Assembly: GCA_012841865.1 (NCBI GenBank) | Contig: DUTX01000008.1 | Span: 1 to 64,000 of the forward strand | Length of the DNA stretch: 64,000 bases | Source of the DNA: Acholeplasmataceae bacterium | Lineage (GTDB): Bacteria; Bacillota_I; Bacilli_A; ML615J-28; CAG-698 | Direction of reading: 5' to 3' | Shown: positions 1 to 64,000 of the stretch, piece after piece | Layout of the letters: each line of letters begins with the position of its first letter | Numbering within the stretch: the first letter of the stretch is position 1 | Notes under the pieces: generated by a model | The model's input: the letters and a program-made list of their open reading frames with translations, nothing else | Databases searched by the model: none | What the model was told of the DNA's origin: nothing | Made by a program: the position numbers and the translations under genes

Positions 1-72
1 CACAAACCTAAAGATTGTCATCCTTGGAAATACTTTAAATATAAGAGAAAGTCAAAACGTATTACTGCTTAA
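1..72 (+). CDS. 3' end of an unidentified protein-coding gene (partial)
   Basis: The window opens inside an open frame that reads 23 codons and stops at a TAA (70-72). The tail is basic and aromatic (CHPWKYFKYKRKSKR). A strong terminator hairpin begins directly at the stop codon, which is what makes me accept such a short piece as a real gene end. I do not recognise the family; a basic tail of this kind could belong to a transposase or an RNA-binding protein, but nothing here proves either. Confidence 0.45.
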   Translation, partial: HKPKDCHPWKYFKYKRKSKRITA

Positions 73-98
73 AACTGTAAGAATGTTTACAGTTTTTT
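71..98 (+). terminator. Intrinsic terminator after the left-edge gene
   Basis: The stem AAAACTGTAA / TTACAGTTTT (71-80 with 87-96) has a six-base loop and runs into TTTTTT. It sits on the stop codon of the partial gene. Confidence 0.8.
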
Positions 99-273
99 AG
101 TGAAAAATTCATTATATATTGACAGAACACTTTCCAAAACAATCTACTCAATTATGTGGTGAATATCACCAAATCTCTATTAGTCAATGATACTAAAAAG
201 AAGCTTTCAATCAACCGTAATTATATCCATTTCTTATATTCACATTCTAGTTTTTTACTAACCATTGTATTTA
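99..273. other. Intergenic stretch with no gene seen
   Basis: About 175 bases of AT-rich sequence lie between the terminator and the promoter of the Cof phosphatase. There is a lone TTGACA at 119-124, but no good -10 box follows at the right distance. I see no ORF, repeat or RNA element. Confidence 0.5.
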
Positions 274-302
274 TAGACAAAGGTTTCTCTTTGTGATAAG
301 AT
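274..302 (+). promoter_or_regulatory. Sigma-A type promoter of the Cof phosphatase gene
   Basis: TAGACA (274-279), a 17-base spacer and TAAGAT (297-302) with an extended-10 TG two bases upstream. An RBS-like AAGAGG (308-313) and ATG 323 follow at normal spacing. Confidence 0.6.
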
Positions 303-322
303 AATAAAAGAGGTTTTTTGAT

Positions 323-1129
323 ATGAAAAGAGATTATTTACTAGCAATCGACTTGGACGGAACCTTAATCAAAAACTTCGATGAATATGATAAGGTCAGT
401 TTCAATTATTTAAAATATTTAAGTAAAACTAATAAGATTGTTCTAGCGACCGGAAGACCATGGCGTTCTACCCGTTATTATTACGAAATGCTTGAACTTG
501 ATACGCCCGTTATTAATTACAACGGCGCTTTGGTTCAAAATCCGAATGATCCTAATTTTAAGAAAACAATGATCACCATTCCGAGAAACGTAGTTATCGA
601 TTTGATTAAAGATTTGGAGGATGTGTTGATTAATGTTTTTTGTGAGATTGAAGACGAAATCTTTCTCTGGCAGGACACTCCGGAAATCGGCCCGTATCTC
701 CATGTGGAAGGAGGGGCACTTTCAACAGGGAAGATGGAAAAGATTCTCTACGGTGACCCAAACGGAGCCATCATCTTATCAAAAGCAGGCTCTGAAACAG
801 TTCTGGGTGATTACTTAGAAGAAAAATACGGTAAGAACTTAAACCTACGGATTTGGAGTTCAGGAAGCATCGTCGTTTCGGAAATTTATAGTTACAAAAC
901 ATCCAAAGGCAATGCCTTAAAAGAGGTTGCCCACTACTACCGACAACCAAAAGAAAAAATCATCGCTATCGGCGACGGGCATAATGACTTGGAAATGATA
1001 GCTTATGCTGGCCTCGGAGTAGCGATGAAGAATTCTCATCCTGAACTTTTAAAGATTGCGGATCAAACAACTGCAAGTCTGGATGAGCACGGAGTTTATC
1101 AGTTTTTGAGTAAATATTTTCAAGAGTAA
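323..1129 (+). CDS. Cof-type HAD family sugar-phosphatase
   Basis: This is a cytosolic HAD-superfamily hydrolase of 268 residues, the normal length for the Cof/YidA type IIB group, which dephosphorylates sugar phosphates, nucleotides or flavins. Motif I is DLDGTL (residues 10-15, with D10 as nucleophile and D12 as acid/base), motif II is ATGRP (42-46) and motif IV is GDGHNDLEM (217-225), all intact. The region between holds the C2 cap that sets substrate choice, so the true substrate cannot be read from sequence. It has its own promoter and RBS and is a single-gene unit. It ends convergently against the esterase gene on the other strand, with a shared palindromic terminator. Confidence 0.9.
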   Translation: MKRDYLLAIDLDGTLIKNFDEYDKVSFNYLKYLSKTNKIVLATGRPWRSTRYYYEMLELDTPVINYNGALVQNPNDPNFKKTMITIPRNVVIDLIKDLEDVLINVFCEIEDEIFLWQDTPEIGPYLHVEGGALSTGKMEKILYGDPNGAIILSKAGSETVLGDYLEEKYGKNLNLRIWSSGSIVVSEIYSYKTSKGNALKEVAHYYRQPKEKIIAIGDGHNDLEMIAYAGLGVAMKNSHPELLKIADQTTASLDEHGVYQFLSKYFQE

Positions 1130-1150
1130 AACAAGCGCGCTTGTTTTATT
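1128..1150. terminator. Bidirectional terminator between convergent genes
   Basis: The perfect palindrome AAAACAAGCGCGCTTGTTTT (1128-1147) is followed on plus by a T-run and preceded by As. It serves the Cof gene (stop 1127-1129) and the convergent esterase gene (stop 1146-1148), and overlaps both stop codons. Confidence 0.85.
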
Positions 1151-1895
1151 TTTTTATATAAGCAAGCCAAGTTAAGGCCATCTCTATCCAACCGGAAAGC
1201 CGGCCGTATTTTTCTTCAAACAAAAGCGGATCTAAGTCTTCGAAGGGAGTTTTCCTGTTTGCAAGCGCAAGTCCGTGCGGCCCTTCTTGATAGAGATGAA
1301 GCTCTGCTTTTACTCTTGCTTTTTGAAGCGCTACAAAAAAGAATAAAGAGTTTTGGTAAGGAACAGCCGTATCGGTCGTGGTATGGAAAAGAAAAGTTGG
1401 AGGCGTCTTTTTGCTTACCCATTTTTCCAAGGAAAACACATTTCGCACTTCCTCATTTATTTCTCCGAAAAGATTTTCTATTGAACCCTCATGCGAAAAA
1501 TCTTTTTCTCCAGTAATTACGGGGTAAGCCAGAATCAAAGCATCGGGTTTGGAGGATGAGCCAAACTTCTCCCATTCAACTCCAAGACTTGCGACATAAT
1601 GACCACCGGCAGAAAAGCCGACGAGATAGATGGTTTGAATTTCATGGTTTTTTCTAATGAAACTCAAGAATTCCGCCAATTCTTTAACAGTATCGGGATA
1701 AAGAAGTTTGGTTTCACGGTAGTAGATTATTCCAGTGTTGTAGCCGGCATTTCTAAACACTTCAGCAATCGGTTCTGCTTCTCTTGGAGAAGTGAAGCGA
1801 TAACCTCCCCCCGGAGCAACCAATACAAGCGGCTTTTTTTGATCATGAATTTTTAAGTTAATATAATTATTTGTTTCAAGCTGAATCTTGTCCAT
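1146..1895 (-). CDS. Alpha/beta hydrolase, BD-FAE/acetylesterase-like
   Basis: This 249-residue protein has no signal peptide and is predicted cytosolic. It carries an oxyanion-loop motif PGGGY (28-32), a nucleophile elbow GFSAGG (about 93-98), an acid in TTDTAVP and a C-terminal GPHGLAL histidine, so the Ser-Asp-His triad is complete. This layout is typical of small esterases of the BD-FAE/Aes/acetyl-xylan-esterase type that remove acetyl or feruloyl groups from sugars; the exact substrate is not readable. The RBS AAGGAG lies 6 bases before ATG. It follows the 44-residue protein gene on the same strand with a weak hairpin between them. A role in deacetylating imported glycans would fit the sugar genes elsewhere in the window, but that is inference. 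Confidence 0.8.
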   Translation of the reverse strand: MDKIQLETNNYINLKIHDQKKPLVLVAPGGGYRFTSPREAEPIAEVFRNAGYNTGIIYYRETKLLYPDTVKELAEFLSFIRKNHEIQTIYLVGFSAGGHYVASLGVEWEKFGSSSKPDALILAYPVITGEKDFSHEGSIENLFGEINEEVRNVFSLEKWVSKKTPPTFLFHTTTDTAVPYQNSLFFFVALQKARVKAELHLYQEGPHGLALANRKTPFEDLDPLLFEEKYGRLSGWIEMALTWLAYIKK

Positions 1896-1909
1896 TTTTA
1901 CTCCTTTTT

Positions 1910-1935
1910 AAAAAGGGATTATTTCCCTTTTTTTT
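1910..1935. terminator. Hairpin at the end of the 44-residue protein gene
   Basis: AAAAAGGGA (1910-1918) pairs with TCCCTTTTT (1924-1932). On minus it overlaps the stop codon of the small gene and the 5' leader of the esterase, so it may be a terminator or an attenuator between them. Confidence 0.5.
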
Positions 1936-2053
1936 CTTTTTTATCTTGAATAAATTCTTTCGAAATCTCTTCCAAAACATTCCGTTCCAAATCCTTATAA
2001 TTGACAAGATTACTGGGTTTAGGACGGTTTTCTTTGCCTCTTTTTTTATGCAT
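1919..2053 (-). CDS. Small basic protein of unknown function, 44 residues
   Basis: An ORF of 44 codons starts at ATG 2053 with a very good RBS (AGGTGAGG, 6 bases upstream) and ends in TAA. The product is rich in Lys, Arg and Glu: a basic N-terminus (MHKKRGKENRPKPSNL), then a Glu/Leu helix-like middle (NYKDLERNVLEEISKEF) and a KKEKKGK tail. There is no membrane segment or cysteine. It lies 38 bases downstream of recX on the same strand, with no clear terminator in between, and is followed by a hairpin. Strong RBS, well-balanced codons and a fitting slot make it a likely real gene; the family is not recognised. A nucleic-acid or ribosome-associated role is only suggested by its charge. Confidence 0.6.
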   Translation of the reverse strand: MHKKRGKENRPKPSNLVNYKDLERNVLEEISKEFIQDKKEKKGK

Positions 2054-2091
2054 AATCCTCACCTATTAAATACTATGAGGAATAACTTTAA

Positions 2092-2865
2092 TTATTCCTC
2101 GCGATTCAGGTGCGTTAAAATCTCAGCATATGAATATCCGGCTTGGAGCAAGCGACCGATAATCCGCTCCCGCTTCTGATAAGGTTCCAAAGCGGCGTAT
2201 TTTTCTTCCAGACGAGGAATTACTTTTTGAAGCGTCGCTTCGCTTTCATCCTTAAACTCTGTTTTCCGGAGGCACTCAGAAATTACTTCGTAACCAAAAC
2301 CTGCTCTTAGCAGTTTTTGAGATAACAAGACTTTTTGTTTTTTTACAGGTTTGTCTTTTTGTTTGTCTTTGACTTTAGCTAAATAATTGAGGACTAACTC
2401 TTTTTCTAATCCCTCATTAAAACGGCTTTTTATATCTTTTATTAGAGCTACGCTAATTCCTTTGCTTTTTAGCTTTTCTTCCAGATAACGCGGACCTTTA
2501 AAATTCCGAACCGCATGCTCAAAGGCATTTTGAACAAAAAGCTCATCATTTAAATAACCGAGTGAAGTAAGGCGACCGATAATTGCTTCAGCCACTTCTT
2601 CTTCCGCATATTTTAAAAGATAATCCCGCACTTCTTTTGTAGAACGGCTTTGATAAGAAAGGTAATTCAAGGTTTTATTGAAAAGGTTGCTTTCCGCATC
2701 ATATTTTAAGATTTCCGCAAATTCTGCTTCCGAAAAGCTTTTATCCTTATAAACCAAGAACTTGAGAATCGTATCTTCGGTAAAAAGATAATCTTTTTTT
2801 GAAGTTTCAACTTTATATTTTTTGCCTTGTTTGGAAAGACCTAATATTTTAATCTGCTCAGTCAT
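2092..2865 (-). CDS. recX: Regulatory protein RecX
   Basis: RecX-family protein, 257 residues, a modulator that binds RecA filaments and restrains recombination. The sequence shows the three-helix RecX repeats: the YLSYQSRSTKEVRDYLLK block is the hallmark, followed by LGYLNDELFVQNAFEHAVR and a QKLLRAGFGYEVISECL repeat, plus a last copy near the C-terminus (GRLLQAGYSYAEILTHL). The N-terminal about 55 residues form the beta-rich extension seen in Firmicute RecX. I start at ATG 2865 because GGAGAAGG lies just upstream and because this overlaps the yitT stop by 8 bases, giving translational coupling; a longer upstream reading would lie wholly inside yitT. Confidence 0.85.
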   Translation of the reverse strand: MTEQIKILGLSKQGKKYKVETSKKDYLFTEDTILKFLVYKDKSFSEAEFAEILKYDAESNLFNKTLNYLSYQSRSTKEVRDYLLKYAEEEVAEAIIGRLTSLGYLNDELFVQNAFEHAVRNFKGPRYLEEKLKSKGISVALIKDIKSRFNEGLEKELVLNYLAKVKDKQKDKPVKKQKVLLSQKLLRAGFGYEVISECLRKTEFKDESEATLQKVIPRLEEKYAALEPYQKRERIIGRLLQAGYSYAEILTHLNREE

Positions 2866-3733
2866 AACTGAAGCCTTCTCCCCGAACTTCACTGGCTCGC
2901 ACCGCAAAGAAAAAGGCATTTTTGTCGATTTCTTCAACAATATTTCTTAATCTGAAATACTCAATCGACGGGAGCACGCAAAGCAGCAATGTTCTTTCAT
3001 TTTTTGAATATTCGCCGACCACTTTGATGCTGGTGACACCCCGCTCAAAATTATGGAGAATGACATTTTTGATTTCTTCGTGTTTGGCGGAAATGATGTA
3101 AACGGCGCGTTTATTAAACCCGGCAAAGACGATCGTATCAACGACGACTCCGCTTAAGTAGGTAAAAACAATCGCATAAAGGAAGGTTTGAAGGTCGGAA
3201 ATTCCGACAGCAAGTCCAAGTGTGATAATCAGGCCGTCAATGATATAGAGGGAAACCGAATAAGGCATATGGAAGAAACGAAAGAAAACTTTTTGAATCA
3301 CTTCCGAGCCTCCGGTCGTTCCACCGTTTCTCACAACAATTCCTAAACCGACCCCCATAATGAGCGCCGAAAAAAGCACAATCAAAACCATATCAAGTTC
3401 GGTAACATCGATTTTTATCCGGGCATATATGAATTCAAAGAGGCCGATAAAAAGTGGAAAGAGAATTGAACCGAAAGCAGTCTTAAGAAAGAAATCACGT
3501 CCTAAAAGCAGCAATCCTAAAAGCAAGAGGAAAATATTGATTATTAGGATTGTAAAAGCGGGGTCATAACCGGAAATCAAGTTTTTCAAAATAATCCCGA
3601 TTCCGGAAACACCGCCAATAACAATATTTTTAGGGCTTAAGAAAAAGCTGAATGCAAAGGAGGCCATAGCGACACCACCGATAATATTCAGCCATTCTTT
3701 GATTTTTTTCTTAAAATTTTTTTTTGTTTCCAT
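2858..3733 (-). CDS. YitT family integral membrane protein
   Basis: 291 residues. The N-terminal half has about five or six hydrophobic segments (from IIGGVAMASFAFSFFLSP onward) typical of the YitT_membrane (DUF161) domain; the C-terminal about 80 residues form a soluble DUF2179 domain (RAVYIISAKHEEIKNVILHN ... GVTSIKVVGEYS). Family members are inner-membrane proteins of unknown transport or sensing role. The gene sits between prfB and recX, 4 bases after prfB's upstream neighbour boundary, and its end overlaps the recX start, so prfB, yitT and recX are probably one transcript behind secA. Confidence 0.85.
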   Translation of the reverse strand: METKKNFKKKIKEWLNIIGGVAMASFAFSFFLSPKNIVIGGVSGIGIILKNLISGYDPAFTILIINIFLLLLGLLLLGRDFFLKTAFGSILFPLFIGLFEFIYARIKIDVTELDMVLIVLFSALIMGVGLGIVVRNGGTTGGSEVIQKVFFRFFHMPYSVSLYIIDGLIITLGLAVGISDLQTFLYAIVFTYLSGVVVDTIVFAGFNKRAVYIISAKHEEIKNVILHNFERGVTSIKVVGEYSKNERTLLLCVLPSIEYFRLRNIVEEIDKNAFFFAVRASEVRGEGFSYD

Positions 3734-3737
3734 TTAT

Positions 3738-4841
3738 TTACCTCAGATTATATTCTGATTTTAAATAGGCATTAACGAAACCGTCAATTTCACCATCCAT
3801 AACCGGACCGACATTCGCAATTTCATAATTTGTGCGATGGTCTTTGATTAGATTATAGGGATGGAAAACATAGGAACGGATTTGCGAGCCAAAAGTGTTT
3901 TGGCTCACTTCGCCCGTGATTTGTTTGAGTTTCTTCTCCTTTTCTTCCAATTCTAATTGATATAATTTACTTTTTAAAATCGCTAATGCTCTTTCTTTAT
4001 TTTGAATTTGACTTCTTTCATTTTGACAGGTAACAACAATTCCGGTTTTTAAATGCGTGATGCGGATTGCGGAATCGGTTTTATTAACCTTTTGACCGCC
4101 TGCTCCGCTGGAACGATAGGTGTCAACCCGAATATCTTCAGAGCGAATATCGATATTGACATCTTCTTCAATAACCGGAGTTACCGTACAAGCACAAAAG
4201 GAAGTATGACGGCGGGAGTTGGAATCAAAGGGGGAAATCCTAACAAGTCTGTGTACGCCTTGTTCGCCTTTAAAATGTCCGTAGGCTTTGCTTCCGGAAA
4301 CTATAAAAGTAACGCTTTTGATTCCGGCTTCCTCACCGTCAAGATAGTCGACTATTTCTAATTTAAAATTTTTCCGTTCCGCATAGCGTGTATACATCCG
4401 AAAGAGGATTGAAGTCCAATCCTGCGATTCGGTTCCGCCTGCACCAGGATGCAATTCTACAATCGCATCGCAGTCGTCATACTCGTGGCTAAGAAGCATT
4501 TTCATTTCAAAATCAGTAAGATCGGTTTCGATTTTCTCGACACAGTCTTTGATTTCTGCTACTAAATCTTCTTCGCCACTTTTATGCATTTCAAAATATA
4601 ATTCCAGTTCTTCAAGAGTTTCGTTTAATTCCTGATAGGTTTCGATAATCTCCTTTTCGGATTTAACTTTTTTTAAAACTTTTTGAGCCGAATTCATATC
4701 TTTATAAAAATCAGGTTCGGCCATCATTTTTTCATGATTAGCTAGTGATGCTTTTACTGCTTCGATTTTAATCGCTTCACGCAACTCATCGATTCTAGTC
4801 TGATATTCTTCTATTTTTTTCGCAATTTCGTAGTTTTCCAT
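3738..4841 (-). CDS. prfB: Peptide chain release factor 2
   Basis: RF2, 367 residues, recognises UGA/UAA stops and triggers peptide release. The codon-reading tripeptide SPF is at residues 203-205 and the catalytic GGQ at 248-250, inside RSSGAGGQKVNKTDSAIRIT. Most bacterial prfB genes contain an in-frame UGA near codon 26 that requires +1 frameshifting; here the N-terminus reads straight through (RIDELREAIKIEA) in one frame with no stop, so autoregulation by frameshift is absent. An RF2 that is kept whole agrees with UGA being a genuine stop in this genome. The gene follows secA by 3 bases, the common secA-prfB arrangement. Confidence 0.95.
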   Translation of the reverse strand: MENYEIAKKIEEYQTRIDELREAIKIEAVKASLANHEKMMAEPDFYKDMNSAQKVLKKVKSEKEIIETYQELNETLEELELYFEMHKSGEEDLVAEIKDCVEKIETDLTDFEMKMLLSHEYDDCDAIVELHPGAGGTESQDWTSILFRMYTRYAERKNFKLEIVDYLDGEEAGIKSVTFIVSGSKAYGHFKGEQGVHRLVRISPFDSNSRRHTSFCACTVTPVIEEDVNIDIRSEDIRVDTYRSSGAGGQKVNKTDSAIRITHLKTGIVVTCQNERSQIQNKERALAILKSKLYQLELEEKEKKLKQITGEVSQNTFGSQIRSYVFHPYNLIKDHRTNYEIANVGPVMDGEIDGFVNAYLKSEYNLR

Positions 4842-4844
4842 AAA

Positions 4845-7340
4845 TCATCTTCCGCAACAGTTTTTATATTTCTTACCGGATCCGCAAGGGCAAGGGGCGT
4901 TTCTCCCGACCTTACTACCTTTTACAACCGGTTTTCTCTTGACATCTTCATCTTTTCCGGAATGAGTTGCGACGGGTCTGATGACTGCTTCTCTTTGGAG
5001 GTTATCGCGGATTAAGGCACGGTTGACATAACGCGTGGCATCGCTTTCGATTGCTTCAATCATCGCTTCGAATTTCTGGAAACCGACTTCTTGATATTCA
5101 CGCAAAGGATTGATTTGTGCATAAGCTTGGAGCCGAACTGACTGTCTTAATTCGCTCATGGCATCGATATGTTCCATCCAATAGGTATCGACGACTCTTA
5201 AGAGGATTACCTTTAAAAACTCGGCATAAATTTCTTGAGGAAACTGTTCTCTTTTTTCCGCAAGTAGCGCCTGGCATTTTTCCATGAAGAATTCAACGCC
5301 TTCTTCATAACTCTTGCCGTCAAATTCTTCCGCATTCACATAATCCATGGGAAAATAAAGGCCGTTAATGTCTTTCAGCAGGCGTTTACCGTCAATCGGA
5401 CCCTTACCGTCAACAAGCGCACCCCAGATTACTCTCCCGCCTGTATTATGCATCATTTTTAAAATAATATCGGTAATATCGTCAAGGAAGAGAATTTGAT
5501 TTCTTTGTTCGTAAATAATCTCCCTTTGTTTTCTTAATACTTCGTCATATTCAAGCAAAGTTTTCCGGGCATCAAAGTTATTACCTTCTATTTTCTTTTG
5601 GGCGTTTTCTACAAACCTGGAAAACATTTTGGATTCAAGTGGTACTTCCGTCCCTTGTTGGTTAACAATAAAACCTAACATCGTTTTAAAACGTTCGCTT
5701 CCGAAACGTCGCAAGAGTTCGTCTTCGGCGGAAAGATAAAACCTTGAATAACCAGGGTCACCCTGACGGCCACTTCGTCCGCGGAGCTGATTATCAATCC
5801 GGCGCGCCTCATGACGTTCAGTACCGATAACCGCAAGGCCACCGAGTTCTCTCACTCCAGGACCCAATTTAATATCGGTTCCACGGCCGGCCATATTGGT
5901 AGCAATCGTAACTGCGCCTTTTTCACCGGCATGCAAGACTATTTCCGCTTCTCTTTGGTGTTGCTTTGCATTCAAAACATTATGAGGAACTCCTCTTTTG
6001 GTTAAAAGTTTTGAAAGGTATTCACTGGTTTCAATTGAAATCGTACCGACCAAAACCGGTTGTCCTAAACGATGACGTTCGGCAATATCTTCCGCAATCG
6101 CGTTAAATTTTGCTTTATCGGTTAAGAACATTAAATCAGGATCATCAATCCGGATGACGGGAGCATTCGTCGGAATTTCTACAACATACATATTATAGAT
6201 ATTCCGGAATTCTTCTTCTTCAGTTTTGGCTGTACCGGTCATCCCGGCAAGTTTCTTATACATCCGGAAATAATTCTGGAAGGTAATTGTCGCAACGGTT
6301 CTTGTTTCCTTTTTAATTTCCACATTTTCTTTGGCCTCAATCGCCTGATGCAAACCTTCGGAATATTGACGGCCATGCATGAGCCGACCCGTAAAGGAGT
6401 CGACGATAATAACTTTATTGTCTTGAACGACATAATCGACATCCCGTGTCATTATAAAATTTGCTCTTAAAGCATTATTGATATGATGTAGCAAATTAAC
6501 ATATTTAATATCGTAAAGATTTTCGATTCCGAAAAATCTTTCGGCTTTCTCCATTCCCTTTTCGGTTAAAGTAATATGCCGCGACTTAATGTCGATTTCA
6601 TAATCTTCATCTACAATCATGTTCCTAACGCAAAGATTCGCTTGTTTATATAAACTAGCGGTATTTTTGGCGCCCCCGGAAATAATCAAAGGCGTTCTCG
6701 CTTCGTCGATTAAAATCGAGTCAACCTCGTCAACGATTGCAAAGTTTAAAGGCCGTTGAACAATCTGCTCTTTATAGATAACCATATGGTCGCGCAGATA
6801 ATCAAAGCCAAGTTCATTATTTGTAGAGTATGTGATATCGCAAGCATAGGCGGCCCGTTTTTCTTCAGGGGTTAAATCGCGCAGGTTTAAACCGACCGTT
6901 AAACCCATCCATTTAAAAAGTTCCCCCATTTCCGTGGCGTCACGGCTGGCTAGATATTCGTTAACAGTAACGATGTGCACGCCTTCGCCCGACAAGGCAT
7001 TTAAATAGGCGGTTAAAGTCGAGGTCAGGGTTTTTCCTTCACCGGTTTTCATCTCGGCAATATTGCCGCCGTGCATCGCAATCGCACCCATCAGCTGCAC
7101 TTTAAAAGGGGTTAAGCCGAGAACGCGGGTAGCGGCTTCGCGGACGGTTGCGAAAGCATCAACTAAAATATCTTCGAGCGTTGCTCCGTATTGTAAACGA
7201 GTGCGGAATTCATCAGTTTTTGCTTTCAGTTCCGCATCCGAAAGCTTTTTATATTCCGGCGCAAGCCGATCAATCACTTCCGCAAGTTTCCTACACCTTT
7301 TAAATTCTTTATATCCTGGATCAAATAAACCTTTTAACAC
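4845..7340 (-). CDS. secA: Preprotein translocase ATPase SecA
   Basis: SecA, 831 residues, the motor that drives unfolded preproteins through SecYEG. Visible parts are Walker [12 protein letters not shown] (about residue 97), the DEAD-like [16 protein letters not shown], the preprotein cross-linking region, motif [26 protein letters not shown], the helical wing/scaffold, and a C-terminal zinc site [13 protein letters not shown]. The length is normal. The start is GTG at 7340 with a GGAAG RBS. It is the first gene of the secA-prfB-yitT-recX group, with a strong promoter just upstream. Confidence 0.97.
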
Positions 7341-7376
7341 AGTTTTCTTCCTTTCTTGGTACTTAATATTAAGTTT

Positions 7377-7405
7377 ATCATACCACTAAAACGGGAAATT
7401 TTCAA
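7377..7405 (-). promoter_or_regulatory. Promoter of secA
   Basis: On minus: TTGAAA (7405-7400), 17-base spacer, TATGAT (7382-7377), with an extended-10 TGG just before. The leader is about 30 bases. Confidence 0.75.
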
Positions 7406-7444
7406 GAAATTTTTCGCCTTGATATGATTATGATAACAGATATC

Positions 7445-7468
7445 AAAAAAGAGTCATTTCTGACCCTT
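7445..7468 (-). terminator. Terminator after hpf
   Basis: On minus AGGGTCA-gaaa-TGACTCT is followed by TTTTTT. It lies just past the hpf stop codon and separates hpf from the secA promoter. Confidence 0.8.
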
Positions 7469-7474
7469 TAAATT

Positions 7475-8032
7475 CTACTGATTGGTTTCGATAATTCCAT
7501 AATCCTCGTCCTCGCGGCGGTAGACAACGCAAACCTTATCATTAACAGTATTCAGGAAGACAAAGAAATCGTGTCCGAGCATTTCCATCTGCATAATTGC
7601 ATCATCAGGAGTCATCGGTTTTAAATCGACCGATTTTTCCTTAACAAGGTTCGTAGCTTTAATTTCAGTTTTCATTTTTTCTAGATCGAAATCAAGGTTG
7701 GATGAATAATACTGGGAGACGCCGGCCCGACGTTTGAGGCTCCGATAAATCTTCGATTTGTGCTTTCTGATCTGTGATTCGAGTTTGTCAATCGAAAGGT
7801 CGATTGCGGAATAGATATCATCCGCTTTCACTTCCGAACGCAATAGTACATTTTTTGTCGGAATCGTAATTTCAACCGTTTGGTGCGTATCATAGACTTT
7901 ACAGAGGACAAAAGCTTCAAGCTCTCGTTTTCTTTCAAAATACTGGTCCAGTTTTTGAAGCTTCTCGGAGGCATAGGTTCTAATAGCATCCGAAGGCTCG
8001 AATTTGTTTTTTCCACGAATCTTTACCTTCAT
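7475..8032 (-). CDS. hpf: Ribosome hibernation-promoting factor, long form
   Basis: 185 residues, the long HPF of Gram-positives. The N-terminal domain (MKVKIRGKNKFEPSDAIRTY through about residue 100, with DIYSAIDLSIDKLESQIRKHK) binds the 30S decoding site; the C-terminal domain (about 130-185, MTPDDAIMQMEMLGHDFFVF ... VYRREDEDYGIIE) dimerises to join two 70S ribosomes into 100S particles. The length and the two-domain layout match the family. It is a single-gene unit with its own promoter and terminator, next to secA as in many Firmicutes. The promoter spacer contains a dyad that could be a repressor site. Confidence 0.93.
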   Translation of the reverse strand: MKVKIRGKNKFEPSDAIRTYASEKLQKLDQYFERKRELEAFVLCKVYDTHQTVEITIPTKNVLLRSEVKADDIYSAIDLSIDKLESQIRKHKSKIYRSLKRRAGVSQYYSSNLDFDLEKMKTEIKATNLVKEKSVDLKPMTPDDAIMQMEMLGHDFFVFLNTVNDKVCVVYRREDEDYGIIETNQ

Positions 8033-8055
8033 ATTTTCATCTCCTTTGCAATTTA

Positions 8056-8084
8056 ATTATAACATACTGTTATAGTATATGCAA
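8056..8084 (-). promoter_or_regulatory. hpf promoter with a dyad in the spacer
   Basis: On minus: TTGCAT (8084-8079), 17-base spacer, TATAAT (8061-8056), with an extended-10 TGT. The spacer is almost filled by the inverted repeat ATACT-ATAAC-AGTAT (8078-8064), well placed for a repressor that blocks polymerase. The regulator is unknown. Confidence 0.7.
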
Positions 8085-8106
8085 AAAAAACGCATAAGAT
8101 TTTTTT

Positions 8107-8436
8107 TTAGCCGCTGATAATTTGGATACTTAAGCCGAAATTAAGCAAGCAATCAAGGATAAAATAATACTTCTCCAATCTAAACTCTTCAATAAATATA
8201 ACTAAGATTTCTTGTTGGTAAATAATTGCATCAAGCAATAGCCATTTTAGTTTTTTAGAAGTAAAATACAAAAACTCCTTATCAATTTCGACATTTGGAC
8301 AATCTCCAAAGAGATAATAAATACTGATATTAGTATTACCAATTAAAAAGAATTCATCCGTTTTTTGGTAAGGACAAGTCTTGCAATCATAAATCTGAAA
8401 GAGATTAAAAAATGTGCGTTTTTGTTTACAGTTCAT
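8107..8436 (-). CDS. Small four-cysteine protein of unknown function
   Basis: 109 residues from ATG 8436, chosen because AGAGGGGGG lies 6 bases upstream; an earlier in-frame start would lie in the leuS terminator. The N-terminal third has cysteines in NCK, DCKTCPY and GDCPN, a spacing that could bind a metal or form disulfides. The C-terminal half is hydrophobic and repetitive (LLLDAIIYQQEILVIFIEEF ... YFILDCLLNFGLSIQI), looking like amphipathic beta strands rather than clean membrane helices. No signal peptide. It lies between leuS and hpf on the same strand, after the leuS terminator, so it must use a weak local promoter. I do not recognise a family. Confidence 0.6.
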   Translation of the reverse strand: MNCKQKRTFFNLFQIYDCKTCPYQKTDEFFLIGNTNISIYYLFGDCPNVEIDKEFLYFTSKKLKWLLLDAIIYQQEILVIFIEEFRLEKYYFILDCLLNFGLSIQIISG

Positions 8437-8482
8437 ACCTACCCCCCTCTTTATATTATCTAAATCTTTTGTTTTTTCCTTT

Positions 8483-8505
8483 AAAAAAGCACCCATTTGG
8501 GTGCT
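8483..8505 (-). terminator. Terminator after leuS
   Basis: On minus AGCACCC-aaat-GGGTGCT is followed by TTTTTT and overlaps the leuS stop codon. Confidence 0.85.
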
Positions 8506-10921
8506 AGACGACAATATTAACTAATTTCTTCGGAACAACAATGACCTTTCTGATTGTTTTTCCGTCGAGATAAAATTGAATCTTTTCGCGGCTTAAAGCC
8601 AGTTTCTCGAGTTCATCCCGCGAAATATTACAATCCACTTCCACTTTATCGCGAATTTTTCCGTTTACCTGCAGTACAACCGTAAACATTTCTTCTTTAG
8701 TTTTGGCTTCATCATATGTCGGCCAAGTACTCTCTGCAATTGATTCTTCATGGTTTAAGACATTGTGATAGAGTTCTTCGGTAAGGTGCGGAGCAATCGG
8801 ATTTAAGAGTTTTAAGAAACCTTCCAAGTAATCAAGCGGAAGATAGGGGTGTTTGTAACATTCGTTAATGAAAATCATCATTTGGCTGATTGCGGTATTA
8901 AAGCGGAGATTTTCAAAATCTTCCGAAACCTTTTTAACCGTTTGATGATAGATTTTTTCTAATGTATAATCAGTGTCCTTAATATTAGCAATTTCCGTAT
9001 AAAAGCGATATACTCTTTCCAAGAAACGGCGCGGACCTTCAAGCCCCGCTGTCGACCAGGGTTTGATCGCTTCAAGCGGCCCCATAAACATCTCATAAAG
9101 TCTTAAGGTATCGGCACCGTATTTTTTAACAATGTCATCGGGGTTTACGACATTACCTTTTGACTTTGACATCTTCTCGCCATCTTCACCTAAAATCATC
9201 CCTTGGTTGAATAATTTCTGGAAGGGTTCATCCATTTTTACTACCCCGGCATCATATAAGACCTTATGCCAGAAACGGGAATAAAGGAGATGTAAAACCG
9301 CATGTTCGGTGCCGCCGATATATAAATCAACAGGAAGCCAGTGATTAACAAGTTCCTGAACTTCGGGGTCAGTTAAATCAAGGTATTGATTGTCTTCTCT
9401 TAAGATATAAGCAATATAATACCAGCAACTTCCGGCCCACTGCGGCATGGTATTGGTTTCTCTCCGGCCTTTGACGCCATCGGCGCGGACAACATGAAGC
9501 CATTCCTTCGCATTCGCTAGCGGCGATTCACCGGTTTTACTCGGAGTTATTTTATCAAGTTTCGGAAGTTCAAGCGGCAGGTCTTCAACTCCAAGAACTT
9601 CAATCGTTCCGTCTTCCCAGAGGATAATCGGGAATGGTTCGCCCCAATAACGCTGACGACTGAAAATCCAATCTCTGAGTTTATAATTGACGCTTCTTTT
9701 ACCAATGCCCTTAGCTTTCAAATGAGTAATCATTTTTTCGATTGCGTCTTCTTTATTAAGTCCGTCCAAGAAGTCAGAGTTGATATGGAGAGCGTCACCG
9801 ACAAAAGCTTCTTCGCTAATGTCGCCTTCTAGAACCGGAATAATTTCTAAATTAAATTTCTTTGCAAATTCATAATCCCTTTGATCATGAGCGGGTACCG
9901 CCATAATCGCGCCGGTTCCATAAGAAGAAAGCACATAATCAGCAATCCAAATCGGAATCGGTTTATTGTTGACAGGATTAAGGGCAAAAGCGCCGATGAA
10001 GACCCCAGTTTTTTCTTTATTCAAATCGGTGCGGTCAAGGTCGCTTTTGCTTCTTGCAGAATCGATGTATTTTAAGACTTCTTCTTTTTGCTCTGCGCTC
10101 ACGATTTTTTGAACCAAAGGATGTTCCGGAGCGAGCACGCAATAAGTTGCGCCGAACAAGGTATCGGGACGGGTTGTAAAAACGGTAAAGGATTCATCAT
10201 AACCTTCAACCTTAAATACAACTTCCGCGCCTTCGCTTTTCCCGATCCAGTTTCTTTGCATTTCCTTGACCGATTCCGGCCAGTCCAGACGGTCCAAGCC
10301 TTCAAGCAAACGTTCCGCATACTCCGTGATCTTTAAAACCCATTGCTTCATCGGTCTTTTTACAACCGGAAAGTTTCCGCGTTCGCTGACCATTTTTCCG
10401 TTCACATTGACAACTTCTTCGTTAGCGAGTACGGTTCCGAGTTCTTCGCACCAATTGACTTCAATTTCCCGCAGTTCCGCAAGCCCCTTTTCATAAAGCT
10501 TGGTAAAGATCCATTGAGTCCATTTATAATATTCCGGATCGCAGGTGCTGATTTCCCGGTCCCAGTCATAAGCAAGCCCAAGAATTTTTAATTGCTTTTT
10601 GAAGATTTTAATATTTTTTTCGGTAAACTCCCGGGGGTCATTGCCTGTCGAAAGCGCATATTGTTCGGCAGGAAGCCCAAAAGCATCAAAGCCGATCGGA
10701 TGTAAGACATTATAGCCTTGCATGATTTTCATTCTCGCAATAATGTCGGTTGCGGTATAACCTTCCGGATGACCGACATGAAGCCCCGCTCCGCTTGGAT
10801 AGGGGAACATATCAAGCACATAATACTTAGGTTTGTTCTTATCTAAAATTGTTTTAAAGGTTTTGTTTTCTTCCCAAAATTTTTGCCAACGTTTTTCTAT
10901 TTCACTATGATTATAATTCAT
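8504..10921 (-). CDS. leuS: Leucyl-tRNA synthetase
   Basis: LeuRS, 805 residues, charges tRNA-Leu in the cytosol. It has the class I signature [18 protein letters not shown] with HVGH at about residues 46-49, the CP1 editing domain ([20 protein letters not shown] and the [15 protein letters not shown] block), the tRNA-Leu catalytic block [24 protein letters not shown] near residue 575, and the C-terminal anticodon and LeuRS-specific domains. The length is typical of bacterial LeuRS. No T-box leader is seen; the gene follows a DUF1189-like membrane protein gene by 14 bases and probably shares its promoter. Confidence 0.97.
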
Positions 10922-10935
10922 CTTATCTCTTCTTT

Positions 10936-11739
10936 CTATCTTTGAATTAATTTTCTGCTCAATTTAGAAGCATAAATTACAGTCATTAATATCCCTACAA
11001 AAGAAAGCAAGGAAAATCCGAACAGTGAAGCCAGTAACTGACCAATCACATAAGGGGTTAAGGCATAAATCATCAACTGAAAAATGGAGCCGAAATTTAA
11101 ATAAGGAATAAAGAGTTTTTGGAAAAAGGTAATAATCAGTCCCAAAACTACCAAGGAAACCAAGGAAACCAGGAACAACACGGCTACATTCACAAAACCG
11201 GAAAAGAGGGAAAAGCGTTCCAATTGCTGATTTATGATTGGAAAAACAACGGACCAAAAATCATAATCATCGCTTACAGCCCCGGAAAAACTCAAGTTTT
11301 GTAAAGTTGAATAATCGCTGTAAGAGAAGAGTTCGATATTTGTTAGCGTGCGTTGGTAGATTACCTTATCCTTAGTTAGGATAATAAAGGTATCAACCGA
11401 AAAAGGAGAAATTTCCAAATCAATCTCACTTTCTGTAGTCATGATGACATTTAAATCATCCGCAAACTCTAACACGAATAAATCTTCACCAATATTTCCA
11501 GTATATATTAATTCATAATTTTCAATTTTATAAGGGACATCCTCGTTTCGAAAAGCTTCGCGAATAACTTTCTTATCAGCGTAGCTTAAAGCATCATCTC
11601 CGAACATGATAATGAAACTTGGAAGCGCGGAAAGGATTACTAAAACTAATAAGTATAGAATTGTGATTATTTTCTTTTCAAATCGGTAATTAATGATCTC
11701 GCTCGGATAAAAGAGACCGCTTCTGAATCTTTTTAACAC
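10936..11739 (-). CDS. DUF1189-like membrane protein
   Basis: 267 residues. One hydrophobic segment near the N-terminus ([21 protein letters not shown], about 26-46) is followed by about 130 soluble residues with beta-rich character, then three to four more hydrophobic segments from [20 protein letters not shown] to [15 protein letters not shown]. This outline ([19 protein letters not shown] start, large external loop, C-terminal membrane cluster) fits the DUF1189 group of Firmicute membrane proteins, whose function is not known. The start is GTG 11739 with GGAGG upstream. It has its own promoter and is probably co-transcribed with leuS. Confidence 0.7.
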
Positions 11740-11764
11740 AGAGGATTACCTCCTAACTTCAATT

Positions 11765-11793
11765 ATTATAACAAATCAACATCTTTATTTCAA
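11765..11793 (-). promoter_or_regulatory. Promoter of the DUF1189-like gene and leuS
   Basis: On minus: TTGAAA (11793-11788), 17-base spacer, TATAAT (11770-11765), with an extended-10 TGT. This is a near-consensus promoter. Confidence 0.8.
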
Positions 11794-11804
11794 TACAAAT
11801 AATT

Positions 11805-12764
11805 TTAATCTAAATAATATTCTATGATTTTTTCAACAGAAAAATCACGGAATTTTAAGTATTTCTTAACTAATTCTACGATCTCTTCCAGCTTTAAATC
11901 AAGATTTTCATCGTCGTCTTTGTTTAAGTAGTATCTTAAAGAAGAAAGCAAACAATCCTTTGGAACAAGTCCCACAATTTCACTTGCTGTAATTTCGATT
12001 CCATAACGGCAGGCTTCCATCTTTACAGCTTCATAAGCCTGATAGAGCGCTGTTTTTGTATAATCGGTTAAATTCATCGTCACTTGACAGATATTACGGT
12101 CCATTAGTTTGGCGGCACCGGCTTGAATATAACGGTAACCCCCTCCGGAAAAACGGACTCTTCGGGCGATTCTTAAGACCTTTTTTTTGCTCGGTGAATC
12201 GGTATCAATATTATAGGCAATAAGCGGCTTTCTGCACCCGACGGCAATCGCTCCAGCGCTCTGATGAGGGACATCCCCATAATCTGCTCGCCAGAAAGGA
12301 TCCTGCATTTTCTCTGCTAAGCCTTCGAATTCACCTTTTCTGATATCGGGCAAATTCTCACATTGAGGACGTTTTCTAGAAAGGGCATAAAAGTAGATGG
12401 GTATCCCTGTTTTCTTAAAAATTGCTTCCCCAATCTCATAACTTAATTCAATGCATTCTTCCTCGCTAATTCCCTGAATCGGAATTATCGGCAAAACATC
12501 CAGAGCGCCCATCCGCGGATGTTCGCCTTTGTGTTCTCTCATATCAATTAATCTCACAGCTATTTCCGCACTTTCTACAATTCCCTTGACTACGGAATCA
12601 ACTTCACCGATAACAGTTACCACACTTCGGTTATATGAAGCGTCCATTTCTAAATTCAGGAGCTTAGTCCCGCCCAAACCTTTAAAAGGAGCGATTACTT
12701 CTTCCATTATCGCTTTGCTTTTGCCTTCAGAAAAATTAGGAACAATTTCTATAATTTGTTTCAT
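11805..12764 (-). CDS. ftcD: Glutamate formimidoyltransferase
   Basis: 319 residues, matching the formiminotransferase domain alone (N- and C-subdomains) without the cyclodeaminase. It transfers the formimino group between glutamate and tetrahydrofolate, the last step of histidine breakdown. Seen: the EIVPNFSEGK start, EHPRMGALDVLPIIP with the conserved catalytic His near residue 82, and the C-subdomain RYIQAGAAKLMDRNICQVTMNL. No histidine-utilisation genes are nearby, so here it may serve one-carbon folate supply; this is inference. An extended -10 (TGCTATACT, TATACT at 12787-12782) without a good -35 lies about 18 bases before the ATG, with RBS AGAGG. Confidence 0.93.
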   Translation of the reverse strand: MKQIIEIVPNFSEGKSKAIMEEVIAPFKGLGGTKLLNLEMDASYNRSVVTVIGEVDSVVKGIVESAEIAVRLIDMREHKGEHPRMGALDVLPIIPIQGISEEECIELSYEIGEAIFKKTGIPIYFYALSRKRPQCENLPDIRKGEFEGLAEKMQDPFWRADYGDVPHQSAGAIAVGCRKPLIAYNIDTDSPSKKKVLRIARRVRFSGGGYRYIQAGAAKLMDRNICQVTMNLTDYTKTALYQAYEAVKMEACRYGIEITASEIVGLVPKDCLLSSLRYYLNKDDDENLDLKLEEIVELVKKYLKFRDFSVEKIIEYYLD

Positions 12765-12850
12765 ATTCTTACCTCTAAATTAGTATAGCATAAATTACCA
12801 AAAAAATAAATATAACCCAGTTAAAGAATCCTTTTTAAAAAATAACCACT

Positions 12851-12882
12851 AAAAAAACCATGTCCCTATAAAGGAACATGGT
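12851..12882 (-). terminator. Terminator after the SDR gene
   Basis: On minus ACCATGT ... ACATGGT with an inner CC/GG pair is followed by TTTTTTT. Confidence 0.8.
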
Positions 12883-12898
12883 CAATGTTTGTATATAA

Positions 12899-13654
12899 CT
12901 ATGCCGTCCAGCCGCCGTCAGCAACCAAGACCTCACCATTTACAAAGCTCGAGTCTTCGCTAGCAAGGAAGAGCGCAACAGAGGCAATTTCTGAAGGATC
13001 AGCAGAACGCGGATTAAGATTCAAACTAAGCCCTGTGCGTGCTGCACCAAATTCGTTAATATTTGTCATCGTGCTTTGAATATTGGTCATAATCGCTCCC
13101 GGAGCAATCGCATTGCAACGGATTCCATTATTTGCATACATAAATCCGGTGTTTTTTGTAATCCCAATAACGGCAAACTTGCTGGCAGTATAAGCGCAAC
13201 CCGCAACCTTTCCGGTTAAACCGCCGATTGAAGCTACATTAATAATGTTGCCCTTTCCTTTTTCAAGGAAGATTGGTAAGACTTTCCGGATTGTTCTTAA
13301 TACGGAATTTACATTTACCGCAAAAACGCGGTCCCAATCTTCATCCTTAACAGCACCGGCAGGTTCCAAATTATCCATTATTCCGGCATTGTTTACCAGG
13401 ATATCAACCGTACCGTATAGATTTACGGTCTCATCTATTAAATGCTCTACATCAACTTGTAAAGCGACGTTGGTCTTGATAGCGCTCGCAGTGCCACCGG
13501 TGGAATTGATTTCTTCAACCACAGACTGCACTCCGTTCCAATTTATATCCGAAGCCACTACTTTCGCGCCTTCTTGTGCAAATCTAATCGCAATGGCTTT
13601 TCCGATACCGGATGCTGCTCCGGTTACTATAGCAACTTTATCTTTTAATTTCAC
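12899..13654 (-). CDS. Short-chain dehydrogenase/reductase
   Basis: 251 residues, a classical SDR. The NAD(P)-binding TGAASGIGKAIA is at 12-23, NNAG near 90, the catalytic Ser near 141 in VASIGG, and YTASK near 155 gives Tyr and Lys. An acidic residue after beta-2 (ASDINW) favours NAD. The C-terminus (VALFLASEDSSFVNGEVLVADGGWTA) is typical. The start is GTG 13654 with a perfect AAGGAGG. The substrate is not readable; its place beside the rhamnose genes suggests a sugar or lactaldehyde substrate, but a terminator separates it from rhaD and it has its own -10 box (TATAAT near 13677), so co-regulation is unproven. Confidence 0.85.
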   Translation of the reverse strand: MKLKDKVAIVTGAASGIGKAIAIRFAQEGAKVVASDINWNGVQSVVEEINSTGGTASAIKTNVALQVDVEHLIDETVNLYGTVDILVNNAGIMDNLEPAGAVKDEDWDRVFAVNVNSVLRTIRKVLPIFLEKGKGNIINVASIGGLTGKVAGCAYTASKFAVIGITKNTGFMYANNGIRCNAIAPGAIMTNIQSTMTNINEFGAARTGLSLNLNPRSADPSEIASVALFLASEDSSFVNGEVLVADGGWTA

Positions 13655-13755
13655 AACTAAACCTCCTTGCTATTATTATACTACGGGAGGTAGAGAATTA
13701 TTGGAAATATGATGCATAATATTTATGTAATACTCGTTAAAATATAAGCAATTAT

Positions 13756-13785
13756 TAAAAAGCTGCTAGTAAAACCGGCAGCTTT
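13756..13785 (-). terminator. Terminator after rhaD
   Basis: On minus AAAGCTGC ... GCAGCTTT is followed by TTAATAATT. It ends the rhamnose operon. Confidence 0.7.
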
Positions 13786-13823
13786 ATTTGTATTGTAACA
13801 AAATGTGTTTGATAATATTTTTA

Positions 13824-14639
13824 TTAATTTATTTTAATAAATTTTTCATTTGGTTTAATACCGAAAGCTTTAGTCAGTTCAATTAATTGTTCATCACTTA
13901 TTAAATTCTTGATGCCTAAGGGGAAAGCTTTTAAATAAATTCCCGCAGCTTTTTCGGCTGTCTCAATTAAACCGAAAACATCATCTAAAGAATTTCCAAC
14001 ACCGAAGACTCCGTGCATCGGCCATAAAACCAAGCGGTATTCCTGAAATTTTTTAGCCGTATGATAACCGATTTCTTCGTTTCCGCAAACCATCCAAGGT
14101 AATATTCCAATCCCTTCAGGAAAAACAATAATGCATTCGGTATTCATTCGCCATAATGTTTTTGAAAAGGCTTCTTCATCTAAATCATGAGCTATCGACA
14201 TAGCGATTAAATTCGTAGCATGAGTGTGAACCACGACTCTGTTTTTTGAATCAATTTTCAGTCTTTCCGTGTGAGACAATAAGTGGGAACTAAGTTCAGA
14301 AGTAGGAGCCCCGCCGTCCTCCAAGCCCCAAAGCAGGGAGGCGGTTTTTCCGTCTTCATTAATTCTGATAATTCCTAAATTTGTTTCTGGGTTTTTCTTC
14401 ACGTTTTTAAAATATTTACCGGAGCCGGTTACCAAAAAAAACTTTCCTGCTAAACTGGAGGCATCTACCGTTAGATTTATGTTTCTAAGCGGACTATTTA
14501 GCTTTAAATAATCCTTAAGCTCTTCTTCAAAAAGAAGATAAGAAATGTTTCCGGCGTTTCTTTCATGCCAGCCTTTTTGGTACATCAAATCAATCAGATT
14601 AGTCAATTCGGTAATAATTTTTGAATTATTTATCATCAC
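13824..14639 (-). CDS. rhaD: Rhamnulose-1-phosphate aldolase
   Basis: 271 residues, class II aldolase family; it splits L-rhamnulose 1-phosphate into dihydroxyacetone phosphate and L-lactaldehyde. Zinc ligands are visible in [13 protein letters not shown] (HTH) and in [11 protein letters not shown] (H), with the upstream Glu of the family near LWGLEDGG. The length fits RhaD. The gene is last in rhaB-rhaA-rhaD and its start overlaps the rhaA stop by 4 bases (ATGA), so it is translationally coupled. Confidence 0.93.
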
Positions 14640-15886
14640 TTTCTTTTTAACACACTTTCATAATTTTTTACTTTTTCAAGCCAACTAATTCCGGATTCAA
14701 TACCTTCTTTTTCTAGAAAATAATTATAAACAGCTTCGTACGGGTAGGTTTTCAGTTCCTCCAAATAAGCCAGTCTTGAGGTATAGTCGCCTTCCAGCTC
14801 CATTCTTTTTAATAATTCTTTTGGTTCCAGGAATGCTTTCAATAAAGCTTTTTGGACACTGCGAGCCCCTATTACCCAAGCAGCAATTCGATTTATTGAA
14901 GCGTCAAAAAAGTCGAGGCCAATATGAGTTTTCTCAAGCAAATTGTTTCTGACCAGGGCTGATGCAATTTCAAATAATTCGTCATCTAAAATTACCACAT
15001 GATCAGAATCCCAGCGCATTGGCCTTGATACATGAAGCATTAATTCTTTTAGATAGAGTAGAACCGTTGAAATTTTATCCGAAACGATTTCTGTCGGATG
15101 GAAATGTCCCGTGTCCAAGCAAAGCACTTTGTCATTTTTTAAGGCATAACTTAAATAAAATTCACTTGAACCAACGGTATAAGCTTCAACTCCGATTCCA
15201 AAAAGTTTTGGTTCCAAAGAATCTATTAGGTATCTTCCGTCCAATTTTTCAACAAAGATCTGATCCAGCGAATCTTTTAAACGCAACCTGGGGTTGTATC
15301 TGTCGACCGGTATATCTTTATAACCGTCCGGTATCCATATATTAACGACTGCTTTCTGTCCTAATTCCCTTCCGAAATACTCTCCGATTCTTCTGGAAGC
15401 CTGGCAATGTTTAATCCAAAAACTCCTGATCTCTTCATCGCTTGAAGATAAAGTAAAGCCGGATTCTGCCTGCTTATGGGAAAAACAGGTCGGATTAAAA
15501 TCGAGTCCCAAATTATTTTTCTTTGCCCATTCAACCCAGGTTTGAAAATGCCTGGGTTCAAGTTCATCCAAATCAACTTTCTCTTCTGTATCAGCATAAA
15601 TGGCATGAAGATTGACTTTATGACTCCCGGGGATTAAACTCAAAGCAAATTCGAGATCATCTCTCAGTTCTTCTACATTTCTTGCTCTGCCGGGATAGTT
15701 TCCGGTCACTTGAATGCCGCCACCGATTTTTTCATCTTGGAATAAGAAACCCTTCACATCATCACCCTGCCAACAATGCAGGGAAATCTTAATGTCTTTG
15801 AGCTTGGAAATTGCTTCTTCGGTTTCAACTCCTAATTCTTTGTAAATTCTTTTTGCTAATTCATAATTTTCTTTTACCATTGACAT
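14636..15886 (-). CDS. rhaA: L-rhamnose isomerase
   Basis: 416 residues, TIM-barrel metal-dependent isomerase converting L-rhamnose to L-rhamnulose. Recognisable blocks are the N-terminal [62 protein letters not shown] and [14 protein letters not shown], which carry the metal-binding Glu, Asp and His. The length is as expected. It is the middle gene of the operon, 6 bases after rhaB. Confidence 0.95.
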
Positions 15887-15892
15887 AATTTT

Positions 15893-17359
15893 CTACCCTT
15901 TGATTAGATTTTTAAAGTTTCGATAATTTCTTTCATATTCTTCTGTTTTTACAGGATAATATATCTTTCTTCCAACAAAATTTTGAATAATCTCTTTTCC
16001 TTCTTCAATCGAAGCGATATCTTTTGAATACCACATTAAAACTAAAGCATTTCCGAGCACAGTAGCTTCGTTAGAACCCAACAGCACTTGTTTATTGGCA
16101 GCTGATGCAGTCATTCGATTTAACAAATCAATGTTTGTTCCGCCGCCCACAATTACGATTCGTTCAAATTTTTCTTTTACAATTTCCTCTAATTTTTCAA
16201 TGGTATACCGATATTTGAAAGCTAAACTCTGATAAATACAGAGGACGATTTCACCGACTGTTTCCGGAACAATTTGTCCTGTCCTCTTACAATATAATCT
16301 GATTTTATCCGGCATCTCTCCCGGCTGTTCAAATAAATAGTCGTCGGGATCGATGAAGGATTGAAAAGGTAGACTAGCAGAAGCTAGAATAGCTAAATCA
16401 GAAAACTCATAATTCCTACCTTCTTTTTCCCATTCCTTTTTACATTCATTTACAATCCAGAGTCCCATTATATTTTTTAAAAACATTATTGAATTATTAA
16501 AGCCGATTCCATTTGTATAATTACTAGAATAAGCAGCATCATTTGTGAGCGGTTTAGCTAGTGTAGTCCCGCAGAGACTCCAGGTTCCGGAACTGATATA
16601 GACATGTTTTTCACGGTAAGGAATACTTAGAATCGCACTTGCGGTATCATGGGAACAAACTGCAACAACAGGAACCCTGGGTACCCCTAATAATGATGCA
16701 ATTTTTTCTTTTAAAACACCGTATTTTTCGCCGGGATAAATAATCTCGGGAAAGATTTCGGAAGGTATTCCTAAATCCTCCAACTCAGATATTAAGGTTT
16801 TGCTTTTTAGGTCATAAAGGGAGGTGGTCGAGAGGTTTGTAATTTCAATCCTTTTTTCTCCCGTCAAAAAATAAGCAAGCAAATCCGGCATCATCAGCAT
16901 CTTACAAGCCTTTTTAAAAAGAGCCTGATTGTATTTAGCATCATAAACTAACTGAAAAATAGTGTTAAAATGGAGGTGCTGAATTCCGGTTTTTTGATAT
17001 AATTTGTTTTTATTAATAACCTCAAAAACACTCGCTTCAACAGTTCTTCCTCTAGAATCACGGTAAGACACCGGATCCTTTAGTAAATTTCCCTCTGAGT
17101 CAATTAATCCGTAATCGACTCCCCAAGTGTCGATGCCGATTGCCTTTATTTTTGGATATTTCTTAAAAGCGATACCGATGCCAGCGGTAATGTTTTCAAA
17201 AAGAAATTTGAAATTCCAAAATAAGGTTCCTTCTTTTTCATAAAGGGAATTTTTAAACCGGTAAATTTCAACAAATTCCAATTTGTTTTTGTCTTTAATT
17301 GTTACAATCAATCTTCCGCTTGATGCACCTACATCAATAGATAAATAAAATGACTTCAT
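15893..17359 (-). CDS. rhaB: Rhamnulokinase
   Basis: 488 residues, FGGY-family sugar kinase that phosphorylates L-rhamnulose at O1. Seen: the phosphate-1 motif SIDVGASSGRLIV (7-19), IGIDTWGVDYGLID (about 73-86), CSHDTASAILSIP, SSGTWSLCGTT and the adenosine loop IVIVGGGTNIDLLNRM. First gene of the rha operon, directly downstream of the divergent promoter; ATG 17359 is preceded by AAGGTGA. Confidence 0.95.
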   Translation of the reverse strand: MKSFYLSIDVGASSGRLIVTIKDKNKLEFVEIYRFKNSLYEKEGTLFWNFKFLFENITAGIGIAFKKYPKIKAIGIDTWGVDYGLIDSEGNLLKDPVSYRDSRGRTVEASVFEVINKNKLYQKTGIQHLHFNTIFQLVYDAKYNQALFKKACKMLMMPDLLAYFLTGEKRIEITNLSTTSLYDLKSKTLISELEDLGIPSEIFPEIIYPGEKYGVLKEKIASLLGVPRVPVVAVCSHDTASAILSIPYREKHVYISSGTWSLCGTTLAKPLTNDAAYSSNYTNGIGFNNSIMFLKNIMGLWIVNECKKEWEKEGRNYEFSDLAILASASLPFQSFIDPDDYLFEQPGEMPDKIRLYCKRTGQIVPETVGEIVLCIYQSLAFKYRYTIEKLEEIVKEKFERIVIVGGGTNIDLLNRMTASAANKQVLLGSNEATVLGNALVLMWYSKDIASIEEGKEIIQNFVGRKIYYPVKTEEYERNYRNFKNLIKG

Positions 17360-17378
17360 ATTTTCACCTTTACTTGAA

Positions 17379-17407
17379 ATTCTAGCACTTGTATTTGTTT
17401 ATGTCAA
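17379..17407 (-). promoter_or_regulatory. Promoter of the rhaBAD operon
   Basis: On minus: TTGACA (17407-17402), 17-base spacer, TAGAAT (17384-17379). Its -35 faces the -35 of the divergent regulator promoter 15 bases away, forming the inverted repeat TGTCAAC...GTTGACA. Confidence 0.85.
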
Positions 17408-17422
17408 CTTTTGATTAATTAG

Positions 17423-17451
17423 TTGACAAAATATCGTTTTCATTGCATAAT
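17423..17451 (+). promoter_or_regulatory. Promoter of the DeoR-family regulator gene
   Basis: TTGACA (17423-17428), 17-base spacer, CATAAT (17446-17451). Confidence 0.8.
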
Positions 17452-17460
17452 GTAATCAAA

Positions 17461-17478
17461 TTCAATCATTTTCAATCA
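17461..17478. promoter_or_regulatory. Direct repeats, possible DeoR operator
   Basis: TTCAATCA occurs twice, at 17461-17468 and 17471-17478, a 10-base period, overlapping the start site of the regulator. DeoR-family repressors often bind short direct repeats of this TTCAAT type, so autoregulation is plausible. Confidence 0.5.
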
Positions 17479-17491
17479 GAGGAAGAAAATA

Positions 17492-18250
17492 ATGCTTATT
17501 GACGAAAGACATAAAAAGATTATCGAAATTCTCAAAAAAGAAAAAATAATCAGCACTAAAAAATTAGCTAAACTTTTGTTTTTTAGCGAAGCAACGTTGA
17601 GAAGAGATTTAATCAAAATGGAACAGAAAGGAATATTACAAAGAACACGCGGCGGAGCATCTATTTTAGAATCCTTCGCAAACGAATCTTCCATTTTAAT
17701 CAGAGAACAAAAACAAATCCAAGAAAAACGCAGAATCGCCCTTAAGTGTTTTGAGTTGTTGAAGGATAATACTTCTTTCTTTGTCGATTCCAGCAGTACT
17801 GTCGGTTCTCTGCTCTATTATTTTCAGAACTTCGAAAATATAACTGTCATAACAAATAGTTTAAATAACTGCAGTATTCTCACAAAAACAACAAAAGCAG
17901 CGGTATATTTAACTCCGGGCTTGGTTGATCAAAAAACAAACTCTCTGCTTGGTTCTGATACAATAGAATATATTAAAAATTTTTATTGTAATGTGTTTTT
18001 GTTTTCTTGTAGCGGTTTGTCTTTACACGGAATCAGCGAAGCAAATTCGGAACAAAGTTTAATCAAAAGAGAAATGTTGAAACATTCCAAAACTCATATT
18101 TTATTAGTCGATCATACCAAGTTTAATAAAAATTATTTAAGTCTCAGTTATGGATTTGAAGATATTGATTATATTATCACCGATAAACTTCCCGATAGCG
18201 CATATATTAAACTCTTTCAAGAAAATAAAACCAAACTAATTATCGCTTGA
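17492..18250 (+). CDS. DeoR/GlpR family transcriptional regulator of the rhamnose genes
   Basis: 252 residues. The N-terminal winged helix-turn-helix is clear (DERHKKIIEILKKEKIISTK, then LFFSEATLRRDLIKMEQKGI and LQRTRGGA), followed by the DeoR sensor domain (DSSSTVGSLLYYF, NSLNNCSIL, LFSCSGLSLHGISEANSEQS, ILLVDHTKFNK) that binds a phosphorylated sugar. Divergent orientation from rhaB and the shared promoter region make it the likely local repressor of rhaBAD, probably released by a rhamnose pathway intermediate. RBS GAGGAAG lies 8 bases before ATG. Confidence 0.88.
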   Translation: MLIDERHKKIIEILKKEKIISTKKLAKLLFFSEATLRRDLIKMEQKGILQRTRGGASILESFANESSILIREQKQIQEKRRIALKCFELLKDNTSFFVDSSSTVGSLLYYFQNFENITVITNSLNNCSILTKTTKAAVYLTPGLVDQKTNSLLGSDTIEYIKNFYCNVFLFSCSGLSLHGISEANSEQSLIKREMLKHSKTHILLVDHTKFNKNYLSLSYGFEDIDYIITDKLPDSAYIKLFQENKTKLIIA

Positions 18251-18272
18251 TTAAAACTAGAGCTAAGGAAAC

Positions 18273-18304
18273 AAAAAAGCTGCCCAAGAAGATGGCAGCT
18301 TTTA
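18273..18304. terminator. Bidirectional terminator between deoR-type gene and lpdA
   Basis: AAAAGCTGCC ... GGCAGCTTTT with loop CAAGAAGAT lies between the two convergent genes. Confidence 0.85.
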
Positions 18305-18313
18305 TAATTTCGA

Positions 18314-19627
18314 TTATCTCATTGTATGCCCGAGCGTTTCGCTTAAAGTCGGATGGGCAAAAATCACCTCACTTAAATCGGTAATGCTGGCATTTTTATT
18401 TAAAAGAATCGCAGCCTGATGGATAATATCGCTTGCATGAGCGCCGATGATATGAACTCCTTTAATAATATTATCAACGCTCACCACCTTTACAAAACCC
18501 TCAAGTTCACCGCTTGCTTGAGCTTTGCCATTGGCTTGATAGTAAAATTTGTAAATCTTCGGGTTCATTTGTGCACATTCATCTTCACTTAAGCCAACGG
18601 TAGCAACCTCCGGAAACGAAAAAACACAGGCAGGAAGAATTGAAAAATCAATATTTGACTCTTCTTCCAAAATATGTCTAAGAACATGATAACCGCTGTA
18701 AGTCGCACTATGAGCAAGCATCATTTTTCCGGTAACATCACCGATTGCATAAATGTTGGGAAGATTAGTTTGGAAGTCTTTGTTTACGATGATTCCTTTT
18801 TTATCATAATTGATTCCAAGTTCATCCAAACCGAGATTTTCCAAATTCGGAATTCTTCCGATTGCAATCAACAACTTCTCGAAAGAAAGCGTATGTTCTT
18901 GATCTTTTTTTGTAAATATAACTTTTCTTCCAATAATATCTTTAACACGAGCCGATAAATGAAGTTTTATGCCTTGATTCTTTAAAAATCCGGTTAAACG
19001 CTTAGAGATTTCTTTATCGATTAAGGGAAGAATCGAATCCATTGCTTCAATCACTTCCACATCACTTCCGAATTGATTAAAGATTGAGGCGATTTCAATC
19101 CCAACTACCCCCGCTCCCACAATCACCAGCTTTTTCGGAACACTTTTTTCCGCAAGAATCTCTGTTGAGGTGATAATATCGGGATGATGAATATCTCCGA
19201 AGGGAAGACGCGCAGGCCGAGATCCTGTCGCAATCACAAGATATTTGCCTTTATATACATCACCGTTTACGCGGACGGAATTAGGAGTTTCTAAAACAGC
19301 TTCTCCATAGACGAGTTCAACTCCCGACTTCTTAAGCATAAACTGAATGCCTTCGGTAAGTTTCTTCACAATCTTGTTTTTTCGTTCAAGGTTTTTGGAG
19401 AAGTCAAACTGAAAATCTCCGGATATTCCAAAGTCCGAAAAAACTTTAATTTCTTTTAAAATTTCCGCTGTTTTATAGTAAGCTTTAGTCGGAATGCAGC
19501 CTCTTTGTAAACAGGTTCCACCGACTTCATCTTTTTCAATTAAAACCACAGATAAGCCAGTTTTTGCTGCAGTTAGAGCAAGTTCATATCCCCCAGGTCC
19601 CGCTCCGATAATAATAAGATCTTTCAT
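18314..19627 (-). CDS. lpdA: Dihydrolipoyl dehydrogenase (L protein)
   Basis: 437 residues, FAD/NAD flavoenzyme that reoxidises dihydrolipoyl-GcvH. FAD site IIGAGPGGYELALTAAKTG (5-23); redox disulfide GGTCLQRGCIPTK (about 37-49); NAD site VIVGAGVVGIEIASIFN region; second FAD motif YAIGDVTGKMMLAHSA; C-terminal HPTLSE with the catalytic His/Glu. No lipoyl domain is fused. It is the last gene of the gcv operon, overlapping gcvPB by 4 bases, so it is dedicated to glycine cleavage here. Confidence 0.94.
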   Translation of the reverse strand: MKDLIIIGAGPGGYELALTAAKTGLSVVLIEKDEVGGTCLQRGCIPTKAYYKTAEILKEIKVFSDFGISGDFQFDFSKNLERKNKIVKKLTEGIQFMLKKSGVELVYGEAVLETPNSVRVNGDVYKGKYLVIATGSRPARLPFGDIHHPDIITSTEILAEKSVPKKLVIVGAGVVGIEIASIFNQFGSDVEVIEAMDSILPLIDKEISKRLTGFLKNQGIKLHLSARVKDIIGRKVIFTKKDQEHTLSFEKLLIAIGRIPNLENLGLDELGINYDKKGIIVNKDFQTNLPNIYAIGDVTGKMMLAHSATYSGYHVLRHILEEESNIDFSILPACVFSFPEVATVGLSEDECAQMNPKIYKFYYQANGKAQASGELEGFVKVVSVDNIIKGVHIIGAHASDIIHQAAILLNKNASITDLSEVIFAHPTLSETLGHTMR

Positions 19628-21060
19628 TTCAAATCCCTATACTTAATAATCGGACTTCTTGCGGCTTTTACTTCATCAAGCCGGGTTACAACAGTCGTAT
19701 GGGGAGCCTCTTTTAATAACTCGGGAGCCTCTTCCGCTTCACGCGCTATTTTCTTCATAACCTCAATGAAACCGTCCAAGGTTTCTTTCGATTCGACTTC
19801 AGTCGGTTCGATCATCAATGACTGAGAAAAGAGTAGCGGGAAATAGATTGTCGGCGGATGATAACCATAATCAAGGAGGCGCTTCGCCACCTCTAAAGTG
19901 GTTGCTTTACCACTTCTAAGGCCGTCAAAGACAACCTCATGCATGCAGGGGCCAGTAATCGGAAGTTTATAATCGTCTTTTAACTTTTCTTTGATATAGT
20001 TTGCGTTTAAAACCGAGAGATAAGCAACATTCTTCACATTTTCTTTACCCAAACTAAGTAAATATGCATACGCTTTTACAACCACCAGGAAGTTTCCATA
20101 AAAACCGGAAACGCGTCCAATGGAAGATTCATATTCTCTCAGTTCAAACTTAGTGCCAACTTTTTGAATGCGAGGATTAGGAAGATAGGGAACCAGCTTT
20201 TCAACAACCCCGACGGGACCGCTTCCCGGTCCGCCGCCTCCATGCGGTGTTGAAAATGTTTTATGGAGATTAATATGCATAATATCAAAACCCATATCCC
20301 CGGGACGCGAAAGTCCAAGCAAAGCATTTAAGTTAGCACCGTCATAATAAAGGAGACTGCCGTTTTCCCTAAGTAAGCGGGAAATTTCTAAAATATCTTT
20401 TTCAAAAATTCCAAGCGTGTTGGGATTGGTGAGCATCATCCCCGCAACTTCATCGTTTAAGACTTCTTTGAGTTTTTTTGGATCGACAATTCCTTCCGGT
20501 GTCGATTCGACTTCGATGATTTCAAAGCCACAAACACTTGCGGAAGCGGGGTTGGTACCGTGGGCACTGTCCGGAACAATAACCTTATTCCGTTTATAAT
20601 CTCCCTTTCTTAAGAAGTATTCCTTCATAATCATTAGTCCGGTCGCTTCGCCGTGCGCTCCCGCAAAAGGACTGAAGGAAAACTCAGCCATCCCGGTCAA
20701 CAAGGAAAGCATTTTGGAAGTTTCGTAATAGATCTCAAGCGCTCCTTGTGCGGTTTCTGCAGGTTGTAAAGGATGAAGTCCGGTAAAACCGGGTAGACTT
20801 GCTACTTCTTCGTTTATTTTCGGATTGTATTTCATTGTACAAGAGCCGAGGGGATAAAAGCCTTCATCGACCCCATAATTCTTTTTTGATAAATTAGTAT
20901 AATGACGAACGACATCAAGTTCGGTTACTTCCGGAAGTAGCGGTGAAGTTTTGCGGAGGTATTTTTCATCCAAAAACGCTTTTTCTTCAATTGTTGTTTT
21001 TGGAAAACTATAACCGATTCTACCGCTTTTAGAGATCTCAAAAATCAATTTATCATACAT
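19624..21060 (-). CDS. gcvPB: Glycine dehydrogenase (decarboxylating) subunit 2
   Basis: 478 residues, the PLP-carrying half of the split P protein. The PLP lysine lies in INLHKTFSTPHGGGGPGSG; other family blocks are YPLGSCTMKYNPKINEEVAS, LHPLQPAETAQGALEI and SAHGTNPASASVCGF. I start at ATG 21060 (MYDKLIFEIS) because the upstream in-frame extension lies wholly inside gcvPA and this start gives an 8-base overlap with the gcvPA stop, typical of coupling. With gcvPA it decarboxylates glycine and passes the aminomethyl group to lipoyl-GcvH. Confidence 0.95.
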   Translation of the reverse strand: MYDKLIFEISKSGRIGYSFPKTTIEEKAFLDEKYLRKTSPLLPEVTELDVVRHYTNLSKKNYGVDEGFYPLGSCTMKYNPKINEEVASLPGFTGLHPLQPAETAQGALEIYYETSKMLSLLTGMAEFSFSPFAGAHGEATGLMIMKEYFLRKGDYKRNKVIVPDSAHGTNPASASVCGFEIIEVESTPEGIVDPKKLKEVLNDEVAGMMLTNPNTLGIFEKDILEISRLLRENGSLLYYDGANLNALLGLSRPGDMGFDIMHINLHKTFSTPHGGGGPGSGPVGVVEKLVPYLPNPRIQKVGTKFELREYESSIGRVSGFYGNFLVVVKAYAYLLSLGKENVKNVAYLSVLNANYIKEKLKDDYKLPITGPCMHEVVFDGLRSGKATTLEVAKRLLDYGYHPPTIYFPLLFSQSLMIEPTEVESKETLDGFIEVMKKIAREAEEAPELLKEAPHTTVVTRLDEVKAARSPIIKYRDLK

Positions 21061-22393
21061 GATAAGCCTCCACCGTCTTGATAAATTCATCGATTTCAGC
21101 CTGAGTGCGAACTTCGGTTGCACAGAATAAAATGCAACCTTTAAAATTCGGACCATAGCAAGACAAATCGAGACCGGAAAGGAATCCCTTCTCTATAAGA
21201 TATTGATTGAACTTTGAAATATCGAGATCGGTTTTTAAAACGAACTCTTTAAAGAAAGGTTGCGAACTTACTCGCTCAAACTTGCCGGTTTCTAAGAGTT
21301 TTCTTTCCAGATAATGTGCATTGTAATAAGCGCGTTTAGCGGCAGCAACCAAACCTTCTTTACCGAGCAAACTCATATAAATTGTTGTATGCAAGGCCAT
21401 TAAACTTTGATTGGAACAAATGTTGGAATTGGCTTTTTCCCGACGGATATGTTGTTCTCGGGCTTGTAAGGTTAAGACAAAACCTCTTCTGCCTTTGGTG
21501 TCCGTCGTTATTCCACAAATTCGTCCCGGCATTTTTCGTAAAAGTTTCTCGGTCGCAGCGATAAAGCCGACATAAGGTCCGCCGAAACTTTTCGGGATCC
21601 CAAGCGTTTGGCCGTCACCGCAAGCAATATCGGCACCGATTTCACCCGGTGTTTTTAAAACCGCCAAAGTTGACGGATCGACATTCATTATCAAAAGACT
21701 TTTATTAGTATGAATTGCATTGACAATTGCTTCCGCATCTTCAATAACTCCGAAGAAATTCGGATTTTGAATAATTACGGCAGCGACGCTCTCATCAAGT
21801 TTTTCAAGCAAATCTTCTTTTGAAGTCCTAAGTTCATCGTTTGAAATAAATTTGAGCTCTAAATTTCGAAAACGCGCATAAGTCTTTAAAACCTCGATAA
21901 CGAGAGGATTTAGAGCGGAGCTAATCAAAACTTTATTCCTTCTTGTCTGCGCTGTTGCCATAAACATTGCTTCCATGGTGGCAGTAGCGCCATCATAAAC
22001 GGAAGCATTGCTGATATCAAGATTGGTAAGTTCCGTAATCAAACTTTGAAATTCAAAAATGTATTGGAGCGTTCCTTGCGAGATTTCCGGTTGATAAGGC
22101 GTATAGGAAGTTAAGAATTCTTGGCGGGAGGTAAGAGCGGGAATGACCGCCGGCGTGTAAACATCATAGGAACCGGCTCCGCGGAAAGCAATTAATTGCT
22201 TATTTTTTTCCGCAAGTTCCCGCATCTTTTCCCTTAATTCAATTTCAGAATGCGCCTTTGGTAAATCGAGCTCGCCTTGATAGATGACAGCTTCCGGAAG
22301 ATCTGAAAAAAGATCAGTTACCGAATCGACGCCGATATTTTTAAGCATTTCTTTGAGATCAGCTTCGGTATGAGGAAAATATTTGTACATCAT
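21053..22393 (-). CDS. gcvPA: Glycine dehydrogenase (decarboxylating) subunit 1
   Basis: 446 residues, the N-terminal-type subunit of the split P protein. It begins YFPHTEADLKEML and contains FRGAGSYDVYTPAVIPALTS, YQPEISQGTLQYIFEFQS, NPNFFGVIEDAE and SFGGPYVGFIA, all typical. It pairs with gcvPB. It overlaps gcvH by 4 bases (ATGA) upstream and gcvPB by 8 bases downstream. Confidence 0.95.
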   Translation of the reverse strand: MMYKYFPHTEADLKEMLKNIGVDSVTDLFSDLPEAVIYQGELDLPKAHSEIELREKMRELAEKNKQLIAFRGAGSYDVYTPAVIPALTSRQEFLTSYTPYQPEISQGTLQYIFEFQSLITELTNLDISNASVYDGATATMEAMFMATAQTRRNKVLISSALNPLVIEVLKTYARFRNLELKFISNDELRTSKEDLLEKLDESVAAVIIQNPNFFGVIEDAEAIVNAIHTNKSLLIMNVDPSTLAVLKTPGEIGADIACGDGQTLGIPKSFGGPYVGFIAATEKLLRKMPGRICGITTDTKGRRGFVLTLQAREQHIRREKANSNICSNQSLMALHTTIYMSLLGKEGLVAAAKRAYYNAHYLERKLLETGKFERVSSQPFFKEFVLKTDLDISKFNQYLIEKGFLSGLDLSCYGPNFKGCILFCATEVRTQAEIDEFIKTVEAYHV

Positions 22394-22767
22394 TCGAGAA
22401 TATCACGATAACCTTGAGCATCAAGCAGGCTATCAAGTTCTTTTTCATCATCAAGTTTAACCTTAATAATCCAAGCGCCATAAGGATCAGAATTAATTAG
22501 TTCCGGATTATCGATTACTTCTTCGTTAATTTCAATAATTTCGCCGCTAACCGGTGCAAGAAGATCTGAAGCCGCTTTGACACTTTCGACGGCGCCGAAT
22601 TCCGAAAACTGTTTAACCTGATCGCCGACCTCACCGACTTCAAGATAAACAACCGAACCTAAACTGTCCTGGGCATAATCGCTGATTCCAATGATCGCTA
22701 CATCGCCTTCTACAAGGCACCACTCATGACTTTTCGTATACAAAAGATTTTCCAAAACTTTACTCAT
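22390..22767 (-). CDS. gcvH: Glycine cleavage system H protein
   Basis: 125 residues, the lipoyl carrier. The lipoylation site is the Lys in GAVESVKAASDLLAPVSGEI (about residue 63). The N-terminal KSHEWCLVEGDVAIIGISDYAQDSLG and the C-terminal GAWIIKVKLDDEKELDSLL are standard. lplA lies in the same operon and can supply its lipoate. Confidence 0.96.
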   Translation of the reverse strand: MSKVLENLLYTKSHEWCLVEGDVAIIGISDYAQDSLGSVVYLEVGEVGDQVKQFSEFGAVESVKAASDLLAPVSGEIIEINEEVIDNPELINSDPYGAWIIKVKLDDEKELDSLLDAQGYRDILE

Positions 22768-22776
22768 AATGTCCTC

Positions 22777-23859
22777 CTAACGAATATATTTCTTTTCTAA
22801 AAATTTTTTATTTCTGACTTTCGCAGGCACTTTGTTTTTCCGGATTCTAACCATTACCTCCGTGCCGATTTTCGAAAATTCCTTCTTTACCAAAGCAAAA
22901 GCTAAAGAAACATCCCAGCCGGGAATCATATATCCGGTCGTGATTTCACCGATAACTTCAGAATCAGCTTCAACTTCATAGCCAGCGCGGGCAATTCCCT
23001 TATCCAACAATTCCAAAGCAACGATTCTTTCTTTTATACCTGCTTCTTTTTGTTTTCTTAAAGATTCAACACCGATAAATTCTTTTTCAAGGGCAACAGC
23101 AAAGCCGAGTCCCGCAACCAAGGGGTTAATTTTTTCACTGATTTCATGGCCGTAAAGCGGCATTGCTGCTTCAAAACGAAGAGTATCCCGGCAACCCAAA
23201 CCACAAAGAGTTACTTCCGGATGGTTTAGGAATTCTTGAAATAGCATTAAAATATCGGCATCAGTACCGTAAATCTCAAAACCGTCCTCACCGGTATAAC
23301 CGCTTCTCGATACTAAAAATTCTTTTCCTATGATTTCAAAATGTTCAAAAGTAAAAGCTTTTAAATCTTTCAGCGGATAAGAAGTTAATTTCTCAAGTAC
23401 GGCTCCGGATAGAGGCCCTTGTAAGGCTAGTTGCGAGAATTGGTCCGATTCATCAATAACTTCCACAGCAAACCCTTCTTGGTTGGATAAAATCCATTCA
23501 AAATCTTTGTCTTTGTTGGCAGCATTCACGACCAGAAGATAATCTTCGGGCCCATAAGCATAAACCATCAAATCATCCACTACCCCTCCGTCAGGATAGA
23601 GGAGGAGTCCGTAATACATCTTTTTTGTTTCTGTTTCGGGAACCTGACAGGTAATTAAATAATTAAGGAATTTGTTGGCATCTTTTCCAACAATTCTGAT
23701 TTCGCCCATATGGCTGACATCAAAGAGCCCCGCACTTTCCCGAACGGCGCGATGTTCCGATCCAATACCGGTATACTCAAGCGGCATCAGATAACCACCG
23801 AACTCAACCATCCGCGCATTTTGCTTCTGGTGTTCGTCATACAAAACCGTTGTTTTCAT
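22777..23859 (-). CDS. gcvT: Aminomethyltransferase (T protein)
   Basis: 360 residues, GcvT family; transfers the methylene group from aminomethyl-lipoyl GcvH to tetrahydrofolate and releases ammonia. Recognised by GGYLMPLEYTGIGSEHRAVR, GLFDVSHMGEIRIVG (with the Asp at about 45 pointing to substrate), SRSGYTGEDGFEIY and LGCRDTLRFEAAMPLYGHE. The length is normal. Between lplA (4-base gap) and gcvH (9-base gap). Confidence 0.95.
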   Translation of the reverse strand: MKTTVLYDEHQKQNARMVEFGGYLMPLEYTGIGSEHRAVRESAGLFDVSHMGEIRIVGKDANKFLNYLITCQVPETETKKMYYGLLLYPDGGVVDDLMVYAYGPEDYLLVVNAANKDKDFEWILSNQEGFAVEVIDESDQFSQLALQGPLSGAVLEKLTSYPLKDLKAFTFEHFEIIGKEFLVSRSGYTGEDGFEIYGTDADILMLFQEFLNHPEVTLCGLGCRDTLRFEAAMPLYGHEISEKINPLVAGLGFAVALEKEFIGVESLRKQKEAGIKERIVALELLDKGIARAGYEVEADSEVIGEITTGYMIPGWDVSLAFALVKKEFSKIGTEVMVRIRKNKVPAKVRNKKFLEKKYIR

Positions 23860-23863
23860 TTCT

Positions 23864-24829
23864 TTACCTCCAAACCAAATCGATTATATCTTCAGGACTC
23901 GCATCAACAATGTAATCAGAAAGCTGAATCTCAGCAAGTATCTTTTCAAAACTTTCTTTGGTGAATTCTTGATTAAAGAAAAATTGATAAAGTTCCGTTA
24001 ATTCTTGATTTGTAAAGAAATCACCGTTAAAAGAGATTGCTTTAATTTTGCCTTTTTTAACCTCAATCATAACCTCAATCCCGCCCCAAGGATAACGTTT
24101 CTTATTTTTGAATGTATAGGGAGGATTTTGGTAATTTAACCATTCTTTGGTTAAATACATTTTCTCAAGTTCTTTAATTTCTCTGATTTCGGAATCAGAA
24201 AGATAAATCTCTTCCGTTGAGATATCATTATAAATATAGTCCATCAAACCATAGATATCAAAATCCAAATAATCTTTCAGATTAATGACGCGCTGGCGAA
24301 CGGAACTGATTCCCTTAGAAATCAGCTTCGAATCATCAGGGGTTAATGATGCAACCATTTTTTCGATGCTGGTATCAAACATCATTGTTCCATGTAAAAT
24401 CGAGCCATGAACGCTTGTCATAAATGCATTACCGGAAAATTTCTTATCCTGAAACAATAAGTCATTTCGCCCCGAAAAAACAACATCAAGACCGAGTTTT
24501 TTCAAAGCATCTTGAATGAAGCCTAAATATTTTTTGAAAACTTCTTCTCTATTGGTGTTTTTAGTTAAAAAAGTAAACATAAAACAACCTTCATCCGCAA
24601 AAACAGCGCCGCCGCCGGTATGACGTCTGAAGACCTTAATACCATTTTTTTCGGTATAATCCAAATTAACTTCTGCAGAAATTAACTGATTCTTCCCACA
24701 AATTACAGCTTTATATAAATCCCAGAGGAAGAATAAGTCTTCATCTATTCGCGGTAAGAAATATTTTTCGATGGCCAAATAAAACGATATATCATTTTTT
24801 CCTAATGGTTTTAAATTCAAACTTCTCAT
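23864..24829 (-). CDS. lplA: Lipoate-protein ligase
   Basis: 321 residues, LplA/BPL_LplA_LipB fold. Family blocks are FRRHTGGGAVFADEGCFMFTF (trimmed: RRHTGGGAVF near residue 68), NDLLFQDKKFSGNAF and ILHGTMMFDTSIEKM, and a C-terminal accessory lobe about 240-321. It activates free lipoate and attaches it to GcvH. It is the first gene of the glycine-cleavage operon; placing lplA in front of gcvT-H-PA-PB and lpdA makes the operon self-sufficient for salvaged lipoate. A -10-like TATTAT with an extended TG (near 24845-24853) is the likely promoter, but its -35 is poor. Confidence 0.92.
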   Translation of the reverse strand: MRSLNLKPLGKNDISFYLAIEKYFLPRIDEDLFFLWDLYKAVICGKNQLISAEVNLDYTEKNGIKVFRRHTGGGAVFADEGCFMFTFLTKNTNREEVFKKYLGFIQDALKKLGLDVVFSGRNDLLFQDKKFSGNAFMTSVHGSILHGTMMFDTSIEKMVASLTPDDSKLISKGISSVRQRVINLKDYLDFDIYGLMDYIYNDISTEEIYLSDSEIREIKELEKMYLTKEWLNYQNPPYTFKNKKRYPWGGIEVMIEVKKGKIKAISFNGDFFTNQELTELYQFFFNQEFTKESFEKILAEIQLSDYIVDASPEDIIDLVWR

Positions 24830-24895
24830 AATTTTCTACCTGCTATAATAATACCATATTTAAATAAATTATTAAATATATTTAACTTAAAAAAC

Positions 24896-24923
24896 AAAAA
24901 AGGCATTAGTTTTCATAATGCCT
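24896..24923 (-). terminator. Terminator after the pseudouridine synthase gene
   Basis: On minus AGGCATTA-tgaaaac-TAATGCCT is followed by TTTTTTG and overlaps the end of the coding region. Confidence 0.8.
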
Positions 24924-25749
24924 GGTTTAACCAATCCGTTTTTTTCTTAACCTCAATATCTTTTTCTGTGCTAGGATGTTTGAAATGCAATCGATAAGCA
25001 TGTAAACGAAGGATTTCCGCACCTTTTCCGTAGAGTTTATCACCGACAACGGGATGGCCCAAGGTTGCAAGATGAACACGGATTTGATGGCAGCGTCCGG
25101 TTTTGATTGTAAGTTCTAAAAGACTTGTTTCTAAATATTCTTTGATAACGCGGTATAAGGTAAGTGAAGCCTTGCCGTCTGAAGCTGTGGTCCGCCTTAG
25201 TCTGTCGCCAGTTAAGCGCTTAATCGGAAAAGTAATCCTTCCTTCCTTTTTTGGTAAATGCCCTTCCGCTTCCGCAAGATACACCTTTTCGATAGCTGTT
25301 GTTTGTAACAAATGATGCAGATGCGCATTCTTTGCGACTAAGACCAAACCGGAAGTTCCGTAATCAAGGCGGGTAACAATGTGAATATTGGCGTTTACTC
25401 CTGTAGTTACGTAGTAATGTTTAATTCTTCCGATTAAATTATCTTCCACATATTTCTTCGAAGGTTGTGTGGAAAGATTGGCGGGTTTGTTTATGATGAG
25501 TAAATATTTATCTTCATATACTATTTCTAAAGGCTTCGCTACGGGTATAATGTTCGGGTTTTCTTTTTCCGATAAAAATATTTCTAAAACATCGCCTGGT
25601 TTGATTGGAAACCAGTTTTCTGCTGAGTTTCCGTTAATATAGATTTCCCCATAGAGTTTGATTTTTCGGCCGAGACTCCGAGAAACGCCCTTCTCTAATA
25701 TATACTCTTTTACAAGGCTTTCCTTTTCAACCAAAAATTTTAAAACCAT
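24913..25749 (-). CDS. RluA-family RNA pseudouridine synthase
   Basis: 278 residues. An N-terminal S4-like segment (SLGRKIKLYGEIYINGNSAE ... IKPGDVLEIF) precedes the catalytic domain with TRLDYGTSGLVLVAKN; the Asp of RLD is the conserved nucleophile, though the usual RLDxxTSG has Tyr-Gly here. C-terminal RCHQIRVHLATLGHPVVGDKLYG is the second family motif. It modifies uridines in rRNA or tRNA; which site is not readable. It lies between lplA and fusA2-like genes, each separated by a terminator. Confidence 0.88.
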   Translation of the reverse strand: MVLKFLVEKESLVKEYILEKGVSRSLGRKIKLYGEIYINGNSAENWFPIKPGDVLEIFLSEKENPNIIPVAKPLEIVYEDKYLLIINKPANLSTQPSKKYVEDNLIGRIKHYYVTTGVNANIHIVTRLDYGTSGLVLVAKNAHLHHLLQTTAIEKVYLAEAEGHLPKKEGRITFPIKRLTGDRLRRTTASDGKASLTLYRVIKEYLETSLLELTIKTGRCHQIRVHLATLGHPVVGDKLYGKGAEILRLHAYRLHFKHPSTEKDIEVKKKTDWLNQAL

Positions 25750-25762
25750 AATCCACCTAAAG

Positions 25763-25795
25763 AAAGTAAGAAGCGACCTAAGGCCGCTTCATTTT
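25763..25795 (-). terminator. Terminator after the EF-G paralogue
   Basis: On minus GAAGCGGCCT-t-AGGTCGCTTC (25790-25770) is followed by a moderately T-rich tail (TTACTTTCTTT). Confidence 0.65.
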
Positions 25796-27845
25796 ATTTT
25801 TTGTATTCTTCAATAATTTTCTGTACTAAATGTTCGGGCACTTCTTCGTATCTTAAGAATTTACGGGTGAAAAGGCCGCTTGCTTGGGTCATCGCTTTTA
25901 AGTCAACCGCATATTTGGTAATTTCAGCTTCCGGCACTTCCGCAATAATCTCTTGATAGCCGTCTTTTTGTTCCATACCGAGAACGCGACCGCGTCTTTT
26001 CGTCATATCGCCCATAATATCTCCAACAAACTCATCTTTTACATAGACATTGACTTGCATAATCGGTTCTAAGATGGTGGGACGAAGTTTATCAAGGGCA
26101 TTTCTGAAAGCAAGGCCCGCAGCCAGTTTAAAGGAAATTTCATTGGAGTCAACCGGATGGTAACTTCCGTCATATAAAGTGGCTTTAATGCCAATGACAG
26201 GAAAGCCCGCAAGAGGTCCTTTTTCCATGGTTTCAATTAAACCTTTTTCAACGGCAGGGAAGTAGTTTTTCGGAACCGCACCGCCGACGATTACCTCTTC
26301 AAAAATGAAATCTTCTTCGCAAGGTTCGAAACGAATCCAAACATCACCGAATTGACCGGCTCCGCCCGATTGTTTCTTATGACGCCCTTGCGCTTCACCT
26401 TTGCTTCTGATAGTTTCGCGGTAAACGATTTTTTGGTCGCTGGTTTCGACTTCGACCTTAAACATATTCTTCATCCGTTCCAGGATATAACCGATATGGG
26501 TCATTCCGTGGCCACCGATTAAAAGCTGAGAGGTTTCCGGATTGCGTCTGATTTCAAAAGTATCATCTTCCAGTTTCAATCTTGCAAGCGAACCGGAAAG
26601 TTTATCTTCGTCTTGTTTATTTTTCGGATAAATTGCAATATAGATAATCGGAGTCGGATGTTCAACTTTCGGATATTGGATTGGATCTTTCTTATCCGAG
26701 AAAGTAATGGAATTCATTAATTCCGAAACCTTGGTGACAACAGCGATATCGCCTGCATAAACTGTGTCAACCGGTATTTGGGTTTTTCCGCGCATAACGA
26801 AAAGTTGCGGTAATTTTATGGTAACGTCGTTTTCACAGACATATACTTCTTGGCCGGTTTTCAACGCTCCCGAATAAAGTCTGAAAAACGAAAGTGAACC
26901 GACGAAAGGATCGATGATTGTCTTAAAGACAAATCCGGAAACAGGAAGATTAGCATCGGCTTCGCGGCTAACTTCGGCTTTGGTTTTCGGATGGATTCCG
27001 GCTTTGGCCCCAACTTGGGCGGGACTCGGAATATAATCCAGAATAGTATCTAAAACCGTACAAATACCGATATCAGTAGTGCTGGAAACGGTGACGATTG
27101 GGAAAAGGTCACCCGCCATCATTGCATTTCTTAAGCCTGAAGCAATTTCTTCACTTGTCAGTTCTTCACCGCTGAAATATTTTTCCAGCAATTCTTCCGA
27201 TGACTCCGCAACACTTTCCAACAAGTTGTCATAGAGTTCTTCGGCTCTTCCGGAAAGGTCACCAGGAACGGGAATCGCTTTACAATCCAAACCTTCATAA
27301 GCGCTTTTATTCAATACTTCAACCAAGCCGGTAAATTTATCTTGAGTTCCGAGCGGAAGTGTAAATTCGACCGCACGGTTGCTAAGTTTATCTTTAATTG
27401 AGGTAATCACATCATCATATTTGATGTTTTCTTTATCCATTTTATTGACAACAAAAATTGTCGGCAAATTGCGTTTTCTCAGTTCCATCCAAACTCTTTC
27501 GGTTCCGACTTCTACGCCTTTGGTAGCATCAACCAAAACAACGGCTCCGTCGGATACAGCCAAGACATTTTCAAGTTCTCCGATGAACTCTTCGGATCCG
27601 GGGGTATCTAAAAAGTTGATTTTCGAATCCTTCCATTCAACCGGAAGCATTGATGCGGTCAAAGTAGTCAAGCGGTGATGTTCTTCGGCGGTATAGTCAC
27701 CTACTGTATTTTTCTTCTCCACTTCTCCCTTTTTCTCGATTGCTTTCGAGACATAAAGGACAGATTCGCCGAAAGTGGTTTTTCCGCTACCCATGTGACC
27801 AACAATCGTAACATTTCGTATTGCGTTCGTATTATATAATTTCAT
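25794..27845 (-). CDS. Elongation factor G-like GTPase (EF-G paralogue)
   Basis: 683 residues, five-domain translational GTPase of the FusA2/EF-G-like group. G1 is GHMGSGKTT, the G3 DTPG lies in INFLDTPGSEEF and G4 is NKMD; the switch I region reads GDYTAEEHHRLTT where canonical EF-G has the RGITI motif, a sign that this is a paralogue and not the housekeeping translocase. Domains III-V follow (RNPETSQLLIGGHGMTH, GGAGQFGDVWIRFEP, HPVDSNEISFKLA). I start at ATG 27845 because GGAGG lies 6 bases upstream. The role of such paralogues (ribosome rescue, recycling or stress) is unsettled. Confidence 0.85.
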   Translation of the reverse strand: MKLYNTNAIRNVTIVGHMGSGKTTFGESVLYVSKAIEKKGEVEKKNTVGDYTAEEHHRLTTLTASMLPVEWKDSKINFLDTPGSEEFIGELENVLAVSDGAVVLVDATKGVEVGTERVWMELRKRNLPTIFVVNKMDKENIKYDDVITSIKDKLSNRAVEFTLPLGTQDKFTGLVEVLNKSAYEGLDCKAIPVPGDLSGRAEELYDNLLESVAESSEELLEKYFSGEELTSEEIASGLRNAMMAGDLFPIVTVSSTTDIGICTVLDTILDYIPSPAQVGAKAGIHPKTKAEVSREADANLPVSGFVFKTIIDPFVGSLSFFRLYSGALKTGQEVYVCENDVTIKLPQLFVMRGKTQIPVDTVYAGDIAVVTKVSELMNSITFSDKKDPIQYPKVEHPTPIIYIAIYPKNKQDEDKLSGSLARLKLEDDTFEIRRNPETSQLLIGGHGMTHIGYILERMKNMFKVEVETSDQKIVYRETIRSKGEAQGRHKKQSGGAGQFGDVWIRFEPCEEDFIFEEVIVGGAVPKNYFPAVEKGLIETMEKGPLAGFPVIGIKATLYDGSYHPVDSNEISFKLAAGLAFRNALDKLRPTILEPIMQVNVYVKDEFVGDIMGDMTKRRGRVLGMEQKDGYQEIIAEVPEAEITKYAVDLKAMTQASGLFTRKFLRYEEVPEHLVQKIIEEYKK

Positions 27846-27882
27846 CTTAAACCTCCTATAGCAAACGTTCACACTAATTGTT

Positions 27883-27910
27883 ATTATACTACATCTTCAT
27901 AAATTTTCAA
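27883..27910 (-). promoter_or_regulatory. Promoter of the EF-G paralogue
   Basis: On minus: TTGAAA (27910-27905), 16-base spacer, TATAAT (27888-27883). Confidence 0.7.
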
Positions 27911-27924
27911 AACACTTTTTTTAT

Positions 27925-30012
27925 TTATCCGCCGTAGCTGTATTCTTCCTTGGGATGGGTTTTCCAAAACACAGTATCGGAGAGTTCGAGCGGAATTTCA
28001 TAGTATTCTGCGTTGATTTCATAACCCGTAAGATCAATCATAATTTTAATCGTTCCGTTTCGATCGACAAAACGGTCGCTGACATTACATTTATAACTTT
28101 GGTCGCCCGACAAACTGCAACTATCGGAATCGCCCCCAACCAGCGCCAAAATTTTAATCCAAGAATCATAAGCATAGATTCGATTAATTGCCTCCCAGCT
28201 CGGATGGCCGTGTTTGTTTCCGAAATAATTGCCGTTGGTGATAATCACCACTTCCGGGTCAACAACTTCCAAAAACGGCGTACTGGTTCCAAATTTGGTT
28301 CCGTGATGCGCAGCTTTCAAAATATCGATGTCGCCGACTTCATACATATAATCTCTTTCCAGATTCGCATTTGTACCGTTATCGGCATCACCTGTGAAAA
28401 GCACCCGGGTTCCGTATGCTTCTAAAACAAAGACGATGCTCCGCGTATTGGGTTCGGAAGTTTTATAATTTTTTGTATCAATAATTTCAATAAAGACTTC
28501 ATCTAAAATATCAATGGTTTTTGTACAACCGTTTTGATTATTGACCGAATCAGTTACCGTACATTCCGTAATCAAGTCTTCATCATTAACTGCATTTACA
28601 TATTTTTCGTAAGTTTGGGTCGAATGGGTACCATAAAACTGAACGAGGTTCAAGATTTGATAGTTTTCAAAAACAAGGGGCATATTTCCGATATGATCGG
28701 CATCAGGGTGGGTCGCAAAGAGATAATCAATAACAAGGTCATTGCTGTTACTATCAATTACTTCTTTTATCGCCTGAAAAGAAGCAGAATGCTGTCCGGC
28801 ATCAATCAGTATATCGAAGTCTTCAATCTTAATGTAAATCGCTTCGCCGGGATCGCTATCTCCGTATTTGCCGATATCGATAAAAAATATTTCTACCGGA
28901 ACAACCATTTCCCCGCTTAAGACAATAATCTCATGAGCAGCGATTAGGGTTTCTGAAAATCCGGTAATGCTTGCGGTCAAAGTAACAACCGTGTTTTCAA
29001 AGACCTCGCTAACCAAACCAGCATTTGTGATTAAACCGGGAAAACTTGATTCCCAAGTAACAACCCCACCATAAGGCGTGCTCCACGGTAAAATAAAAGA
29101 TTCCTTAACCTTTTTGGGAACCAGCTTTTCAAACCCGGATAAAATATCTTGATTGTTTAAAAAGCGCTCGATTCGCAAATTATCGATTAAAATTGTTTTG
29201 TTGGATCTGTAATTCGTTTCAAAAGAAAAACGAACTCTGACCTTACCGGTAAATCCGGTAAGATCCAGTGTTTTCTGCTGCGTTTCATTTCCGTTATGGG
29301 AAATGGTTTCTAATAAGGTCCAACTGACGCCCTCGTTTGAGGAATAATAGATTTTAAGCGTTATCTGATAGCCTGATGTCGGAGCATTATCCACAAACGC
29401 ATAATTAAAACTAAGGGTTTTCGGATTTATTACATCCTTCTCCATTTCCATAATGCCTTTGGTTCCGATTTCCTTATCCGCATCGGCACTATTAGCATAG
29501 AGCCGGAGTTGTTGATTAAAAATATTTGCTTTTTTAAAAGCTAAGATTCCGCTTTTCCAAGGGTTGGTTGCTGTACCTTTAGTGATATTGTTGAAATCTT
29601 CATCAAGAAAAGTAAAGACTAAAGAATCATTTAAAGTAATCGCATAATTCTTACTGTCTTGATAATCATCACAGCTAACCTCTGCTTGTAAAGTTGCTTC
29701 GCCGTTTTTAATAAATTCTCCGGAATCGGAAATCAACTCGGGATTCAAGCTTTTCCAAGTAATACTTACATCCGGATAATGCGGAACTTCCGTAATTAAG
29801 CCGACATCAGTAACCGTGATTTCCGGAACATATAAATTTTCAATAACATAAGCTACTTTCTCTTCAGCTGTTATTTCCGGTGTAATTTCTACGTTGAATA
29901 AATCATTGAGGAAATCCAAAAACCCGCATCCGCTTAAAACAAGCGAAAGCATAAGCAAATGGATAATAATCAAAAATGAAGTCAGTTTTTTGTTTAATCG
30001 AGATATTTTCAT
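27925..30012 (-). CDS. Surface lipoprotein with Ig-like domains and a ComEC-like metallo-beta-lactamase domain
   Basis: 695 residues. The signal peptide ends in a lipobox (LVLSGC, Cys about residue 29), so it is anchored outside the membrane. Residues about 45-115 and 285-385 look like atrophied bacterial Ig domains (repeated ITWKSLNPELISDSGEF / VVTWESSFPGLITNAG). Between them lies a beta-rich, jelly-roll-like segment. The C-terminal about 300 residues are a metallo-beta-lactamase fold of the ComEC/Rec2 type: ATHPDADHIGN, FTGDADNGT and AAHHGTKFG carry metal ligands. Such stand-alone domains may be phosphodiesterases or nucleases; a role on extracellular DNA is inference. It follows the EF-G paralogue's promoter region and precedes no clear terminator. 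Confidence 0.8.
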   Translation of the reverse strand: MKISRLNKKLTSFLIIIHLLMLSLVLSGCGFLDFLNDLFNVEITPEITAEEKVAYVIENLYVPEITVTDVGLITEVPHYPDVSITWKSLNPELISDSGEFIKNGEATLQAEVSCDDYQDSKNYAITLNDSLVFTFLDEDFNNITKGTATNPWKSGILAFKKANIFNQQLRLYANSADADKEIGTKGIMEMEKDVINPKTLSFNYAFVDNAPTSGYQITLKIYYSSNEGVSWTLLETISHNGNETQQKTLDLTGFTGKVRVRFSFETNYRSNKTILIDNLRIERFLNNQDILSGFEKLVPKKVKESFILPWSTPYGGVVTWESSFPGLITNAGLVSEVFENTVVTLTASITGFSETLIAAHEIIVLSGEMVVPVEIFFIDIGKYGDSDPGEAIYIKIEDFDILIDAGQHSASFQAIKEVIDSNSNDLVIDYLFATHPDADHIGNMPLVFENYQILNLVQFYGTHSTQTYEKYVNAVNDEDLITECTVTDSVNNQNGCTKTIDILDEVFIEIIDTKNYKTSEPNTRSIVFVLEAYGTRVLFTGDADNGTNANLERDYMYEVGDIDILKAAHHGTKFGTSTPFLEVVDPEVVIITNGNYFGNKHGHPSWEAINRIYAYDSWIKILALVGGDSDSCSLSGDQSYKCNVSDRFVDRNGTIKIMIDLTGYEINAEYYEIPLELSDTVFWKTHPKEEYSYGG

Positions 30013-30025
30013 TTCCCCTCCGTTA

Positions 30026-30712
30026 TTAAATATGGAATCTTTTCTTCAGTTCTTCTTTGGTTTCCTTATCAGCAAACACAATCATTCCGACAATGGTTGC
30101 AAAGGATAAAGAAGCGGCAGCCAAACTCGGCCAGAGCACTATAACTAAATCAAACAGCCAGAGGACAAAAGGAATTAAACCTAAGATAGCGGCAGCAAGC
30201 AAGTACAAAAGGTATTCGCTGGAGCGCACTTTGCCGAGAAACATCGAAATTATAGCCAGGAGTGATGCCATCGAAAGAAAAGGAATGACATAATTTATTG
30301 ACCAACTTAAAGACCAACGCGAAACTCCGGTTACTAAATCGATACCGATTACATGTATTGAAAGTGTGACCATTTGAATCACAAGTCGCATCGGCACATT
30401 GCTTTTTGCTTTAAAAGTCGAACGAAGCAAAACCCAAAAATAAAGCACGCCGAGAACAACAATGATAGACCAGACTGTTCTTGTATTTTTATAAGTCAAA
30501 ATGTTAATCAAAACTGAAGTAAAGATAGCAATAATCGATAAGAATGCAACAATTCTCAGCAATACATTATATTTCTCCGGAATCGGAGTCGGCTTCGGAT
30601 ATTCTGGTCCTTGGTAGTTCTGACCGTCGACATCTTGAAGTATTTCAAAACAAAGCGGACAGGACTTTCTGGTCGTGTTATGAAGGACATTACATTTTAC
30701 GCACTTTTTCAT
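30026..30712 (-). CDS. DUF6320-like zinc-ribbon membrane protein
   Basis: 228 residues from ATG 30712, which follows GGAGGTGTAGG. An N-terminal zinc-ribbon CVKCNVLHNTTRKSCPLC (residues 4-21) is followed by a short Pro-rich linker and about six hydrophobic segments. This zinc ribbon plus membrane array next to an alcohol-acetyltransferase-type protein is the arrangement of the DUF6320 family. The function is unknown; it may hold the acyltransferase at the membrane or move its substrate. The start is 1 base past the acyltransferase stop, so the two are coupled. Confidence 0.75.
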   Translation of the reverse strand: MKKCVKCNVLHNTTRKSCPLCFEILQDVDGQNYQGPEYPKPTPIPEKYNVLLRIVAFLSIIAIFTSVLINILTYKNTRTVWSIIVVLGVLYFWVLLRSTFKAKSNVPMRLVIQMVTLSIHVIGIDLVTGVSRWSLSWSINYVIPFLSMASLLAIISMFLGKVRSSEYLLYLLAAAILGLIPFVLWLFDLVIVLWPSLAAASLSFATIVGMIVFADKETKEELKKRFHI

Positions 30713-30713
30713 C

Positions 30714-31976
30714 CTACACCTCCAACTCATTGGTTTCAACAATTACTTCAATCCCAAAATTAGCTAACATCCGGAAGAATTCTCTTTGGAGATCGCGTTC
30801 ACGGATTGCTCCCACAAAGGTGATTTGCATGCGGTCGCGATAACTAATGCCACCGATATTGATGGGAGAGGTTTTCGAAGCACCATTGGTGAAGATGAAT
30901 TTTCTGACATATGGTTCCATACCTTTCGGTATTTTTACAACCCCGATATTTGAAAACGTCATCGTGTTTAATTTATCGCCCCAAGCACTGTAACCGATTT
31001 TTAAAACCAACTCCTTAATAACCAAGGGAACAATCCTTAAGAAGAAATTCTTTTCGATCATTACATTCGCAACAATCCGTTCTTGGAGCTTTTCTTTCTG
31101 AAGTTCACTTTGAAAGACGGCTTTGACTACTTCCAAAACTGCTTCAAATTCCAAGTCTTCTTGCAGCTTCATTCCCGCCGAAATAAATAAAGAGAAATTT
31201 CTAAGCGTCCGCGAAGGAAAGTATTTCCTTAAGTTTACGGGAATAAAAATTTGAAGCGGTTTGTCTTTGGATCTAAAAAGATGGTTTAAATCTTTTGCGG
31301 AGCAAATCAAACAAGCCGTTAAAAATTCGGTGATGGTTGCGGAAAATTTATGGGCAACTTCTTTTAACGCTTTTACGCTGACTTCGCCCGTTACGATTGA
31401 CAAATAAAGATCATCGTAAAAACTCCCCCGAAACTGCATGGCTTTCGGATCTCTTTTATTATTTTTTAAAGATGGTTTGTAATTTTTAACGAAACTGTCT
31501 TGATATTCTTCATAAACATTTTCAATATCGGAGGTTAAGACCAGATTCTCGCTGTCAATTTTTTTTCCGGTTAAAATCAAATAATTATAGACAACCGCTT
31601 TCAAAAATTCCAAAGCTCCGGAACCGTCAGTCAAAGAATGAAACACTTCCAAGTTTATCCGCGTGGAATGATAACTCACTTTAAATAAGTAACCATTATT
31701 TTCTTTTCGTTTTAAACGTTGGCAGATATGCGGACTTTCCGGATAAACTTTTGCTTTTGCGAAATTCTCTTCCAAGTAGTACCAAAAAAGGCCTCTCTTC
31801 ATTTTCACCTTCATTGGCGGAAAACGTATTATCGTGATATTTAAAGCTTCTTCAAGCAGCTTGGGTTCGACTTCTTCCGTAAGAACAACAGAAAGCCGAA
31901 AAACATTGGTCCGCTTATCGGATGTTACCGAAGGAAATATTTTTGCTGCGTTGTCAAGTTTATACCAATTATTCAT
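30714..31976 (-). CDS. Alcohol acetyltransferase-like / condensation-fold acyltransferase
   Basis: 420 residues with the chloramphenicol-acetyltransferase/condensation-like fold. The HxxxD motif is HSLTDGSG near residue 133, and the second structural block is MTFSNIGVVKIP near 345, where the DFG-like element sits in relatives. The family (AATase, Pfam) acylates alcohols, and bacterial relatives with DUF6320 partners are thought to act in lipid or polyketide-like conjugate formation. It is the first gene of a two-gene operon behind a leader RNA that carries a terminator. Confidence 0.75.
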   Translation of the reverse strand: MNNWYKLDNAAKIFPSVTSDKRTNVFRLSVVLTEEVEPKLLEEALNITIIRFPPMKVKMKRGLFWYYLEENFAKAKVYPESPHICQRLKRKENNGYLFKVSYHSTRINLEVFHSLTDGSGALEFLKAVVYNYLILTGKKIDSENLVLTSDIENVYEEYQDSFVKNYKPSLKNNKRDPKAMQFRGSFYDDLYLSIVTGEVSVKALKEVAHKFSATITEFLTACLICSAKDLNHLFRSKDKPLQIFIPVNLRKYFPSRTLRNFSLFISAGMKLQEDLEFEAVLEVVKAVFQSELQKEKLQERIVANVMIEKNFFLRIVPLVIKELVLKIGYSAWGDKLNTMTFSNIGVVKIPKGMEPYVRKFIFTNGASKTSPINIGGISYRDRMQITFVGAIRERDLQREFFRMLANFGIEVIVETNELEV

Positions 31977-32044
31977 AATTCACCTGCTTTGACACTCCAA
32001 ATTTAACCTTCCCGCACATATAACAAGGATTTTCAAATAAAGAA
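31977..32044 (-). other. Leader between terminator hairpin and acyltransferase start
   Basis: A 68-base segment follows the leader terminator and contains the RBS AGGTG before the ATG. I see no convincing second promoter here, so transcription of the acyltransferase operon likely depends on read-through of the hairpin. Confidence 0.5.
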
Positions 32045-32160
32045 AGAAAAAAGTGCCGCTCTGCACTTTCCGCGAAATTTGGCTTAAAAATTTATAAATA
32101 TTTAGCCATAATATTTAACGGTAAGCACCTTTTTCCAAAATATAAATTAGCGTCATCATA
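32045..32160 (-). ncRNA. Leader RNA with intrinsic terminator, possible attenuator or riboswitch
   Basis: A transcript starting near 32159 would run about 110 bases to the terminator AAGTGC-agagcg-GCACTT plus T-run (32068-32045). Earlier in the leader AAAAAGGUGC (32134-32125) is fully complementary, over 10 bases with one G-U, to the 3' arm plus T-run GCACUUUUUU, so it can form a competing anti-terminator. A second hairpin GGCUAAAUAUUU...AAGCC lies between (32105-32081). No known riboswitch class is recognised. A short reading frame of 14 codons (MMTLIYILEKGAYR) begins at the predicted start site without an RBS. Confidence 0.5.
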
Positions 32161-32165
32161 GTATT

Positions 32166-32194
32166 ATTATACATTAAAAGATTGATTATCACAA
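32166..32194 (-). promoter_or_regulatory. Promoter of the acyltransferase leader
   Basis: On minus: TTGTGA (32194-32189), 17-base spacer, TATAAT (32171-32166). Confidence 0.75.
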
Positions 32195-32254
32195 GAAAAA
32201 GAAATGTATATCAAAAATCAAAATGACATTTTTTGTTTTACTTTTTTAAGTAAA

Positions 32255-32280
32255 AGAAAGAGTCCAAATCGGACTCTAAA
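32255..32280 (-). terminator. Terminator after degV-like gene
   Basis: On minus AGAGTCC-gattt-GGACTCT is followed by TTCTTTTA. Confidence 0.75.
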
Positions 32281-32286
32281 ATCATA

Positions 32287-33138
32287 CTATTTTTTAACCA
32301 TATAGAGAATACCGATTGTCCGCGGCCCACAATGAGTCGAGATAACCGCACTCGCTTTTGTTTCGTGAATTTGTATAGGATTTAGAACCTTCGCTATTTC
32401 TCTTTTCAAATAAGCGGCGTCCTCTTTGGCTAAATTATGGGTTACCATAATATTATCAAGGTCTACCTTTTCCGCATCAGAGCGAAGATAATCCACCAAA
32501 GTATCCAATGCTTTTTGAAATTTTCCACGTGGTTTTTTTGTAACAACCATCTTCCCGTCAACAACCCTGATAATCGGTTTGATTTTCAAAAGCGTTCCGA
32601 TGATTCTGGAAGTGCCGCTGCATCTGCCCCCTTTATGTAAGTAAGAAAGCGTATTGATAGCGAACTGAGTCCTAACCAGAGAAACATCAGCCTCAACTTT
32701 GCGGGCGATAGTTTCCAAGTCAGCGCCTTGATTACGATATTGAGCGGCTTTTAATAACAAGAGACCGATTCCGCTGGAAAGATTTCCTGAATCAACAAGT
32801 CTAATTCTTCCTTCCGGAAATTCGCTTGCTGCAATGCGAGCATTCTGAAAAGCAGCCGAAAAACCGGATCCGATCCCGAGGTAAAGAATATCTTTACCGG
32901 CATCAAGATATTTTTTGAAATAAGCAGTAAATGTAGCCGGAGGGATTGCGGAAGTTTTCGGCAATTCTCCGTGTTCCTTAACCAATTGGTATAATTGTTC
33001 TGCGTTTATTTCTATAACATCGGCATAGGATTTCCCGCCAATATTAACATACAATGGTATTATATCAATATCGTGTTTTTCATAAAGTTCCGGTGTCAGA
33101 TCGCTTGTACAATCCGTTATAATTTTAATCCCATTCAT
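32287..33138 (-). CDS. DegV family fatty-acid-binding protein
   Basis: 283 residues, cytosolic DegV/FakB fold. Seen are KIITDCTSDLTPELYEK, KTSAIPPATF (the TS motif that binds the fatty-acid head group), DSGNLSSGIGLL and THCGPRTIGILY at the C-terminus. FakB-type proteins present fatty acids to the FakA kinase for phospholipid synthesis. No fakA lies in the window. It is a single-gene unit with a good promoter and a terminator. Confidence 0.9.
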   Translation of the reverse strand: MNGIKIITDCTSDLTPELYEKHDIDIIPLYVNIGGKSYADVIEINAEQLYQLVKEHGELPKTSAIPPATFTAYFKKYLDAGKDILYLGIGSGFSAAFQNARIAASEFPEGRIRLVDSGNLSSGIGLLLLKAAQYRNQGADLETIARKVEADVSLVRTQFAINTLSYLHKGGRCSGTSRIIGTLLKIKPIIRVVDGKMVVTKKPRGKFQKALDTLVDYLRSDAEKVDLDNIMVTHNLAKEDAAYLKREIAKVLNPIQIHETKASAVISTHCGPRTIGILYMVKK

Positions 33139-33176
33139 ACTTGCCTCACTAATCTATTCATCGATATTATATAAGT

Positions 33177-33205
33177 ATTATACATTGAAACTACAAATTT
33201 CTCAA
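33177..33205 (-). promoter_or_regulatory. Promoter of the degV-like gene
   Basis: On minus: TTGAGA (33205-33200), 17-base spacer, TATAAT (33182-33177). A second TATAAT lies 11 bases downstream. Confidence 0.7.
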
Positions 33206-33242
33206 GAAATATAGTCAACAAAAGAAAAATAGAATGACAAAA

Positions 33243-33274
33243 CAAAAAAAAGTATTCATCATTTTGAATACTTA
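33243..33274 (-). terminator. Terminator after the UPF0316 gene
   Basis: On minus AAGTATTCA ... TGAATACTT is followed by TTTTTTTG; it overlaps the stop codon. Confidence 0.8.
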
Positions 33275-33817
33275 TTTTATTAAATTTCGAAAGGAACTGA
33301 TGTAACCGCCGCGAATACTTGTAATATCCTGAACGACAATTAAAGCTTGCGGGTCAAGTTCATAAATCTTCTGAGTGACGATTTCTTGATTCTTTCTTTT
33401 CGCATAAACAATCAAAATCATTTTTCTAGCTTCCTTACCTTCCGCAGCCGCCGTTGTCACTCCGAAACCAGATTCCCTTAAAATATCGGCAATCTTAATT
33501 CCGCTTTCATGGGAAGTAATGGCTTGGACCAAAATCTGACCTAAAGCAATTCTTTTTTCCAGAATTGAGCCGGTAAAAACACCACCCGCAAAACCTAAAG
33601 CATAGACAATCGCTTTAAGAGGTTCTTCCGAAATGGCACCGATTACTCTGGAAGCAACAAAAACCCAGATTAAAGCTTCAATAAAAGCTAAAAGCGCAGC
33701 TTTTTTACCATACCCTTTATTTACAAGTATATTTCTTAAAGTTCCGATAGAAACTTCAATTACGCGGGAAAAGAAGATAATTAAAAATTCTAATAACAAC
33801 GCCCAAAACATTTCCAA
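33272..33817 (-). CDS. UPF0316/DUF5698 membrane protein with DUF2179 domain
   Basis: 181 residues. Three hydrophobic segments in the first 95 residues (LLLEFLIIFFSRVIEVSIGT, AALLAFIEALIWVFVASRVI, AIVYALGFAGGVFTGSIL) are followed by a soluble DUF2179 tail (ITSHESGIKIADILRESGFGVT ... SIRGGYISSF, quoted in parts). This is the YebE/UPF0316 layout found across Bacilli. Its function is unknown; the DUF2179 tail is shared with the YitT protein at 2858-3733, pointing to a common ligand or sensing role. Confidence 0.85.
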   Translation of the reverse strand: MEMFWALLLEFLIIFFSRVIEVSIGTLRNILVNKGYGKKAALLAFIEALIWVFVASRVIGAISEEPLKAIVYALGFAGGVFTGSILEKRIALGQILVQAITSHESGIKIADILRESGFGVTTAAAEGKEARKMILIVYAKRKNQEIVTQKIYELDPQALIVVQDITSIRGGYISSFRNLIK

Positions 33818-33857
33818 ACCTCTACTTTATATTTTTTAAGCCAATATCTTAGATCAT

Positions 33858-34187
33858 TTAGTCTTTAACAAACTTTTTTTGCTTTCTTTTCTTCAAAAAC
33901 TCATTATACATTCTTTTCGTCTGCTTCACCAGTGCTTTTTCGCTAGAAAGGTCAATTTCAGCTAAACTGTCTACTTTTAAAATTTCCCAATCTCCCCAGG
34001 TCCTGTATCCGCCTTTGGTGCTTGTAATCTTTGCAAAGGTCCACATAATTTCTCGATTTTTTATTTTTAACACAATACTGTAACTCCGAAATCTCTCATA
34101 ATAACAGATATAATAAATATCCGGCAGTACCGCATTTTCTATATCAAGGTTTGATAGCTCTTTAATATTCGCTGATAATATATACAT
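33858..34187 (-). CDS. Hypothetical protein, 109 residues
   Basis: Starts at ATG 34187 after AAAGGAAAG. A beta-rich first half (ILSANIKELSNLDIE ... YYICYYERFRSYSIVLKIK, IMWTFAKITSTKGGYRTWGD) leads to a charged helical tail (KALVKQTKRMYNEFLKKRKQKK). No signal peptide or membrane segment. I do not recognise the family. Between the LOR-type gene and the UPF0316 gene on the same strand. Confidence 0.65.
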   Translation of the reverse strand: MYILSANIKELSNLDIENAVLPDIYYICYYERFRSYSIVLKIKNREIMWTFAKITSTKGGYRTWGDWEILKVDSLAEIDLSSEKALVKQTKRMYNEFLKKRKQKKFVKD

Positions 34188-34348
34188 ATTTTCTTTCCTT
34201 TTACAGATATTCTTCGATCCAGGATTCTTTAAATTTAACTAAATGCAAGCACTACTTTAACCTACAAAACGCTTCTTTTCAATTTATATTCTTTCCAACC
34301 TTGAAGAGAAAACGCCCTTTTCAGGCTTTTTTACCTATTGATATTTTC

Positions 34349-34840
34349 CTATCTTCTGTGCCTTGATCCGTCATGATGAACGGCATCAAGAATAATTACG
34401 AGACATAAAGTTAAAATTTCATTATAACCTTCCGAAACCAAAACTTCATATTTATCCCGAAAAAGATTGAAATTTTTTGAAACATGGCAAAAGACATTTT
34501 CATCTTTTAAAATCTGAAAATTCCAAGCTAACAAATCACCGTCTATCCTATAGTTTCCATAAGCAGAATCAATCTCATACTTCTTTACAAAGACGGAAAA
34601 CTTTTTCTTCACTGTAGCAACAAGTTGATTGTCAAGATAGATATCATACCTTGGAAGCAAGCGGAACATTTTTTGTTTGATGAATGCTAGCTTTTTGCCG
34701 GAATTGTTGAAAAGACGATATTGTTTTCCAAAAGTAAACAATTTTTCTTTTACTTCATAAATAATGCTGCCGTCTGCCCGAAAAATTTGAAAACGATCAC
34801 CGATTGTAAATAATCTTTCATTGATGTAAAACTTTTTCAT
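34349..34840 (-). CDS. LURP-one-related (LOR/YxjI-like) protein
   Basis: 163 residues built from repeated beta-hairpin units: YINERLFTIGDRFQIFRADG, YEVKEKLFTFGKQYRLFNNS, AFIKQKMFRLLPRYDIYLDN, ATVKKKFSVFVKKYEID and HVSKNFNLFRDKYEVLV. This five-fold 'K-x-F-x-(5)-Y-x-(I/V/L)' pattern is the LOR/tubby-like barrel of YxjI-type proteins, of unknown cellular function, perhaps phospholipid or ligand binding. Single gene; RBS GAGGGAGAG before ATG. Confidence 0.75.
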   Translation of the reverse strand: MKKFYINERLFTIGDRFQIFRADGSIIYEVKEKLFTFGKQYRLFNNSGKKLAFIKQKMFRLLPRYDIYLDNQLVATVKKKFSVFVKKYEIDSAYGNYRIDGDLLAWNFQILKDENVFCHVSKNFNLFRDKYEVLVSEGYNEILTLCLVIILDAVHHDGSRHRR

Positions 34841-34869
34841 ATCTCTCCCTCACTGTATTAAATATATTA

Positions 34870-35787
34870 TTATGGTAATTTTTTTCCGACTGAAAGGTAT
34901 AAATCATACCATTCTTCTTTTGTAAGTTCAATGTCCACAGCTTTAACAAGTTCACGGAGCGAAGCGGGTTTCGTCGTTCCGACAACCACTTGGATTTGAG
35001 CCGGATGACGCAATATCCACGCTACAGCAACAGCTGCCGGACTGATACCGTATTTTGTTCCTATTTCATGTAATTTTTGATTTAGTTTTAAGTAATCTGG
35101 ATGATCCAAATAAGTCCCTTTCGTTAAGGAAATCTGCAAAGGTGACCAAGCTTGCATCGTGATATCATTAATGCGCATATAATCTAAAATATCGCCGGTT
35201 CTGTTGACCGCATAATCATTAGCGATATTGACATTAAATATTTCATCGATCATCAAAGAATGAACGACATTGAAATGCAATTGGTTAAAAATTAATTTAT
35301 TCGGCAAATGCTTCTGTAATATCTCAATCTGAATGGAATTCATATTTGATACGCCAAAAAACTTGACTTTCTTTTCACCGCGAAGAATCTTGAAAGCCTT
35401 CGCAACTTCCGAAAAATCGGTCAGAGCATCGGGGCGATGAATGAGGAGCACATCAAGGTAATCCGTATTCAATCGTTCTAGCGACGCATTAACAGAAGCA
35501 AGGATATGTTCTTCGGAACTGTCATAGTATCCTTCTTTGATTCCGCACTTTGTTTGAATTATGATTTGTTTACGGAGGGTGGGATTTTTCTTCAAAACTT
35601 CTCCAAAGATGGTTTCAGATTTTCCGTTACCGTAAATATCCGCATGATCAAAAACGTTTATCCCCCATTCTCTAGCGGTATAAATCAATTTTTCTGCTTC
35701 CTCAAAGCTTAATTCCGCTAAACGCATGCAACCGAGTGCAAGCTTGGAAACGATTAAATTGCTGTTCGGAATCTCATAATATTTCAT
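34870..35787 (-). CDS. Aldo/keto reductase family oxidoreductase
   Basis: 305 residues, NADPH-dependent AKR of the YdhF type (TIM barrel). Seen: LALGCMRL, the catalytic NVFDHADIYGNGKSE with Asp and Tyr, TDYLDVLLIHRPD, FFGVSNMN, and the C-terminal cofactor block VVVGTTKPASLRELVKA. I start at ATG 35787 because AAGAGG lies 7 bases upstream; the start 21 bases further up has no RBS. An AT-rich TATAAT (35820-35815) without a clear -35 may be the promoter. Substrate unknown. Confidence 0.88.
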   Translation of the reverse strand: MKYYEIPNSNLIVSKLALGCMRLAELSFEEAEKLIYTAREWGINVFDHADIYGNGKSETIFGEVLKKNPTLRKQIIIQTKCGIKEGYYDSSEEHILASVNASLERLNTDYLDVLLIHRPDALTDFSEVAKAFKILRGEKKVKFFGVSNMNSIQIEILQKHLPNKLIFNQLHFNVVHSLMIDEIFNVNIANDYAVNRTGDILDYMRINDITMQAWSPLQISLTKGTYLDHPDYLKLNQKLHEIGTKYGISPAAVAVAWILRHPAQIQVVVGTTKPASLRELVKAVDIELTKEEWYDLYLSVGKKLP

Positions 35788-35860
35788 TTTTAACCTCTTG
35801 TTATTCATCTGATAATTATATTATATAATATTTAGCTTAAAAAATGAATAAAAATTACAA

Positions 35861-35884
35861 AAGTCAGACAAAAGTCTGACTTTC
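35861..35884 (-). terminator. Terminator closing the riboswitch/short-ORF unit
   Basis: On minus AAGTCAGAC-tttt-GTCTGACTT is followed by TTGTAATTTTT. It lies 20 bases after the short ORF and before the aldo/keto reductase promoter region. Confidence 0.85.
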
Positions 35885-35901
35885 ATGATGAGGGCAAATA
35901 T

Positions 35902-35988
35902 TCAAACCGAATACCTTTCAAGATAATTCGTTTGCACGCAAGATGAAGAGTAAATCATTAATAACGGAATATCTTGCTCCATTTTCAC
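35902..35988 (-). CDS. Short ORF (28 codons) downstream of the c-di-GMP-like riboswitch
   Basis: GTG 35988 is preceded at 5 bases by AAGGGG, a strong RBS; the frame gives 28 residues (begins MKMEQDIPLLMIYSSSC and ends ERYSV) and stops at TGA 35904-35902. An alternative ATG at 36015, in the same frame, lies inside the riboswitch terminator hairpin and would give 37 residues; an ATG at 35982 is also possible. The peptide has one Cys and no clear signal or membrane helix. It fills the space between the riboswitch terminator and the final terminator. Whether it is translated is not proven. Confidence 0.4.
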   Translation of the reverse strand: MKMEQDIPLLMIYSSSCVQTNYLERYSV

Positions 35989-36004
35989 AACATCCCCTTC
36001 AATA

Positions 36005-36039
36005 AAAAATGCCATGTTTAAAAATACTTAAACAATGGC
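36005..36039 (-). terminator. Riboswitch expression-platform terminator
   Basis: On minus GCCATTGTTTAA ... TTAAACATGGC is followed by ATTTTTT. Its 5' arm is the 3' end of the aptamer (TTGCC-ATTG), so folding of the aptamer and of the terminator compete. Confidence 0.75.
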
Positions 36040-36103
36040 AACTGGCTGTCTTTAGTATAAGACCCTATAGCTTTCCGTCACAAGATCACTCTTGTTTTGG
36101 CTT
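36034..36103 (-). ncRNA. Cyclic di-GMP-I (GEMM) riboswitch candidate
   Basis: On minus the order of conserved elements is GCCAAAA, a hairpin CAAGA-GUGA-UCUUG closed by a GNRA tetraloop, GACGGAAAGC, UAUAGGGUCU, a short second hairpin (GUCUU/AAGAC), then GCCAGUUGCC. This is the GEMM-I plan: GGCAAA, GNRA-capped stem, GACGCAAAGCYAYAGGGYCU, GCCAGRUUGCC. One change, GCCAA where GGCAA is usual, puts a mismatch in the closing P1 stem opposite UUGCC. A consensus promoter lies 16 bases upstream and a terminator is built onto its 3' end, so it is placed as a working switch. No GGDEF or EAL protein is in the window. Confidence 0.6.
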
Positions 36104-36118
36104 TTTCATCTTTTTTGT

Positions 36119-36147
36119 ATTCTATCACACAAAGATTTGCCTGTCAA
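36119..36147 (-). promoter_or_regulatory. Strong promoter of the riboswitch unit
   Basis: On minus: TTGACA (36147-36142), 17-base spacer, TAGAAT (36124-36119), with an extended-10 TGA. The predicted start is near 36112. Confidence 0.85.
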
Positions 36148-36201
36148 GGGAATTTTTCCCATTTAAACGACATTTAAAATTAATGTTTCAATTTTGAAAA
36201 G

Positions 36202-36224
36202 AAAAAACCATGGCAAACCATGGC
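36202..36224 (-). terminator. Terminator of the tRNA operon
   Basis: On minus CCATGG-tttg-CCATGG is followed by TTTTTTC. Confidence 0.75.
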
Positions 36225-36236
36225 ATTATTCAAAAA

Positions 36237-36314
36237 TGGTCGGGATAATGCGATTTGAACGCACGACCTCTTGCTCCCGAAGCAAGCGCTCTAACCAAGC
36301 TGAGCTACATCCCG
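36237..36314 (-). tRNA. tRNA-Pro (anticodon CGG)
   Basis: A 78-base cloverleaf with encoded CCA: acceptor CGGGATG/TATCCCG, D stem GCTC/GAGC, anticodon stem CTTGC/GCAAG around loop TTCGGGA (anticodon CGG, reading CCG), T stem GTGCG/CGCAT with loop TTCAAAT, discriminator A. All stems pair, with G-T only at the end of the acceptor and T stems. Confidence 0.95.
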
Positions 36315-36336
36315 ATAAAATAGCCTAAAAATTAAA

Positions 36337-36411
36337 TGGCGCGCCTAGCAGGAATTGAACCTGCAACTAGGGCTTCGGAGTCCCTCATAATATCCATTTT
36401 ACTATAGGCGC
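36337..36411 (-). tRNA. tRNA-Arg (anticodon CCG)
   Basis: A 75-base cloverleaf with encoded CCA: acceptor GCGCCTA/TAGGCGC, D stem GTAA/TTAT, anticodon arm AGGGA-CTCCGAA-GCCCT (anticodon CCG, reading CGG; the pair next to the loop is an A-G mismatch), T stem GCAGG/CCTGC with loop TTCAATT, discriminator G. First of two tRNAs in one operon. Confidence 0.93.
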
Positions 36412-36462
36412 GTTTATGCTATCGTCTTTATGTAGAAAGAGAAAGAACTTCTGTACCAATAT

Positions 36463-36491
36463 ATTATACAGGATTCAGTTAAAAAAATCAA
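36463..36491 (-). promoter_or_regulatory. Promoter of the tRNA-Arg/tRNA-Pro operon
   Basis: On minus: TTGATT (36491-36486), 17-base spacer, TATAAT (36468-36463), about 50 bases before tRNA-Arg. Confidence 0.8.
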
Positions 36492-36513
36492 GGGGATTTA
36501 TCGATAAATAAAC

Positions 36514-36545
36514 ATAAAAACGAGCTGAAATCTGCTCGTTTTTGT
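36514..36545 (-). terminator. Terminator after the GH2 gene
   Basis: On minus AAAAACGAGC ... GCTCGTTTTT followed by ATG-TTT; directly past the GH2 stop codon. Confidence 0.8.
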
Positions 36546-38363
36546 TTATACCTCAAAGCGGTTTTTACTCTTTTGTTTTTTTGCCATTAAAGGTAAATGG
36601 TCATTAATTTTTTTAATCTCTTTGGGATCAGCCTTAAACTTCCTGTCAAATGTAAGCAAACCATTTTTTTCTTGAAAGACATCGGTAAGCTGAGTATAGC
36701 AAAATCCAACGATACAATCAGAAGCTTTGATTGCATTAATCAATCTTTCATATTCTTTCAAAAAGGTTGCTTCATCTTTAACTGAACTATAACCCCAACC
36801 ATTGATTGAATTATCAAATGTGATTCCACCAAATTCAGTTAACAAAATCGGTTCTCCGCGATACTTGAAACTTCCCGCATAGATATTTCTACCTGCTGGC
36901 ATATAAGAAAGAATGTTTTCTTTATTCTGTAACGCTTCCGCATAAACCTGATGTTTTGTTGACTCATTAGGTCCGCCATGATTATAATTATGAATCGTAC
37001 AAAGATCGGAAACAGTATGTTCCCATCCGTCATTGGAAACGACTAATCTAGTTTTATCAATGCTTTTAGTAAGGTTATACAGGGTTAACGATAGATGCTG
37101 TTCCAAACTGTTTATATCGATATTGGGCGTTCCCCAAGATTCATTTAACGGAACCCAACAAACAATCGAAGGGTGATTATAATCGCGCTGGATTACTTCT
37201 TCCCATTCATTAATAAAATTGCCGATATAATCAGTGCTGAAGTTTGCACAATTTGCCATTTCACCCCAGACTAGAAAACCTAAGCGGTCGGCATGGTATA
37301 AAAAGCGGGGATCACTCACAACCTGATGCTTTCTACAACCATTAAAACCCATTTCCTTAGCAAGAAGGATATCATTAATTAAGTCTTGATCAGTCGGAGC
37401 CGTAAGTAGGCCGTCCTCGTAATATCCTTGATCAAGAATCAACTTCTGATAATAAGGACGATTATTTAGATATACCACTCCTTCTTGTACATGAATTTTT
37501 CTCATACCGAAGTAGGATTTAACTTTATCAATTACTTCCTCATTTTGATAGAGTGTAAACTCAATATCAAATAAATACGGATTTTCGGGGCTCCATGTTT
37601 TACCTCGATGATGTGTAACAGTATTCATAATTTTGTTTTGAAAAATATCTAATACAAACTTGGTATTGATACCATTTAGCGAGTAGAGGTTGTTTGCGAT
37701 TAACTCATCTTTATCAAATACTTTTACTCCGAGTTTTACATCAGCTTCTTTAGATAAGTTTAAGTCTACATATAATAATCCCGTATCAATATCGCTCGTC
37801 ATTTTGACTTTATTAACATGAATCTCGTTTACTTCTTCTAACCAGACTGTTTGCCAAAGACCGGTTGTCCTGGTGTAATAAATGCTTTCGTTTTTTTCTT
37901 TCCAATACTGTTTACCGCGGGGGATAAATTCATCAGTTGAGTTGTCATAAGCAAATATTACTATTTCTTCTTCTTCATAATTCAAATAATCAGTAATATC
38001 TACTTTAAAACTTGAGTGTCCGCCTATATGTGTTTTAACCAACTCCCCGTTGATATAAACTTCACTTTCATAATCACAAGCTCCGATATGGAGGATTATC
38101 CTATTATCGGCAGATTTTTTATTAACTTTAAATTTTCTTCTATACCAAACTCTGTCATGAAATTCCTGAACATTAATCTTGCTTAGCTTTGATTGGAAAG
38201 CAAACGGAACTTCTATTTTTAAATCAAAACAAGGATTTTTATACCATTTTTCTTTATGACCTACATTATTGTCATCAAAAGCAAAATCCCAAGTTCCGTT
38301 TAAATTTTGCCAGTTATCTCGAACAAAATTTGGTCTTGGATATTCACTTCTTCTCATATTCAC
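36546..38363 (-). CDS. Glycoside hydrolase family 2 protein
   Basis: 605 residues, GH2 exo-glycosidase (beta-galactosidase, beta-glucuronidase or similar). The N-terminal sugar-binding jelly roll begins RPNFVRDNWQNLNGTWDFAFD and includes GACDYESEVYINGELV; an Ig-like domain follows; the TIM barrel carries CWVPLNESWGTPN (acid/base Glu) and ILLTEFGGI (nucleophile Glu). No signal peptide, so it works inside on imported oligosaccharides. The start could be GTG 38363 or ATG 38357; neither has a good RBS. It is the last of GH43-CBM9 lipoprotein-GH2, after a 78-base gap that holds the hairpin AGCCATTTA...TAAATGGCT. Confidence 0.88.
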   Translation of the reverse strand: MNMRRSEYPRPNFVRDNWQNLNGTWDFAFDDNNVGHKEKWYKNPCFDLKIEVPFAFQSKLSKINVQEFHDRVWYRRKFKVNKKSADNRIILHIGACDYESEVYINGELVKTHIGGHSSFKVDITDYLNYEEEEIVIFAYDNSTDEFIPRGKQYWKEKNESIYYTRTTGLWQTVWLEEVNEIHVNKVKMTSDIDTGLLYVDLNLSKEADVKLGVKVFDKDELIANNLYSLNGINTKFVLDIFQNKIMNTVTHHRGKTWSPENPYLFDIEFTLYQNEEVIDKVKSYFGMRKIHVQEGVVYLNNRPYYQKLILDQGYYEDGLLTAPTDQDLINDILLAKEMGFNGCRKHQVVSDPRFLYHADRLGFLVWGEMANCANFSTDYIGNFINEWEEVIQRDYNHPSIVCWVPLNESWGTPNIDINSLEQHLSLTLYNLTKSIDKTRLVVSNDGWEHTVSDLCTIHNYNHGGPNESTKHQVYAEALQNKENILSYMPAGRNIYAGSFKYRGEPILLTEFGGITFDNSINGWGYSSVKDEATFLKEYERLINAIKASDCIVGFCYTQLTDVFQEKNGLLTFDRKFKADPKEIKKINDHLPLMAKKQKSKNRFEV

Positions 38364-38441
38364 TAATGAGCCATTTAACTAAATTAATAGCTAAATGGCT
38401 TTTGCTCCTTATCCTATTTTTTGTTCTAGAAACTAAAAACT

Positions 38442-40850
38442 TTATTCAATTGTACCAACATTTAAGTTAGTTATTAAGCCACTAGCATAATCAAAACTTA
38501 AACCGATTCGATAGCTACCCACATAATCAGTGGTAATCGCTTCAGAACCGGAAATGGTTGCGAGGTTACCATTGAGATATAACCTAAATTCAGCCTTTCC
38601 TTCCTCTGTGATCAATCTTTCGATTTTAATAGTATTAACATCCTTCCAGTTAACACCCTCAAAGATATCCCAATTTTTCCAACCACCGACATTTGTTTCG
38701 AAACGGTTTTGTTTGCTGGGATTAACTCCAACAGCAAAATCGGATACCACATTGTTTTCGTCAATCAGCAAAAGATTAATCTTCGGCCAGACCCAATCCA
38801 TCGGTGCATAGCGAACTTGACTCAAATCATATTCAATAAAGAAAGATCCTTCCAAGAGGATATCGTTATTAATAATCCGATTCGCATCAAAAGCCACGTC
38901 ATAGGAAGTCTCATTCAGATAAATGCTATCTTCCTTGATGGTAAAGTTTCCTTGACCGTTCCAACCATAGAGATCATCAAATAGATAATTTTCTAAAAAT
39001 GCATCGACTTCGGTTGTATCGGTCGTTATTTTGAAATCGCTGAAAATTGCTTCATAATTCATCGTAATCAAACCAGGTTTGCTGGCTCCGACTAAAAACG
39101 AATCTTTCTCATAGATTAAGCTGCCGTCTACAAAATAGTATAATTTACTTCCGGTTCTGACAACTGTTAATTCGATTTCATTATTATAATCAATGCGGTC
39201 AAGCCAAACAAGTTTTTGTGTATCCCAGTCCCAATCATTCCCCTTAGGTCTTGCGACTCCGAGAAAATCTTTTATGTTGAATTCCGGGCGGGGGTCAATC
39301 AAGAACGCTTCATCGCCTTCCGCACTTGAGCCGGCAATTATACCAACCTTCGGAAACGGATCGTTAAATAAAACTCCTGTTAATTTGACCTTTGTGGAAA
39401 CGAGATACTTTGTGGTATTTACATCTCTGAAATAAGCAATCTGTTCGCCAAAACCGTCTTGAAGAACCGAACCGTCTTCTAAGAGCGAAAATCCATTCGA
39501 GACATCTTCAAAGATTGTATCTTCGAAGTTTATCAATGCAAGATAATTTGCAATTTCTGCTTCGGTTAAGGCTCGATAGTTGCTATAAATTGCGCTCATA
39601 TTCATTGTGAAAAGGCCAGCTTGAGTTTCCCCGACAAGTCCGTGCGGACGTTTGTCGACTAAGATACCGTTCACAAAGACATATGAGATTTCGGTATCTT
39701 TAATCACCGTCATTGTATTTTTGTCATAATAACTGAAACCTTTCGGTAGCGGGCTTCCCGGACCCCATTGCCAATTATCATCATATCTGTCCCGGGGAAC
39801 AAATACTCCGTAGTAATTATCATAATTCGGGAAAGGATCAAAAAAGAAATTAACAATTCGCTCTGAATTTTCACCAACAATGACACCAACTTTCGGATAG
39901 GGGTCGTTGTTTAGTCTGATTAAATTGCTGATGTCAACAGTAAATCCATATTTTAATCCTTTAATATCTTTAAAATAAATATATTGATCATAACCACCGA
40001 TTTGGATGACTTGGTTTGTTTCATCCGCTAAATCAAAACCTTTAGTTGCATATTTTCCAAAGTCGCTGTCGCCAAAGATAGAGCCTTTTGATTTATCCGC
40101 ATAGCCATTTTCATCAAAGGTAAGATAATTTATCGGATCCATATGGGATAAGCCCTGATAGGAATTCCAACCGAAATCATTGGAACCAAAGCCAAATGAA
40201 TCAACAAAGGCCGGGAAAATATCAATGGTTTCCGGTTTGCTGTCATGACTAAGCGAAGTCCAGGGGATAAATACCTCCGCGGTGTAGCCGACAGAATTAT
40301 AGTTTTCTTCAACGTCCTTACCAATCGTGTCGATAATTGTTCCATCTACATGCACAGCACTGGAAAAGGGGACATAAAATCGCGACCATCCATATTCGTT
40401 CCCCGTCGGAGTACCAATCCACATTTCTTTTTCGTTTGTAGCGCTGACTCGTAATTGGACAAAATCCTTATCGACTATGTTCTTTTGTTCGGTCGGGTTA
40501 ATATAAAGCTCAAAAGAATCATTTTTATAAATTTCATTTAAGCTATTATAATAAATTTGGGGGTCTTTAATTTGGACACCGATCAATAAACCACTGTCAA
40601 AAAAGACGGTTGTTAAAACCATTTTATGGGTTGAATCATTGGCTTTAGTAAATTCAAAATATTCTTGCCAAGAATAAAAGCTTTCGGTTAACTGGCCGTC
40701 AAAGACTATTTCTTCTTCTGCGGGCGCTTCATTTCCGGTAAAACCAAGTGGATATTTGGGGTTACCAAAAGAATATTCCTCCTGGTTTCCGCAAGCAATA
40801 AACAAAACTGTTAGTGCAAGCAAAAATAAGATTGACAGTTTCTTTCTCAT
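38442..40850 (-). CDS. CBM9-type carbohydrate-binding lipoprotein with internal repeats
   Basis: 802 residues. The signal peptide with lipobox FIAC (Cys about residue 20) anchors it on the cell surface. Residues about 45-235 look like a CBM9/DOMON-type carbohydrate-binding domain (FDGQLTESFYSWQEYFEFT ... VGYTAEVFIPWTSLSHD). Two related modules of about 165 residues follow (each with YPKVGVI.G/FPKVGIIAG, a D-W-x-W stretch and an 'AGLFTMNMSAIYSNYR' / 'PGLITMNYEAIFSDFK' ending), then a third divergent one. No catalytic motif is seen. It probably captures glycans at the surface for GH43 and GH2, with which it forms an operon. Confidence 0.75.
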   Translation of the reverse strand: MRKKLSILFLLALTVLFIACGNQEEYSFGNPKYPLGFTGNEAPAEEEIVFDGQLTESFYSWQEYFEFTKANDSTHKMVLTTVFFDSGLLIGVQIKDPQIYYNSLNEIYKNDSFELYINPTEQKNIVDKDFVQLRVSATNEKEMWIGTPTGNEYGWSRFYVPFSSAVHVDGTIIDTIGKDVEENYNSVGYTAEVFIPWTSLSHDSKPETIDIFPAFVDSFGFGSNDFGWNSYQGLSHMDPINYLTFDENGYADKSKGSIFGDSDFGKYATKGFDLADETNQVIQIGGYDQYIYFKDIKGLKYGFTVDISNLIRLNNDPYPKVGVIVGENSERIVNFFFDPFPNYDNYYGVFVPRDRYDDNWQWGPGSPLPKGFSYYDKNTMTVIKDTEISYVFVNGILVDKRPHGLVGETQAGLFTMNMSAIYSNYRALTEAEIANYLALINFEDTIFEDVSNGFSLLEDGSVLQDGFGEQIAYFRDVNTTKYLVSTKVKLTGVLFNDPFPKVGIIAGSSAEGDEAFLIDPRPEFNIKDFLGVARPKGNDWDWDTQKLVWLDRIDYNNEIELTVVRTGSKLYYFVDGSLIYEKDSFLVGASKPGLITMNYEAIFSDFKITTDTTEVDAFLENYLFDDLYGWNGQGNFTIKEDSIYLNETSYDVAFDANRIINNDILLEGSFFIEYDLSQVRYAPMDWVWPKINLLLIDENNVVSDFAVGVNPSKQNRFETNVGGWKNWDIFEGVNWKDVNTIKIERLITEEGKAEFRLYLNGNLATISGSEAITTDYVGSYRIGLSFDYASGLITNLNVGTIE

Positions 40851-40857
40851 TATTTTC

Positions 40858-42216
40858 CTACCTTCCCAGAACTACAATTTCTGAAATTGAAAAGGCTTTG
40901 TCATTATCAATTTCAATTGTAATTTCCTTTGTTGCAATTTCGTCATACTCAATAATGAAAGCACCGCCCGGTCTCATTTCTGGGTATTCGGGGTCATAAT
41001 CATTAATATATAAAGGATTATAACCGATATTTTTGGCACTTAATTTATTGTTAATGGTAATTTGCTTGATTTTCATAAATGAAGTCTCGATATCTACCGA
41101 ATTATAAACCATAATTGCTCGAGTAGTTACCTCTTCATTAAATTTAATCGTTAATTTAACTTTTCCTTTTTCAACATGATATTCATAATCAGCCTCATCA
41201 AGATGCATGGCGATGATGTTATCGGTTAATTTTTCAAGATCGCCTCCAGCATTCGAACTTAATATTCCTTCTTTTACAACATTCCTATAGCCGGAAGTTA
41301 CTTCCGGAAGAGGTTGCAAGGAATAAGTCGGACCGTTTACATGAAGTTTGTCGCCGATAAAAAAAACTCTGTCGACAGCGACTGCTCTTTGGCTATCTCC
41401 GTAGACGCGATCTGTATGGGCATGGTAAGCGATGAATAATTCATCTCCTGCCGTAAAGAAACTATGATGGCCTGTTCCTGACATATGGTCCCAAGTTACA
41501 TCAACACCGAGAATACGGTTTTTCTCCGGTTTTACAAAATCTCCCAAAGGACTGTCAGCAACAGCATATCCGACTGCATATTCGCGAGCCCAGAAGGGGT
41601 TTGCGGAATAAGTCAGATAATATTTTCCGTTATGTTTATACATAAACGCCCCTTCATTCCACATATTGGCTCCTGTGGTTTTGTGTTCCCAAGCAATCGA
41701 GCCTAAACCAGAATCTGCCATGGAAGCAATCGATGGGAAAGTCGGATAAGCAAGAAGTTTTAAAGTACTCATATCCGGCGTTACCATATCTAACATCTTA
41801 ACTCCGTAAATGGATGAAACACCGTCTACTTGGTCTTTGGAAAAGTATAAATAGAAATCATCGCCATCAAAGAACGGGGAAGCATCAATTGCCGGAAAGC
41901 CGAAGTTAAAAACTTGGCTCGTATGATCATACTGTTTTCCGTCAGCGCCTCTTCCTACAAATTCCTTGAACGGTCCGCTCGGTGACTCAGCTACCGCCAA
42001 GCTCATACCACGGCGATTTGTTTTTTCATTTTTTCCGGTATAATACATATAATATTTACCGTTATGGTAGATTACTTCTGGCGCCCAAATATCTCTGATT
42101 GCCCAAGAATCTCGTTCGGGAATGAAGGCGGGTCCCATTAATTCCCAGTCATTGAAATTCTTTGTTCTCCAGGAAAATACACCGGTAGCACCGAGTGCAT
42201 CAGTTGTACAATACAT
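40858..42216 (-). CDS. Glycoside hydrolase family 43 protein, 5' end irregular
   Basis: From ATG 42216 the product is 452 residues of a GH43 five-bladed propeller plus a C-terminal beta domain. Seen: WAPEVIYHNGKYYMYYTG, the pKa-modulating Asp in PAIDASPFFDGDD, the catalytic Glu in MWNEGAFMYKHNGKYYLTYS, and GTGHHSFF. The frame stays open upstream to a TAG at 42364-42366 and encodes conserved residues there, including IGADPSVIEI with the catalytic-base Asp. So the real protein must begin upstream of 42216, yet no ATG, GTG or TTG occurs in that stretch (42217-42363). No signal peptide is present. The gene is either 5'-truncated or starts at a rare codon. First gene of the GH43-CBM9-GH2 group. 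Confidence 0.75.
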   Translation of the reverse strand: MYCTTDALGATGVFSWRTKNFNDWELMGPAFIPERDSWAIRDIWAPEVIYHNGKYYMYYTGKNEKTNRRGMSLAVAESPSGPFKEFVGRGADGKQYDHTSQVFNFGFPAIDASPFFDGDDFYLYFSKDQVDGVSSIYGVKMLDMVTPDMSTLKLLAYPTFPSIASMADSGLGSIAWEHKTTGANMWNEGAFMYKHNGKYYLTYSANPFWAREYAVGYAVADSPLGDFVKPEKNRILGVDVTWDHMSGTGHHSFFTAGDELFIAYHAHTDRVYGDSQRAVAVDRVFFIGDKLHVNGPTYSLQPLPEVTSGYRNVVKEGILSSNAGGDLEKLTDNIIAMHLDEADYEYHVEKGKVKLTIKFNEEVTTRAIMVYNSVDIETSFMKIKQITINNKLSAKNIGYNPLYINDYDPEYPEMRPGGAFIIEYDEIATKEITIEIDNDKAFSISEIVVLGR

Positions 42217-42374
42217 ATAGAAATAACCTTTTTCCTCACCTTCTGTTATTTCAATAACAGAGGGGTCGGCACCAATTGTTTTTAGATCATTTCTGTAAAA
42301 TAAGTTTTGATTATAGGTGTCTTTGCTGAAAGTATATGTACTTCTATATTTAATTTCAATTTTCTATTAGTCCA

Positions 42375-42396
42375 TTATCGTTAATGTTATCGTTAA
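42375..42396. promoter_or_regulatory. Tandem LacI-type operators upstream of GH43
   Basis: TTATCGTTAA occurs at 42375-42384 and again at 42387-42396; each is a near-palindrome with the central CG typical of LacI-family operators. They lie between the regulator gene and the GH43 frame. Confidence 0.6.
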
Positions 42397-42412
42397 ATTA
42401 ATAGGTGTTTTT

Positions 42413-42445
42413 AAAATAGAATCAGTTCAGAACAGATCCTATTTT
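42413..42445 (-). terminator. Hairpin after the LacI-family gene
   Basis: On minus AAAATAGGATC pairs with GATTCTATTTT (11 base pairs, one G-T) around an 11-base loop that is itself palindromic (GTTCTGAAC); it may be a terminator or a regulatory site. Confidence 0.5.
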
Positions 42446-42475
42446 CTAAAACACCCTCAAAAACAAGAAATAATG

Positions 42476-43468
42476 CTAAACGGTGTTTCCAATTCGAACC
42501 ACAACTTCTATATCAACAACCTGAATGTCATTATTTTTTTCATTGTCTTGCATCTTTTTACATAAGATATCAACGGCAGTATTAACAATTAAATCTTTGT
42601 CGGAAGCGACGGTAGTGAGCGAAAGCGGAATTGGAAATTCATGGGTAATATCGTCATAACCGACAATTTTAATTTTTTGGGGAATCTGATAATTTTTTGT
42701 TTGTAAATATTTCATGCCTTCAAAAGCTAAAACATCATTAAAGAAAAAAATACCATCAACATCATTAGCAAGCAAAACATCTATCTCTTCCTCAATACTA
42801 TTAGAATTCATGTATCTAATATTTTCTTCATGATAGGGTAGATTATGTTTTAAGAATGCATCTTTCAAACCGCTTTGTCTTCTTACAGAACATTCAATTT
42901 CGCGCGGAGCCCCGATATATCCGACATTTTTAACTCCTTTTTTTATTAATAATTCACCGACTTTAAAACCGCCAAGATAATCGTCTGTTGTAACGGAGTC
43001 GATTGCTAATTGGGTGTTTTTTCTACCTAATAAAATAATCGGAATTTTATTCTTTTTACATATTTCAACCACTTCTAAACTCGGTTCTAAAAAAGTTATG
43101 ATACCGTCAACCTTTCGGGAAATAATCGGATTAAGCGATTCCATATTAAACACATAATTATAGGCAGCAAAAACCATAGTCGCATATCCAAGAGAATTCA
43201 AGCGCCGATGAATCTTTTCAGTCATAATCATATAATAGGGGTTAATTAAATTATCAAAAACTATTGCGACAGTATAAGAAAAACCGATTCTTAGACTAGT
43301 GGCAATCGAGTTGGGAATATAGCCAAATTTTTCCGCAAGTTTTTTTATCTTTATTTTTGTATCTTTTCCAATATCTTCTTTATCTCGTAACGCTCTTGAA
43401 ACAGTATTAACCGTATATCCTGATGCTTTAGCTATATCAACTAAACGAACATTTCCTTTTCTTCTCAT
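42476..43468 (-). CDS. LacI family transcriptional regulator
   Basis: 330 residues from ATG 43468, chosen for its RBS GAGAGGGG; the upstream TTG start has none. The N-terminal HTH is NVRLVDIAKASGYTVNTVSR with hinge helix near ATSLRIGFS; the periplasmic-binding-type sensor domain follows (VAIVFDNLINPYYMIMTEK, DGIITFLEPSLEVV, SVTTDDYLGGFKVGELL, GYDDITHEFPIPLSLTTV). It probably represses its own gene and the GH43 group; operators lie on both sides. Confidence 0.88.
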   Translation of the reverse strand: MRRKGNVRLVDIAKASGYTVNTVSRALRDKEDIGKDTKIKIKKLAEKFGYIPNSIATSLRIGFSYTVAIVFDNLINPYYMIMTEKIHRRLNSLGYATMVFAAYNYVFNMESLNPIISRKVDGIITFLEPSLEVVEICKKNKIPIILLGRKNTQLAIDSVTTDDYLGGFKVGELLIKKGVKNVGYIGAPREIECSVRRQSGLKDAFLKHNLPYHEENIRYMNSNSIEEEIDVLLANDVDGIFFFNDVLAFEGMKYLQTKNYQIPQKIKIVGYDDITHEFPIPLSLTTVASDKDLIVNTAVDILCKKMQDNEKNNDIQVVDIEVVVRIGNTV

Positions 43469-43563
43469 ATTACCCCTCTCCCTCAAATAACTATTGCTTT
43501 TTAAAAAGCAGAATAAATAATAAAGTCTCTATCAAAAAAATCGGTAAACGTTTGTATAATTTT

Positions 43564-43592
43564 ATTTTACATTACATTAAGGTTAATGTCAA
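43564..43592 (-). promoter_or_regulatory. Promoter and operator of the LacI-family gene
   Basis: On minus: TTGACA (43592-43587), 17-base spacer, TAAAAT (43569-43564). The perfect palindrome ACATTAACCTTAATGT (43589-43574) overlaps the -35 and spacer, and a second site GTAAACGTTTG (43544-43554) lies just downstream, so autorepression is likely. Confidence 0.7.
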
Positions 43593-43623
43593 CAAATTTT
43601 CCGTTTTTATTCCTTTTTTGCGT

Positions 43624-44562
43624 TTATATAATCAAACCAATTCCTGTTAGCAGCACCATCCAAAGAAAGATTGTAAAAATGGAAAAAACGGAAGTAAAAG
43701 CAATGATTTCGCCCGCTAGTTCACCGTCAGATTCCATTTCTTTCGCAAGAACATAAGAAGATACCGCCGTCGGGACCGCACTTAAAATAAAGATTGTCGC
43801 AAGTTTAATCTCTCTAAAGCCTACCAAGTAGCCGAGTGCAACAAAGACTAAGGGAACAATAACTAATTTTGTTATGCAGACAAACAATAAATAACCCTTG
43901 TCTTTCTTGATTTTTCCAAAGTGCAAACCGGCACCGAGAAGAACCAGCGCAATCGGGGTAATTACTTTGCTCATTTGGAAAATCACTTTCTCCAACACTT
44001 GCGGAAGCTTTATATCTGCCAGTTTGACTAAAACTCCAAGAATCGCACCGATAATTATCGGATTTTTCAGGATTCCTAAAAGGAGTTTTTTAAAGTTGGT
44101 TTTTGTTCCACGTTTTGCTTCCAGTATCACGACTACTAAAATATTGATAAAAGGAACAAGAACCGTAATCGTCGCCGCAGCAACACCGATATTGCCTTCC
44201 CCATAAATCGTTGTTAAGACGGGGATCGCATATAAGATTTGGTTGCCTCTAAAGATTCCTTGAATTACGCTTCCTTGAACCGGTTTTTCTTTAATGAAAA
44301 CGGGAACCACAATTACAAGAGCAAGATACAACAAGGCAAACATTCCCAGTAAGAAGAGAATCAATTCCCAATCAAAGACTTCTTCCGGACTGGATTCATA
44401 AATATTTACAAAAATAATGGTCGGAAAAAAGAGATAATAGATGAGTTTGTTGGTCTCATTGATACCTTTTTCTCCGATCCATTTCATTTTCTTTCCGAAA
44501 ATCCCCAATAAAATATAAATACAGATTGGCGCCACTACCGCAAATGATAATCCTAAATTCAT
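43624..44562 (-). CDS. AEC family transporter
   Basis: 312 residues with about ten hydrophobic segments in two halves, the auxin-efflux-carrier fold. Blocks such as NKLIYYLFFPTIIFVNIY, VIQGIFRGNQILYAIPVL and LVLLGAGLHFGKI with VPTAVSSYVLAKEME near the C-terminus are typical. Family members export or import carboxylates such as malate; the substrate here is unknown. It has its own promoter and lies between the LacI gene and metQ. Confidence 0.85.
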   Translation of the reverse strand: MNLGLSFAVVAPICIYILLGIFGKKMKWIGEKGINETNKLIYYLFFPTIIFVNIYESSPEEVFDWELILFLLGMFALLYLALVIVVPVFIKEKPVQGSVIQGIFRGNQILYAIPVLTTIYGEGNIGVAAATITVLVPFINILVVVILEAKRGTKTNFKKLLLGILKNPIIIGAILGVLVKLADIKLPQVLEKVIFQMSKVITPIALVLLGAGLHFGKIKKDKGYLLFVCITKLVIVPLVFVALGYLVGFREIKLATIFILSAVPTAVSSYVLAKEMESDGELAGEIIAFTSVFSIFTIFLWMVLLTGIGLII

Positions 44563-44595
44563 CTTCTTCCCTCTTCGTCTTCATAATTTAACTAT

Positions 44596-44624
44596 ATTTT
44601 AGTTATAATCTTACAAAAAGTCAA
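44596..44624 (-). promoter_or_regulatory. Promoter of the AEC transporter gene
   Basis: On minus: TTGACT (44624-44619), 17-base spacer, TAAAAT (44601-44596). Confidence 0.7.
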
Positions 44625-44641
44625 AGGAAAAAACAAAATCC

Positions 44642-45451
44642 TTAGTTAACGAGCGGAACAACTACCCCTTGATATGTATCATTAATGAATTTCACAATAT
44701 TTTCTTGGTTTAATGCTTCAATCAAAATCTTGATTGCTTCTTTGTCTTTATATTCAGCCTTAACGGCAATGATATTAGCATAGGTCTGCGCGGCGAGCGA
44801 ACCAGCTTCTTCGCTTGCAAGCAATTTAGCTTTCGGAATCGCTGCCTCCAAAGCATAGTTTCCGTTAATGATAGCAAAGTCAACATCAGAAAGCTGCGAA
44901 GGAATCACTGCTGCTTCCAGTTCCACTATTTTCACATTATGCGGATTTTCAATAATATCATTTACGGTCACATTCGTCCCTTTGCTTTGATCGAGTACGA
45001 TAATGTTCTTTTCCTGTAAAAGGAGTAACCCCCGAGCCCCGTTGGAATTATCATTCGCAATCGCGATTTTCGCATTCTCCAAATCATCCAAACTCGTTCT
45101 TTTCCCTTGGTAGAGTCCGAGCGGCTCATAATGAACCTTTAATACAGAAACTAAATTAGTTTTATTATTTTTATTATAATCTTCCAAGTAAGGTAAATGT
45201 TGAAAGAAATTAGCATCGACTTCGCCGCTCGCAGTTACTTCGTTAGGAACGACATAATCGTTAAAAACACGAATTTCTAAAGTATAACCTTTTGACTCAA
45301 TAAAGGCTCTGGTTTGTTCTAATATTTCCGCATGTGGGGTTTGGGATGCTGCAACGACAATATTTTTATCATCAATGCTGTTTTTTGAAACACAGCCGGA
45401 AAAGACAAACAAAAATAAAACACAAAAGCATAAACAAACAAATTTTTTCAT
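44642..45451 (-). CDS. metQ: Methionine-binding lipoprotein MetQ
   Basis: 269 residues, NlpA family solute-binding lipoprotein. Lipobox FSGC (Cys about 20). Family blocks: VAASQTPHAEILEQTRAFIE, VDANFFQHLPYLEDYNK and AIANDNSNGARGLLLLQ. It captures D/L-methionine or short methionine peptides for MetNI. Last of metN-metI-metQ. Confidence 0.9.
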   Translation of the reverse strand: MKKFVCLCFCVLFLFVFSGCVSKNSIDDKNIVVAASQTPHAEILEQTRAFIESKGYTLEIRVFNDYVVPNEVTASGEVDANFFQHLPYLEDYNKNNKTNLVSVLKVHYEPLGLYQGKRTSLDDLENAKIAIANDNSNGARGLLLLQEKNIIVLDQSKGTNVTVNDIIENPHNVKIVELEAAVIPSQLSDVDFAIINGNYALEAAIPKAKLLASEEAGSLAAQTYANIIAVKAEYKDKEAIKILIEALNQENIVKFINDTYQGVVVPLVN

Positions 45452-45460
45452 AAAAACCTC

Positions 45461-46132
45461 CTATAATCTTTTTTTATCTACTTTACGGGCAATTCTGTCA
45501 AAGATAAATTGAATCAATTGAACTATCAAAACTAGCAAGACAACCGTAACAAGCATAACTTGATAATTATACTTATGGTACCCATAGCGGATTGCAATAT
45601 CTCCGAGTCCCCCTCCGGCAACGGCTCCTGCCATTGCGGAATAGCCGATTAAGTTGATTCCTGTAATCGCAAGTCCTCTAATTAAAGCCGGTGTCGCTTC
45701 TACTAAAAACACCTTGAATATTATCTGAAACGGTGTTGCTCCCATTGAGAGCGCTTGTTCAATCACACCTTGATCAATTTCCCGAATTGATGTTTCTACT
45801 AGTCTAGCTACAAAGGTTGTAGAAGCGAAGGTTAAAGGAACAATCATTGCCGTCGAACCAATTGAGGTTCCAACGATTATCCGTGTTAAGGGAATTAAGA
45901 GCACCAGTAAAATCAAAAAGGGAATCGAGCGAAAAAGATTGATAATGGTCCCAAAAATCAAATTTAAGGGTCGGTTAGGTTTAATCCCTTTTTTATCTGT
46001 GACGACAACAAGAACCCCCATCGGCAAACCAAAAATATAAGCTAGGACTGTTGAAAAAGAAACCATATAAAGAGTTTCCAACGTCCCCTTAAACATACCG
46101 GTGTTTTCAATAAGCTCAAATATTTCCTTCAT
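45461..46132 (-). CDS. metI: Methionine ABC transporter permease MetI
   Basis: 223 residues from ATG 46132 with GGGGTTGGAAAG upstream. Five hydrophobic segments; the EAA loop that contacts the ATPase reads IEQALSMGATPFQIIFKVFL; GYSAMAGAVAGGGLGDIA is the MetI signature. It overlaps the metN end by 17 bases. Confidence 0.92.
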   Translation of the reverse strand: MKEIFELIENTGMFKGTLETLYMVSFSTVLAYIFGLPMGVLVVVTDKKGIKPNRPLNLIFGTIINLFRSIPFLILLVLLIPLTRIIVGTSIGSTAMIVPLTFASTTFVARLVETSIREIDQGVIEQALSMGATPFQIIFKVFLVEATPALIRGLAITGINLIGYSAMAGAVAGGGLGDIAIRYGYHKYNYQVMLVTVVLLVLIVQLIQFIFDRIARKVDKKRL

Positions 46133-46877
46133 CTTTCCAACCCCCTTTACCAAGCAACATTTTCGTAACCGAACTTTGTGGTTTCTCCAAAACCGTCTTT
46201 GCTATACCTTGTTCTACAATCTTTCCGTAGTCAAGAACGGCAACCTCATCACAAATAGAAGATACCACCGCCAGTTCATGCGTTATTATTAGCATCGTTA
46301 CTTGAAATTTATCTCTGATTTCAAGCAAGAGTTTCAAAATCTGCTTTGTTGTTTTCGGATCGAGCGCACTTGTTATTTCATCAAACAGTAAGAGTTTCGG
46401 GTTTAAAGCCAAAGCCCGCGCAATCGCTACCCTTTGTTTTTGGCCGCCGGAAAGCTGAGCAGGATAAGCCTTTTCTTTCCCCTTTAAACCCGTTACTTCG
46501 ATTAAATAATTCACTCTTTTCTTAATATCTTCTTTTTTCCAACCACTGATTTCAAGCGGAAAGGCAATATTTTTTTCGACAGTTTTTTGGTAAAGAAGAT
46601 TGTATCCTTGAAAAACAATGCCGATGTTTTTTAAGAAACTTCTTAGCTCTTCGCCCTTTAAGGAAGTAATCTCAAAATCATCAACATAGATTTGACCTTG
46701 ATCGACTTTCTCAAGACAAATAATCGAACGAAGTAAAGTTGACTTTCCAGCTCCACTTAAACCAATGATTCCAAAAATACTGTTCTTACTTATTTCTAGA
46801 GAAACATTATCAAGGGCATGTAAGTTTTCATTATTGGTTTGTAAGAATGATTTTGAAACATTAATAATTTTTACCAT
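46116..46877 (-). CDS. metN: Methionine ABC transporter ATP-binding protein MetN
   Basis: 253 residues from ATG 46877, preceded by TTGGAGG; an in-frame reading further up would run into the T-box terminator. Walker A GLSGAGKST, signature LSGGQKQR, Walker B LLLFDEITSALD and the H-loop ITHELAVVS are intact. At 253 residues it lacks the C-terminal NIL (ACT-like) domain of about 90 residues that gives MetN trans-inhibition by methionine in E. coli, so control here rests on the T-box. First gene of the operon. Confidence 0.92.
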   Translation of the reverse strand: MVKIINVSKSFLQTNNENLHALDNVSLEISKNSIFGIIGLSGAGKSTLLRSIICLEKVDQGQIYVDDFEITSLKGEELRSFLKNIGIVFQGYNLLYQKTVEKNIAFPLEISGWKKEDIKKRVNYLIEVTGLKGKEKAYPAQLSGGQKQRVAIARALALNPKLLLFDEITSALDPKTTKQILKLLLEIRDKFQVTMLIITHELAVVSSICDEVAVLDYGKIVEQGIAKTVLEKPQSSVTKMLLGKGGWKDEGNI

Positions 46878-46890
46878 AATTACCTCCAAA

Positions 46891-47165
46891 ATAAAAAAAA
46901 TCCCGTCCTCTAAAAGGACGAGATAATATTCCCGCGGTACCACCTTTTTTCGTTATAATATCACTATTATAACCTCTTCGAGTACAATCATACTCTATCG
47001 CTGTAACGTGCGAACACGTCTTGATTTTACGAAACGCTCAACCAAGCAACTCCGAGGCCATCTTCGCCAAATTCAGTATTATTCCCTCACACCTACCGGA
47101 ACTCTCTGTGAATACTTCCTTTTGGTTACTCTTCTCTTCACCGTCTTTATTTGTATCTATATATG
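46891..47165 (-). promoter_or_regulatory. T-box riboswitch (methionine specifier) of metNIQ
   Basis: The minus strand shows the T-box plan: Stem I with GAAGAGAAGAGUA and distal-loop AGAGAGUUCCGGUAGGUG, a specifier-side strand GGCGAAG-AUG-GCCUCGGAG with AUG as the probable codon, a Stem II/III region, the antiterminator AAAGGUGGUACCGCGGG (46949-46932), and a terminator CUCGUCC/GGACGGG with T-run (46922-46893). Uncharged tRNA-Met would stabilise the antiterminator and switch on the importer. The Met assignment fits the downstream genes. Confidence 0.9.
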
Positions 47166-47170
47166 TATTA

Positions 47171-47198
47171 ATTATACTAAATATTCATAAATTTTCAA
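47171..47198 (-). promoter_or_regulatory. Promoter of the metNIQ T-box transcript
   Basis: On minus: TTGAAA (47198-47193), 16-base spacer, TATAAT (47176-47171). Confidence 0.75.
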
Positions 47199-47247
47199 TC
47201 TGTGCGAAAATGAAAATGTTTACACTTCAATATCAGTAGAATGATTT

Positions 47248-47260
47248 CGAAACCGGTTGC
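47248..47260. promoter_or_regulatory. Orphan LacI/CcpA-like operator half
   Basis: CGAAACCGGTTGC carries the palindromic core AACCGGTT. No gene with a proper start follows it on either strand, so it is probably a relic or serves a distant gene. Confidence 0.35.
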
Positions 47261-47261
47261 A

Positions 47262-47446
47262 TTATATTAAAGCAACAATATGGTGGTGAACATAGTCCCA
47301 TGACAGAGTCTCTTCAAGAGCTATTTGCATGCTTTTAATTCCGAATACTGTTCTAAGATTCATTTACTTGTTCTTTTCTGAAATTCAATTTCTGTTGGAA
47401 ATAAAACGATTTCACCTTTTTCGAAATTATGTTTTATAAATATTTG
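47262..47446 (-). pseudogene. Remnant of a LacI-family regulator C-terminus plus a short trailing frame
   Basis: On minus 28 open codons (47446-47360) end with GEIVLFPTEIEFQKRTSK and a TGA. The LFPTELxxRxS pattern is how LacI-family regulators end, so this is the tail of a deleted regulator gene; no start or RBS remains. Its TGA overlaps an ATG (47363) that opens a 33-codon frame (MNLRTVFGIKSMQIALEETL...) to 47262 with no RBS and no recognised family. Both look like leftovers at the edge of the sugar locus. Confidence 0.5.
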
Positions 47447-47499
47447 TTAAAACTATATTTTAGTTGTTAGAAAATATAAAATGAAATTTAAATCCGTTT

Positions 47500-48389
47500 C
47501 TAACTCTTTTCTTCTAGAATATTTGTAAAAAGCAAAGCAACCTCACCAATTAAATTAAGGACCGGTTGAATCAGTTGTGGATGAAATCTTCTCTGCGTAG
47601 TAGCAGTTTCAAAGTTAAGGGTCCCTTGGTAACAAACTTCCTTCAACGCTTCACATAAACGATCCCAATTTCCTACCCCCATATATGGACACAAATGCAA
47701 ATCACCCAAACCGTCGTTATCATTAATGTGGAGGGTTTTCAACCTTCCTCCCAAAGTTTTAATGAAATGATAGGGATCAGCTCCAACCAATAAAAGATGC
47801 CCTGTATCTAAACAAAAAGCAAACAGTTCTTCTCCTGCAATTTCATTTAAAGCATCGATATACCGCTTCGCTTCATAAGGATTACTACATATAGCTGAAT
47901 ACTTTTTGCTATTTTCACGATCATAACACCACATGTTTTCTAAACAACAAATGACTTTATGTTCTTTTAAATATGGAATTAAAGAAGAATAAAAATTAAT
48001 ATTCACTTCCCATTCTTCTTCCTTCGATAAAGAATTCTGTATTTCCGCATTAAAACAAGGATGAATAATAATATATTTACAATTGCAGAACGAAGTAATT
48101 TTAATACTTTTTATAATAGCTTCAAAGGCTCTATTTGAAGCTGTTTCATCATTGTAATAATAAGAAGGAAAGGGGGCATGAAATTGACCAAATTCAATAT
48201 CATTTAACTTAGCATAAAATTTTACTTCTTCAAAATAATCAACAACTTCTCCTCTTCTTCGAAAAAAGATAACGGAAAAACATTTAAACCAAAATCAACA
48301 GCATTAAATTTTGCTTTTTTTATAGCAGCAAAACCTTCTTTATAACCTAGCACATCCGTAATGCCACTACTTTGAATCGATATTTTCAT
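47500..48389 (-). pseudogene. Sugar phosphate isomerase/epimerase, interrupted by a frameshift
   Basis: ATG 48389 has a strong RBS (AAAAGGAGAAG). The frame runs MKISIQSSGITDVLGYKEGF ... NVFPLSFF and then, at an A6 tract on plus (48262-48267), loses phase; the next frame continues GEVVDYFEEVKFYAKLNDI ... FHAPFPSYYYND ... YIIIHPCFN and joins without a gap to the C-terminal part (CLENMW, FAFCLDTGHLLLVGAD, LKTLHINDNDG, NFETATT). Together this is a normal xylose-isomerase-like TIM barrel of about 295 residues with its metal and His ligands. One extra base in the homopolymer would restore it. Taken alone, the C-terminal 168 residues would be a truncated enzyme. Lies downstream of the putative glycosidase operon. 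Confidence 0.75.
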
Positions 48390-48729
48390 ATTTCTTCTCC
48401 TTTTAAATATGAATTTTTAAAACGCATGATTTAGTCAAAAAGTAAACTTCAATTAAAACACAAAAATTATGTCTAGTTGTGAGTATATAGATAAATAAAA
48501 GGAAAAATCAAATCTGTATTAATTTATTTCCCATTTTTCAATAATAACAGAATGGTTCACAATCTAAGACAGTATAATTTTTCACTTTTTTGTACAATTT
48601 TTCTATTTTTTAACCTTTATTCTTAAAAAACTTTTAAAGAATTACATTAGAAAACCATTATCTGTTTATTATGTTAAAGTATTTGATTTGATTCCGACAC
48701 TATAACTTATGAGTATTTAATGTCTCAAA
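48390..48729. other. 340-base AT-rich gap, nothing clear
   Basis: Between the broken isomerase gene and the 664-residue glycosidase gene. Only weak promoter-like pairs occur on minus (for example TTGAAA-17-TACAGA near 48540-48515). I see no ORF with an RBS, no tRNA and no stable hairpin with a T-run. Confidence 0.4.
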
Positions 48730-50724
48730 TTAAGTCAGGATTAGCAACACCGTAGAAAGCGGATCTATTTTTAAAGTGGTTCGGTAAATTCCGTTTTCAT
48801 TTTTAAAAGAAATTTCTTGGAATACAGGATTTGTTTTAGAAGCCAACTTAATATTTATATAACTTTTTTTAGTTTCAAAGACCAACGCTACCAAGTCATC
48901 ACTGAAATTAGATAAAATCAATACATCGTAATCACTTCCCTCATAAAAATAAGGGATAAGATTTGGACTTAGCGTAAAGACGATGTTTTTGTTAAAAACT
49001 GAGTTTCTAAGTGCTGTTTTAATCGCCCTTTCACGAAGATTGGCAAAAAGTCCAATTGGAAAGTCAGTACTTGAATACGGTAATATTAAAACATTACTAA
49101 CTTCACAAATAGCATCCGCAACATAACTTCCGTCATAATTGTATGCTTTTGTATATACTTTCTGTTCTCCTAAGTAGTCAATCTTATAAAAATCTCCACA
49201 AAAATATTGGCTAGAAGCACGTCCGTTAGAGATTCCAAGTAAATTTAAGCCTTGAACTTCTTCTTCATAAGAATAAAGTCCCGTTCTTTCTTGTAAACGT
49301 TCATAGTCCTTTATTCCTGCCAAATGTCCGAGTCCATATTCTACCAAGACTTCAATAACATCACCGTTGATTAAAACATAATTGTTTTTAAAAAGAGAGA
49401 TTATTTCTTCTTTGGAGAGATTACGTAAATATTGGGAAGCAATAGCAATTACATCACCTTTTACAAATTTATCCGTACAGTATTCAAAGCTGATTCCGAC
49501 TTGGCCCAAATAGCCTCCCCACCAATAGTCTTGAGGAATTAATTCTTCTATTGCTTCACCGCTTTTTGTCTTTAAGGTTTTAGCGCTATCTATGCTAACC
49601 ATTACCTTTACTCCGCTTAATTGCTTGAATTTTAAATCTAGATTTTTAAAGGTGTTTAAGTAAGGTTTTAGGAGCGAAAGCTTTTCACTAAAACCTTCTT
49701 CATCTAATACACCGTTACCATTAAACTCAAAAATATTAAGTGTCGAGCCGGTTAAGATTAAGGGAATTGAAGTTTCTAGTTGAAAAGCGGAAAAGTTAGT
49801 GGATTTACTATATAGCGTATGAGGAAAATTTTCTATTTCGTTATAACATAAAACTTTTTCCGGAATCATAGAACGAGAAAGCATTGGATGAATATTAAAA
49901 ATCCAACCACAAAGTTGAGGAGAACTTTGCCGGTAAGATGAGATAAATAATCTGTTCGCTGGTGTTTTTGTTTCAGAAAGATTATTAAAGACTTCCTTCT
50001 GGTCGCGACCCTCCGCTAAGAGTGTGGAAGCAAGTCCGGTCATTAAGCCTAACCTAACATTGGTATCTTTCAGATGCTCTGCCAGTTCTTTTGCTAAGTT
50101 ACTGATAACTATTCTATTAACTGCGATATATGCTTCCCGATATCTTTGATCAGCCTCTGGGGAAAGCACATTATTTACAAACTCTTCTCGAGAAATTTCT
50201 TCGTTCAAATGTTTTTGAAATAAGTCCATATGGAGTTTGCAGAAACAACCACCGTATTCTAAGGGTTCATGATTATGCATCCGGAAATCATCTTCAATCC
50301 ATAAGATTTCCGGTTTTATTTCGGTTGCATAATAATGATATATTTCAAAAAAATATTTTTTCCAATTTTTAGATAGCGGACAAACAGTAGCGCTCGCAAC
50401 TTCACCAACAGGAGAGACCATTAAATCAAAGTCCTGCCCGGTTTTTAATTTCCGCCCTCTATCGCCATGTAAAAATGTAACCCAAGGGTTAAGCGAAGTT
50501 GTAATCTTGTATTCCGCCAATCTTAACTTAGCGTATTTAATTACCTCAACATAGGCCTTTGCTTCCTCAATTGTAATATGACCGGTATTGAAGTCTTCTG
50601 CATCAATAAAAAACATCACATCATCAATAAGAGCTTTATTACAAAAGGATATTAATCTTTCCAGCCTTTCTTCAACATTAAAGTTTGGAAGTAAATTGAA
50701 GCGTAAGGAGTATTTGAAACTCAT
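48730..50724 (-). CDS. Putative glycosidase, GH42-like layout, family not assigned
   Basis: 664 residues, no signal peptide. The first about 370 residues read as a TIM barrel: KITTSLNPWVTFLHGDRGR, then ILWIEDDFRMHNH with acidic residues followed by GGCFCKLHMDLF, and GLMTGLASTLLAEGRD. Residues about 390-530 look like the glutamine-amidotransferase-like trimerisation domain of GH42 enzymes (VMVSIDSAKTL ... LINGDVIEVLVEYGLGHLAGI). The C-terminal about 120 residues are a beta domain. The acidic IEDDF motif may supply a catalytic residue. It is not GH112 lacto-N-biose phosphorylase by sequence. Its operon (kinase, galT, galE, GH109-like) suggests a galactosyl- or N-acetylhexosamine-containing substrate. 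Confidence 0.6.
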   Translation of the reverse strand: MSFKYSLRFNLLPNFNVEERLERLISFCNKALIDDVMFFIDAEDFNTGHITIEEAKAYVEVIKYAKLRLAEYKITTSLNPWVTFLHGDRGRKLKTGQDFDLMVSPVGEVASATVCPLSKNWKKYFFEIYHYYATEIKPEILWIEDDFRMHNHEPLEYGGCFCKLHMDLFQKHLNEEISREEFVNNVLSPEADQRYREAYIAVNRIVISNLAKELAEHLKDTNVRLGLMTGLASTLLAEGRDQKEVFNNLSETKTPANRLFISSYRQSSPQLCGWIFNIHPMLSRSMIPEKVLCYNEIENFPHTLYSKSTNFSAFQLETSIPLILTGSTLNIFEFNGNGVLDEEGFSEKLSLLKPYLNTFKNLDLKFKQLSGVKVMVSIDSAKTLKTKSGEAIEELIPQDYWWGGYLGQVGISFEYCTDKFVKGDVIAIASQYLRNLSKEEIISLFKNNYVLINGDVIEVLVEYGLGHLAGIKDYERLQERTGLYSYEEEVQGLNLLGISNGRASSQYFCGDFYKIDYLGEQKVYTKAYNYDGSYVADAICEVSNVLILPYSSTDFPIGLFANLRERAIKTALRNSVFNKNIVFTLSPNLIPYFYEGSDYDVLILSNFSDDLVALVFETKKSYINIKLASKTNPVFQEISFKNENGIYRTTLKIDPLSTVLLILT

Positions 50725-50727
50725 TTT

Positions 50728-51954
50728 CTAAATAACGTCCTTTCTTTCCCGGATTAACCATTTGCCGCGGGTAAAATCAGGGATAGTTACCGGATGGCCG
50801 CCCAGGGCAATTGATTCTTCGGAAAGGACTGTAATAACCATCCAAGAAGCGGCATCGTAGACATCAATCGGCATTTCTTCGCCTTTTTTATAAGCATCGA
50901 TAAAAGCCCTCATCATGAAATAATCCATGCCACCATGTCCAAGATCTCTTTGTTCAGGTGTAATGTTTTTCCAAAAATCAGGTAAATATTTATCTTCATA
51001 TTCTGTAGCATTATTAAATAACTTTTCAGTGTTTTCGATTCCGGTCCAATACTCCTCAGGATGAACTCCATCTAAAAAGACAATATTCGGAGAAGTTAGA
51101 TACATACCCTTGGTTCCGCGTAAAACCAGTTCGCGGTCATAAAAACGCGGAAGCGAAGTATCTAGTTTCAAAAGTATCGTCTCACCGCCGGCACAAGTAA
51201 TTATCGTTGTAACGATATCTCCTTGAGCAAAATCACATCCCAAGAGATTAGAATTGATGGTTTCTTTTCTTTCCTCAACATAAGCTTCCATCCCAAAGGA
51301 TTTGCTGGAAACCGAAACCAAGGTCAACATTCTGTTGCCTCTGTTGATGTCTAAGATTTTCGCAATCGGACCGAGTTCATGGGTCGGATAGTTTTCCGCA
51401 TTCCGGTTAAGATAATTCCTTAACCGATAATGTCTGTTTTCAGCCCCTCCGGTCACTTCTTCGCGTAAGTCATGACCATAAGCCCCGGAACAATGGACCA
51501 CTTTTCCGAAAAGGCCATCTCTTACCATCCTTAAGGCCATTAGTTCTTGCTTATCATAGCAACAATTTTCTAAAAACATAAAGGGTGTCTTTGTTTCTTC
51601 ATAAGCTCGAATAAGTTGCCAACATTCTTCAACCGTATAAACACCGCCGACTTCCATGCCGACGGTTTTCTTCGCTTTCATCGCTCCGATTGCGACATCA
51701 ATATGGTTTTCCCAACTTGATGAAACAATTACTACTTCTAAGTCATCCAGCTTTAAGACTTCTTCATAATCGACGATTTGCAAAGGCCGATTACCTTTTG
51801 TATTATAAATTCTTTCAGAAGCTTCAGCCATCCTGTCTTGATAGAGGTCGGAAACCGCAATTATTTCTACATCTGGTAATGCAGATAGAGTATGTAAGAG
51901 TGCCATGCCTCTTTGGCCGCATCCGATTACTGCTAGTTTAACTTTCTTTTCCAT
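50728..51954 (-). CDS. Gfo/Idh/MocA family protein, GH109-like
   Basis: 408 residues. N-terminal Rossmann fold (AVIGCGQRGMALLHTL, residues 8-23) binds NAD; the second domain carries YPTHELGPIAKILDINRGNR and SHxx-like blocks seen in GH109 alpha-N-acetylgalactosaminidases and their close Firmicute relatives; EVGGVYTVEECWQL and FLENCCYDKQEL are also typical. GH109 enzymes use NAD to open glycosidic bonds by oxidation-elimination. Plain oxidoreductase action is also possible. It is 2 bases past galE and 3 bases before the glycosidase, so it shares their operon. Confidence 0.75.
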   Translation of the reverse strand: MEKKVKLAVIGCGQRGMALLHTLSALPDVEIIAVSDLYQDRMAEASERIYNTKGNRPLQIVDYEEVLKLDDLEVVIVSSSWENHIDVAIGAMKAKKTVGMEVGGVYTVEECWQLIRAYEETKTPFMFLENCCYDKQELMALRMVRDGLFGKVVHCSGAYGHDLREEVTGGAENRHYRLRNYLNRNAENYPTHELGPIAKILDINRGNRMLTLVSVSSKSFGMEAYVEERKETINSNLLGCDFAQGDIVTTIITCAGGETILLKLDTSLPRFYDRELVLRGTKGMYLTSPNIVFLDGVHPEEYWTGIENTEKLFNNATEYEDKYLPDFWKNITPEQRDLGHGGMDYFMMRAFIDAYKKGEEMPIDVYDAASWMVITVLSEESIALGGHPVTIPDFTRGKWLIRERKDVI

Positions 51955-51956
51955 AT

Positions 51957-52970
51957 TTAACCCTCATAGCCTTGTGGATTCATACTTTGCCATTTCCAGT
52001 GCGAAACACACATTTCGTCAATTCCTCTTTCTGCTTTCCAATCTAGTTCTCTTTCTGCTTTTTCGGGGTCAGCAAAACAAGCTCCAATATCGCCAGGACG
52101 GCGTTCAACAATTCGGTATGGAAGTTTCTTGCCACAGGCTTTTTCAAAAGCATGAATCATTTCTAAAACACTATAACCGCGACCAGTACCAAGGTTATAA
52201 ATTCTAAGTCCCGGTTTAACAACCTTTTCTAAGGCTTTTATATGACCTAAAGCAAGGTCAATTACATGAATATAATCACGAACTCCGGTTCCGTCCGGTG
52301 TCTCATAATCGTTTCCGAAGACTTGGATTTCCGGAAGTTTTCCCACCGCAACCTGAGCGATAAACGGTACCAAATTATTGGGAATTCCGTTCGGATCTTC
52401 ACCGATTAAACCGCTCTCATGGGCTCCGACCGGATTGAAATAACGTAAGATAACAATATTCCAAGCCTCATCGGCACGGTAGAGATCCTTTAAGATATTT
52501 TCAATCATCAATTTTGTAGCCCCGTAAGGATTAGTCACGGAAAGCCTGCAATCCTCATCAAGGGGAAGTCTTTCCGGATCACCGTAGACGGTTGCGGAAG
52601 AGGAGAAAATAATATTCTTCACATTTGCTTTTCTCATTGCTGCAAGTAAAACCAAGGTACCATAAATATTATTGTGATAGTATTCAAGTGGCTTTTGTAC
52701 GCTTTCGCCGACCGCTTTCAAACCTGCAAAATGAATTACACTTGTGATTTCATTTTCAGAAAAAATTTGATTAAGCAAAGCTTCGTCCCGTAGATCGCCT
52801 TCATAAAATTCAATTGTTTTACCGGTAATCTTTTCAATTCTTTTAATGCTTTCCTTCGAAGAATTTGATAAATTATCAATAACAACAACTTGAAAATTTC
52901 TTTCCAATAGTTCTAAAACAGTATGGGAGCCAATATAACCAGCTCCGCCGGTAACCAAGATTTTTTTCAT
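51957..52970 (-). CDS. galE: UDP-glucose 4-epimerase
   Basis: 337 residues, extended [20 protein letters not shown] (5-21) binds NAD; SSATVYG and YGATKLMIE (Tyr and Lys near 149-153) form the catalytic pair; [20 protein letters not shown] and [15 protein letters not shown] are typical. It interconverts UDP-glucose with UDP-galactose, and possibly the N-acetyl forms, closing the cycle with GalT. Translationally adjacent to galT (2 bases). Confidence 0.95.
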
Positions 52971-52972
52971 AT

Positions 52973-54475
52973 TTATCTTACCTCTTTCAATCCTATACTT
53001 TCTAAAAACTTCATAAAACCAGTTCTTCCCTTTTCTGTATCTTTGAAAACAGCAATATTTCTTAGAATATTCTCACAAACACTCCCGATTTCTTTTCTGA
53101 TATATGTTTGGGCAGCTACTTTTGAATTATTCTTTCCGTAGCGACTGACCAAATCTCTGGTCATATCTCGGAAAGATTCCAAATCGCCCGCAAAATCAGG
53201 ATTTTCAATTTCACCTGTTAAAACAGCTTCCACATAGCCAAGCTGTCGCAATAAGCGCGGCGGCAATACAAAGAATCCGCTCGCTTCAACCAAACCAATA
53301 CCTTCACTTTTGATATGATGGTACTCAGGGTGGGCATGAAAGATGCCGTCGGGATATTCAGCACTCGTGCGATTATTTCTTAAAATTATATCAAGAATAT
53401 ATTCATCTTTTTCTTTCCGAGCAATTACCGAAAAGCCGTTATGTCCTTCATCGGTAAAGGCAATGATTTCATTTTCATAATCATCATAGTTTTCCCAGGT
53501 AGTAATAATTTCCCCGGCTAGGGCTTCAATTTCTTCGCGCACCTTTCCTTTAAGCCTGATAAGGCTATTATACCATTCCGGAATAAAAATTTCGGTTTTT
53601 TGATATTTCTCGGAACTTAAAAGTAAACGCGTAGATGCGTTGTTTAAGGGCATTGGGTGAAAACCGCCTTGATAGTGGTCATGGGCAAGAATCGAACCAC
53701 CAACTCTGGGAATCCCGGCATTGGAGCCGATAAAATAAGCGGGAATAAAATCCACAAAATCAAATAATTTCTTGGCGGTATTTAGGTCTACTCGCATCGG
53801 TTTATGCTCATAGCTGATTGCAATGCCGTGATGGTTAAAATAAGCGTAAGGCGAAAACTGCCAAAAATAATCTTCTCCCCCAAGCAAAAGCGGAATCCCT
53901 CTTAAATTTTGGCGGTAAGTTCCATGCCCTGCATAACCTTCATTTTCCGGACAAATTACGCATTTAGGATAACCTGCTTTCTTTTTTGCTGCAGCTTTTA
54001 CCTCGGAATGTTGAATTTCAGGTTTGCTTAAGTTGATAGTTATTTCCAGTTTTCCTTTTGTTTCTTCCGCAATCCAACCGATATTCTTTACTATTTTTGT
54101 TGATCTTACATAATCATTTTTGACATTGTAATCATATAACCAGCTAAAAGCAGCAAGGGGAGTTTTCTCATATTCGCTTTGAAAACGGCGAATGACTTCA
54201 CTCGGTCTTAAAGAAACAAGATCAAGCAATTTAAAGGCAAAATACTCGCTTTCAGCTTCCGTAATGAGTTCTTTTTTTAAAGCATACTCAACAAGCGGAA
54301 GAATCACGGTCTCTGGATTTTTTAAATCAGATACTGAATCAGCCTTTGTTTCTTTAAATTCTTCTATTTTTAAGCTTTCTAAAAGACGATTGCGGATATA
54401 AAACTCATCCCGACTATCCAAAGAGAGATGATTTTTAGCATATTCAATTAAATTTTGAATTAACTTACTGCTCAT
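52973..54475 (-). CDS. galT: UDP-hexose-1-phosphate uridylyltransferase, GalT type 2
   Basis: 500 residues, the long Firmicute-type GalT. Seen: [19 protein letters not shown], the uridylyl-binding [16 protein letters not shown] with catalytic-type histidines, [21 protein letters not shown] and [17 protein letters not shown]. It swaps UMP between UDP-glucose and galactose 1-phosphate (or N-acetylhexosamine 1-phosphate in the LNB-type pathway). I start at ATG 54475 because AAAGGAG lies 6 bases upstream, 2 bases past the kinase stop. Confidence 0.92.
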
Positions 54476-54477
54476 TT

Positions 54478-55581
54478 TTACTCCTTTAAGCAATATATCC
54501 GGTAGTATTTATCAACTATCTCTTGCATTTTAGTCAAATTAGCTTCCATCTCACTGACAAGTTTTAGCTGTGTCCGGCAACGATCCAAATTTTGTTGCGG
54601 CCGCTGAGTCCGAAAATATGTATCGCCGTCCAAATAATCGGTCAAAAAGCGAATTCCGTTTTCAATCGTCATCAAAATCGCACCATAGGGCAAATTATCT
54701 TTTTCAACCTCGGTAAGATCGCTTCCTAAAGCAAATAAAAATCCTTTTACATACTCTTCAAACAAATCAAGACGAAAATGAACTTTATCCAAATCCCTTT
54801 CGTCTTCCAAAGCAGTCGAACAACCGAAACGAATCGAATCCCCAAAATCATAACAAATGCTCCCGGGCATGATTGTATCAAAATCTATCACTGCAAGGGC
54901 TTTGCCTGTATCTTTATGGAACAAGACATTGTTTAACTTGGTATCGTTATGAGTTACCTTGGTCGGCATTTTGCCTTCCGCAAGCAAATCGACTATTTTT
55001 GAATAAAGACATTTTCGTTTCTGGATGAACTCAATCTCCGCTTCTGTTTCTTTAGCTCGATCTAAAATATCTTTTTCTAAGCTCTTTAAGAAGTTATCGT
55101 AGCGAATCGGAGTGTTATGGAAATTAGGTAAAATTTCAAATAAAGTGCTCGCATCAAACTCGGAAAGCATAGCTGCGAAAGAGCCAAAAGCAACGGCACT
55201 TTCATAGAAATCTTCCGGTTTTTCTACGAGTTGATAACAAACTGAATCTTCAATATATTTATAGAGCCGGTAATACCCCTCTTGATTTGTTAAGTAACTT
55301 TTACCTGATTTTGTATATATTAAACTCAAACATACGCGATCGGGATCTTTCCCTTTTTCAAAGGCAATCTTCCTGTTATATTCAGATACTGCTTCAATAT
55401 TATGCATCAGTTTATCCACTTCTTTAAAAAGATTGTGGTTAATCTTCTGCAAAATATACCTTTTGGCAGTCGTCTCCACCAAATAAGTCAAATTAATATG
55501 ACCGGAGCCATAAGGACTAAATGTTAATACTTTTCCTTCAATTTGAAATTCTTCAAGTACTTTCATTAATTCTGCTTTCAT
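54478..55581 (-). CDS. APH-family sugar kinase, N-acetylhexosamine 1-kinase-like
   Basis: 367 residues from ATG 55581 (RBS AAGGTG; an ATG two codons up is also possible). The aminoglycoside-phosphotransferase fold is shown by YILQKINHNLFKEVDKLMHN, the catalytic loop VTHNDTKLNNVLFH and the metal-binding VIDFDTIMPG ... CYDFGDSIR. Kinases of this type that sit with galT and galE are the NahK group (lnpB), which phosphorylate GlcNAc/GalNAc at C1. Galactose is an alternative substrate. The gene leads the operon; a TATAAT at 55608-55603 lies about 16 bases ahead of the RBS region, with a poor -35. Confidence 0.75.
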   Translation of the reverse strand: MKAELMKVLEEFQIEGKVLTFSPYGSGHINLTYLVETTAKRYILQKINHNLFKEVDKLMHNIEAVSEYNRKIAFEKGKDPDRVCLSLIYTKSGKSYLTNQEGYYRLYKYIEDSVCYQLVEKPEDFYESAVAFGSFAAMLSEFDASTLFEILPNFHNTPIRYDNFLKSLEKDILDRAKETEAEIEFIQKRKCLYSKIVDLLAEGKMPTKVTHNDTKLNNVLFHKDTGKALAVIDFDTIMPGSICYDFGDSIRFGCSTALEDERDLDKVHFRLDLFEEYVKGFLFALGSDLTEVEKDNLPYGAILMTIENGIRFLTDYLDGDTYFRTQRPQQNLDRCRTQLKLVSEMEANLTKMQEIVDKYYRIYCLKE

Positions 55582-55687
55582 TTTCATCACCTTTTCAAAC
55601 TTATTATACAGGGTAATCGCAAGTTTTAAAAGCAATATTAGTTCTAATTATTTATATTTTCTTTCACATTCTTTTTTTTAAAATAAT

Positions 55688-55716
55688 TTGATATTTATTA
55701 GTTAACATGGTAAAAT
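55688..55716 (+). promoter_or_regulatory. Promoter of the AraC-family gene
   Basis: TTGATA (55688-55693), 17-base spacer, TAAAAT (55711-55716), with an extended-10 TGG. The predicted start coincides with the ATG at 55723, so the message may have no leader. Confidence 0.6.
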
Positions 55717-55722
55717 ATAATT

Positions 55723-56604
55723 ATGAAAAACAAAAAATTTTATATGCATAAAATCGCAAACCTATTAATCATTCAAAAAATTGTCACCATCCACTATCAG
55801 GAACTTGGAAAAGATTATGTTTTTGAAGGCGAAACCCATAATTTTTGGGAAATAATATATTGTGATAAAAATGAAGTTTTCGTTATTGTTAATGGTGAAG
55901 AAAAACTTTTAAGACAAGGAGAAATAATATTTTTAAGTCCGAACGAACCCCATGCCGTTTACGGTAACGGCCGGGATGAAAGCAATATCTTTGTTATCAC
56001 CTTTGTTTGTAAATCAGAAATTATGAGTTATTTTATTGGAAAACAAATTCCTCTCCCTGAATATTTGAAGGAGCTGCTTGCAACAATTATTTCCGAAGCT
56101 AAGAAAACTTTCGATTTACCGATTTTTGATCCTAATCTTAACCGCCTTGTTTTAAAAGAAAATCCCGAACTTGGCGGCGAACAAATCATTAAAAATAATC
56201 TCGAATTACTTTTAATTTATCTAATTCGAGAAGAGACAACAAAACCAGGGTCCGAAATACATTTTATTTCGAAACTTGACGGTTCCGATAAAATTGAAGA
56301 TGTCATAATTAAATTCTTAAAGAAAAACATCCATGCAAGAATAACTTTAGACGATTTATGCAAACACACAAATTACGGTAAAACTTCTCTTTGTACAAAG
56401 TTCAAAGAGAAAACAGGCTCTTCAATAATGAATTATTATTTAAGATTAAAGATTGAGGAAGCCAAAAAACTGATTCGTCAAGGCTTACCCTTTGTAAGCA
56501 TCGCCGACCAATTACATTTTGTTTCACTCTCGCATTTTACTTCGACTTTTAAACGTTATACAAAAATGTCTCCACGTCAATATAAAAAAAGCATTCTCAA
56601 ATAA
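55723..56604 (+). CDS. AraC family transcriptional regulator
   Basis: 293 residues. The N-terminal cupin (about 25-95: THNFWEIIYCDKNEVFVIVNG, LLRQGEIIFLSPNEPHAVYG) binds a sugar; residues about 195-290 are the twin HTH (RITLDDLCKHTNYGKTSLCTKF and FVSIADQLHFVSLSHFTSTF with RYTKMSPRQYKKS). Divergent from the kinase-galT-galE operon and so its likely activator. No RBS is visible before the ATG. Confidence 0.88.
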   Translation: MKNKKFYMHKIANLLIIQKIVTIHYQELGKDYVFEGETHNFWEIIYCDKNEVFVIVNGEEKLLRQGEIIFLSPNEPHAVYGNGRDESNIFVITFVCKSEIMSYFIGKQIPLPEYLKELLATIISEAKKTFDLPIFDPNLNRLVLKENPELGGEQIIKNNLELLLIYLIREETTKPGSEIHFISKLDGSDKIEDVIIKFLKKNIHARITLDDLCKHTNYGKTSLCTKFKEKTGSSIMNYYLRLKIEEAKKLIRQGLPFVSIADQLHFVSLSHFTSTFKRYTKMSPRQYKKSILK

Positions 56605-56612
56605 GCTTATTT

Positions 56613-56636
56613 GCCTCTAAAAAGAGGCTTTTTTTG
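56613..56636 (+). terminator. Terminator after the AraC-family gene
   Basis: GCCTCT-aaaa-AGAGGC is followed by TTTTTTT. Confidence 0.85.
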
Positions 56637-56641
56637 GTTAT

Positions 56642-56670
56642 AAAAAATCCCGTCATTTAAAGACGGGATT
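56642..56670 (-). terminator. Terminator after the WG-repeat lipoprotein pair
   Basis: On minus ATCCCGTC-tttaaat-GACGGGAT is followed by TTTTTTA. Confidence 0.85.
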
Positions 56671-56696
56671 GCATCAGTAATATTAAACAATTGAAA

Positions 56697-58259
56697 TTAT
56701 TTCAATGTTGTTTCTACAAGAACATAATAAGAATCAAAAACAGCGTATAAATATGAACCGTAAATATTAGCAAAAGATTTAAATTCAGTGCTGTAATTAC
56801 CGGAGTATTCAAAACTCTCTTTCATACTCTTATTGTAATCGAGAAAGCGAATTTCATATTTTGAATTGTTTTCATTAAAAGTTTCCGTATAAATTAAGCC
56901 TCTTGAAACAAAATATGTTTCTTCTTCAAATACTACCTTCGATTTATTATTGATATCCAGAATACATTTTTTAAAATCTGCATCTGTCGCTATGGTTTTA
57001 CCATCTAAGAAAACATCCATTATTGAAAAGTATTCAAAGGGAATCAAAACTTCACCAGTAGCATCCAGGATTCCGAATTTATTTTTCTGTAAAATAAAGA
57101 TATTTTCAGAATCAACATAAGAAGGAGTTCCAGCAAAGGTATATTGGGGCTCTAATTTTTCATTAATGATATACTTCGAGGCCGGATCATAATAAGTGGT
57201 GTCGCTCAGTTTTCTTAAGCTGCATATATCAAAAACAAGTTCTGTTAAGATTTCGCCTTTTGAATTAATTAAGATATTTTTCGAAGAAGAAGATAAGTTT
57301 TTTGCAACAATGGGGCGAACATTAGCCTTTCCGTATTTAATGTCGCCATTAGAATCCAAAATTGGGTCAAGGTTATTAATTAAATAATCCACATTTAATT
57401 CTTTTTCTTTACCAGTGGTTAAATCCACTGTGTAGGTTTTTAAAAAGTATTTACTACCTAAATTCAAATAAGTGTATTCGTCAGATAAATCCTCAACCCT
57501 GTATGCCTTTTGAACGAATAGTTTTCCGTCTAAAATCATCATAATATCGGGATCATCTAGATAAATATGATTTATCAGCTTATCCATACTATTATAGATA
57601 TATAAATTTGAATCAACAGATTTAAGGTAATAACCATCTAAACCGTATTTGCTTAAAGGGTTTTTTTCGAAAAACTTGATTCGTTTTTCCGGATTCTCAA
57701 TTTCAGATCTGGTTTTGGTCTCAATATCGATGGAGAATATTTTATTTTCGATAACAAAATTACCTTCATCAAAATAAGAATAATCGACGATTTCATAATA
57801 TTTTGGCGTTTCTTCTTCCCATTCAACCTCGATGTCAATATTGACATCAACATATAGTCCTGTGGGAAGAACTACTTGTCCAAAAACATCATAAACGGTA
57901 ACTTCATTATCCGCATTGGTTGTTTTAACATAAGTAGCAGCACCGGCACTGATAATGTTATAAATCATATCCGAAGATAAAGGACAAATCAACTCTTGTG
58001 TAAAGAGCGACCAAACTCCCCTTTTGCCGGTAGTATCCACAACAATAATTAAGCCATTATTTAGATAAAAAGTGTTGACAGACCAATATTCAGAAAGATC
58101 AGAAACCAGCACTTCATTTTTGGGTGTTTTGGTTTCAATACTTGTGATGTTTTGTTCAAGCATGGCGCTTGTTATTACAGATCCTTTTTTTGAAGAGCAG
58201 GACGAAAAGAAAAACGCAAAACTAATTATTGATAAAACAATTAAAATTTTTCTCATCAT
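56697..58259 (-). CDS. WG-repeat-like lipoprotein, second of a tandem pair
   Basis: 520 residues. Lipobox FSSC (Cys about 21), so surface-anchored. The body is beta-rich. A KWG-type repeat is visible: KFGILDATGEVLIPFEYFSI; other copies are degenerate. The motifs GVWSLFTQELICPLS near residue 82 and KYGLDGYYLK near 215 recur in its upstream neighbour. No catalytic site is seen. It probably forms a propeller-like or solenoid surface protein. RBS GGGGGGTG precedes ATG; 11 bases separate it from its paralogue. Confidence 0.7.
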   Translation of the reverse strand: MMRKILIVLSIISFAFFFSSCSSKKGSVITSAMLEQNITSIETKTPKNEVLVSDLSEYWSVNTFYLNNGLIIVVDTTGKRGVWSLFTQELICPLSSDMIYNIISAGAATYVKTTNADNEVTVYDVFGQVVLPTGLYVDVNIDIEVEWEEETPKYYEIVDYSYFDEGNFVIENKIFSIDIETKTRSEIENPEKRIKFFEKNPLSKYGLDGYYLKSVDSNLYIYNSMDKLINHIYLDDPDIMMILDGKLFVQKAYRVEDLSDEYTYLNLGSKYFLKTYTVDLTTGKEKELNVDYLINNLDPILDSNGDIKYGKANVRPIVAKNLSSSSKNILINSKGEILTELVFDICSLRKLSDTTYYDPASKYIINEKLEPQYTFAGTPSYVDSENIFILQKNKFGILDATGEVLIPFEYFSIMDVFLDGKTIATDADFKKCILDINNKSKVVFEEETYFVSRGLIYTETFNENNSKYEIRFLDYNKSMKESFEYSGNYSTEFKSFANIYGSYLYAVFDSYYVLVETTLK

Positions 58260-58270
58260 TTACACCCCCC

Positions 58271-59866
58271 TTATCGTAAAGTAATATCAATTAATAGATA
58301 GCTGGTTTGATTATTATTCTTAAAACTCGCGTACAAATAATTTCCATAAATATTATTTATACTATTAAAACTTGGAGAAGCCGGGCTATCAAACTCAAGA
58401 GAGTGTTTAATATTATTATTATAGTCAATAATATCGGCTTGGTAAGGAGAAGAATCATTACGATAAATAAAAATTAAACCGGTTGCTATTTCAAATAAAG
58501 GTCCATTTAACGCAGTACTACCTCTATTTAAATCGACAATATAATATTTTCCGTCTCTGTATTTACCTAATGCTTTCCCTTGATAAAACTCAGAAAGTTC
58601 CACATATTCAAAAGGAATAAGGAGAGAGCCATCGTCAGCAACTACCCCATAATAATCGCCATCATGGACAATAATAATATCATTGCAATCATCAAAGACT
58701 AAGTTTCCATTGATTAAATACAAAGGATCCAAATCACTGTTATAGATATATCCGGAAAACTCATCATAGAAATGATTGCCGATGGGAGTTAACTCCGTTA
58801 ATTCCAGCTGATGGACATCAGCGATAATCTTGCCTTTTTCATTTATAATGACATTGGTGGGAGCAGTAAGCAAGTTCTTAGAATCAATCCTTCTGATTGC
58901 TCCATAGGCGTAACTATATTCACCTTTCTCATTTTGATACGGGCTCAAATTATGAATTATATAGTCAAGTTTTAATTTGGTCTTTTTGCCAGTCAAAATA
59001 TCAATGGTAAATGTTTCAAGCAGATATTTATTGCCTTGATTAATGTAGGAGTATTTTTCATTTTCCTCATCTAATAAATAGGATTTTTGCATCAATAATT
59101 TACCGCCAAAAGCACAGGCTATATCAAAATCAGCACCAGATAAACTAACTCTATTTATTAACTCATTATTCTCGTTGTAGATAAAGAGCATGAAATTCAC
59201 GACTCTTCCATAATAACCGTCTAAACCAAACATTTTCAGTTCAATGGTTTCTTTTCTCTTATATTCCTCTTCAGTTTCCTCAGTAATTTCTACTCTGCTC
59301 TCTTCTTCAACATTTAAGAGGAATTTTTTAATTGTTGGTGTGGTTATGCCCTTGTTTAAATCCTCTATTGTCAATGTTTTAACGATTTCATAATATTCTC
59401 TTCGGGTTTCGCCCGATTCATCTGCGACAAGTTCAAAATCCACATCCACTTCCGCAATCTCATATTTACCCTTTTCGATGATTGTTCTGCCAAAAATATC
59501 ATAAATTGCTTTCTCATCATCACTATTGGTGGTTTCAATATATAATAAACCACCGATTTTATAAATGAAATTAATTTGATTTTCTTCCGAAAACGGAAAA
59601 ATCAGTTTTTGAGTAAATAAAGACCAACAACTATTATTTCCTTCGTCATCTTCAACCAACAAAATTCCGTAATTACTTTCCCAGACAACCTCAAAATCCT
59701 CAAATTCGTTTACAAAAATTTTATTTACAGGCTCTAACTCGGTTGTAGTAGTGGACAAATTTTTGCGAATTAATTCACTTAAAGATACATCTTCCCCTTT
59801 GTCACAAGCAACCAGTTGAAACGATAAAAAGATCAGCAAAAGAAACATCAGTATCTTTTTTATCAT
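58271..59866 (-). CDS. WG-repeat-like lipoprotein, first of a tandem pair
   Basis: 531 residues from ATG 59866 (RBS AGGGGGAG). Lipobox LVAC (Cys about 20). It is a diverged paralogue of the next protein: SCWSLFTQKLIFPFS, MFGLDGYYGRV and a shared WG-like repeat DYYGVVADDGSLLIPFEYVEL. Gene duplication followed by divergence is clear from the shared order of motifs. Function unknown; the pair is a two-gene operon. Confidence 0.7.
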   Translation of the reverse strand: MIKKILMFLLLIFLSFQLVACDKGEDVSLSELIRKNLSTTTTELEPVNKIFVNEFEDFEVVWESNYGILLVEDDEGNNSCWSLFTQKLIFPFSEENQINFIYKIGGLLYIETTNSDDEKAIYDIFGRTIIEKGKYEIAEVDVDFELVADESGETRREYYEIVKTLTIEDLNKGITTPTIKKFLLNVEEESRVEITEETEEEYKRKETIELKMFGLDGYYGRVVNFMLFIYNENNELINRVSLSGADFDIACAFGGKLLMQKSYLLDEENEKYSYINQGNKYLLETFTIDILTGKKTKLKLDYIIHNLSPYQNEKGEYSYAYGAIRRIDSKNLLTAPTNVIINEKGKIIADVHQLELTELTPIGNHFYDEFSGYIYNSDLDPLYLINGNLVFDDCNDIIIVHDGDYYGVVADDGSLLIPFEYVELSEFYQGKALGKYRDGKYYIVDLNRGSTALNGPLFEIATGLIFIYRNDSSPYQADIIDYNNNIKHSLEFDSPASPSFNSINNIYGNYLYASFKNNNQTSYLLIDITLR

Positions 59867-59897
59867 TTTCTCTGCTCCCCCTTTCATATATGATTAA

Positions 59898-59927
59898 ATT
59901 ATAACATTTAAAAGATAATAAAAGCAA
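59898..59927 (-). promoter_or_regulatory. Promoter of the WG-repeat lipoprotein pair
   Basis: On minus: TTGCTT (59927-59922), 18-base spacer, TATAAT (59903-59898), with an extended-10 TGT. Confidence 0.65.
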
Positions 59928-60005
59928 AGTTTTTCTAAAAAATAAATTGTTAATTTAAATCAAGGAAATATTTCATTTAACCGAAACTGACCTTTCTTTT
60001 AAAAT

Positions 60006-60047
60006 AAAAAACTGATTAATAAGGCTTCCTTAATCAATCAGTTTTTT
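60006..60047 (-). terminator. Terminator after the CDF exporter gene
   Basis: On minus AAAAAACTGATT ... AATCAGTTTTTT with an inner AAGG/CCTT pair. Confidence 0.8.
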
Positions 60048-60062
60048 ATAAATTCAAAAAAA

Positions 60063-60971
60063 TTATTTTGTGCGACAAAAAAGTGTATCGGAATGATTAT
60101 GATTTGCGGTTTCAATTTGAATAGTTATATGGTTTATTCCTAATTCATGAAGCTTTTCTTCAATCCGCTTTAAAAGTTCCGTTGTTTCCGTTAAACTCGG
60201 TTCGCCCTTAAGCACAGCATGGCAGGTGAAGGCATGAACTCCACTGGTGATAGTCCAAAGGTGAACATCATGTAATGATTCAATTTTTTCTTCGCTTTCA
60301 ATTTCAGAAATCACTTTTTTCAAATCAATATTTTTCGGCGCTCTTTCCAGCATAATATGTAGGGAGTCTTTGGTTATTATGACTCCGCTTCTTAAAACCA
60401 AGAGCGCAACAACAATACCAGCAACGGCATCAGTCCAGGTCCAACTAAAAATCATAATCAAAACCGCAGCAGTAATTGCTCCGATTGAACCAAAAAGATC
60501 ACTTAATACATGTAGAAAAGCTCCGCGTATATTGAGGTTTTCTTTCGTATCGCCGCTTCGATGCATAATCCAAGCGACCAAGATATTAACCAGAAGACCG
60601 ATTACGCTGATAATGAGCATGCCGCTGGTTGCAATTTCGGGTGGATTTTTTAACCTTTCCACAGCTTCATAAAAGATGAATCCCGATACTAAGAGCAACA
60701 AAACTCCGTTTATAAGGGCTGCTAAGATTTCAAAACGTTTATTTCCGTAAGTTCTTTTTTCATCAGTAAATTTTCCGCTTAAAATAAAAGCAAACAAAGC
60801 GATTCCCAGCGAAAAAGAATCACTTAACATATGGCCGGCATCAGATAACAAAGCAAGGCTATTGGTAAAAAAGCCCCCGATAATTTCAACCGCCGTATAT
60901 GAGAAGATGATGAGAAAAGAAATCAATAAAACTTTTTTATTGAGATGATGTTTATGATGGTCGTCAATCAT
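60063..60971 (-). CDS. Cation diffusion facilitator (CzcD/ZitB-like) metal exporter
   Basis: 302 residues, six membrane segments. Metal-site HxxxD pairs: SDAGHMLSDSFSLG in TM2 and HVLSDLFGSIGA in TM5; the N-terminus is His-rich (DDHHKHHLNKK) as in zinc exporters. The cytosolic C-terminal domain (LHDVHLWTITSGVHAFTCH) carries the usual His residues. It likely exports zinc, cobalt or cadmium by proton exchange. Two promoters, each with a palindromic site at the expected start, control it. RBS CGGAGGG before ATG. Confidence 0.9.
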   Translation of the reverse strand: MIDDHHKHHLNKKVLLISFLIIFSYTAVEIIGGFFTNSLALLSDAGHMLSDSFSLGIALFAFILSGKFTDEKRTYGNKRFEILAALINGVLLLLVSGFIFYEAVERLKNPPEIATSGMLIISVIGLLVNILVAWIMHRSGDTKENLNIRGAFLHVLSDLFGSIGAITAAVLIMIFSWTWTDAVAGIVVALLVLRSGVIITKDSLHIMLERAPKNIDLKKVISEIESEEKIESLHDVHLWTITSGVHAFTCHAVLKGEPSLTETTELLKRIEEKLHELGINHITIQIETANHNHSDTLFCRTK

Positions 60972-60993
60972 TATAGCCCTCCGATTTTAGTTT

Positions 60994-61015
60994 TTAAGAA
61001 CCGTTCTTAATTATA
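60994..61015 (-). promoter_or_regulatory. Proximal promoter -10 and palindromic operator of the CDF gene
   Basis: The perfect palindrome TTAAGAACGGTTCTTAA (17 bases, 61010-60994) directly follows a TATAAT (61015-61010) and would cover the start site. The -35 is poor. Confidence 0.6.
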
Positions 61016-61037
61016 CATTAAGTTTTCTTTTTAAAAT

Positions 61038-61097
61038 ATGAACATTTGAGCATTTATTCATGTGTTATATTTTATTCTTAATATCTTGTTTTGTCAA
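61038..61097 (-). promoter_or_regulatory. Distal promoter and ArsR/SmtB-like operator of the CDF gene
   Basis: On minus: TTGACA (61097-61092), 17-base spacer, TAAAAT (61074-61069). Just downstream is the dyad ATGAATAAATG...AATGTTCAT (61061-61038), close to the 12-2-12 sites of CzrA/SmtB-type metal-sensing repressors. No arsR gene lies in the window. Confidence 0.65.
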
Positions 61098-61111
61098 CTA
61101 AAATAATAAAT

Positions 61112-61136
61112 AAAAGAGCTTAATGCTCTTTTTATT
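61112..61136. terminator. Terminator after the DUF438/PAS gene
   Basis: AAAAGAGC-ttaat-GCTCTTTT overlaps the end of the gene on minus and is flanked by A/T runs on both sides. Confidence 0.75.
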
Positions 61137-62313
61137 TTGACCAATTCAATAATTTTTGTTCACCGGTTAAGCTTCTGATTTCCGTAACATCTTGGCTTAC
61201 TTCGAGCACACCTTTATATTCCCCTTTGCTGTTTCTTACGGCATAATAAGTGATGACAAGGAAGCGACCTCTGCTTTCAAACCAAAATTTAGCTTTATCC
61301 TTATTTCCTTTTCGAAACTCAGTAACAATTTCTTCAACAACATGTACGCTTTTTGGAGGATGACAGTTACTGACTAATCTTCCGATTACGGAAGGTGAAC
61401 GGGGAAAGATTCGGTCCGGAGTGTTATTAAAATATTTTACTTTATTGTTTTCATCTACGAAGGTCATATCAACCGGTAAGCGGTTCAATACAACGAGTAA
61501 TTCATCTAGCGCCATACCACCGGTTGCTGAATTAAACAATAAATCATTAAATTCTGATTCAGTTTCTTTTTCTTTATGCTTAATTCTTAAGTCCAAATCG
61601 AGAAAACTAAATCCATAATCAGCAGCTTCCTTAAGCATCGTCTCCCAATCTTCTTTTTCAAGCACACGGGAAGCAATTGGTAACACCAAGAGTTCTTCTT
61701 TTTCAATGATTCCGTAAACTAAGAAAAAATATTTACCGATTACCTGATTTAAATCTGGAGCGTTATTTTTATACTTCTCCCGCAAACTTAAGAGCAGCGC
61801 TTTCGCATCATCATGCAGACTCCACATTATCTGCAAGGGTTTTGGATTAACCAGTTTCTTTTCCATTTGCGGGTAGATAATGTTCTGCATCTTTAAAAAT
61901 CTTTTTTCTAGTTCTTCAAAATCCTTGAGAAATTTAAAAATCTCCTTTTTCTGGACATTCTCCTTATCTTTGATAAACTCTTTAAAATCAGAAAATTTTG
62001 CTTTGATGGCTTCTCCTTCTTCAAGCAAATATCGCATTAGAAGCGATGTTTCTTCCTTTTTCCAAGGATAAGCCTGTAAGGAGCGATGAAGCAGGTTCAT
62101 TAATTTTCCTGCAATTGCTTTGATCTTGTCAATATCCAAACCGAATTTTTCTTGAAAATAAGGGATTGAAAACACATCAAATGGCGTGATGTTTTTTATT
62201 GCTTCCGCATTTTCAAGAAAATAATCTTTCAAACTTTCGTTATTAAGTAACTTTTTTACAAGATTGACTAAAACATCTTGTTTTAGTTTTTCGGTTTTAA
62301 TTAACTCACTCAT
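61132..62313 (-). CDS. DUF438 / hemerythrin-like / PAS domain protein
   Basis: 393 residues, cytosolic. An N-terminal helical domain (LKQDVLVNLVKKLLNNES, FDVFSIPYFQEKFGLDIDKI) of the DUF438 type, a middle helical bundle resembling hemerythrin (RYLLEEGEAIKAKFSD, LEKRFLKMQNIIYPQMEKKL, IMWSLHDDAKALLLSLREKY, IEKEELLVLPIASRVL) with His and Glu that could bind iron or haem, and a C-terminal PAS domain (LPVDMTFVDENNKVKYFNNT, HVVEEIVTEF, FLVITYYAVRN). It is probably a redox, oxygen or nitric-oxide sensor. It overlaps the GH105 gene by 8 bases, an unexpected partner. Confidence 0.8.
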   Translation of the reverse strand: MSELIKTEKLKQDVLVNLVKKLLNNESLKDYFLENAEAIKNITPFDVFSIPYFQEKFGLDIDKIKAIAGKLMNLLHRSLQAYPWKKEETSLLMRYLLEEGEAIKAKFSDFKEFIKDKENVQKKEIFKFLKDFEELEKRFLKMQNIIYPQMEKKLVNPKPLQIMWSLHDDAKALLLSLREKYKNNAPDLNQVIGKYFFLVYGIIEKEELLVLPIASRVLEKEDWETMLKEAADYGFSFLDLDLRIKHKEKETESEFNDLLFNSATGGMALDELLVVLNRLPVDMTFVDENNKVKYFNNTPDRIFPRSPSVIGRLVSNCHPPKSVHVVEEIVTEFRKGNKDKAKFWFESRGRFLVITYYAVRNSKGEYKGVLEVSQDVTEIRSLTGEQKLLNWSK

Positions 62314-63394
62314 AATTTACACCTAAATCTAACCAAGGTATCCTCATTTCTTTTCCGATTTGTGCATGTGCAAGCGCAGCAAAAATTAAGGCTGCAATTC
62401 CATAACTCCAATTATCACTCTTTGGTACAAAAGTATAACCTAATTTTGGAAAAGCATGAAGCGGAATTGTCGGCCCGCTGATTCCTGTTAAAACAATTTT
62501 TCCTTTTTTTGTTTTAATTTTAGAAAGAGCCGCTTCATATGCTTTGATACCAGGTTCTAAATACTCCTTACCCAGATAACCATGGTTTACACCATGAATT
62601 AATCCCGCCGCAATTAAAGTTGTCGCTGAGGTTTCTTCGTAGGAAGAGCGTAATAATAAGGTATTGAACATACCGTTTTCTTTCTGTGTTTTTACAACCG
62701 CTGCGGCCGTTTTATCTAAGATTTCAAGTATTTCTGCTCTATCTGAAAACTCTCCCAAATAATCGAGGATTGCGGGAAGGGCAAACAAAACCCAACCATT
62801 GCCTCTACCCCAAAACAGATTTCTTTTCGGATAAGCCTTTTTGCTTTTCACCCAATAGGAATGATACCAAAGCCCGGTATTGGAATCAAAAAGATACTTG
62901 GCGTACATCTTCGGTTGTCTTTTCGCAACCACAAGCACTTCTTCATCTTTCTCAAGGCGTCCGTATAAAGCCGGAAATAAAGCAAACATCACAAGGCTAT
63001 CCACCCAAATTGATTTCGGATAAAATTTACCTACAAAACTCCTGCCCAGATGATTGACGGCATCTTCAAGCACACGCGGTTCGTATAAGATATAATTAAT
63101 GCCTTCATTGGTAAGACTTTTGAAACGGTCCGTGCCTTTCATCTTATCAACGAGATAAGTAATCAAGATCGGAGCAACTCTGTCCGCATGATCTATTTTG
63201 GGTCGATTTTTTAAATAGTATTCACAATACTCAGTTAAATAGGGAAGACTTTCTTCGGTTCCTAAGTATTCATCTAACAAAAGCATTGCAAACCCTAACA
63301 ATGCTTCTCCCCACATCCATTTCATTTTCGGATGATTATTTTTCCTGTAATCACAAACTAAATCTATTACTTGTGCTAAGAAAGGATTAACCAT
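62306..63394 (-). CDS. GH105 unsaturated rhamnogalacturonyl hydrolase-like enzyme
   Basis: 362 residues, (alpha/alpha)6 barrel of the YteR/YesR type, no signal peptide. Family blocks are MKWMWGEALLGFAML, SIWVDSLVMFALFPALYG (catalytic-type Asp), NLFWGRGNGWVLFALP, RSSYEETSATTLIAAGL and the C-terminal DNWSYGIAALIFAALAHAQ. GH105 removes the unsaturated uronic acid left by pectin lyases from rhamnogalacturonan fragments, giving rhamnose-ended pieces; rhaBAD elsewhere in the window can use the rhamnose. Overlaps its neighbours on both sides by 8 bases. Confidence 0.88.
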   Translation of the reverse strand: MVNPFLAQVIDLVCDYRKNNHPKMKWMWGEALLGFAMLLLDEYLGTEESLPYLTEYCEYYLKNRPKIDHADRVAPILITYLVDKMKGTDRFKSLTNEGINYILYEPRVLEDAVNHLGRSFVGKFYPKSIWVDSLVMFALFPALYGRLEKDEEVLVVAKRQPKMYAKYLFDSNTGLWYHSYWVKSKKAYPKRNLFWGRGNGWVLFALPAILDYLGEFSDRAEILEILDKTAAAVVKTQKENGMFNTLLLRSSYEETSATTLIAAGLIHGVNHGYLGKEYLEPGIKAYEAALSKIKTKKGKIVLTGISGPTIPLHAFPKLGYTFVPKSDNWSYGIAALIFAALAHAQIGKEMRIPWLDLGVNYE

Positions 63395-64000
63395 GCTTTC
63401 TCTCCCTCTTTTTAAAGTTTAAATAGAGATATTTATGCTTGTATTCAATCTTATAATTTTCAAGTGTAGCCTTAGAATCAAGAAAAGGCAGTTCATAACG
63501 ACGATACTTTGTTGCCTCTATTTTACCATCAACTAAAAATACCGGTGTCTTTTTTATAAATATTTTTAAACAATGATTTGAATGATAGCTTATTGCCTTT
63601 TTATCAAGTATTATTTTAGATGAAATTATCGAATTATAAAAGTCATTAAAAGCAACCTCATCTAAACTAGCGACTGTAAGCGCCCAAGCTGTTTTCTTGC
63701 CTTCTTGAATCCATTCATCTTCAGAAACTTTCTTGATTTTCTTCAGGGTCTTTATTCCGATTAAACTATTCTTGGATCTTCCGATTAAATAATCTTCACC
63801 AATATACACCTTTTCAAATTTTGCTTCCGGAAAATATAAATGTGTGAAAAGTAGTCTTTTTCCTTCCAACAAACCTTTTCGCGGTGTTAGATCATAGTAA
63901 AGCAAAGCGGTATTTTCAAATTGCACGGCATAGGGATTGATTCCGTTTCCGACCCAGTATCCGGGCGAAAAATTCCGGGCATTATCGCTGAAAAAGGCTT
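63387..64000 (-). CDS. C-terminal part of a large protein, likely polysaccharide-lyase-like (runs off the window)
   Basis: The frame is open to the right edge, so the internal GTG at 63926 is not the start. The visible 204 residues include FSPGYWVGNGINPYAVQFEN, LFTHLYFPEAKFEKVYIGED, YLIGRSKNSLIGI and a C-terminal beta-strand segment. This 'GYWVGNG...P..vQ..n' and 'thlyfP...F' pattern is seen in C-terminal beta domains of large uncharacterised glycan-degrading proteins near GH105 genes. A lyase or hydrolase acting before GH105 is likely; the family cannot be fixed from the part seen. Confidence 0.6.
   Translation of the reverse strand, partial: AFFSDNARNFSPGYWVGNGINPYAVQFENTALLYYDLTPRKGLLEGKRLLFTHLYFPEAKFEKVYIGEDYLIGRSKNSLIGIKTLKKIKKVSEDEWIQEGKKTAWALTVASLDEVAFNDFYNSIISSKIILDKKAISYHSNHCLKIFIKKTPVFLVDGKIEATKYRRYELPFLDSKATLENYKIEYKHKYLYLNFKKRERKHG

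Follow-up and report, generated by a model that had tools for sequence, protein, structure and literature searches.

A short leader lies between a promoter and an acyltransferase gene in this Acholeplasmataceae bacterium, and it carries a predicted intrinsic terminator, which raises the question of whether the leader RNA controls expression of the genes that follow. The locus occupies the minus strand of the window (the whole stretch of 64,000 nucleotides that was analysed), between the terminator (32277-32259, minus strand) of a DegV/FakB-like gene (32287-33138) and the acyltransferase gene (30714-31976, minus strand), which reaches the cut-off of the Pfam AATase model. The leader terminator is about 70 bases from the start of the acyltransferase gene, and the AGGTG ribosome-binding site of this gene (31981-31985, minus strand) is found in the same position in congeners. 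The gene for a DUF6320 protein (30026-30742, minus strand, as listed among the open frames) overlaps the end of the acyltransferase gene. It is followed after 13 bases, without an intervening terminator, by a gene for an MBL-fold lipoprotein-like protein (27925-30012, minus strand), which judging by this spacing is probably co-transcribed with the other two.

The promoter (TTGTGA-17-TATAAT, 32166-32194, minus strand) matches the consensus at 10 of 12 positions and is kept, up to the start site, in two congeners, G001 and G002. To place the start site, we used 214 strong intergenic promoters from three genomes of the genus, which were collected by a consensus scan and are not mapped starts. The seventh base after the -10 element is a purine in 156 of these 214 promoters (A in 104 and G in 52). 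Because of this preference, transcription is predicted to start on the A of an ATG at 32159 (minus strand), which begins after six bases from the -10 element.

The leader was folded as an RNA of 117 nucleotides numbered from 32159. Its terminator hairpin, GGAAAGTGC-AGAGCG-GCACTTTTT (32048-32071, minus strand), is followed by a T-rich tail. The 3' arm of the hairpin and the T-run (nucleotides 103-115, 32045-32057, minus strand) also form the 3' strand of a competing anti-terminator helix, whose 5' strand comprises nucleotides 24-36 (32124-32136, minus strand) and pairs with 32057-32045 with probabilities of 0.71-0.99. In the minimum-energy fold this helix consists of 13 pairs, three of them G-U, and encloses two inner stems (32070-32121, minus strand). 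An earlier note on this DNA had reported a promoter with a terminator downstream, and both are real. It had also reported a complementarity of 10 positions (32134-32125). The competitor that it recognized is genuine but longer, joining 32136-32124 with 32057-32045.

The antiterminated state is predicted to be the more stable of the two, at -24.0 versus -19.2 kcal/mol. Folds of the growing transcript, which are equilibrium folds whose figures do not cover co-transcriptional kinetics, give the terminator a probability of 0.27-0.35 for a brief interval at lengths 110-112. From length 116 on (116-132) this value is 0.01, and the long helix rises to 0.98. Even at lengths 100-106, where the 3' arm of the terminator is incomplete, the early segment already pairs with the 5' arm. 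The balance is reversed when the early segment is made unavailable. Masking nucleotides 1-30 raises the terminator probability to 0.74, and masking 9-39 or 28-60, the latter being the bases that a ribosome at the stop codon of the short frame described below would cover, raises it to 1.0, with no effect from masking 1-16. Folds in both states and the masking tests support the mutually exclusive terminator and anti-terminator proposed in the earlier note.

Comparison with other terminators indicates that the competing helix is clearly, if not overwhelmingly, beyond chance. Two null sets were assembled, one with 63 intergenic terminator-like hairpins from the same genome (364,225 bases) and the other with 199 from three congeneric genomes (1,075,801 bases, or 1.08 Mb). 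Both sets are imperfect in that some intergenic hairpins are lost to the masking of open reading frames of at least 90 codons, which was applied to both strands. One hairpin outside the 199 is the leader terminator of G002, most likely filtered because an antisense frame overlaps it, and it was evaluated separately. Paired with the 100 bases upstream, the 3' arm gives a duplex that is second of 63 in energy, and 4 of the 63 terminators, this leader included, have an equal or better longest run of pairs. When the 90 bases before each hairpin were included in the fold, 2 of 63 in the same genome fell below a terminator probability of 0.1, and the leader terminator was the only one of those two to return above 0.7 with the first 60 bases masked. 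In the genus set 3 of 199 were suppressed (P<0.1), and the one that was also released (P>0.7) with the upstream part masked was again the leader terminator. Dinucleotide shuffling of the upstream RNA gave a duplex as strong as the real one in 0 or 16 of 2000 trials, according to where the arm was cut. None of these fractions can be read as a clean p-value, since the site had been chosen beforehand for this very property. The stability of the leader as a whole is ordinary (z -1.50, with 14 of 200 shuffles as good). A near-switch hairpin was also seen elsewhere in the same genome (L097:4672-4686, plus strand), with a terminator probability of 0.10 that becomes 0.91 with the upstream part masked.

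The ATG at the predicted start site opens a leaderless frame of 14 codons (32115-32159, minus strand), as had been claimed beforehand, which reads MMTLIYILEKGAYR and ends with a stop codon at 32117-32115 (nucleotides 43-45). The frame (nucleotides 1-45) overlies the anti-terminator strand, the masking of which flips the fold. Inspection by eye of MMTLIYILEKGAYR revealed no run of a single amino acid, no run of sensing residues, no clear stalling motif and no RLR. No codon-level conservation of the frame was seen in the comparison with the two congeners. In G002, independently, an ATG at the same +1 offset begins a frame of 19 codons, again in a leader that has a terminator, and the two leader peptides are barely alike. 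In G001 the ATG lies one base earlier and is in frame with the acyltransferase.

Among the promoters of the genus, ATG is over-represented at the predicted +1. Of the 30 genus promoters with AT at the predicted +1, 12 continue with G, and at the other offsets from 0 to 19 the ATG share ranges from 0/32 to 9/26 (0-35%). The 12 cases include two orthologues of the acyltransferase leader and three of one other gene, and grouping by similar sequence past the start leaves about nine of the 12 as independent. The enrichment is therefore weaker than it appears, because five of the 12 are mutually orthologous. We consider the excess no more than suggestive of translation of the 14-codon frame. In the Mollicute Mesoplasma florum, start sites exactly on start codons have been reported (PMC7745072). 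Apparently orthologous promoters with ATG at +1 are present in all three genomes of the genus at a different gene (L111 10932, minus strand; L128 13675, plus strand; L149 18236, plus strand). Each is followed 21-26 bases on by a second ATG, with a GGAGA or GGGAGA site between the two. This arrangement makes the three promoters a possible further instance of a leaderless mini-frame lying immediately 5' of a gene.

The promoter, the position of the start site, the hairpin, the competing helix and the flip upon masking are given by computation or by the sequence. As in attenuators generally, the promoter is upstream and the gene downstream of the terminator on the same strand, and the competitor exceeds chance. 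From these features we infer translation of the frame, a ribosome as the occupant and the direction of control. In the model that we tentatively favour, at less than even confidence, the acyltransferase-DUF6320 operon is under a genus-restricted and fast-evolving transcription attenuator, with a translating ribosome as the simplest occupant. Transcription would start at or beside the A of the ATG at 32159. In the naked nascent RNA, nucleotides 24-36 would base-pair with the T-run and the 3' arm of the hairpin, permitting read-through into the acyltransferase gene. An occupant resting on nucleotides ~24-46 while the polymerase makes nucleotides 90-115 would free the terminator, and the transcript would be shortened. 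The simplest such occupant would be a ribosome that has begun on the 5'-terminal ATG and has reached the stop codon. Efficient translation of the leader would then mean OFF, and the operon would be ON where translation fails to occur, is delayed or stalls very early.

Support for this attenuator model comes from the retained promoter, the unique suppression and release among 199 terminators, the excess of ATG at +1, and the combination of ATG, frame and suppressed terminator in G002. Weighing against it are a switch that is not conserved, the failure of both masking and geometry in G002, the missing stalling motif and the dissimilar peptides. The acyltransferases of G001 and G002 are 81.4% (342/420) and 76.7% (322/420) identical to that of the window. 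G001 has no leader hairpin, and its leader of ~66 bases runs straight to the acyltransferase gene. The stretch before the G001 start codon resembles, by eye, the region of the anti-terminator strand in the window, and there is a hint from the sequence that G001 may have lost the hairpin when the segment separating two AGGTG sites was deleted. The promoter of G002 is followed by about 240 bases, which past the start site cannot be aligned with the leader of the window.

The G002 leader has a terminator of its own, AAAGTGCT..AGCACTTT, located 118-89 bases before the gene. Its 3' arm can also pair upstream, and the stem has a probability of 0.01-0.32 in the full leader, depending on the 3' end. 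When the leader is cut 5' at nucleotide 36, 45 or 80 the stem reaches up to 0.68, and with the cut at nucleotide 60 it reaches 0.87-0.98. The competitor duplex is weaker than in the window and no better than chance (550 of 2000 shuffles reach it). Masking the end of the G002 frame hardly shifts the terminator (0.17 to 0.24), and this frame ends well short of the competitor strand. Thus, on the folding models the frame seems to fit the role of controller in the genome of the window alone, with the geometry in G002 against it.

A search of 150 relatives at the DNA level found homology of the locus limited to the promoter part. The matches cover query positions 6-51 in G001 and 1-61 in G002, and the others are short and low-scoring. 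A search of genome contigs returned only the same two congeners and one distant relative. Of 56 listed places where the acyltransferase occurs, we read the upstream regions of 30. A leader terminator is present in 2 of these 30 orthologous regions, those of the window and G002, and in none beyond the genus. Hairpins at L005 and L010 were rejected as leader terminators because they lie directly after the stop of the upstream gene, as was one at L002, which is located before the promoter.

Such rapid turnover is the reason that an unregulated leader is nearly as likely as the attenuator, and we regard it as a serious contender that is itself somewhat improbable. The promoter would be real and the terminator a weak and leaky one acquired in the lineage, with a helix that is fortuitous or that just lowers its efficiency, and nothing would be sensed. 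This reading accommodates the complete replacement of the leader sequence within the genus next to a promoter that persists, the ability of G001 to do without any hairpin, the 28 of 30 orthologous upstream regions that have no leader terminator, and the ordinary stability of the overall fold. It does not readily explain why suppression followed by release is observed in 1 of 199 terminators, nor why the terminators of both species that have one are unusually suppressed in full-leader folds.

The earlier note had left control to a ligand, a protein or leader translation. Of these, translation best fits the geometry, in the genome of the window and not in G002, and a conserved ligand riboswitch finds little favour. 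Firmicutes riboswitches that use intrinsic terminators form alternative anti-terminator and terminator folds in the 5' leader. A new riboswitch, or a protein acting on 32136-32045, might work similarly here with the two inner stems as binding domain, since stems closed by the anti-terminator helix amount to an aptamer-like layout, one that is ON by default. Unlike those riboswitches, the RNA has no conserved aptamer and no match in Rfam. As the earlier note had anticipated, it corresponds to no known riboswitch class, with no match at gathering score either here or at the loci of the congeners, and the weak matches (up to E 10) are all below gathering. In a riboswitch leader it is normally the binding core that is conserved best, and neither congener shares any conserved leader sequence. 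A second copy or repeated element is likewise absent from the genome, where the best other match (E 0.086) spans 17 bases. A ligand riboswitch is made less likely by the lack of an Rfam match, a second copy and a conserved core, and we judge a ligand or protein switch improbable. The earlier note had named a lack of covarying pairs in orthologous leaders as a result that would refute its reading, and this is largely the result obtained. Because G001 is without the hairpin and the leader of G002 cannot be aligned, there is no conserved aptamer, no set of pairs conserved across the congeners and no covariation that could be claimed. Non-conserved leaders are evidence against a conserved ligand riboswitch and leave a lineage-specific attenuator standing.

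Least likely of all, and quite doubtful, is a small RNA gene of ~115 nucleotides with the operon transcribed from elsewhere or by read-through, for which promoter and terminator do bound a compact unit and which has a parallel in the attenuated leader rnTrpL of Sinorhizobium meliloti, reported to be able to act as a small RNA (PMC7298713), but the same promoter in G001 feeds the acyltransferase gene directly through a ~66-nucleotide leader, no promoter with at least 10 matches lies between terminator and gene on the same strand, and a 9/12 promoter at 31995-31968 overlaps the start codon.

Several described systems resemble the attenuator that we favour. The rli80-hflXr leader of Listeria monocytogenes, for which ribosome-dependent attenuation is reported, combines a terminator, a competing anti-terminator and a 14-aa ORF whose translation decides the outcome (PMC6310831). 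In Listeria the ORF is placed over an anti-anti-terminator and has an RLR macrolide motif, expression is switched ON by antibiotic-bound ribosomes, and the gene controlled encodes a ribosome-splitting factor (PMC6310831). The frame in the window instead covers the anti-terminator strand itself, lacks RLR and precedes an acyltransferase operon. The trpL (rnTrpL) RNA of S. meliloti is similar in that it opens at its very 5' end with the ATG that starts an ORF of 14 aa, and downstream of this come structures that exclude one another and a terminator (PMC7298713). Attenuators of the trp type sense consecutive Trp codons, and the one in S. meliloti controls trpE(G) (PMC7298713). The present frame has no repeated sensing codon, and its target is not amino-acid biosynthesis. 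Mycobacterial leaderless cysteine uORFs are also short frames with a 5'-terminal ATG that attenuate downstream genes, but are described as acting on downstream translation through contiguous Cys codons (PMC9031893); the present leader has an intrinsic terminator and no Cys codons. In the open-licence papers searched we found none that names DUF6320 and none that combines alcohol acetyltransferase with Acholeplasma, and the titles retrieved for Acholeplasma with leaderless starts or riboswitches were not about this leader.

If the switch works, the Acholeplasmatales would have a leaderless leader-peptide attenuator acting on an operon with a DUF6320 member, and a single genus would be seen to acquire, rewrite and lose attenuators with the promoter staying in place. 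A broader and rather unlikely extension is that the genus uses leaderless mini-frames at +1 as translation sensors, in which a ribosome on the 5'-terminal ATG displaces the anti-terminator. Were this true, genes for lipid-type acylation would be off with efficient leaderless initiation and on when initiation fails, and a leader whose sequence is replaced, although two of three species keep the promoter, the +1 ATG and a terminator, would bear the mark of selection on the logic and not on the sequence. If the switch does not work, the locus cautions that two competing folds, however convincing in a single genome, may lack conserved function.

Other features of the region deserve mention. A AATGTCATT inverted repeat (32222-32230, minus strand) lies 5' of the promoter in the window and in G001, with AATGTCAT in G002. 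On present sequence comparisons it might be an operator or a piece of an upstream terminator. The MBL-fold lipoprotein-like gene, which sits between the DUF6320 gene and an EF-G-like gene, has a bacterial Ig domain and is missing at the corresponding place in G001. The EF-G-like gene (25794-27872), considered as a further operon member on account of its translation theme, was excluded, since an 11/12 promoter of its own precedes it (27883-27910, minus strand), also present in G001. Its leader is similar in the two genomes (L069 8430-8480), which contrasts with the acyltransferase leader. A T-box leader (RF00230, above Rfam gathering score) is found elsewhere in the window, at 46911-47150 on the minus strand, and none is recognized at the acyltransferase leader. 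Finally, a c-di-GMP-I riboswitch aptamer (36034-36111, minus strand), also above the gathering score, adjoins two tRNA genes (36240-36411).
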